Shown piece by piece: positions 1-32,159 of a stretch of 32,159 nt of DNA (the first letter of the stretch is position 1; each line of letters begins with the position of its first letter). The stretch covers positions 1 through 32,159 of the forward strand of contig JADGFE010000009.1 in assembly GCA_016744085.1 (NCBI GenBank), read 5' to 3'. Position numbers and translations under genes: made by a program. The notes under the pieces are model-generated. The model had not been told where the DNA came from. It ran no database searches and saw only the letters and a list, made by a program, of their open reading frames with translations. Source of the DNA: Kiritimatiellales bacterium (lineage in GTDB: Bacteria > Verrucomicrobiota > Kiritimatiellia > Kiritimatiellales > Pontiellaceae).

Positions 1-99
1 AGGGTCTATTTTAAAGGAAAATCTCCTGTTTTCAGGGGTTAGGGGCATAAAAGGGCAGCATACTACCCACCGATTCTGCGGAAGAGGCTCTTTTTTAAT

Positions 100-127
100 C
101 ACGTCTCACGATTCACGTCTTACGATT
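100..127. repeat. Two tandem 14-nt direct repeats immediately upstream of moaD
   Basis: cacgtctcacgatt / cacgtcttacgatt (13/14 identical). Confidence 0.75.
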
Positions 128-128
128 T

Positions 129-368
129 ATGAAAATTAACATTACCTATTATGCCATGTTCCGCGAAGAAGCTGGGTGCAGTGGCGAGCAGATTGAAGTT
201 GAGTCCGGTAATGCGGTTTCGGTTTTCGAAGTGCTGCAGAAAAAACATGATTTCAGTATGAGCCGTACGCACGTGCGCTTGGCCGTGAATGATGCTTTTG
301 TTGATTGGGAAACGCCGTTAAGCGATGGTGACTCCATTGTTTTCATCCCTCCCGTTGCCGGAGGCTAG
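129..368 (+). CDS. moaD: Molybdopterin synthase sulfur-carrier subunit MoaD
   Basis: 79-aa beta-grasp ubiquitin-like protein, ends in ...IPPVAGG (C-terminal Gly-Gly); followed by a MoaE-containing gene. Confidence 0.9.
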   Translation: MKINITYYAMFREEAGCSGEQIEVESGNAVSVFEVLQKKHDFSMSRTHVRLAVNDAFVDWETPLSDGDSIVFIPPVAGG

Positions 369-379
369 AGAAATCAATT

Positions 380-450
380 CCTCGCAGAGGCGCAGAGCTC
401 GCTGAGGAATTATTAAATGTAGTCTCTGTGGTCTTCGCGCCTCTGCGAGG
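380..450. repeat. Intergenic inverted repeat with perfect 14-nt arms (380-393 / 437-450)
   Basis: cctcgcagaggcgc ... gcgcctctgcgagg between moaD and the moaE fusion. Confidence 0.8.
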
Positions 451-475
451 GATAAAATCGGATTAGTAAGCTCCT

Positions 476-1930
476 ATGTTTAAAATCTATTCAGAACCGC
501 TCAATGCGGAAAAATTAAAAGCCGAAGCCGAAAATCCGACTTGCGGTGCGCTGGTTACTTTTGAGGGCTGGGTCCGCAATCACAACGACGGTCATGATGT
601 TACGTCGCTCGAATACGAAGCCTATAACGCGCTCGCCGAAGTTGAAGGGGAGCGCATTCTAGATGAGGCCAGAGAAAAGTTTGGTTTGAAGCAGGCGGTT
701 TGCGTACATCGGGTCGGTCATCTAGCCATCGGAGACCTTGCGGTCTGGGTCGGTGTTTCTACGCCGCACCGAGATGCCGCCTTCAAGGCCTGTCGATTTA
801 TTATCGATGAGATTAAGGTGCGCGTTCCGATCTGGAAGAAAGAGCACTATGTGTCCGGCGATTCCGGATGGGTTAACTGCGAAGAATGCGCAAAGCACGG
901 CCATAAGCCAAAAATGGATTACAGTCGCCAAACCGTTCTTCCGTTTATGGGTACGGCAGGGCAGGAAAAGTTGGCAGCAAGTAAAGTTCTTGTGGTGGGT
1001 GCCGGAGGGTTGGGTTGTCCGGTATTGACGTATCTGGCTGGAGCGGGCATTGGAAAACTCGGCATTGTTGAACACGATCATCTTGAAGCCAGTAATCTTC
1101 ATCGTCAGTTCCTGTATGCTCCCAAACACCTGGGCGAAAAAAAGGTGGCATTGGCAGAGCAATGGCTGAAACAATATAATCCTTCCCTTTCAGTTGAGAC
1201 CTATTCCGCGCGTTTTCAGACGCTGGAAGTCGAGCAACTCATGGCATACGACATTATTATAGAGTGCACCGACTGTATGAATACGAAGCTGCTTGTGAAC
1301 CGCGCAGCGCTTAAAGCCGGGGTGCCGGTGGTCTTTTCCAGTATCTATCAATTTGAAGGTCAGGTGCAGGTTGTGACTTCGGAATCGTCCTGCCTTGAAT
1401 GTCTCTACGAAGGCGGGGTGCCCAAAGATGTTCCAAGCTGTGCAGTTGCCGGCGTGTTAGGTGCTGTGCCCGGTGTGTTGGGTTCCATTCAGGCACTGGA
1501 GGCCATTAAGCAGTTACTTCAGCTGGATGGACGTTTGGAAAACCAGCTGTTGCTGGTTAACCTTGCTGACTATTCCATGCGCAAACTGGCTCTTCCGAAA
1601 AGTTCGCAGTGTCCTGCGCACGATTTGGAAACCCCGTTACCCGAGCCCATTGATATTACGGTGGAGGAACTGGATCAATTGGGAACCATGCAGATTGTGG
1701 ATATTAGAAATTCTGACGAAGTGCTGGCGGAGCCGTTGGCATGCGAACATATCCATATTCCCATGGACCAGTTGCTTAATCAGCCACAATTGCTGGATAA
1801 AGACGCTACGCACCTTTTGGTATGTGCTGCCGGTGTTCGGACTCAATATGCCGCTAATGCGTTACGAAGTGTGGGATATAATAAGGTCTACTCGCTGGTC
1901 GGTGGTAACCGGGTCTTAAATCAGTTGTAG
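476..1930 (+). CDS. Three-domain fusion: MoaE (molybdopterin synthase large subunit) + MoeB/ThiF-type adenylyltransferase + rhodanese
   Basis: MoaE signature RVPIWKKEHYVSGDSGWV; ThiF nucleotide-binding GAGGLGCPVLTYLAGAGIGKLGIVEHD, SNLHRQFLY, PSCAVAGVLGAVPGVLG; C-terminal rhodanese loop LLVCAAGVRTQYAA. Confidence 0.9.
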   Translation: MFKIYSEPLNAEKLKAEAENPTCGALVTFEGWVRNHNDGHDVTSLEYEAYNALAEVEGERILDEAREKFGLKQAVCVHRVGHLAIGDLAVWVGVSTPHRDAAFKACRFIIDEIKVRVPIWKKEHYVSGDSGWVNCEECAKHGHKPKMDYSRQTVLPFMGTAGQEKLAASKVLVVGAGGLGCPVLTYLAGAGIGKLGIVEHDHLEASNLHRQFLYAPKHLGEKKVALAEQWLKQYNPSLSVETYSARFQTLEVEQLMAYDIIIECTDCMNTKLLVNRAALKAGVPVVFSSIYQFEGQVQVVTSESSCLECLYEGGVPKDVPSCAVAGVLGAVPGVLGSIQALEAIKQLLQLDGRLENQLLLVNLADYSMRKLALPKSSQCPAHDLETPLPEPIDITVEELDQLGTMQIVDIRNSDEVLAEPLACEHIHIPMDQLLNQPQLLDKDATHLLVCAAGVRTQYAANALRSVGYNKVYSLVGGNRVLNQL

Positions 1931-1951
1931 GGAGACCGGGCCTGGATCTTT

Positions 1952-2017
1952 TCGTAGACGCGACGTCCTCGTCGCTTGCCCCGCATAGAAAATGCGACGA
2001 GGACGTCGCGTCTACGA
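1952..2017. repeat. Perfect 24-nt inverted repeat, REP/BIME-like, between convergent genes
   Basis: tcgtagacgcgacgtcctcgtcgc (1952-1975) and gcgacgaggacgtcgcgtctacga (1994-2017); each arm has a GTAG head and an internal gcgac-gtcctc-gtcgc palindrome. Confidence 0.85.
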
Positions 2018-2038
2018 CATTTTAATCGGCATATGCAT

Positions 2039-3121
2039 CTATAGATGTTTCGTGGCCATGCTCTTGAATAGCACCCAGATGTTGGAGCCCACTCCCAATT
2101 TAAAATCCTGCGCCGTACCGGGTGTTATCTCAGCAAAGAGTAATCCTGCCTGAGTTTCGATATGACAAACGGAACGGTCGGATGCATGCACGATTTGAAC
2201 TACGGATCCCGCAAGCTGATTCCGTATAGAAATGGTTTCGATCCTTCCTGTCGATAGGGCAATCTGATTGGCTGCAATGCCAATGCTAATCTCCGATCCC
2301 ACTGAAAGATGATCTACCAGTTCGATACGAATGGTTTGGTCGGGGTTGTTCAAGGTTTCGACTTCGGTTGTGCCTCGTGATGGATTGTGGGCTTTAATGC
2401 GACCTCGAATGATATTCGTTAAATCGGCGTCTTTGAGTTCCTGCAGGGTTGCCGGATTTTGCACCAGCTTATCGAGTGTATTGTTTCCGACAATCGAGCC
2501 GTTCCGCATGAGCAAGAGCTGATTGGTAAGCTGAAGAATCTCGCCTAGATTGTGGCTGATTAAGATCGTGGGTAGCTTCAGTGCCTGATGTACTTTTGCC
2601 AAAAAGGGAAGGATTTGGATCTTGAGCGAGGCATCCAGCCCGGTAACCGGTTCATCCAGCAATAAAAGTTGCGGGTGCGCGAGCAGGGTTCGTCCGATAG
2701 CAATGCGCTGTTTTTCTCCACCGGAAAGATCATCGACGGAGCGGTCAATTAATTCGCGAATATTGAGCAGATCAACAATATCATCAAAGTCATAGGATGG
2801 TTTATTTCCGGTTATCCCTTCGCCCGCCCGTAGATTTTTTTCAACAGTCCAGTGGGGGAAAAGCCGGGCATCCTGAAAAATTAGGCCGATGTTGCGCTTG
2901 TGTGGTGGAATGAAAATTTTCCGGTCGGCATCGAATAAAGTTTTTCCGTCTAACCGAATGTGTCCACGGGGTGGTCGGTCGAGTCCGGCGATTGCTCGAA
3001 ACAGGGTGCTCTTTCCGCAGCCGGACGGGCCAAATATTCCGAGAGCGGATTCAGTGCAATGGAATTCAGCTTCTAGGCAAAAATCGCCCTGCTTATGCTT
3101 TATATTCACCTCGAGATTCAC
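2039..3121 (-). CDS. modC: Molybdate ABC transporter ATP-binding protein ModC
   Basis: Walker A GPSGCGKSTLFRAIAGL, signature LSGGEKQRIAIGRTLL, Walker B LLLLDEPVTGLD, C-terminal TOBE-like region; adjacent to modB/modA. Confidence 0.9.
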   Translation of the reverse strand: MNLEVNIKHKQGDFCLEAEFHCTESALGIFGPSGCGKSTLFRAIAGLDRPPRGHIRLDGKTLFDADRKIFIPPHKRNIGLIFQDARLFPHWTVEKNLRAGEGITGNKPSYDFDDIVDLLNIRELIDRSVDDLSGGEKQRIAIGRTLLAHPQLLLLDEPVTGLDASLKIQILPFLAKVHQALKLPTILISHNLGEILQLTNQLLLMRNGSIVGNNTLDKLVQNPATLQELKDADLTNIIRGRIKAHNPSRGTTEVETLNNPDQTIRIELVDHLSVGSEISIGIAANQIALSTGRIETISIRNQLAGSVVQIVHASDRSVCHIETQAGLLFAEITPGTAQDFKLGVGSNIWVLFKSMATKHL

Positions 3122-3810
3122 GACTCAAGTTTCCTTTTGGTCCAACGGGTGAGGTATTCGGAAACAAGCAACGATGCAAAACAGAGAATCAGTGAAAAAA
3201 CAACCAGCCGCATGGCCATCGTTTCTTCGCCAGGAACCTGCATGGCAGAATAAATAGCCAATGGCAGGGTTTGGGTCATGCCTTCCACATTGCCGGCAAA
3301 CGTAATGGTGGCTCCGAATTCGCCCAGACTCCGCGAGAAGGCGAGCAGAGTGCCTCCCAAAATACCCGGCCAGGCAAGTGGAAGCGTAATTTTAAAGAAG
3401 ACGCGTATGGGGTGAAACCCAAGGGTTTGAGCCGCCTCTTCCAGCCGGCGGTCCACCAAGGTAATGGCCAGTCGGACAGAGCGAACTGCCAACGGCAGGG
3501 CAACTATGGCCGAAGCGAGTACGGCCCCCTGCCAGGTAAAGACTAAGCGGATTCCAAACCATTGATCGAGCCATTGACCAATACAACCATTGCGCCCCAA
3601 AAGGACCAAAAGGAGATAGCCCGTAACAACCGGAGGTACAACCAGTGGGGCGTGGACTAGGCTCTCCAGAATAATCTTTCCGCGAAAGTCCCGGCGTGCG
3701 AGCAACCAGCCGAGAAAGATGGCTGGAATGGCGGTGACCACCGATACCCCGAGTGCAACTTTCAGCGAAAGCCAAATTGCCTGCCATTCAGTTGTGCTCA
3801 GTGGAGTCAT
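3118..3810 (-). CDS. modB: Molybdate ABC transporter permease ModB
   Basis: Polytopic; EAA loop region EEAAQTLGFHPIRVFFKITLPLAWPGILGGTLLAFSRSLGEFGAT; overlaps modC by 4 nt. Confidence 0.92.
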   Translation of the reverse strand: MTPLSTTEWQAIWLSLKVALGVSVVTAIPAIFLGWLLARRDFRGKIILESLVHAPLVVPPVVTGYLLLVLLGRNGCIGQWLDQWFGIRLVFTWQGAVLASAIVALPLAVRSVRLAITLVDRRLEEAAQTLGFHPIRVFFKITLPLAWPGILGGTLLAFSRSLGEFGATITFAGNVEGMTQTLPLAIYSAMQVPGEETMAMRLVVFSLILCFASLLVSEYLTRWTKRKLES

Positions 3811-3832
3811 GATACCTTATGCAAAAAGTCCG

Positions 3833-4519
3833 TTATTCAGGAATCAGGAAACCATGCCGGATCCAGATTGCTTTGCCGATTTCGGACTGCATGAATTTAA
3901 GGAATTCATTTGCAGAATCAGAAGCGTCCTTTAGGCATGCAACCGGGTAAATGATGGGGGCATGTGATTCGGGAGGGAAGGTGCCGGCCACGGTTACCCG
4001 ATCAGATTGCTGAGCATCGGTGGCATAGACAATGCCCGCTGACACTTCACCTCGCTCGATATAAAGCAGTGTCATTCGGGCATTCGATGTCATTACCAGA
4101 TTGGGGCGTAGAGGGTTTAGCCAGCCCATATAATCAAGGGCCTCCTGCGCATACATGCCCACCGGAACGCTTTTAAAATTTCCGACAGCAATTCGACCAT
4201 TGATGTTCTCATTAAACGCTATCGGCTTTCCGCGTGGTGCAACCAGCACAAGACTGTTAGCAAAGAGGTCAGAGCGCGTTGATGAATTAATAGATTCTTT
4301 TTCCTGAAGCCAGTCCATCCATTTGATGTTGGCGGAAATGAATAGATCAGCTTTGGCTCCTGCTTCAATCTGTCTGGCGAGTGCCCCAGAGGAAGCAAAG
4401 TTGAATCGGATTTTGTTGTTGCTGCTCTTTTCAAAAGAGGTTGCCAATTCGCGCATAACATCCGTGGTGCTAGAGGCGGCAAAAACAACGGTGTCCGCCG
4501 AGCTTTGGCGAAGCAACAA
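3833..4519 (-). CDS. modA: Molybdate ABC transporter substrate-binding protein ModA (start uncertain; may begin upstream to include a signal peptide)
   Basis: VVFAASSTTDVMRELATSFEKSS...FNFASSGALARQIEAGAKADLFISAN; ORF-track start is TTG; upstream in-frame codons read KKFITLFLILLRQSSADTVV. Confidence 0.88.
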   Translation of the reverse strand: MLLRQSSADTVVFAASSTTDVMRELATSFEKSSNNKIRFNFASSGALARQIEAGAKADLFISANIKWMDWLQEKESINSSTRSDLFANSLVLVAPRGKPIAFNENINGRIAVGNFKSVPVGMYAQEALDYMGWLNPLRPNLVMTSNARMTLLYIERGEVSAGIVYATDAQQSDRVTVAGTFPPESHAPIIYPVACLKDASDSANEFLKFMQSEIGKAIWIRHGFLIPE

Positions 4520-4583
4520 GATTAAAAACAGTGTAATGAATTTTTTAATACATTTCCCCCCGGTTGGGATTGTTCAATTAACG

Positions 4584-4619
4584 TTGCTCTTACCTGCATT
4601 AGATCAGGTATGAAAGCAA
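4584..4619 (-). promoter_or_regulatory. Structured leader hairpin upstream of modA (candidate cis-regulatory RNA)
   Basis: TTGCT-(ttca)-TACCTG atctaatg CAGGTA-(ag)-AGCAA on the minus strand. Confidence 0.35.
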
Positions 4620-4649
4620 GTCGTTTAATCGAACAAGCTGAGGGGCACC

Positions 4650-6599
4650 TCAATGCTGAGGGGGATAGACCTTGTGGCGATCCTCTTCGGTGAGAATATT
4701 GTAATAATACATCTGCCGTTGCCGGAACATGTCCAGCTGTTGCTTTAGCCTTCGCAATTGACCTTTATGCTGTCCTGCTAAATCCGTTGATTCAGAGGGA
4801 TCGGTTTCCAGATTCAGCAACCATTCGCCATCGCGTGCACTGGTGAAATATTTCCATGGGTAATCAATGATGCCATATGATTTTATAATGCCATGCGACA
4901 GGATGTAGATGGGCCCTTTTCGTGGTACAGCAAGTATGGGTTGACCTTGAAAGTTCGGGTGGTTCGGCTGGCCGAGGACTTCCAGTATCGTCGGATTAAT
5001 ATCGATCAGGGAAATTGGATCTTCCCGGGAGCCGGTTGTTGTTGAGCCCGGAACTTTAAACGTTGTGAGGGTGCGCATTTGATCCTCAAATAACGAGGTG
5101 CCGTGCGTGGGATATCCGCTTCCGTAAAAGGCTTCTCCATGATCCGAAGCGATCACAATAACACTGTTTTCGTAGAGACCATTTTCTTTAAGATAAGAAA
5201 TGAATTCACCGACCTGCGCATCGACATAATGGAGAGCGTTATCAAATTTGTTGATGACGTTTTCCTGATAATCCTGATCGTAGTGGAAAAACTTATATTT
5301 GAAATGGTCGGTGCTGCAGGGTAGGAAGGGGCGGGGGGCTTCATCGGGAATATCGTATGGGAAATGGGTGGCCTGAAAATTCAGGTACATAAAGAGGGGG
5401 CGGTTATCGTTTTTATCTTCCAGGAAATCGGTGGCACGTGTGCGAACAAGCGAGTCATCGATTTTGGACTCAATGCCAATATTGCTTCCCAGAAGATCTT
5501 TTGAGTGAAAATAATGCTCTAGTTCAGTGTGCGCATGCGTGAATGATTTCATGCCTTGCCAATCTTCATTCTGAGCGGAGAAAAAAGCGGTCTGGTAACC
5601 GGCGTGCGACAGTATGTCGAACAGTAGTATTTTTGGATAGTCTACATTTTCAAAACGGTCGAGCTGCTTTCTTCGGAGCGGATATTGTGAAGAGTGTACG
5701 CTGGTTTGGGAATAGTTGGAATGGTTGGCGGTGGCGTAGGAACGCGGGAAAATTATGCTGTCCCGTGCGAGGGCATCCAGATTCGGTGAAACATTTTTCC
5801 GGTTGTAGCCGGTGACCCCAAAGTGATCCCATGAAATGGATTCGAGCATAATGAAAAAGACATTGGGTTTGTCCTGTAGCGAGCCGGCAGCAACATAATC
5901 ATTCAACTCGATTGCCGGTTCCAGCACCAGGTCTACGAGCGCGCTGGCCGCCGGTTCAACGGATGGCAGCATGCCGTCAATGATTGATAGAGTCAGAAAA
6001 GTGGTGGGGAGCAGCTCTTTTCGTATGCGATCAGAGGTTTGGTCCGGTGAGCTGTAGATCAATGTAAAGCCGGCAGCACTGGTTGCTAAAAAGAGTACGC
6101 ACAGTATGGAAAATATTTTAGAGGAGTGTTTTTGTTCGTGGTCGTGATAGCGCCGGACATACAGCGTGCTGATTCCTGCTGCCAGCAGGGTGATCGCAAT
6201 CAGTTCCAGGGAATTGCTGCGACCGATGTCCGGAATAATCTGGCGCGTGTTATCGAGCGCGACACGCAGAGCATCCCAGGCTATGAATGATTCAATTTCC
6301 ACGAACATTAGCTGCGAAGCTACATACGTGCCCATGAATAGGATGGAGGCTACTGTACATAAAATCAGCCGGGCGATTTTCTTTCCGGTGGCAGGCAGCA
6401 GGCTAAATAGATGGTTTAATCCGTAGTGGACCAGCGACAGCAGGAATACCAGCGGAAACTGTAGGGTCCATGCGACCGGATATAACGAAAGATATTCCGA
6501 GCGGAAAGACTGCAGAACCACGGATGATATTATTGATATCAGGTTACAGAGAGTGAATAGCCCAAGCCATAAATAGAATGTTTTGATGAATTTGTGCAT
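4650..6599 (-). CDS. Membrane-anchored sulfatase / alkaline phosphatase superfamily protein (LtaS / phosphoethanolamine transferase-like architecture)
   Basis: N-terminal TM helices, then KPNVFFIMLESISWDHFGVTGYNRKNVSPNLDALARDS... and VIVIASDHGEAFYG metal-site motifs; start reassigned to MHKFIKTFYLW. Confidence 0.8.
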   Translation of the reverse strand: MHKFIKTFYLWLGLFTLCNLISIISSVVLQSFRSEYLSLYPVAWTLQFPLVFLLSLVHYGLNHLFSLLPATGKKIARLILCTVASILFMGTYVASQLMFVEIESFIAWDALRVALDNTRQIIPDIGRSNSLELIAITLLAAGISTLYVRRYHDHEQKHSSKIFSILCVLFLATSAAGFTLIYSSPDQTSDRIRKELLPTTFLTLSIIDGMLPSVEPAASALVDLVLEPAIELNDYVAAGSLQDKPNVFFIMLESISWDHFGVTGYNRKNVSPNLDALARDSIIFPRSYATANHSNYSQTSVHSSQYPLRRKQLDRFENVDYPKILLFDILSHAGYQTAFFSAQNEDWQGMKSFTHAHTELEHYFHSKDLLGSNIGIESKIDDSLVRTRATDFLEDKNDNRPLFMYLNFQATHFPYDIPDEAPRPFLPCSTDHFKYKFFHYDQDYQENVINKFDNALHYVDAQVGEFISYLKENGLYENSVIVIASDHGEAFYGSGYPTHGTSLFEDQMRTLTTFKVPGSTTTGSREDPISLIDINPTILEVLGQPNHPNFQGQPILAVPRKGPIYILSHGIIKSYGIIDYPWKYFTSARDGEWLLNLETDPSESTDLAGQHKGQLRRLKQQLDMFRQRQMYYYNILTEEDRHKVYPPQH

Positions 6600-6661
6600 G
6601 GTTTTAACGCGCAACCGTTTCCTGTTGGTGGAAGAAATGCAGAAGGTATGCCAACCAGGAG

Positions 6662-8128
6662 CTATGGGCAACGGAAAATAACGATCTCTGACTGCCCTTT
6701 GTTGCTGGTGATCGTGTATTCCTCCGGGGGAATGGAGAAAATGGCCGCTTCCGGCAGGCCTTCATAGATGCCCTTTCCATAGAACCAGGTCGGGGTAATA
6801 GCCAGATAATCGACCATTTCCCGGCTCCCGGAATCGGCTCTCTCAAAAGCGATATCCGCACAGTTGAGGCCCATTAGATCGATCGTTTTTCGCTTGCCAA
6901 AGTAGCGGGTTGCTCCTGCATCATTTACGGCCACAACAGCATCGGGTGCCGTGTTTTCATCAATCCATTTTCCCGCCTGAACCGTGATCAGGTTGATGGA
7001 GCGCGCATCGGATATTAACCGACTTCGCCACGTGGTAAATGATTCCCCAAAATGGGGTAGGACAGCGAGCAAAACGAGTATGATAATGGAATTACGTTTC
7101 CAGCCTTCGGATGCGGAAAGGATAATTCCAAGTGCCAGCGCTCCACTTGCAGTGAGGATTATAACGGAGGGATCGGTCCAGCGTAGCCAGTAAAATCCAG
7201 ACGTTTCAAATTCGCGTGAAAACAGAACTCCAAATAGAAAGGCCAGGGGAGCTGCCAGCAGGAGCAGGATTGATTCGAAATTTTTGTGGCGATACAGCAG
7301 AAAAATGAACGAACAAAAAATGAGTGTGGCAACAACCAAAGAAGGCAGGGGCCCGTTATGTCCTATCAGCTTGCCCGCATTGATAAATTGCTGCATACCG
7401 ATTTCGACGGATGTTGACTTCATGTAGAAGGTGGTGGGAAGCCAATGCCCGTTTGCCACTTTGCAGAAAAGTCCCCAAATGACCATGGGAATGGGGAGTG
7501 TGAGCAACAACCACCATTTCCGAGGGGAAGCCAGTAGTAATGCCAGCGCGTAGAATGGGAGAATAACAAGCGCTTCGGGACGCGCGGTTGGAGCAAGACT
7601 GATCAGAATTGCCGACAGCAACAGGCGATTTTGTAAAATCGAAAGCGTTGCGCCTAGCCAAAGAGCGAGCAATAAGGTTGTTTCCATTCCGGACAAGGCC
7701 GAGAAAATAAGGCGCGGATCAAGGGCCAGTACGCTTGCGGCAATAAGGCCTGCGGTTGCAGATTGCGAAAGAGATTCGCCGATCCGTTTAACGGTGTGCA
7801 CGCAGAACAGCGCGAGTGCGATACCTGCAAGTTTTACCGCGATGGTAACGGCATCGGTGCCTAAAGGCTGAAGCCAATGGACAGGTGCGGTGATTATGCT
7901 CCAAAGCGGGCTGGTTGATCCGGCTTCCTGCTGCCCCGGATTATATTCAAAGCCGTGGCCAAAGGCAAAGGACTGCGAATAGACCCGATGAATCCAGGCG
8001 TCATCCAATGGGAAATCAAGCAGGCTAAACGGATTGGCAACAAAGTATAATGCGGCTACTGCGAAGAAAAGATAAGGAAGTCTGGGAATCCAGGATGCGA
8101 GTGAGTTTTTCTTCGTTTCAAATATCAT
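6662..8128 (-). CDS. Polytopic membrane protein, GT-C glycosyltransferase-like
   Basis: Many TM segments; DDAWIHRVYSQSFAFGHGFEYNPGQQEAGSTSPLW, SGMETTLL, ARPEALV, LPTTFYMKS motifs typical of GT-C-type membrane glycosyltransferases. Confidence 0.65.
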   Translation of the reverse strand: MIFETKKNSLASWIPRLPYLFFAVAALYFVANPFSLLDFPLDDAWIHRVYSQSFAFGHGFEYNPGQQEAGSTSPLWSIITAPVHWLQPLGTDAVTIAVKLAGIALALFCVHTVKRIGESLSQSATAGLIAASVLALDPRLIFSALSGMETTLLLALWLGATLSILQNRLLLSAILISLAPTARPEALVILPFYALALLLASPRKWWLLLTLPIPMVIWGLFCKVANGHWLPTTFYMKSTSVEIGMQQFINAGKLIGHNGPLPSLVVATLIFCSFIFLLYRHKNFESILLLLAAPLAFLFGVLFSREFETSGFYWLRWTDPSVIILTASGALALGIILSASEGWKRNSIIILVLLAVLPHFGESFTTWRSRLISDARSINLITVQAGKWIDENTAPDAVVAVNDAGATRYFGKRKTIDLMGLNCADIAFERADSGSREMVDYLAITPTWFYGKGIYEGLPEAAIFSIPPEEYTITSNKGQSEIVIFRCP

Positions 8129-10206
8129 TGAAAAAACCAGTAGGCGTACGAAATATGGTCGCCGGCTATTTCCACGTTCAATTCAGTGTCGGGTACAAAT
8201 TTGGCCGGAATGTCGAGGGCGATCTCTTGGAATCCATCTTTGCCAATCGCGACGAGGGGATTAGCCACTTCCATGCCGTTGATCCAAATTTCAAGTTCAA
8301 CCGTATCATTCAGTTCAAAGTTTTTGATGGCCGAAATTTGACGTCCCGAATAGCAGTCGCCCGAGGCTGATCGGGAAGTTCGAAGAATCATTCGCACCGA
8401 TTTTTTAGGCGTCACGTTTTGGATGGTGAATGACTCGGACCCGAGAATGATTCGACCGACTTCTGAATAATCCCGTTCACCGAGTTTGGCGTGCTTGACG
8501 GATAAGCTTAGTCGTGTGTTTTTTAACCGGAGATTTGCGTGGTAATCATGTTCTTGCTCGTCGGGGCAATAGCCAACGTCCATGGAATCGATAAGCAAAT
8601 AGTCCTTTAATTTATTTTCCATTAGGACAGGAGAATTTCCTCCCATGAGATCACTCCACTTCGCTGAATAAACAGTCCATGCGCGATCATCGCCGACGGC
8701 ACTGTCATTATCCATCAATACGACAGGGCCAATGAAGGGCTGAGCCCAGCTTCCTACTTCAGACTTTTTTGTGGTGGCGAACCAATAATCAAATTGCAGT
8801 TCGGGGCGGTGTTTAAGTCGATCAATGGTACGGGCAGGGTCGTTGCTGAAATCGGCATCGAAAAAATCGGGGGAGAGGATGCCCTGCAGATTGTAAAGTT
8901 TTCGGTTCGGCATGTAATAAAGAATACCGCTTCCTCCGCTCGCTGAGCCCAGCGTTGCAGCGGGCGGAAGTTCGGCATCGAGTTGCTGGGCAAAAACTTT
9001 CTGCCTATTCAGTTGTGTGGTCATCGAATACTTTTGGGAAAAGATATAAGCCATCGAAACAAATTGAAATCCAATGAGCAGCGTAAGGCAAATCGGGATA
9101 AAATAACGGATATTGATTCTTTTCCCGATTTCGAACACTCCGATCAAAATATACAAGGTCCAGAGCGGGAAAAGCCATCCCAGATAGCGGTCATTGGAGA
9201 GACCTTGCCATTGGCTGGAGGCGACCGATAAAAAGACGGCCCCGGCACTAAGCAAAAGCCAAAATTCAGTTAGCCGGATTTTTTTATTTTCGCGGGGATA
9301 GAGCAGAATGCCTGAAATGCCAATCAGCCCACCGATCAGAGGAACATGGTAGAACTGTCGTCCTGTTGGAATCATGCCAAATAAAAATCCTTTGAGCATA
9401 TCCAGCAGATCTCGCAGCGTATGCTCCGCCGCTCCAAAGAAGGGGTACATATTAAAATAGCCCTTATTCGCCACCGACATGAACTGGGTATGGCCTGTCA
9501 GGAGTTTGTTAATGCCCAGCGTAAATGAATAGGCGAGTAAACCCGCAACCGCACAAACCAGAAACCATTTTGCTTGGTTACGGCTTCCTGGTGCGTCTTC
9601 AAATTTAGTTTTAAGCACCAGGGAGGCTCCTCCGGTCAGGAGGTAGGCCATTGAAAAGATAGCGCCTTCCGGTCGGGTGATTGCGCATAAGATAATCATG
9701 CCGAGCATCAGCCATTTCTTTTCATAAACTGTGGCGCCCACCGCTCCAAGAGCGAGCACAGCAAAGAAGCCGATATCCGTCTGGCTGAATACCGCCGCGA
9801 CCGTATGCCCGCTAAGCAATATGGTGAAGAGCAGGAGGGTTGCTGCAGTGGGGTAGATTTTTTTTGCAATCAGCCAGCCAAGCAGGGCGATGCATAGATA
9901 AAAAAGGCTGTTGAGGATAAAGCTGGCCGTGAATAAGGCGTCACCAGAAGCGCCAAGCTTATGGCATGCAGCCAGTACAAAAGGGTAGAGGTGAGTTGTG
10001 CTACCGGTCGATGGGGCATCGCCAGCACAAAAAACATAGGGATGCCCTTGTGCAATATTACGGGCATATTGCAGATAGATGGTTTGATCCGGTTCCGGAC
10101 TGGCCGGGATACCATTTCCGGCCGTACAAAAAAGAATATAAAAGGACGCGGCGATCAGCAGGGCAAGGCTGCAGGCAAGAGTCAGTACATTTTTTTGAGA
10201 CAACAT
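8125..10206 (-). CDS. Polytopic membrane protein, GT-C glycosyltransferase-like, with C-terminal soluble domain
   Basis: EPDQTIYLQYARNIAQGHPYVF...STGSTTHLYPF, TRPEGAIF, many TM segments; 4-nt overlap with the downstream gene. Confidence 0.6.
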   Translation of the reverse strand: MLSQKNVLTLACSLALLIAASFYILFCTAGNGIPASPEPDQTIYLQYARNIAQGHPYVFCAGDAPSTGSTTHLYPFVLAACHKLGASGDALFTASFILNSLFYLCIALLGWLIAKKIYPTAATLLLFTILLSGHTVAAVFSQTDIGFFAVLALGAVGATVYEKKWLMLGMIILCAITRPEGAIFSMAYLLTGGASLVLKTKFEDAPGSRNQAKWFLVCAVAGLLAYSFTLGINKLLTGHTQFMSVANKGYFNMYPFFGAAEHTLRDLLDMLKGFLFGMIPTGRQFYHVPLIGGLIGISGILLYPRENKKIRLTEFWLLLSAGAVFLSVASSQWQGLSNDRYLGWLFPLWTLYILIGVFEIGKRINIRYFIPICLTLLIGFQFVSMAYIFSQKYSMTTQLNRQKVFAQQLDAELPPAATLGSASGGSGILYYMPNRKLYNLQGILSPDFFDADFSNDPARTIDRLKHRPELQFDYWFATTKKSEVGSWAQPFIGPVVLMDNDSAVGDDRAWTVYSAKWSDLMGGNSPVLMENKLKDYLLIDSMDVGYCPDEQEHDYHANLRLKNTRLSLSVKHAKLGERDYSEVGRIILGSESFTIQNVTPKKSVRMILRTSRSASGDCYSGRQISAIKNFELNDTVELEIWINGMEVANPLVAIGKDGFQEIALDIPAKFVPDTELNVEIAGDHISYAYWFFQ

Positions 10207-10261
10207 AGGTAGAAGCTATCGTTTAGTTTGAAAACAAGGCAATTCAAATCTGGTTATGAGG

Positions 10262-10300
10262 AAAACAAAAAACCCCGAACTTTGTGGGTCCGAGGTTTTG
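10262..10300 (-). terminator. Rho-independent terminator downstream of the pilin gene
   Basis: Minus strand: aaacctcgga-cccacaaag-ttcggggttt stem (10 bp with G:U pairs), then T-rich tract. Confidence 0.85.
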
Positions 10301-10342
10301 ATCACAGTTCGAGTCGTTTAAGAGACCCGATTAAGGTGCTGC

Positions 10343-10666
10343 TTAGTAGCAAGCTGTTTCTGTAAGCGGAGTACCGAGAGTGGCTTCTGGGTTTTTGAAA
10401 GTAACAGCACCAACCGTGAGTGCGTTTTCGATGTAGTTCGTGTAAGCACTCGCACCAACTTTAGTTCCGTCAGTCAGGCCATTTTCCATTGCATACTGGC
10501 TAACGGCTGCGTTAACGATACGCACGTTGTTAGATTTAGACTTGTCGATAGAGTTAGAACGAGCCTTCTGGAAAGAAGGGATGCCGATTGCTGCGAGCAG
10601 TCCGATAATTGCAACTACGATCATGATTTCTACCAGGGTGAATCCTTTTTTGTTCATTTTTTTCAT
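10343..10666 (-). CDS. Type IV pilin / type II secretion major pseudopilin-like prepilin
   Basis: MKKMNKKG^FTLVEIMIVVAIIGLLAAIGIPSFQKAR: prepilin peptidase site with Glu5 and hydrophobic N-helix; SD-like ggaga precedes the ATG at 10666 (ORF-track start 10822 is too long). Confidence 0.93.
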   Translation of the reverse strand: MKKMNKKGFTLVEIMIVVAIIGLLAAIGIPSFQKARSNSIDKSKSNNVRIVNAAVSQYAMENGLTDGTKVGASAYTNYIENALTVGAVTFKNPEATLGTPLTETACY

Positions 10667-10756
10667 TTTATTTTCTCCATGTGGTTTAGTTATTGCTTTT
10701 AAGTTTGTCTGCTTTGAGCTCACCTCAACGTATTGGTTCAGACGGGTAGCTATTAT

Positions 10757-10772
10757 AGCGATAACCATGCCA
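10757..10772 (-). promoter_or_regulatory. Candidate sigma54 (-24/-12) promoter of the pilin gene
   Basis: Minus strand TGGCATGGTTATCGCT; 10/12 matches to TGGCACG-N4-TTGCW; ~80 nt from predicted TSS to ATG. Confidence 0.65.
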
Positions 10773-10984
10773 ACTATTTTTTGCCGAGTCATTTTTGCCG
10801 GTTCTATTTTGAGAAAACACATCGTTTAGTTAGTAAATAGTGCTGTAAATAAAGGGTAATTGTTGTTTTTTCCGAGTTCATTAATTTTTTTAACTACTCA
10901 GATTACGAGCAGTAAAAATCATCAAAAAAAGCATTCCTGAGAAGAAACTGGCCTCCAAGAATTAGAATTCCTACTTTTAGGAGC

Positions 10985-11010
10985 AAAAAAAATACCTCGC
11001 ATAACGAGGT
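10985..11010 (-). terminator. Rho-independent terminator downstream of the response regulator
   Basis: Minus strand acctcg-ttatg-cgaggt stem followed by an A/T-rich run with 8 T. Confidence 0.85.
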
Positions 11011-11041
11011 GTTGAGTATTAAAATGGATGGATTTTAAAAA

Positions 11042-12421
11042 CTAATCCTCTATTTGCTCCCCTTCCGGCATTTTTCGATAAAGCGTAGCCAAGCTGATAT
11101 CGAGTTCCTTGGCTGCTTTTGCCTTATCGCCACCCATTGTATCTATAACGGTCTTGAGATATTCTTTTTCTTTTGCACGTAGGAATGCTTTAAGTGATTT
11201 GCCTTTCTCGAATTCGCCGGTGAGGGCTGAAGATTGTGCTCCGGGGTTTTCCTCGTAAGACACGATCAGTTTGGAAGGAAGTGTTTCTTTAGTTATTTTT
11301 CCATCACTAAGGAAGGTAAGGCAGTGTTGGATAACGTTCTGTAATTCACGCACATTTCCCGGCCACGTATAATTCTGCAGGATGGATAATACCGCGTTAT
11401 CCATGGTTGGGAATTCGCCACCGTCGACTTCCAGCGCAATAAAGTGCTGAGCGAGGGGAAGAATATCTTCAGGGCGTTGCTTTAGTGGCGGGATATCGAT
11501 GGAAATTACACTAAGCCGATAGAAAAGGTCTTCGCGGAACGAGCCTTCTTTAACCATGGTCTCGAGATTTCTGTTTGATGCGGCCAAGATTCGCACATCG
11601 ACTTCAAATTCTTCGATTCCGCCAACCTTTCGGATCTTTTTGTTTTGAATAGCTCGGAGTAATTTAGATTGAAGTCCGTGGGGGATAGAGTTGATTTCGT
11701 CCAGGAAAAGGGTTCCGCCCTTGGCTGCTTCGAATAGTCCTTCTTTGTTCGCGCTGGCACCAGTGAAGGCCCCTTTAGTATGGCCGAAAAGTTCGGATTC
11801 AATCAGGGTTTCGGGAAGTGCGGCACAGTTAACAGGAAGAAATGGGCCTTCTGAGCGCGCGCTGAAAGCATGAGCAGCTTCGGCAACCAGTTCTTTTCCG
11901 GTTCCGCTATCCCCGGTAATCATGATGGTTGTTTTGGTTGGGGCCACCCGTTTGACCATTTCGCAAACGTTTATCATCTGATCGCTTTCCGCAACGATGT
12001 TGCCGAAATACTTTTTCTGTTCGATATGGGAATTGCCGCTGACTTGCTCTGAAATGGATTTCTGGTAATCAAGTGCCCGCTTAACCGTTTCAAGCAGTTC
12101 ATCAATTTTAAAGGGTTTCGGAATATAGTCGAAGGCGCCTTCCTTCATTGCTTCAACCGCTGTGGCCACTGTGGCGTAAGCCGTAAGCATGATAACTCCT
12201 ACATGCGGACGCATTTGGCGCGTTTTTCTGAGGAGCTGCATTCCGTCCACCGGTTCCATCTTGATGTCGGATATAAGGAGGTCGAATTGCTCGGATTTTA
12301 GTTTTTTTTCTGCAACACCGCCGTGCTCGGCAAGGTGTACTTCGTAGCCCTTTGACAGCAGTATTTTATTTAATAAGCTGAGGATCGTCGGATCGTCGTC
12401 CGCTATCAGTATTTTTGCCAT
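11042..12421 (-). CDS. pilR: NtrC/PilR-family sigma54-dependent response regulator
   Basis: Receiver (IADDD...LISDIKM...KPF), AAA+ with GDSGTGKELVAEAAH and GAFTGA, Fis-type HTH C-terminus (AAKELDISLATLYRKM). Confidence 0.9.
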   Translation of the reverse strand: MAKILIADDDPTILSLLNKILLSKGYEVHLAEHGGVAEKKLKSEQFDLLISDIKMEPVDGMQLLRKTRQMRPHVGVIMLTAYATVATAVEAMKEGAFDYIPKPFKIDELLETVKRALDYQKSISEQVSGNSHIEQKKYFGNIVAESDQMINVCEMVKRVAPTKTTIMITGDSGTGKELVAEAAHAFSARSEGPFLPVNCAALPETLIESELFGHTKGAFTGASANKEGLFEAAKGGTLFLDEINSIPHGLQSKLLRAIQNKKIRKVGGIEEFEVDVRILAASNRNLETMVKEGSFREDLFYRLSVISIDIPPLKQRPEDILPLAQHFIALEVDGGEFPTMDNAVLSILQNYTWPGNVRELQNVIQHCLTFLSDGKITKETLPSKLIVSYEENPGAQSSALTGEFEKGKSLKAFLRAKEKEYLKTVIDTMGGDKAKAAKELDISLATLYRKMPEGEQIED

Positions 12422-13694
12422 GCTTGATATCTCTCCCTAAAGTATTCAGATGGTCTATATAACCCTCATTTTTCTCAGTAGAGTCAAGCTTAATGATGGA
12501 TAGAAGGTCGGCTGGAGAGAACTCAGCAAAGTCGACAAAATTCTGGACGACTTCGTCCATTCGGATGGAAGCATCGTGGATATGATCGAATAATTCTTTG
12601 CGATCTTTCCGGCGAGGGCTATTGGGCAGCCAATCGGCTGAAGTTGCTTTATCCTCATACATCCGTAACAGCTGAACTGAAGCTGAGATGGAGGTTAAGG
12701 GGGTACGTATTTCATGAGCCATTTCTCCCGCAATCCGGGTGGCTGCCGTAATACGCGCCACTTTTTTGAGTTGGCGGTCGGTTTCCAGAGCGTGGGATAT
12801 ATCAATAAAAGAGAGCAGGGTTACACTTATTTTTTCGCCCTCCTCACAATCGATGTCCGGTAGCGCATTACGGGGCAGTTGAAAGTCGAGTGCTTCATAG
12901 GCAATTGGGAATAGTTTTCTGTTCACTCCGGAAAGGTAGGTGGTGTTACCGTATTTTTTCGAAATGGGTTCTTTGTCGGCACAAAGTTCAGAGAAGGTTT
13001 TATTTTGTATGCTCGATTCTTCGGTATCCAGAATCGTGTCGGCAGCATTATTTGCAAACAGGATCTTTCCCTTGGTATTCAGCAGGAGGGCGGGGGTCGG
13101 TATATTGCTGAGCAAGGTATAGGTTGTGTCGGCCACGTCTTTTTCGCGTGCGTTGCTGTAGTTACATCGTTTTGCCACATACACACTGGCTATGCCGAAA
13201 AATGCAAAAGTGATGCCTCGGATAATGATTGCGGCACCCGACGTTTGCATCTGAAACATGGCATTTTCCGGAACGAATTCAATGAGTACACGGTTGGAAA
13301 GTAATGTGGCCATCAGCGTATACAATAGAATAGCGAGAGTCGTAATTTCCGCCGCTTGCTTTTTTGTGCCGACAATTCCTGCAGAGAGAATCACTAAAGG
13401 GTACAGCAGCGCGAGATCACTGTGTGCACCTCCTGTATAGTAAACCAATCCGGTAACCAGTACGAGGTCGACTAAAAACTGCAATGGAGCAAGCTGGCTG
13501 GCTTGAACTTTGTTTTTTAACCAGAGTGAGTAGGGGATGGTGATGATGAATGCGATACCCATTAAGGTATAAAAAACCGCGTAGTCATTGGGGAGTAGGA
13601 ATGACACGAAAACCAGCAGCCACAGAAAACCAAGGCGCGCCAAAAGAATCGCCGTGAGTTCCGGTAGAGATGTAGTTTTCGTTTGTGCAGTCAT
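12366..13694 (-). CDS. PilS-like membrane sensor with PAS and HisKA regions but no recognisable HATPase_c domain
   Basis: ~6 TM helices, PAS-like LLSNIPTPALLLNTKGKILFANNAADTIL, H-box GEMAHEIRTPLTSISASVQLL; C-terminus ends ~60 aa after the HisKA second helix; overlaps the regulator gene by 56 nt. Confidence 0.85.
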   Translation of the reverse strand: MTAQTKTTSLPELTAILLARLGFLWLLVFVSFLLPNDYAVFYTLMGIAFIITIPYSLWLKNKVQASQLAPLQFLVDLVLVTGLVYYTGGAHSDLALLYPLVILSAGIVGTKKQAAEITTLAILLYTLMATLLSNRVLIEFVPENAMFQMQTSGAAIIIRGITFAFFGIASVYVAKRCNYSNAREKDVADTTYTLLSNIPTPALLLNTKGKILFANNAADTILDTEESSIQNKTFSELCADKEPISKKYGNTTYLSGVNRKLFPIAYEALDFQLPRNALPDIDCEEGEKISVTLLSFIDISHALETDRQLKKVARITAATRIAGEMAHEIRTPLTSISASVQLLRMYEDKATSADWLPNSPRRKDRKELFDHIHDASIRMDEVVQNFVDFAEFSPADLLSIIKLDSTEKNEGYIDHLNTLGRDIKHGKNTDSGRRSDDPQLIK

Positions 13695-13715
13695 TCCCCG
13701 ATTTTTCCCTGATGG

Positions 13716-14807
13716 CTACATTACCACTTCGCTCATTTTAAAGATTGGGAGGAACATGGCCACAACGATGGTACCGATGATTGCGCCGATAAACACCATC
13801 AGCAGTGGTTCAATCATGGAGGTCAATCCATTGATCATGGTCTGTACCTCATCTTCGTAGAATTCGGCCACTTTATCCATCATCTCTTCCACCTGTCCGG
13901 TCTGTTCTCCGGCTACAAGCATGTGGACGAGCATGCGGGGGTAAAACTTGTTGGGCTCAAGAGCAGTGGAAAGAGGTTGTCCTTCCTCAATCGTCTTGCG
14001 GGCATCCATTAGCGAATCCCCGATGACGCGATTGCCGGTGGCCAACCCGACAATTTCAAGCGATTCCATAATTTGAACGCCGCTGTGCAGCAGCTGAGCA
14101 AAGGTTGATGCAAAGCGACTGACAGCCACTTTGGTTGCGAGTTCTCCGAGGATTGGAAAGCGCAACTTGATTTCATCAATTTTATATTGTCCCTTATCTG
14201 TTTTATTGAGGCGCTTGAATCCGTAGATAATGCCCGATACCCCAGCAACAAATACATACCAGTAGCCCGTTAGAATATCACTAAAGTCCAGTAATCCTTG
14301 TGTTAATCCCGGTAGTTCGGCTCCAAAGTCCGAAAACATATTCGCAAATACAGGGATAACAAACATGATGAGTGCGACTGCTAGGAGTAGGGACACAATA
14401 ATTACCACGGTTGGATACATCATGGCCGACTTTACTTTGGCTCGGAGTTTGTTGCTGGACTCCAGAAATGTGGCCACTCGGGCGCAGGTATCAGGAAGGA
14501 TACCGCCCATTTCTCCCGCGCGCATCATGCTGATGTATAGTTCATCAAAAATGGTGGGATAAGAGGTCAATGCTTCGGAATACATGGCGCCGCCTTCGAC
14601 CCGAGCACGGATTCCGATAATGACCGGTTTAAAATTCTTATCGCCCGTTTGCGATTCCATGGCACTGAGCGTTTGAACCAACGGCATCCCGGCTGAAAGC
14701 ATGGCAGAAACCTGCCTCGTGAAAATCGATAGTTCCTTCAGGCGAATTTTACGCGCACCACGAACGATGGGCAGACCACCCTTTGCTTTTATTTTTTCTT
14801 TAGCCAT
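13716..14807 (-). CDS. pilC: Type II secretion / type IV pilus inner-membrane platform protein GspF/PilC
   Basis: FTRQVSAMLSAGMPLVQTLSAME..., duplicated T2SSF domains, AGEMGGILPDTCARVA and AGEQTGQVEEMMDKVAEFYEDEV motifs. Confidence 0.95.
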   Translation of the reverse strand: MAKEKIKAKGGLPIVRGARKIRLKELSIFTRQVSAMLSAGMPLVQTLSAMESQTGDKNFKPVIIGIRARVEGGAMYSEALTSYPTIFDELYISMMRAGEMGGILPDTCARVATFLESSNKLRAKVKSAMMYPTVVIIVSLLLAVALIMFVIPVFANMFSDFGAELPGLTQGLLDFSDILTGYWYVFVAGVSGIIYGFKRLNKTDKGQYKIDEIKLRFPILGELATKVAVSRFASTFAQLLHSGVQIMESLEIVGLATGNRVIGDSLMDARKTIEEGQPLSTALEPNKFYPRMLVHMLVAGEQTGQVEEMMDKVAEFYEDEVQTMINGLTSMIEPLLMVFIGAIIGTIVVAMFLPIFKMSEVVM

Positions 14808-14815
14808 AGTTTCCT

Positions 14816-16525
14816 TTAATGTTCACTGGTAACACGCATGATCTCTTCAATGGATGTCATGCCTTCTCGAACGCGCTCAAGCCCGGCTTCGCGCAAGGTG
14901 CGCATCCCGTTTTCAATGGCGATTTTTGAGATGGCATCCGCTTCAGGGTTATTCAGAACTGTTTTTCGGATTGCTTCATCAACTAGCAAAATTTCCATAA
15001 TGCCCCCGCGGCCTTTGTACCCAATGTTATTGCACTTAGGGCATCCGGATTTCTGATAAAACTGGGTTCCTTCAAAGACCGCAGGATCGATCCGGCTTTT
15101 CTTAAGGGTTTCGAGCGGGATATCAGTTTCTTTTTTGCAGACCGGGCAAAGTCGGCGATACAGCCTTTGTGCCTGGGTCAGTAGTAGCGAAGAGGCCAGC
15201 ATGAAGGGTTCAATCCCCATATCAACCAATCGAGCAATCGCACCGGCAGCATCGTTTGTATGCAGTGTGCTCAATACCAAGTGACCGGTCAGTGCGGCTT
15301 CAACCGCAATCGTTGCTGTTTCGCCATCACGAATTTCGCCGACCATCACCACATCCGGATCCTGACGAAGAATCGATCGTAGTGCCGCCGAAAAATTCAA
15401 CCCAACCGTCGGATTGATCTGAACCTGGTTAATGCCGTCCAGCTGATATTCCACCGGGTTTTCCGTGGTGATGATATTGGTTCCCACTTCGTTCAGCTCC
15501 TGCAGGGCCGAATAAAGTGTGGTTGTTTTTCCACTACCGGTCGGGCCTGTTACGAGAATCATGCCATAGGGTTGGCCTAGGGCGTATGAAAAGTTGTCGA
15601 GGGAAAGCTGATCCAGGCCAAGGGATTGGAGGTTCGGGGCCAATGCGGTTTTGTCGAGAATACGCATGACTACTTTTTCCCCGTGAATCGTGGGGAGCAT
15701 GCTCATACGAACATCCACTTCCTTGCCGAGTGCTTTGATTTTAAACCGGCCGTCCTGCGGAATACGCCGTTCCGCAATATCCAGCTGCGACATAATTTTT
15801 AAACGTGAGATTATGGCGTTTTGAAGGTTTTTCGGCGGGCTGGGGGATTCGTATAACACCCCATCAATACGGTTCCTGAGCCGTACCGTTTTTTCCATGG
15901 GCTCGATGTGTATATCGGATGCTCCCTTGCGTAAGGCTTCAATCAGGATGGAGTTAACAATCCGGATCACAGGAGCTTCCCCTGCGTTTTCAAGCATTTC
16001 ATCCAGACTAGCGTCTTCCATGCCTTCTTTGCCGACCTCGACATCGCTTTCATCGGCCATGTCTTTAAGAATGTCTTCCAGGGCTTGGGAGGGTTCTTCG
16101 GTAACAGAGCTGATGGCGTCGTCGATATGCTTTTCGAGAGTTACAACAGGAACGAGTTCCAATTGAGTTCCAGAAGCAAGGGCATCGCGGCTGACAATGT
16201 CGAATGGATCAGCCATGGCAATTGTCAATCGGGTTCCCAGTTTTGCCACGGGAATTGATTTCAGTTCTTTCCAGCGCTCTCGGGGCATTAACTCAAATAG
16301 CGCAGGGTCCGGAGTAAAAGAGGCAAGTGAGATGGGCCGAATATCTAAATAATCAGCTGTGGCCAGAACCAGATCCAAATCAGAAACAACGCCCTGTTTG
16401 ATTAAAAGCTGTTCAATCGAAACATTTGTGATTTCCGCTTCTTTCTGGGCTTCCTCATAGATATCCGCCTCGATGGGGCGGATGCTTTTGAGGCATTCCA
16501 TTAAACTGGATGAATTTGTTCTCAT
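14816..16525 (-). CDS. gspE: Type II secretion / type IV pilus assembly ATPase GspE/PilB
   Basis: GPTGSGKTTTLYSALQELN, RQDPDVVMVGEIRDGETA, STLHTNDAAGAIARL, tetracysteine CPVC...CPKC; start reassigned to MRTNSSSL (ORF-track start 16579 overlaps a candidate promoter). Confidence 0.95.
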   Translation of the reverse strand: MRTNSSSLMECLKSIRPIEADIYEEAQKEAEITNVSIEQLLIKQGVVSDLDLVLATADYLDIRPISLASFTPDPALFELMPRERWKELKSIPVAKLGTRLTIAMADPFDIVSRDALASGTQLELVPVVTLEKHIDDAISSVTEEPSQALEDILKDMADESDVEVGKEGMEDASLDEMLENAGEAPVIRIVNSILIEALRKGASDIHIEPMEKTVRLRNRIDGVLYESPSPPKNLQNAIISRLKIMSQLDIAERRIPQDGRFKIKALGKEVDVRMSMLPTIHGEKVVMRILDKTALAPNLQSLGLDQLSLDNFSYALGQPYGMILVTGPTGSGKTTTLYSALQELNEVGTNIITTENPVEYQLDGINQVQINPTVGLNFSAALRSILRQDPDVVMVGEIRDGETATIAVEAALTGHLVLSTLHTNDAAGAIARLVDMGIEPFMLASSLLLTQAQRLYRRLCPVCKKETDIPLETLKKSRIDPAVFEGTQFYQKSGCPKCNNIGYKGRGGIMEILLVDEAIRKTVLNNPEADAISKIAIENGMRTLREAGLERVREGMTSIEEIMRVTSEH

Positions 16526-16567
16526 GTACGTTTCTGTTCCGTTGTTCTCACAATTATTCTCCCTACT

Positions 16568-16583
16568 AGCATTACCCATGCCT
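16568..16583 (-). promoter_or_regulatory. Candidate sigma54 promoter of the gspE-pilC-sensor-regulator unit
   Basis: Minus strand AGGCATGGGTAATGCT; GG-N10-GC, 9/12 matches to consensus. Confidence 0.5.
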
Positions 16584-16697
16584 ACAGTTTAAATGAGGGC
16601 GTTTCGTTTAAATTTTATTAAAAGAGAGATCTCCTCGTCTTCAGGCCGAAAATAGAGAGAGGGTCTAATGAAGGCAAAGTGTAGGGGATCTACGATC

Positions 16698-16713
16698 TGG
16701 CCTGTATTCTGCT
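16698..16713 (+). promoter_or_regulatory. Candidate sigma54 promoter of the TPR/GspE-N-like gene
   Basis: TGGCCTGTATTCTGCT; GG-N10-GC, 9/12 matches; 31 nt upstream of the ATG. Confidence 0.5.
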
Positions 16714-16744
16714 TATTGATACACGACTTTTTTAGGAGTATAAA

Positions 16745-17584
16745 ATGGAAGACCCGCAACAGAGTAATGAAGCACTGGCCGACAGTATCGCGATGTTGGA
16801 ACAGATTCTTGAGGTTATGCCTCAGGATACTGATGCAATTAAAGCACTGTATCGAGCGCACTTTAACCGTGGTAATCTAGAACGGGCCTTTGAACATTTG
16901 AATAGCCTGGTGAGTATTGTTTCAAGTGGTGGCGAACCGGATACCTTGCTTTTTCTTCAGAGTGAATTACCTCAATTCGAAGAAGTCTATCCATCTGAAG
17001 TTGCTGCCCAGGTGGCCCGCCTTAGAATGGTGGAATTCTCTATAGGAAAAAATGAGGAGACATCAACGCCTTCAAAACCTGATAGCAGTAGTTCAGAAAA
17101 GAACTCCGTAGAAGTCGACATCAGCGAAGAGCTTGCATTGGCCTGGCGGCTGTATGAGGAAAATCAGCTATCTCAGGAGGAGTATTCGAGTGTGCTACAT
17201 GATCTTACAGAGGTATCGTCTAAGGAGCTGGATGTTCCTGTAAGCGTTCTTCATGTGCTTAATGATCGAGGTTTTACGCAGATGACGCGAATCTTGAATT
17301 ACCTATCGACCCGATCGGGAATTCCATTTATCTCTCTGGCTAACATTGAGCTGGGTGATAAGATAGCGAGCGCTCTACCACTCGACATTTCTGCTCATGA
17401 TGGGGCGTTGCCTTTCTCTTTTCTCGAGAACGATCTTCTGATCGGTGTGTTAAATCCATTTAATAATATGCTGGTGGATCGAATTGAAACGGAATGCGGA
17501 CGCCGGTGCCATACCTATCTGGTTGAGCCGGAAGATTATGATAGCGCGCTTCACAAGCTACGTATTCTGGTTGAAGAGAGTTAG
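16745..17584 (+). CDS. TPR-containing protein with stand-alone GspE N-terminal (T2SSE_N/MshEN)-like domain
   Basis: N-terminal TPR-like helices (LEQILEVMPQDTDAIKALYRAHFNRGNLERAFEHLN); C-terminus ...IPFISLANIELGDKIASALPLDISAHDGALPFSFLENDLLIGVLNPFNNMLVDRIETECGRRCHTYLVEPEDYDSALHKL resembles the GspE N-domain. Confidence 0.7.
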   Translation: MEDPQQSNEALADSIAMLEQILEVMPQDTDAIKALYRAHFNRGNLERAFEHLNSLVSIVSSGGEPDTLLFLQSELPQFEEVYPSEVAAQVARLRMVEFSIGKNEETSTPSKPDSSSSEKNSVEVDISEELALAWRLYEENQLSQEEYSSVLHDLTEVSSKELDVPVSVLHVLNDRGFTQMTRILNYLSTRSGIPFISLANIELGDKIASALPLDISAHDGALPFSFLENDLLIGVLNPFNNMLVDRIETECGRRCHTYLVEPEDYDSALHKLRILVEES

Positions 17585-18132
17585 TCTTTTACGTCTAGTG
17601 AAAGGGTCTTTGTTTCGCCCTTATACTCAACGATTACATCGTGAGAGCGAATTTTCGAAAGTTTGACTTTCCCATCAATAAGCTGCCCTTGAAGAATCTG
17701 TTTTCCATTGATGATGGCAAAGTCACCGCCGCCGCTGGTTGAGCTTCCGAATCCCGTAACTTTCATTTTTGGCCAGTTCACTTTTACATCACGTTTCCCA
17801 AAAAGTTTATTAGGTTTCTGCTCTTCGTGTTCGGTCGTTTCAGCTGATTGAGTAATCGGTGTTGCTGCTTTAGGTTTTTGGAGTTGTGCTGCGTATTCTT
17901 TTCCTTGAGAGAACAGGGCGGAAAAGCTAAAAGCCGCATTTTTTGTTTCACTACCAGTGCCGACCTTTTTAGAGCTGTAATGGAGCATCATGGTGCCGGC
18001 CATAAAAAAGCCTGCGATCAGCAGTACAATAGTCACCAGCATGGTGCGTGATGAAGGGTTTTTCTCAATATTATCAGCTTCTTCCTGTATGGGGGACTCG
18101 TTGCTTAATTCACTCAATGTTGGCTCCTGCAT
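17581..18132 (-). CDS. Single-TM protein with GspB-like C-terminal domain
   Basis: One TM (MLVTIVLLIAGFFMAGTMML), linker, then MKVTGFGSSTSGGGDFAIINGKQILQGQLIDGKVKLSKIRSHDVIVEYKGETKTLSL. Confidence 0.65.
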   Translation of the reverse strand: MQEPTLSELSNESPIQEEADNIEKNPSSRTMLVTIVLLIAGFFMAGTMMLHYSSKKVGTGSETKNAAFSFSALFSQGKEYAAQLQKPKAATPITQSAETTEHEEQKPNKLFGKRDVKVNWPKMKVTGFGSSTSGGGDFAIINGKQILQGQLIDGKVKLSKIRSHDVIVEYKGETKTLSLDVKD

Positions 18133-18215
18133 CGTTCAGGTCTTAGAAAATTATGATGGTGTATATCATTGGTATTAGCGTGCTCTTTAGCAAGAGGGAA
18201 ATAGGGCCATCATCA

Positions 18216-18231
18216 TGGTATGGATACTGCT
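18216..18231 (+). promoter_or_regulatory. Candidate sigma54 promoter of the pilMNO-secretin-protease operon
   Basis: TGGTATGGATACTGCT; GG-N10-GC, 9/12 matches. Confidence 0.5.
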
Positions 18232-18318
18232 TTAAGGCAGGCATGCCAGAATGCAAATACGGGAACTGCCATAGAGGCAGGGGCATGAAGACGAAACCTT
18301 TTGAAGGAAAGAAAGCTC

Positions 18319-19329
18319 ATGATGAAGAAAAAAATCAGTAAGACCCGATCACAGCAAAAGTTTTCGGACCTTGTCGGAGTTGATTTTTCATCGACAGCCA
18401 CAAAGATTGTACGATTGAAGGAAAACAAGGGTGAGGTTTCGTTGGCGGGAATTGATTTATTGCCAGCTGTCGATTTTAGAACTGCGGCCAGGAGAATTGA
18501 ACTGCCTAGGAACATTACGTCCTATTACGGATGTTTGAGCTACACGGGGAGTGCTGCTGTCGTGCGGATGATTAATACGCAGTTGGCTGAAACGGAAAAT
18601 CAGGTAACCGATAGTAAGCTTAGAGAGCTCCTTAACGTTACAGACGATTTCCGAGTTTCGGCTCGAATCATCAAACGAGGAAAAGGACGTCAGGATTCGA
18701 GTATGTTGGCTGCAGCAATTCCGGAAGACGATATTCGGTTTTTACTTAATATGTTTCCTTCTGGCCCGCCGGCTCCGGCTTCACTCGAATTGTCGGGACT
18801 TGCTTTTGTGTCTGCCTTTCTTCATGCCCGTAAAGCGGAGTGCGAAGACTCCGCGGTGTGTCTCTTGGAAGCCGGCGAGACAATCAGTCATTTTGTATTT
18901 CTTAATAAAGGTGAAGTTGTGCTGGTTGGAAAAATGTCATTCGGCACTCAGACCTTGCGCAACCAGCTTTCAAAAGATCTGGGCGTTGATGAAGATCTTG
19001 CGGCAAGTATTTTAAACGATCGCTCAATCAATATTTCCTCTTCTCTTTCCAAGGTGCTGGCTCCTTTCATTAAGCAACTTTCAATTTCAAAAGATTTTAT
19101 TGAGCGCCATCAGGGTTGCCGAGTTTCAAAGTTATACGTTTCCGGAGGGTTGAGTCTGTTTCCTAGCTGGAGCAATGAACTCGAGCAAATGCTTAATTCT
19201 GAAGTGCTCCGATGGAGTCCATTGGAAAATATTATCTGCGATCCAGAGATTTTAACTCAGGATATGAAGGATCAGGCGACTCGTTTTTCTGCAGCAATTG
19301 GTGCGGCCCTAGGAGGGTTTGAAGCATGA
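18319..19329 (+). CDS. pilM: Actin-like assembly protein PilM
   Basis: LVGVDFSSTATKIVRLKENKGEVSLAG..., LYVSGGLSLFPSWSNELEQML, AAIGAALGG; start reassigned from TTG 18301 to ATG 18319 after aaggaaag. Confidence 0.85.
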   Translation: MMKKKISKTRSQQKFSDLVGVDFSSTATKIVRLKENKGEVSLAGIDLLPAVDFRTAARRIELPRNITSYYGCLSYTGSAAVVRMINTQLAETENQVTDSKLRELLNVTDDFRVSARIIKRGKGRQDSSMLAAAIPEDDIRFLLNMFPSGPPAPASLELSGLAFVSAFLHARKAECEDSAVCLLEAGETISHFVFLNKGEVVLVGKMSFGTQTLRNQLSKDLGVDEDLAASILNDRSINISSSLSKVLAPFIKQLSISKDFIERHQGCRVSKLYVSGGLSLFPSWSNELEQMLNSEVLRWSPLENIICDPEILTQDMKDQATRFSAAIGAALGGFEA

Positions 19330-19955
19330 TGAATTATCCTAGCGTAAATTTATTAAAGAAAAGTGAACAACGGCACCAAGGCGTCGTAAGCCGTAAATTT
19401 ACTTTTGTCAGCGCTGTGGTTGCGCCCATCTTACTTATTGCCATTCTCAGTGGGGTTAAGCTTTTTCAATACAACGGCGTGAAGTCGGAGCTAACCGCGA
19501 ACCGCATACTATGGAAAGATTTGGAACCGCGCTTAACCCTCTTCAAAGATGAAAACCGGGGTTTGGTGATGAATCGGAAAGCGCTGGACTTATTTGGTGG
19601 TTGGAAAAATTCTCAGGCTTCATTCGTCACGCTTCTGGAAGATATTCAGGGCATTGTTCCAGAGCAGGTTCAATTCACCCGTTTATCCGTTCAAACCAAA
19701 AAAACAGGCTCAGTATATGCAACTGTAGATGACCTTGCACTGTCATTTGATCTGGTTATTGAAGGACTTGCCCATGGAGCTCGTGCTGAAAATTATGTAA
19801 TTGATCTCCGGAAAGATTTACTGACCTGCCAGCAAATCGGTTCCACCTTCGAGTCCATTAAGCTAGCCTCCATGCGTAAGAGGGAAGGGGCTGCTGGGCA
19901 AAGCCTTCGGGAATTCCGTTTGGAAGGAAAATCTGTTGTAGAGGAGGGACTATGA
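19326..19955 (+). CDS. pilN: PilN-like assembly protein
   Basis: N-terminal VNLLKKSEQRHQ followed by one TM, coiled-coil and ferredoxin-like region; position between pilM and pilO. Confidence 0.8.
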   Translation: MMNYPSVNLLKKSEQRHQGVVSRKFTFVSAVVAPILLIAILSGVKLFQYNGVKSELTANRILWKDLEPRLTLFKDENRGLVMNRKALDLFGGWKNSQASFVTLLEDIQGIVPEQVQFTRLSVQTKKTGSVYATVDDLALSFDLVIEGLAHGARAENYVIDLRKDLLTCQQIGSTFESIKLASMRKREGAAGQSLREFRLEGKSVVEEGL

Positions 19956-21469
19956 GCCTCGCGGATTTAAGTAAACAGCAGAAGCAATTCATCATCCTTG
20001 GAATTACGGGCTCGGTGTTTGTTCTCATTTTGGCGGTGATCGGGATTAAAATCAGTCTGTCATCAATTGCGGAAGCAAAAGAAGAGCTGGCTGGAATTTC
20101 TGAAAAAATTGATAAGGCGGATAGCGTACTATCGAAGCGTAACCGTGCGGGACAGGATTTCGAGCGGACCGTTTCCATTCTGAAAGATCACCTTAGAAAT
20201 ATTCCGCCGGAAATAAATTATTATTCATGGGCAACTGAAATCATTTATTCAAATGGTCGAAATTCTGAGATGGAAATTGAATCGGTTGATGAAATCGGTG
20301 GTGGTGCAAGAAAGCATGCAGAAGACTCGGGAGCGGCTGTGCAATTTGAATCGTATTCATTGCGTATTGCAGCTCGAGGTAGCTACGAACAGGTAAAAAC
20401 TTTTCTTAAAAGTATTGAAGAAGAATATCCCCTGGTTCGGTTTACGGGAATAGACATCAAGGTTGGAAAAAATTCTGACACCCATGCCGTTCAGTTATTT
20501 CTTCAATGGCCATTTAATCTGGGGCAAATTACAAAGGTTTGGGATGATGTAGAAGCGAAGCAAATGAAGATCGCAAAACGAGATGCGTTAAAAGCGAAAT
20601 CCAGGACTCCCGTTCCGGTTGTTACTGCAATTGTGCCAGATTCGGAGTCCAAATCGGTGGTTGTTCCTACTCCGAAACCAGAACAAATTATTGAGCCTGA
20701 TCCAGAAGTAATGAAGCAGGCACCGGTTGTCGCGGTGGTTATTCCTGACCCGGAACCTGAGCAGGCTGATACGCCAATGCCGAAGTCTGATCCGATTGTT
20801 CAGCCTATTCCAGAAATAGTTGAGCCTGTACCGGTTATTGCAGCAGTTATTCCTGAGCCAGAGTTTGAACAGGTTGTTACACCAACGCCAAAACCGGAGC
20901 CGACCATTGAGCCTATTCCGGAAGTAGTTAAGCCTGCACCGGTTATTGTAGCAGTTATTCCTGATTCAGAGCCCGAATCGGCGGTTGCACCAATGCCGAA
21001 ATCTGAGCCGGTTCCGGTAAACGAAAATCTTGATTCCTTACTAGAGTCCCTCGCTTCGGAAGAAGTGGTTGAGTCTGCGCCGGAGGTTGTGATTAGTGAT
21101 CCTGTTGCTGAGGAATCTTCTTCTGTCACCAATAAGCCAAATAATGAACTTGGATCATTGCTGGCATCTCTCGATTCGCGTGGTGATGAAGAAGCGATAA
21201 CAGAGGGCGCTCAGTCTGAAAGCGAGGCTTCGTCCGAGGACTTGGAAAGCTATCTAAAACAGTTAGGGGAGCAGCAGGCTATGGCTAAAAATAAACCGGA
21301 ACATGTAGAGGAACAACCAGTCGAAAAGAAGGTTGTTGAAAGACCCGCTCAATATGTTTCGAGTGCAAAAAGTACGGCACTACTGGTTGATATGCTGACT
21401 AAAGAAAAACCTAAAACAAGTGAAAACCTAAGCTCGTTCCTGAATGGTATTGGTGGAGGATATCAATGA
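19952..21469 (+). CDS. pilO: PilO-like assembly protein with long Pro/Glu-rich disordered C-terminal extension
   Basis: TM near N-terminus, coiled coil, ferredoxin-like SYSLRIAARGSYEQVKTFLKSIEEEYPLVRFTGIDIKV; residues after ~210 are low complexity with repeats. Confidence 0.8.
   Translation: MSLADLSKQQKQFIILGITGSVFVLILAVIGIKISLSSIAEAKEELAGISEKIDKADSVLSKRNRAGQDFERTVSILKDHLRNIPPEINYYSWATEIIYSNGRNSEMEIESVDEIGGGARKHAEDSGAAVQFESYSLRIAARGSYEQVKTFLKSIEEEYPLVRFTGIDIKVGKNSDTHAVQLFLQWPFNLGQITKVWDDVEAKQMKIAKRDALKAKSRTPVPVVTAIVPDSESKSVVVPTPKPEQIIEPDPEVMKQAPVVAVVIPDPEPEQADTPMPKSDPIVQPIPEIVEPVPVIAAVIPEPEFEQVVTPTPKPEPTIEPIPEVVKPAPVIVAVIPDSEPESAVAPMPKSEPVPVNENLDSLLESLASEEVVESAPEVVISDPVAEESSSVTNKPNNELGSLLASLDSRGDEEAITEGAQSESEASSEDLESYLKQLGEQQAMAKNKPEHVEEQPVEKKVVERPAQYVSSAKSTALLVDMLTKEKPKTSENLSSFLNGIGGGYQ
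20608..21018 (+). repeat. Intragenic tandem repeat, ~36-aa (108-nt) Pro/Glu-rich unit, ~3.5 copies
   Basis: PVPVVTAIVPDSESKSVVVPTPKPEQIIEPDPEVMK / APVVAVVIPDPEPEQADTPMPKSDPIVQPIPEIVE / PVPVIAAVIPEPEFEQVVTPTPKPEPTIEPIPEVVK / APVIVAVIPDSEPESAVAPMPKSEP. Confidence 0.85.
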
Positions 21470-21918
21470 TTAATATCGATAACATATTTTCGCATAAAGA
21501 AATACGACGAATGTTGCTGGTGACTTTACTTTGTCTGGCGATTTCTCCGTCTTCCTTTAGTAAGGGAACTGAACTAAATGGCGCGGATAATGCTTGCAAA
21601 GAGCAAGCCTCTCCTAAACGCGATCCTTTCTGGCCGGTTGGTTATTTGCCGGAAAGCATCAGAAGAGCTGAGGCGGAAAAGAATCAGGAAGTTGTTGCTC
21701 CTATGGTCAGCAACAACTGGAACGAAGCCATGAAAAAAGTTGTGATTAATGGAGTTAGTAGTCGTGCGGACAATGAGTTTTTTGCCGTGATAAACGGGCA
21801 GGTTAAAACGGTCGGCGATGCGATTTCATTGAGTCACGAAGGTACAATTTACACTTGGGCAGTCGATAGTATTAATCCGCCGGGTTCGGTGAAGTTACGT
21901 CGAGTGTCAGCGCTTTAA
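21466..21918 (+). CDS. PilP/GspB-like protein (inner-membrane to secretin adapter candidate)
   Basis: Signal/TM, DPFWPVGYLPE, then VVINGVSSRADNEFFAVINGQVKTVGDAISLSHEGTIYTWAVDSINPPGSVKLRRV; located between pilO and secretin. Confidence 0.65.
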   Translation: MINIDNIFSHKEIRRMLLVTLLCLAISPSSFSKGTELNGADNACKEQASPKRDPFWPVGYLPESIRRAEAEKNQEVVAPMVSNNWNEAMKKVVINGVSSRADNEFFAVINGQVKTVGDAISLSHEGTIYTWAVDSINPPGSVKLRRVSAL

Positions 21919-21942
21919 GGGAAATATTAATTAGGGAATAGG

Positions 21943-23847
21943 ATGGTGAAAGTAATGAAGATCAATAAGAAGAAAGTATGTTGGGGAACTGTAACTGTAT
22001 TTCTATTGGTAGTTTCTTTAGTTTATTCACAGCAACGAGAAATTGATGATCAGGATTTGCTGAATCTGGTTGAAGAAGTCAAGCAACCACCGGCTGTGGA
22101 AACAAATGTTGTTTCGGCAGTAACTCCGGTTGATCTTGCGCTGGAAACTTTGGTGGAAGCAGGGGAGCGGGCGGGTACCGCCGATTCTGCCATGGCTGAA
22201 TCTGTTGATGAAGAAATTACGATGGATGATCTGCAGGTAGGGGAATTTGATGAAGAAGTTGGCAGCAGTTCGGGTAATCTGATTTCGGTTCGACTTAATC
22301 GGGTGGGTCTGGAAGAAGCGATTAATCTTTTTGCACAGCTTTCAGGAGCAAACATCATTGTTCCGGAACTGACCGAAGCAGCGCAGCTTTCAGTCAACCT
22401 AAAGGATGTTGAATGGCGTCCCGCATTACAGACCATTCTGGATACATACAACTACGAGCTATATCAACGTGTATCGGGTTCGAGCGTGTTCAGTGTGCGC
22501 CGTCGCCCGCCGGGAGCGCCTGAGCCTCAGGTCGTAGAAACATTTATTCTCAAGTATGCCACCGTGCCGGACGTAGCAGAGCTTGTTCGTGAGCTCTTGC
22601 CTGCAGAGTCTAAGGTCTCGGAGTTTGCTTCCCGTAATATGATTGTGGTTAAAAGTTCAGAATCGAGTCTCAGCGAAGTCCGGGCCGTACTTGAGACCAT
22701 TGATATCGTACGGCAACAGGTCTTCATCGAATCCAAATTTATGGAGCTCTCCGATGATGCTCAGAAGAATCTGGGAATCGATTGGAGTGTGCTCAAAGCT
22801 TACAGTGCAGGAACCGTTGGCGCGACGAGAAAAACATCTACACAAACGGATACGAAAACCGATAGTTCCAGTAAATATACCGATGTTGACGGCAACCGAT
22901 ATGAAGATGTTTCTGGAGGATATAAAAATTTAGGACAGCGAGGCGTATTGAATCAGCTGACCGGCGTTACGCCATCCAAGCTTATTGAGAATAAGGGTGT
23001 CGCGACGGACGTGTTGACGAGTGTGTTGAGCGCCGATGAATTTCGGGTTGTCTTAAGCGCATTGGAACATAATAAAGGGGTGAATGTTGTTTCCAATCCG
23101 AAGGTTATTGTTGCGAATGAAGAGAAGGCAAATATTTCCATTGTTCGCAAAGAACCCAACCTGAAACAGGAACGCGAACAGCAGTTGAACGACCAACCTT
23201 CAACCACCACATTCACGCTTGATGAACAAATGCCTTTCTTTGAATACGGAATCAAACTGGATGTGCAACCTTCGATTAATACATCCAGCAATATTACGGT
23301 TCGGATTAATCCATCGCTGACCCGCAAGTTTGAAGACAAACCGGCCGGCGAAGTGACCTATCCGGTCATTGATGAAAAAAGCATCGAAACCATCTTTAAT
23401 CTGGCAAGCGGACAGACGGCGGCAATCGGTGGACTGACTGAAGTAACCGAAGGGGACGAAGAAAAGAAGATTCCCGTGCTGGGAAGCATCCCATACCTGG
23501 GTCGACTTTTCTCCTGGAATAAAACTGTCCGAGGGCAGAGTGAGACCATTATTTTTGTGACTGTGGGACTGGCCAATACGCAGGATATTGATGCGGATAC
23601 CGGTATGCCTGGCGATGCCGAGCTCGCCCGTCGCCAAATCATTAAAGATAACAACAAGCGTATCTTGCGCGATTCAAGCCGCCGTTACTATGAAGCGGAA
23701 GAAAAGGATAAGCTCGATGACATGATGAAAGTGATCAAACAAAAAGAGGACGACCGTATTGACCGCCGCCTTCATGCCTTGGAATTGCAACAGGAAAAAG
23801 CGGCTCAACAGGCCGCAAAAAACCAGGAAGTTGCTTCAAACAACTAA
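21943..23847 (+). CDS. gspD: Secretin (GspD/PilQ family)
   Basis: Signal peptide, STN/N-domains (SVRLNRVGLEEAINLFAQLSGANIIV), secretin core NVVSNPKVIVANEEKANI ... FNLASGQTAAIGGLTE...KKIPVLGSIPYLGRLFSWN...ETIIFVTVGL. Confidence 0.92.
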   Translation: MVKVMKINKKKVCWGTVTVFLLVVSLVYSQQREIDDQDLLNLVEEVKQPPAVETNVVSAVTPVDLALETLVEAGERAGTADSAMAESVDEEITMDDLQVGEFDEEVGSSSGNLISVRLNRVGLEEAINLFAQLSGANIIVPELTEAAQLSVNLKDVEWRPALQTILDTYNYELYQRVSGSSVFSVRRRPPGAPEPQVVETFILKYATVPDVAELVRELLPAESKVSEFASRNMIVVKSSESSLSEVRAVLETIDIVRQQVFIESKFMELSDDAQKNLGIDWSVLKAYSAGTVGATRKTSTQTDTKTDSSSKYTDVDGNRYEDVSGGYKNLGQRGVLNQLTGVTPSKLIENKGVATDVLTSVLSADEFRVVLSALEHNKGVNVVSNPKVIVANEEKANISIVRKEPNLKQEREQQLNDQPSTTTFTLDEQMPFFEYGIKLDVQPSINTSSNITVRINPSLTRKFEDKPAGEVTYPVIDEKSIETIFNLASGQTAAIGGLTEVTEGDEEKKIPVLGSIPYLGRLFSWNKTVRGQSETIIFVTVGLANTQDIDADTGMPGDAELARRQIIKDNNKRILRDSSRRYYEAEEKDKLDDMMKVIKQKEDDRIDRRLHALELQQEKAAQQAAKNQEVASNN

Positions 23848-23902
23848 TTTAGAATTACTGTTGATGCTTACGTGGTGAGCACCGGACAGATTAGGAGTTA
23901 AT

Positions 23903-26900
23903 GTGAAAAAACAAATTATAGGCTGGGCCGTATTTGCAGGCTTGCTGCTGGTGATCGGAATAGGGATCTATAAGTCCGTTCGGGAAAAATCGGATGCAGT
24001 CGGACCCGAATCGACTAGAGAAAGTGTTCAACCTGAGCTACGGGGTGGTGTGATCTCTTCAGTATCAGAAAAATTGATTCCCGTTAGCTCTGTTGAATCC
24101 AGTGATCTTGAATGGTTTGATGCTGCGGCTGGATTTACTGTGCTAGACGAACGTCAGAATATAACGGCCAATGGGGATGTCGAACGGAAACGCCTTGTTA
24201 AACGCGAAGGAAAATATCCTAACCGCATTCTGATAGAAACACTTCGCCGAGATCGTCAGCAAAACAAGTTTGTTCCTGCCGGCCGTATTGAAATGGCGGC
24301 AGACCATATACTGGTTAACCTGCGAGAAGGACAGGATGTTGACGCGCTGACTGATCTGAACGCGACTCATGGTGCAACCATCATTCAGCAATTATCCGGT
24401 ACGAGCACCTTCGTTGTTCAGTTGGAATCCACAACATTGGATGCGCTGGAGACCGCAATTAAATTTTATAGCGAAGCTGCAGATAAAGTGGCTTATGCAG
24501 AGCCCGATTATGTTCGGTATCCTACGGCGCTTCCGAATGATACAGACTATGGGCAACTATGGGGGATGACCAAGATATCAGCTCCTGCTGCATGGGATAT
24601 TTCTACCGGTAACAGTAATGTAGTTGTTGCAGTGATCGACTCAGGAATGGACATGGATCATCCGGACTTGCTGTCAAACCTTTGGAGCAATGATGGTGAG
24701 ATTGCCGGTGATGGTATTGACAACGACAACAATGGTTATATTGACGATGTCAATGGCTGGAACTTTGTTGCAAACAGCAAAGACCCTGAAGATGACCAGA
24801 GTCATGGTACTCATTGTGCGGGAACTATTGGGGCTGTTGGTAATAATGGGAATCAGGTAGTCGGTATTTGTTGGAATGTGAGTATAATGCCTTTGAAAAG
24901 TGCTAACGCTGCCGGATCTTTTGTATCAGATACCAGTGTTGCAATTCGGTATGCGGTCGATAATGGGGCCAAAGTTTTATCCAACTCGTACGGGGGAGGG
25001 GGGAATAGCCAAACCGACTATGACGCCATTCTATATGCGCATAATAAGGGAGCTATTTTTGTGGCTGCAGCAGGAAATGATGCCGCGGACAACGATGCGA
25101 TTCCCATGTACCCGGCAGGCTACGATGTGCCTAATGTTATTTCTGTTGCGGCCACGGACTCGAGTGATGATCTTGCCGGATTTTCGAACTTTGGAGCAAC
25201 CTCAGTTGATTTGGCTGCACCAGGAGTTGGTATTCTGAGTACCGTTCCTGATGGTGCCACAGAATTGAAAAATGGAACATCTATGGCCTGCCCGCATGTG
25301 GCGGGTGCGATGGCTCTGCTGTTAGGAGTGCAACCGGACTTAGCCCCAGCAGAAGCTAAACAGATTTTAATGAATAGTATAGATCCTGTTGTCGGTCTTG
25401 CGGGGAAAGTGGTCACCGGCGGACGCCTGAATTTACAAAAATTAATGGCCGGAGCAACCGATTCGGATGGCGATGACATGCCCGACGAATGGGAAACTTT
25501 ATACGGTTTCAACCCATTGGATGCTTCCGATGGGGGGACTAATGATTTTGATGGCGATTTTCTTTTTAATACGGATGAATATCTCAATAACTGTAACCCA
25601 ACTAATTCCGATACGGATGCCGACTCGTTGGTTGATGGGTGGGAAGTTACGTATGGCTTTAATCCGCTCAATGTTGCCGGACCGCTCTCCAAATTACAGT
25701 ACCTGGGGGCTAACTCTGATTGTAAAGATGCCTATGCCGTTGATATCCAAAGTAACCTCGCATTCGTTGCTGATGGATCTTATGGCTTAAAAATTCTGGA
25801 TATCACGGAACCGAGCAATGTCGAATTGGTTGGAACCTTTGCGACTCAGGGATCTGCTCGTGGAATTGAAGTGGCGGATGGTTATGCGTATCTATCCGAT
25901 GCGGAGAAAGGGTTCTTTATCATTGATGTTAGTAATCCGGCTAACCCGGTACAGGCGGGAGTCGTTCAAACCAATGCCTATAATGCCGCATTGGACGGCA
26001 CTCATGCCTACGTGGCGGGGGGCACAAATGGAATGTTTGTAATTGATATTTCCACTCCTGCCAGCCCATCCATTGTGGGATCATACAACACCCCATATAT
26101 TACCGTGAATGATCTGACGGTAGTTGGAAGCAAAGTCTATCTGGCGATGGATAATAAGTTTGGGCGACTGACCATCAGTGATCCCGCAAATCCTTCCAGC
26201 TACTATGCCGTAGCTTTGGCTGATACTTCCGGTCCGAGTATTGGTGAGGCGATTCACTATGATGGAACCCACTTCTATCTCACCTTGAAGGATTTTGGAT
26301 ATTCTGAATTTAACCTATCCATGACCCGTGTTTCACGGTACGAGCATGCTGCTGCAGCTAAAGATATCGATGTCTTTGAGAATTTCGTCTTTATGGCTGA
26401 CGGAGCCGAAGGCTTACTGATTGTGGACAATACCGATCTTAATGATCTGAAGGTACACGCTCGGTATAAAAGTATTATTGCGCAAGGAGTGAAGCAGTCG
26501 GGCGGATACGTTTATGTTGCCGGCCTTGGTTCTGGATTCCACTCCTTCATTGCCGGTGAAGACGTTGATAGCGATGGCCTGTATGATAAATGGGAAATGG
26601 ATAATTTTGGATCGCTCAGCCAAACGGCGGACACCGATTTTGATAGCGATGGAATCATTAACTGGGGTGAATATCTGGCCAACCTCGATCCTGCAGATGA
26701 CGATCAGGATTCCGATTCGCTGATTGATGGTTTTGATGAAGTTCAAACCTACAATACGGATCCGCGGACGGATGATACCGATACGGATGGTTTGACCGAT
26801 AGCTTTGAGGTCACCACTAACGCCATTGATAACATGTATCTTACGAATCCCCTTCTGGCTGATACCGATGACGATGGCATGACGGATAAGTGGGAACTCG

Positions 26901-29900
26901 ATAATGGATTAAATCCGCTTATTGACGATGGTGGTCTGGATTCCGATAACGACGGCGCAACCAATCGCGACGAAGAAGCGGCCGGTACCGATCCGCAAAG
27001 CTGGGATACTGATTTCGATGGGATGCCAGATGGTTGGGAAATTGAAAGCGGACTGGATCCATTGGTAGATGATGCTGCTTTGAACCCTGATGGCGATATG
27101 TTCACGAACCTTACTGCATTTGTGAATCTCCAGGAATATCTACAGATTTCAAATAATGCGCCATACTTTGCTTCAACCAATCCGAACAAAGCGGATTCCG
27201 ATGATGATGGTCTGAGCGATACAGAAGAAATTGAACTTTATTTAACCGATCCGAACAACGCGGATACCGATGCCGATGGCATGCCGGACGGTTGGGAAAC
27301 TGAACATGGTCTGGATCCGTTCAGCGATGATTCGACTTTAGATTCCGATGGCGATGGGCTCTCGAACTACGAGGAATACCTTAATGGAAGCAGTCCGTCT
27401 TCCGCCGATACAGATGCCGATGGTTTTACCGATGACTGGGAACGCGACTGGGGTACTAGTGCCACGAATACCGCCGACCCGTTGGTGGTTGATGATGACC
27501 ATCCTGATGATCCTCAACCACAATATCCATTGGAAAGTAATACCAATGAAAATGGTTCTGCCCAGGCTCCATTCGATGCCATTCAGGAAGCGATCAACGT
27601 GGCCACCAATGGTCCCGTAACGATTCTCGTGATGGAAGGCTTGTACGATGGGCCGGGAAATTTCGATATAGACCCACAGGGCAAGGAGCTCATCATTCGT
27701 TCTCATGGCGGAGCAACAAATACACTCATTACCAGCTACGGAATCGGTGCTGGATTTATTTTCCGAACCGGTGAAACAACGAATACGATTTTAAGAGGGT
27801 TTTCGATCACTACAACGTTGAATGCCTGCTCGGACGGCAACTGCGATCAGAGGCATGGAATCGTTTGTAATGCCGCCAGTCCGCTCATAAGGGATTGCAT
27901 TATATATGAATGCGAGTTGCGTGGTATTTCGTGCACGTTTGGCGCCAGCCCAGTTATCTCCAACTGTGTCGTTAGTACTTGCCTTTATGGAATCTACGCC
28001 GAAGGAGGGGCAACGCCTATAATTCTTGAAAGCACTGTTGCCTTGAGTGGGAATCACGCGGAGTTAGAGGATTCCGGTCTCGGCATCACGGCGCTTGATA
28101 GTAGCGGACTCGTTGTTTCCAATTGTACCGTATATGGAACTTCGGGTCGGGGGATCAAGATCCGTAACGATGCTGCGGCACAGATTTCCGACACCCTCAT
28201 CCAGAATAACCTCGGTGGTGTGTCCCTGGATGCAAGTTCTCCGGTTTTCAGACGTTGTGAAATTCTTGGTAACATTGCGCCAGACTACATTACGATCAAT
28301 GGAACAAGAGTACTCAGTTCCGTTAACGAAGCTGAAAAGTGTGCAGCTCTGGATGATTGGGTAGATATCATCGATGAAGATGAAAACGGTGGTGCTGTTC
28401 TCAGTATGCGCAGCTCGTTCCCATACTTTGAAAATTGTTTGATTGCGACCAACAAGACTGTGGCAACCGACCCGGCCTATCCAAATAACAGTTCCATTCC
28501 AAATTATGGTTTGGGTGGCGGAATTTATGTGGGTGCAGACTGCGAAGCTTATGTAATGAATTGCACGTTGGCTGATAACTCGGCATTCACTCGTGGTGGT
28601 GGATTCAGTAACATAGGCGGCGGAATCAATGGTCTGTTTAATTCAGTGGTCTGGGGTAATACAGCATATAACCATTATTTAATGGAGTCGCAGACTCTTT
28701 CTGAACCATCTACCAACAAATCCTCAACTTATCCATCGCTGCATTGCCGGAGTGGCTCTATCAGCACCAGTTTTAGCGATGTTGAATATGGGTATGCGGG
28801 TAGTAAGAATATTGACGCCGACCCGCTATTTGTCGGTGGTGCTGACTATCGTTTTTCCGTTGGCTCTCCTTGTATCGATACTGGCGGCATTGCCTTCCAG
28901 ACAGAGCCGTCCTCTCCAGTGCTGTATGCTCCCACCCACGATGCCGATGGCCTAGGCCGTCCGCTGGATGGAAATGGGGACGGCGATGAAGATATGGATA
29001 TGGGAGCGTATGAGTTCATTAATCCAGCGTCGGATACCGATGGTGATGATATGCCTGATTACTGGGAACGAATCCATGGGTTTGACCTATTGATGGATGA
29101 TAGCAGTTTGGATCCGGATTCTGACGGGCTCAGTAATCTGGAAGAATTTCAGCAACTCGCAGGGGTGTATGGCCAAAGCACAAACCCACATGATTCCGAT
29201 TCCGACGACGATGATCTGTTGGATGGCGAGGAAGTGAATATACATGGAACGAATCCCAATGTAGCGGATACGGATGGCGATCTGCTCTCTGATAAATGGG
29301 AGGTGGACAATGGCCTGGATCCGCTTGTGAGCTCTGGCGTTGCTGATGACGATGCCGATGGGCTTTCCAATTTTGATGAAAGCCAGCTAGGAACAGATCC
29401 GAACAATGACGACACCGATGGCGATGGTATGTCTGACGGTTGGGAAGTTCTGCACGCGCTGAATCCTCTCGTTAATGATGCCGCGAATGATCCCGATGCC
29501 GATACGCTTAATAATCTGGCTGAATTTAATCAGCGTGATATTGGACCTTACTTTGGTTCAACCAATCCGAACTTGGCTGATACCGATGCGGACGGCCTTT
29601 CCGATGCCGATGAAATAAATCTTCATGGCACCGATCCGAACCATCCAGATACCGATGGCGATGGAATGTCCGATAAGTGGGAGCTGGTTAATGGGCTGAA
29701 TCCACTGGTGGACGATGCCAGTATTGATAGCGACGGGGATTCGCTTTCGAATTATGATGAGTTCCTTAACGGCAGTAGTCCTGATTTGGCGGATACGGAT
29801 GCCGATGGCTATGCCGATGATCTGGAATTCCAATGGGGCACGCAGTCCACAAACGCGGCCGATCCTATACTGGTTGATGATGACCACTCAGATGATCCTG

Positions 29901-31930
29901 CTATTTATGATCCGACCTTCTCCAACCCGAATGAAGATGGAACGAAAAATAGTCCGTTTGATGCGATTCAGGAGGCTATTGATGCGGCCCAAGATGGTAT
30001 GCTGGTTCTCGTAACCAATGGTTACTACATTGGCACGGGCAACATGAATATCGATACGAAGGGCAAGGCGATTCGTGTATTCTCCTATAATGGCTATGCC
30101 GATACCTTTATCGATGCCGACGGTCTTGGCGCCGGCTTCGTCTTCAGCTCAGGCGAAGGCTCCAATACGGTGATCTCTGGATTTACCATTTCGTCTCCAC
30201 CTGGTGACTGTTCGGATGGCACATGCGGCTATGAGCATGGTGTGATCTGCTCCGATGGCTCTTCACCTGTAATCGAGGATTGCTATATCTTTGGCTGTGC
30301 GCTCAACGGCATACAGTGCTACGAGGGGTCCAGTCCGATAGTACGCTCGGTGGAAATTGATGGATGTAGTGTTGGTATTGCTGCCAGCGACGGATCAACA
30401 CCGGTGATTGAAAGCGTATCGATCAGTGATTGCGCTAAGGGAATTCAGTCCTCAGATAGTGTTGGCCTGAAAATAAAAGACTCAACTATTGCCAATTGTG
30501 CGGGTCGCGGTTTATTGATTACCAATGATCCTGAGCTTGAAATTATGCGGACCCGCGTTGCTGATAATTTAGGCGGTATGACCCTGAAAAAATGCAAGGC
30601 CACAATCGATCGGTGCATGATCGAGGACAATATTGCACCGGACTATGCCTCTGATGGTAAGTATAGCTACAATATTGCCCTGCAGGCCGTCAGATCCGAG
30701 GGCAGCATGTCCGATATGACGGATGAGGATGAAAATGGTGCCGGTATTATGTTGCTGAATGGCTCGGTTCTATATCTACAGAACAGCCTGTTAGCAGGGA
30801 ATAATGCTGTAGCTCTGGATCCTGGCTATCCAAGTACGAAAACCCGGCCTGATTATGGTCTGGGTGGCGGGCTGTATATCGGTTCCAACTGTTTTGCGAC
30901 GAATATGAATTGCACCTATGCCAACAACGAAGCTCGGCGCGGTGGAGGGATATCCAGTCATGGGAGTCATACTGACTACATTCGTAATACTGTCCTGTGG
31001 GATAACGAGACCCAAGATAAATGGATTGAGAGTACCTCTTACACTACCACCAGCTGGGTGCCTGGAAATATCGAGGGGGGAGTAACCAACATGGTGCCGG
31101 AAGTTACCACGCATACAATCTATAGGATGGAAGTGGTGGTTAACCCCATCTATTCATCGCTCCATTGCCGCGATGGTGCTTTTAATGTCTGGTATTGCGA
31201 TGTGGAAAACGGAGAAAGTTATATCAGCGTTTACAAACGGGTGATAGAAGCCGATCCTCTGTTTAGTACAAACTTCAGCCTGAGTGCAGGATCTCCGTGC
31301 ATAGACGAAGGGACACCATTCCTGGCTCCTCTCTATGATTTTGGCGGTATTTCCCGACCATTGAACGGGGATAATAACGGAACATCTCGGCACGATATGG
31401 GTGCATTCGAGGCCGTTCATGCAGCCGCAGATTCCGATAACGATGGGGTGCTTGATCAGGATGAAATCGACGGGGGAACAAATCCTACCAAAGACGATAC
31501 CGATGCCGATGGCATGCTCGATGGTTACGAAGTCATGTATGGTTTCGATGCCACGAGTGATGATGCGAGCGCAGACGCCGATGGCGACGGACTTTCAAAT
31601 CTGGCGGAGTCCGGTAACGGAACCGATCCGACGAAGGAAGATACGGATGGGGATAACAGCTCCGATGGCGATGAAATGATTGCCGGAACCAGCGCGACGG
31701 ATCCTAGTTCCTATTTCTATGTGTCCAATATACAGCCGCTGGTTGGCGGTGGATGCGATATTGTTTTTGATACAGTAGTGGGCAGAACCTACACCGTATA
31801 CTGCTGCACTGAACTCGGCGGCGAATGGAACCTCGTGCTGGGTAATATTCCCGGCGATGGTAATCCGGCGGTTATCAATGATCCTGATAGCTCGGGTAGC
31901 TGTTTCTATAAGGTAGATGTTTATAAATAG
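23903..31930 (+). CDS. Giant multidomain subtilisin-family (S8) protease: signal/TM, propeptide, S8 domain, TSP3 repeats, LVIVD propeller, two parallel beta-helix modules, C-terminal domain
   Basis: S8 triad: D246 (VVVAVIDSGMDMDHPDL), H301 (SHGTHCAGTIG), S460 (GTSMACPHVAGAMALLLG); many DxDxDGxxD TSP3 repeats; LAFVADGSYGLKILDITEPSNVELVG LVIVD repeats; SPVISNCVVSTC / SPVIEDCYIFGC beta-helix repeats. Confidence 0.92.
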   Translation: MKKQIIGWAVFAGLLLVIGIGIYKSVREKSDAVGPESTRESVQPELRGGVISSVSEKLIPVSSVESSDLEWFDAAAGFTVLDERQNITANGDVERKRLVKREGKYPNRILIETLRRDRQQNKFVPAGRIEMAADHILVNLREGQDVDALTDLNATHGATIIQQLSGTSTFVVQLESTTLDALETAIKFYSEAADKVAYAEPDYVRYPTALPNDTDYGQLWGMTKISAPAAWDISTGNSNVVVAVIDSGMDMDHPDLLSNLWSNDGEIAGDGIDNDNNGYIDDVNGWNFVANSKDPEDDQSHGTHCAGTIGAVGNNGNQVVGICWNVSIMPLKSANAAGSFVSDTSVAIRYAVDNGAKVLSNSYGGGGNSQTDYDAILYAHNKGAIFVAAAGNDAADNDAIPMYPAGYDVPNVISVAATDSSDDLAGFSNFGATSVDLAAPGVGILSTVPDGATELKNGTSMACPHVAGAMALLLGVQPDLAPAEAKQILMNSIDPVVGLAGKVVTGGRLNLQKLMAGATDSDGDDMPDEWETLYGFNPLDASDGGTNDFDGDFLFNTDEYLNNCNPTNSDTDADSLVDGWEVTYGFNPLNVAGPLSKLQYLGANSDCKDAYAVDIQSNLAFVADGSYGLKILDITEPSNVELVGTFATQGSARGIEVADGYAYLSDAEKGFFIIDVSNPANPVQAGVVQTNAYNAALDGTHAYVAGGTNGMFVIDISTPASPSIVGSYNTPYITVNDLTVVGSKVYLAMDNKFGRLTISDPANPSSYYAVALADTSGPSIGEAIHYDGTHFYLTLKDFGYSEFNLSMTRVSRYEHAAAAKDIDVFENFVFMADGAEGLLIVDNTDLNDLKVHARYKSIIAQGVKQSGGYVYVAGLGSGFHSFIAGEDVDSDGLYDKWEMDNFGSLSQTADTDFDSDGIINWGEYLANLDPADDDQDSDSLIDGFDEVQTYNTDPRTDDTDTDGLTDSFEVTTNAIDNMYLTNPLLADTDDDGMTDKWELDNGLNPLIDDGGLDSDNDGATNRDEEAAGTDPQSWDTDFDGMPDGWEIESGLDPLVDDAALNPDGDMFTNLTAFVNLQEYLQISNNAPYFASTNPNKADSDDDGLSDTEEIELYLTDPNNADTDADGMPDGWETEHGLDPFSDDSTLDSDGDGLSNYEEYLNGSSPSSADTDADGFTDDWERDWGTSATNTADPLVVDDDHPDDPQPQYPLESNTNENGSAQAPFDAIQEAINVATNGPVTILVMEGLYDGPGNFDIDPQGKELIIRSHGGATNTLITSYGIGAGFIFRTGETTNTILRGFSITTTLNACSDGNCDQRHGIVCNAASPLIRDCIIYECELRGISCTFGASPVISNCVVSTCLYGIYAEGGATPIILESTVALSGNHAELEDSGLGITALDSSGLVVSNCTVYGTSGRGIKIRNDAAAQISDTLIQNNLGGVSLDASSPVFRRCEILGNIAPDYITINGTRVLSSVNEAEKCAALDDWVDIIDEDENGGAVLSMRSSFPYFENCLIATNKTVATDPAYPNNSSIPNYGLGGGIYVGADCEAYVMNCTLADNSAFTRGGGFSNIGGGINGLFNSVVWGNTAYNHYLMESQTLSEPSTNKSSTYPSLHCRSGSISTSFSDVEYGYAGSKNIDADPLFVGGADYRFSVGSPCIDTGGIAFQTEPSSPVLYAPTHDADGLGRPLDGNGDGDEDMDMGAYEFINPASDTDGDDMPDYWERIHGFDLLMDDSSLDPDSDGLSNLEEFQQLAGVYGQSTNPHDSDSDDDDLLDGEEVNIHGTNPNVADTDGDLLSDKWEVDNGLDPLVSSGVADDDADGLSNFDESQLGTDPNNDDTDGDGMSDGWEVLHALNPLVNDAANDPDADTLNNLAEFNQRDIGPYFGSTNPNLADTDADGLSDADEINLHGTDPNHPDTDGDGMSDKWELVNGLNPLVDDASIDSDGDSLSNYDEFLNGSSPDLADTDADGYADDLEFQWGTQSTNAADPILVDDDHSDDPAIYDPTFSNPNEDGTKNSPFDAIQEAIDAAQDGMLVLVTNGYYIGTGNMNIDTKGKAIRVFSYNGYADTFIDADGLGAGFVFSSGEGSNTVISGFTISSPPGDCSDGTCGYEHGVICSDGSSPVIEDCYIFGCALNGIQCYEGSSPIVRSVEIDGCSVGIAASDGSTPVIESVSISDCAKGIQSSDSVGLKIKDSTIANCAGRGLLITNDPELEIMRTRVADNLGGMTLKKCKATIDRCMIEDNIAPDYASDGKYSYNIALQAVRSEGSMSDMTDEDENGAGIMLLNGSVLYLQNSLLAGNNAVALDPGYPSTKTRPDYGLGGGLYIGSNCFATNMNCTYANNEARRGGGISSHGSHTDYIRNTVLWDNETQDKWIESTSYTTTSWVPGNIEGGVTNMVPEVTTHTIYRMEVVVNPIYSSLHCRDGAFNVWYCDVENGESYISVYKRVIEADPLFSTNFSLSAGSPCIDEGTPFLAPLYDFGGISRPLNGDNNGTSRHDMGAFEAVHAAADSDNDGVLDQDEIDGGTNPTKDDTDADGMLDGYEVMYGFDATSDDASADADGDGLSNLAESGNGTDPTKEDTDGDNSSDGDEMIAGTSATDPSSYFYVSNIQPLVGGGCDIVFDTVVGRTYTVYCCTELGGEWNLVLGNIPGDGNPAVINDPDSSGSCFYKVDVYK
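27004..29050 (+). repeat. Intragenic duplicated module, copy A (TSP3 + beta-helix)
   Basis: Aligns by eye with copy B, e.g. DPLVVDDDHPDDP...APFDAIQEAINVA...GAGFIFRTGE...CSDGNCDQRHGIVC. Confidence 0.8.
29410..31445 (+). repeat. Intragenic duplicated module, copy B (TSP3 + beta-helix)
   Basis: DPILVDDDHSDDP...SPFDAIQEAIDAA...GAGFVFSSGE...CSDGTCGYEHGVIC. Confidence 0.8.
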
Positions 31931-31944
31931 AATTTTTCCTAACA

Positions 31945-31990
31945 TCCGGACTTTGGTAAAGGACTCCTCCCAACCTTACTAAAGTCTGGA
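31945..31990. repeat. Imperfect 15-nt inverted repeat just after the protease stop codon
   Basis: tccggactttggtaa (31945-31959) / ttactaaagtctgga (31976-31990), 13/15 complementary plus two G:U. Confidence 0.75.
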
Positions 31991-31997
31991 AACTCCT

Positions 31998-32035
31998 GAA
32001 GGGCCTCGGCGTTTGCGCCGGGGCCCTTCCTTTTT
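31998..32035 (+). terminator. Rho-independent terminator of the pilM-to-protease operon
   Basis: gaagggcctcggcg-tttg-cgccggggcccttc stem (14 bp, one G:U) followed by cttttt. Confidence 0.92.
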
Positions 32036-32159
32036 AAGAAAGCCGGACGCGCGTATGTATGTATACGTCTCTTCGGCGACCGCCTTGACAGGACTACGCG
32101 TTCTGAGTTTCGCGGGATGTTTTCCACTGAGCTGGCGTCCAACTGGCAGCCTCCGCCTG

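Follow-up and report, generated by a model that had tools for sequence, protein, structure and literature searches.

A PilO-like protein of Pontiella-like Kiritimatiellota carries a long, predicted disordered C-terminal tail with conserved helical islands, a putative docking arm

The pilO gene of a type IV pilus/type II secretion-like cluster from a Kiritimatiellales bacterium encodes a protein that ends in a predicted disordered C-terminal arm of about 290 residues, the last 150 of which are predicted to contain five short amphipathic helices, two of kind A and one each of C, D1 and D2. Taken together, sequences and structure models indicate that this tail is real, under selection and restricted to one lineage, and that a role for it is plausible. 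On balance we favor the joint reading that the protein is a PilO subunit of a type IV pilus/type II secretion-like machine in Pontiella-like Kiritimatiellota, and that its tail acts as a tethered docking arm in the periplasm, with helical peptides of several kinds for a putative partner.

Results

The pilO gene and its core

The window, by which we mean the whole 32,159-nucleotide stretch of DNA that was analyzed, contains a type IV pilus/type II secretion-like cluster that includes pilB, pilM, pilN, pilO, a PilP-like gene and a secretin gene (Table 1). The position of the gene in a pilM-pilN-pilO-pilP-pilQ cluster is confirmed in the window and in its relatives; the stretch that encodes the tail has pilN on one side and pilP-pilQ on the other, and the cluster is syntenic. 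The original prediction had the feature start at position 20608, which falls inside the tail; the feature is the whole gene. AlphaFold models the core with pLDDT values mostly of 80-97 and with the build of the PilO/GspM superfamily (an N-terminal membrane helix, a coiled coil and a ferredoxin-like periplasmic domain), and Foldseek searches with this model returned 3jc8 (E 2.3e-5), 2rjz (2.6e-5), Amuc_1100 (5.6e-4) and EpsM (7e-3). The PilO-like identity first proposed for the product is therefore upheld by both the predicted fold and the gene order; the PilO core that was proposed with it is also confirmed, but the AlphaFold model places its boundary nearer to residue 217 than to the residue 210 or so originally given. 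Neither Pfam nor NCBIfam names the protein. PF04350 does not match it at E values up to 1, T2SSM_b (E 0.083) is its only Pfam match, and the copies at the pilO locus of its genus-mates likewise go undetected by PF04350. A PF04350 match above cut-off is an annotation convenience and not a defining property of PilO; the core is too diverged for that profile, and we place it in the PilO/GspM superfamily because fold and synteny agree.

Table 1. Features of the window, with the parts of pilO (E values are given as such; residue numbers refer to the PilO protein).
Feature	Position	Strand	Basis or remark
pilB	14816-16579	-	
TPR and MshEN fusion without ATPase domain	16745-17584		Divergent from pilB; conserved across the genus
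GspC/GspB-like inner-membrane protein, HR-type C-terminal domain	17581-18132	-	Candidate partner; T2SSB 1.7e-6 (just below Pfam cut-off), T2SSC 0.0017
PilN-like protein	19326-19955	+	Expected PilO heterodimer partner; PF05137 E 0.0025 (below Pfam cut-off), synteny
pilO, PilO-like inner-membrane protein with long C-terminal tail	19952-21469	+	505 aa; ORF (ATG), fold, synteny
PilO core	19952-20602	+	AlphaFold model: TM and coiled-coil helix 8-82, ferredoxin-like domain 90-188, helix 191-217
Three 36-aa Pro/Glu-rich repeats	20672-20995	+	Predicted disordered spacer, net charge about -15
Helical island A, copy 1	21023-21052	+	ENLDSLLESL, residues 358-367
Helical island A, copy 2	21143-21172	+	NELGSLLASL then DSRG, residues 398-407
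Helical island C	21236-21265	+	EDLESYLKQL, residues 429-438; class consensus DLxxYVxxL
Helical island D1	21371-21403	+	STALLVDMLTK, residues 474-484, within YVSSAKSTALLVDMLTK; class consensus KSAxxLEELLxK
Helical island D2	21422-21451	+	ENLSSFLNGI, residues 491-500, near C-terminus; class consensus SLGSFLDGLVEDIN
PilP-like periplasmic protein	21466-21918	+	Candidate partner; RDPFWPVGY motif; start overlaps pilO stop
PilQ/GspD-type secretin	21943-23847	+	Candidate partner; PF00263 1.4e-33, TIGR02515 2.6e-44
Giant S8-type protease	23903-31930		2675 residues; S8 by eye; starts 56 bp after secretin

Layout of the tail

The first part of the tail is built on a 108-bp (36-aa) direct repeat whose copies are about 70% alike; a Pro/Glu repeat of about this length had been described with some 3.5 copies, and the repeat is real while its copy number is three. 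All four decamers originally listed were found at the positions claimed for them, and island D1 is a fifth conserved helical island that the earlier list lacked. The pattern L.S[LYF]L..[LI] occurs four times in the tail of the window's protein, against 0.001 expected from composition-preserving shuffles, and in orthologue tails outside its definition it occurs 12 times (0.01 expected); a relaxed form of it is found in orthologue tails 37 times against an expectation of 0.26. The decamer pattern is not due to chance.

The view that the four decamers are copies of one motif did not survive comparison with orthologues, which separate them into three distinct classes (A, A, C and D2). Position-specific profiles for A, C and D2, built from the orthologues, give median scores of about 28-36 bits within their own class and place the other classes no higher than shuffled background; the two borderline exceptions are both instances in the window's PilO. 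That the four decamers look alike is thus largely peculiar to this single protein, and no one profile recognizes all copies, as the profile of a single-motif multivalent repeat would. The order of the islands is fixed as A-C-D1-D2 in the nine genomes with a full tail, while spacer length and the copy number of A vary. Class A ([LM]xSLLASL) is the only repeated class, with 1-4 copies of which the last is usually followed by DS/GS-[HR]-G, and its copies multiply in places together with linkers (G001 and G017). The fuller consensuses are YVSSxKSAxxLEELLxK for D1 and KPKxSxSLGSFLDGLVEDIN for D2. The idea of multivalent copies of one decamer is thus unsupported as it was stated, since the motifs are different, stand in a fixed order and are multiplied only in class A.

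Predicted structure of the islands

The full-length AlphaFold model shows a tail that is disordered save for helices at the five islands (residues 360-368, 399-407, 428-445, 472-484 and 493-500). This agrees with the disordered tail and acidic spacers first described, as the model shows disorder between the islands and the linkers are acidic and fast-evolving. A model of the tail by itself gives the same five helices (pTM 0.18) with no fixed packing between islands. The island helices are predicted with moderate confidence and from few homologues, their block mean pLDDT being about 58-85, with the value of 85 reached by the helix of island C. Their hydrophobic residues follow an i, i+3, i+4, i+7 pattern on a negatively charged helix, with hydrophobic moments of 0.50-0.63 for four of the five, and such leucine-striped, negatively charged helices are a better fit to protein grooves than to membranes.

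A pattern of this kind also suits the packing of helices against each other, and there are several PilO copies per machine, a 6-fold PilMNO assembly being predicted in Thermus (PMC13039148). The islands of neighboring PilO copies might accordingly bind one another, as coiled-coil or helical-bundle clasps that stabilize the PilN/PilO ring. We consider this unlikely, given that no island-island packing is seen in the monomer models and that the islands differ in class and are separated by long variable linkers.

Neighboring genes and candidate partners

HMM searches of 28 and 10 genomes found no other protein that convincingly carries the islands, which were confined to PilO tails; of the weak extra matches, those read fall within a coiled-coil protein and a DUF4349-like protein and are apparently due to chance. 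Viral contigs searched with the tail gave no match, and a sequence search of solved structures gave chance matches only. Nor did correlated changes point to a partner: positions at which genomes with and without the tail differ form no clusters in PilN, PilP or the GspC-like protein, a comparison that phylogeny confounds.

Just past its signal peptide, the secretin N-terminus (21943-22300) has a conserved acidic amphipathic peptide, DDQDLLNLVEEV in the window and roughly DxDLLxMLExV in relatives, that is kept even where PilO is tail-less. Variable acidic residues come next, and then a second conserved patch, (I/V)DDLxM. A short helix-like peptide resembling the acidic one also occurs in the secretin of the sister family, e.g. 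QDVAQIFNELK. The acidic peptide (ADEDLLNMLETV) and the PilO tail look alike by eye; a motif common to the two was nevertheless rejected, as the PilO profiles fail to place the peptide consistently above other secretin windows.

The giant S8-type protease contains two beta-helix-like regions along with numerous Asp-rich, calcium-binding-like repeats, and is possibly a dedicated cargo; by eye its C-terminal 70 or so residues (YTVYCCTELGGEWNLV...FYKVDVYK) resemble a beta-rich sorting domain. Homologues of it occupy the same place in G019, G003 and G015 but are not present in all relatives, and in G005, G004 and G002 (L050, L059 and L067) the sequence directly downstream of the secretin consists of N. 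An association between tail and protease was examined and rejected, because the protease is inconsistently present in tail-bearing genomes.

Distribution and history of the tail

The D module is present in 12 of the 288 genomes of the class, all of them from the window's own genus (which includes Pontiella sulfatireligans), and is absent from the PilOs examined outside that genus; PilO is short both in the family's other genus (G218) and in sister family f2. Long PilO-like open frames elsewhere in the phylum, of up to 486 aa, reflect an upstream frame and not a C-terminal tail in the cases examined. A tree made from PilM, PilN, the PilO core, PilP and PilQ, with the tail-less genus-mate G015 at its root, puts the tail at the base of the rest of the genus. 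The tail erodes in a small-genome subclade, where D1 is kept longest (in tails ending SKSASRLEALLRN), and is also lost in G042, the number of losses on the tree not being firm as branch supports are not displayed. The D module apparently arose once and then eroded in the small-genome subclade. Carriers of the module have larger genomes (median 4.35 vs 2.1 Mb, p 0.0004 without phylogeny correction); the genome from which the window comes has 3.0 Mb and that of its genus-mate G022 has 7.4 Mb.

No PilO is detectable in the four smallest genus-mates (G011, G016, G020 and G023, 1.1-1.3 Mb), which suggests that genome reduction has removed the machine entirely, although these genomes are only 63-87% complete. 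G040 has, apart from its pilO locus, a second PilO-like protein in a 214-aa frame with a PF04350 match (G040:C6:55438-55743), and thus some members at least may carry two such machines.

The larger genomes of D-module carriers and the erosion of the tail in the small-genome subclade might be expected of an arm that captures secretion cargo or pseudopilins for the secretin and persists in organisms that export a wide repertoire. We find this doubtful, since the correlation contains few independent events, genome size and tail sharing the same phylogeny, and the protease beside the secretin is not a consistent companion of the tail. A more elaborate form of it, which seems to us distinctly improbable, is a long-reach arm whose different helical peptides, all on one flexible tether, would gather cargo or pseudopilins, dock at the secretin and couple substrate supply to the pilus motor, and which would be lost as the exported repertoire shrinks.

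Conservation and selection

Between G040 and G041, the closest pair with a full tail, pN/pS is 0.14 for the islands, 0.17 for the folded core, 0.54 for the Pro-rich part and 0.45 for the linkers, an estimate that comes from one genome pair with near-saturated synonymous sites. In this close pair the islands are kept as strictly as the PilO core. In a column test over nine genomes the four decamers stood out by their conservation, a level that 18 of 1000 random sets of four 10-mers reached. The tail has the mark of a helical short linear motif or molecular recognition feature, in that its short helix-prone islands are conserved while the disordered linkers around them evolve fast. Retention in orthologues with a similar tail had been named beforehand as a point on which the docking-peptide idea could fail; the islands are retained there and are under purifying selection, which supports it.

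These patterns also bear on whether the tail contacts peptidoglycan or the wall, as does OutB, whose C-terminal extension cross-links to peptidoglycan and aids secretion (PMC9239104). The Pro-rich spacer reaches far enough for this (about 43 nm fully extended), but wall contact through the linkers would leave the conservation of the helices alone unexplained, and the conserved parts are amphipathic acidic leucine-stripe helices and not a polyampholyte or a known wall-binding fold; we therefore give it a very modest chance. That the tail is a functionless, neutral low-complexity expansion is highly improbable even though its Pro-rich part changes fast, by tandem repeats, and many relatives are tail-less, for the pN/pS values largely refute it for the islands, which are as conserved as the folded core and stand in the same order in nine divergent genomes.

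Discussion

Purifying selection on helix-prone islands, set in fast-evolving acidic linkers behind a Pro-rich spacer, is as expected of a tethered docking arm with peptides that fold on binding. In the docking-arm reading that we favor, the arm would lie in the periplasm, because PilO usually has one N-terminal membrane helix and is otherwise periplasmic, and the Pro/Glu-rich repeats would serve as a spacer of variable length. Each island helix would fold as it binds a hydrophobic groove on some folded envelope protein, and the arm would in this way tether the inner-membrane PilN/PilO ring to that protein. As the islands are of different kinds, they probably have separate binding sites or partners, and class A, the repeated element, would give avidity. 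The likeliest partner would be the secretin assembly, whether the secretin N-domains, the PilP-like protein or the GspC-like HR protein, none of which we single out. Against this reading, the arm is dispensable for a working complex, because PilP, the secretin and the GspC-like gene stay where it has been lost.

Both the linkage of the inner-membrane platform to the secretin and the recruitment of cargo vary between lineages of type IV pilus/type II secretion machines, and the secretion machinery of this phylum is almost unstudied. Island residues can be mutated singly, and there are cultured carriers of the tail: Pontiella sulfatireligans F21 and Pontiellaceae bacteria B1224, B12219 and B12227.

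Well-studied PilO proteins have about 200 aa and end after the ferredoxin-like domain, and to our knowledge they are without a Pro-rich arm or helical islands. Those of Pseudomonas aeruginosa (2rjz) and of the M. xanthus T4aP model (3jc8) share the core fold described here and the same order beside pilN and pilP-pilQ; a PilO with such a tail was not found in the literature searched. Amuc_1100 of Akkermansia muciniphila, from a related phylum, has a PilO-like fold in common with it, and its gene also lies in a PilM-like/secretin locus, but a comparable C-terminal arm is absent from its solved chains of 171-197 residues. TonB, like the PilO arm, joins a membrane anchor to a Pro-rich, periplasm-spanning spacer; the TonB C-terminal domain is missing from PilO (Pfam finds no match to it), and the anchor of the PilO arm is the PilO core. 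GspB/OutB/ExeB are likewise inner-membrane proteins with a periplasmic linker, and join the secretin to the inner membrane and the wall. GspB/OutB bind the secretin by a folded HR domain, whereas the PilO tail has only isolated helices, with no HR domain or T2SSB match by Pfam or AlphaFold, and the functional C-terminal extension of OutB, at 28 residues (PMC9239104), is short compared with the PilO arm. In Thermus a flexible Pro/Gly-rich link between the secretin and PilN/PilO has been proposed for PilW (PMC13039148), which is a separate protein with an HR-like domain in the pilP position, while here a PilP-like protein and the PilO arm both exist. If our reading is true, conserved helical peptides on a disordered PilO arm would add to these one more means of linking the platform to the secretin.
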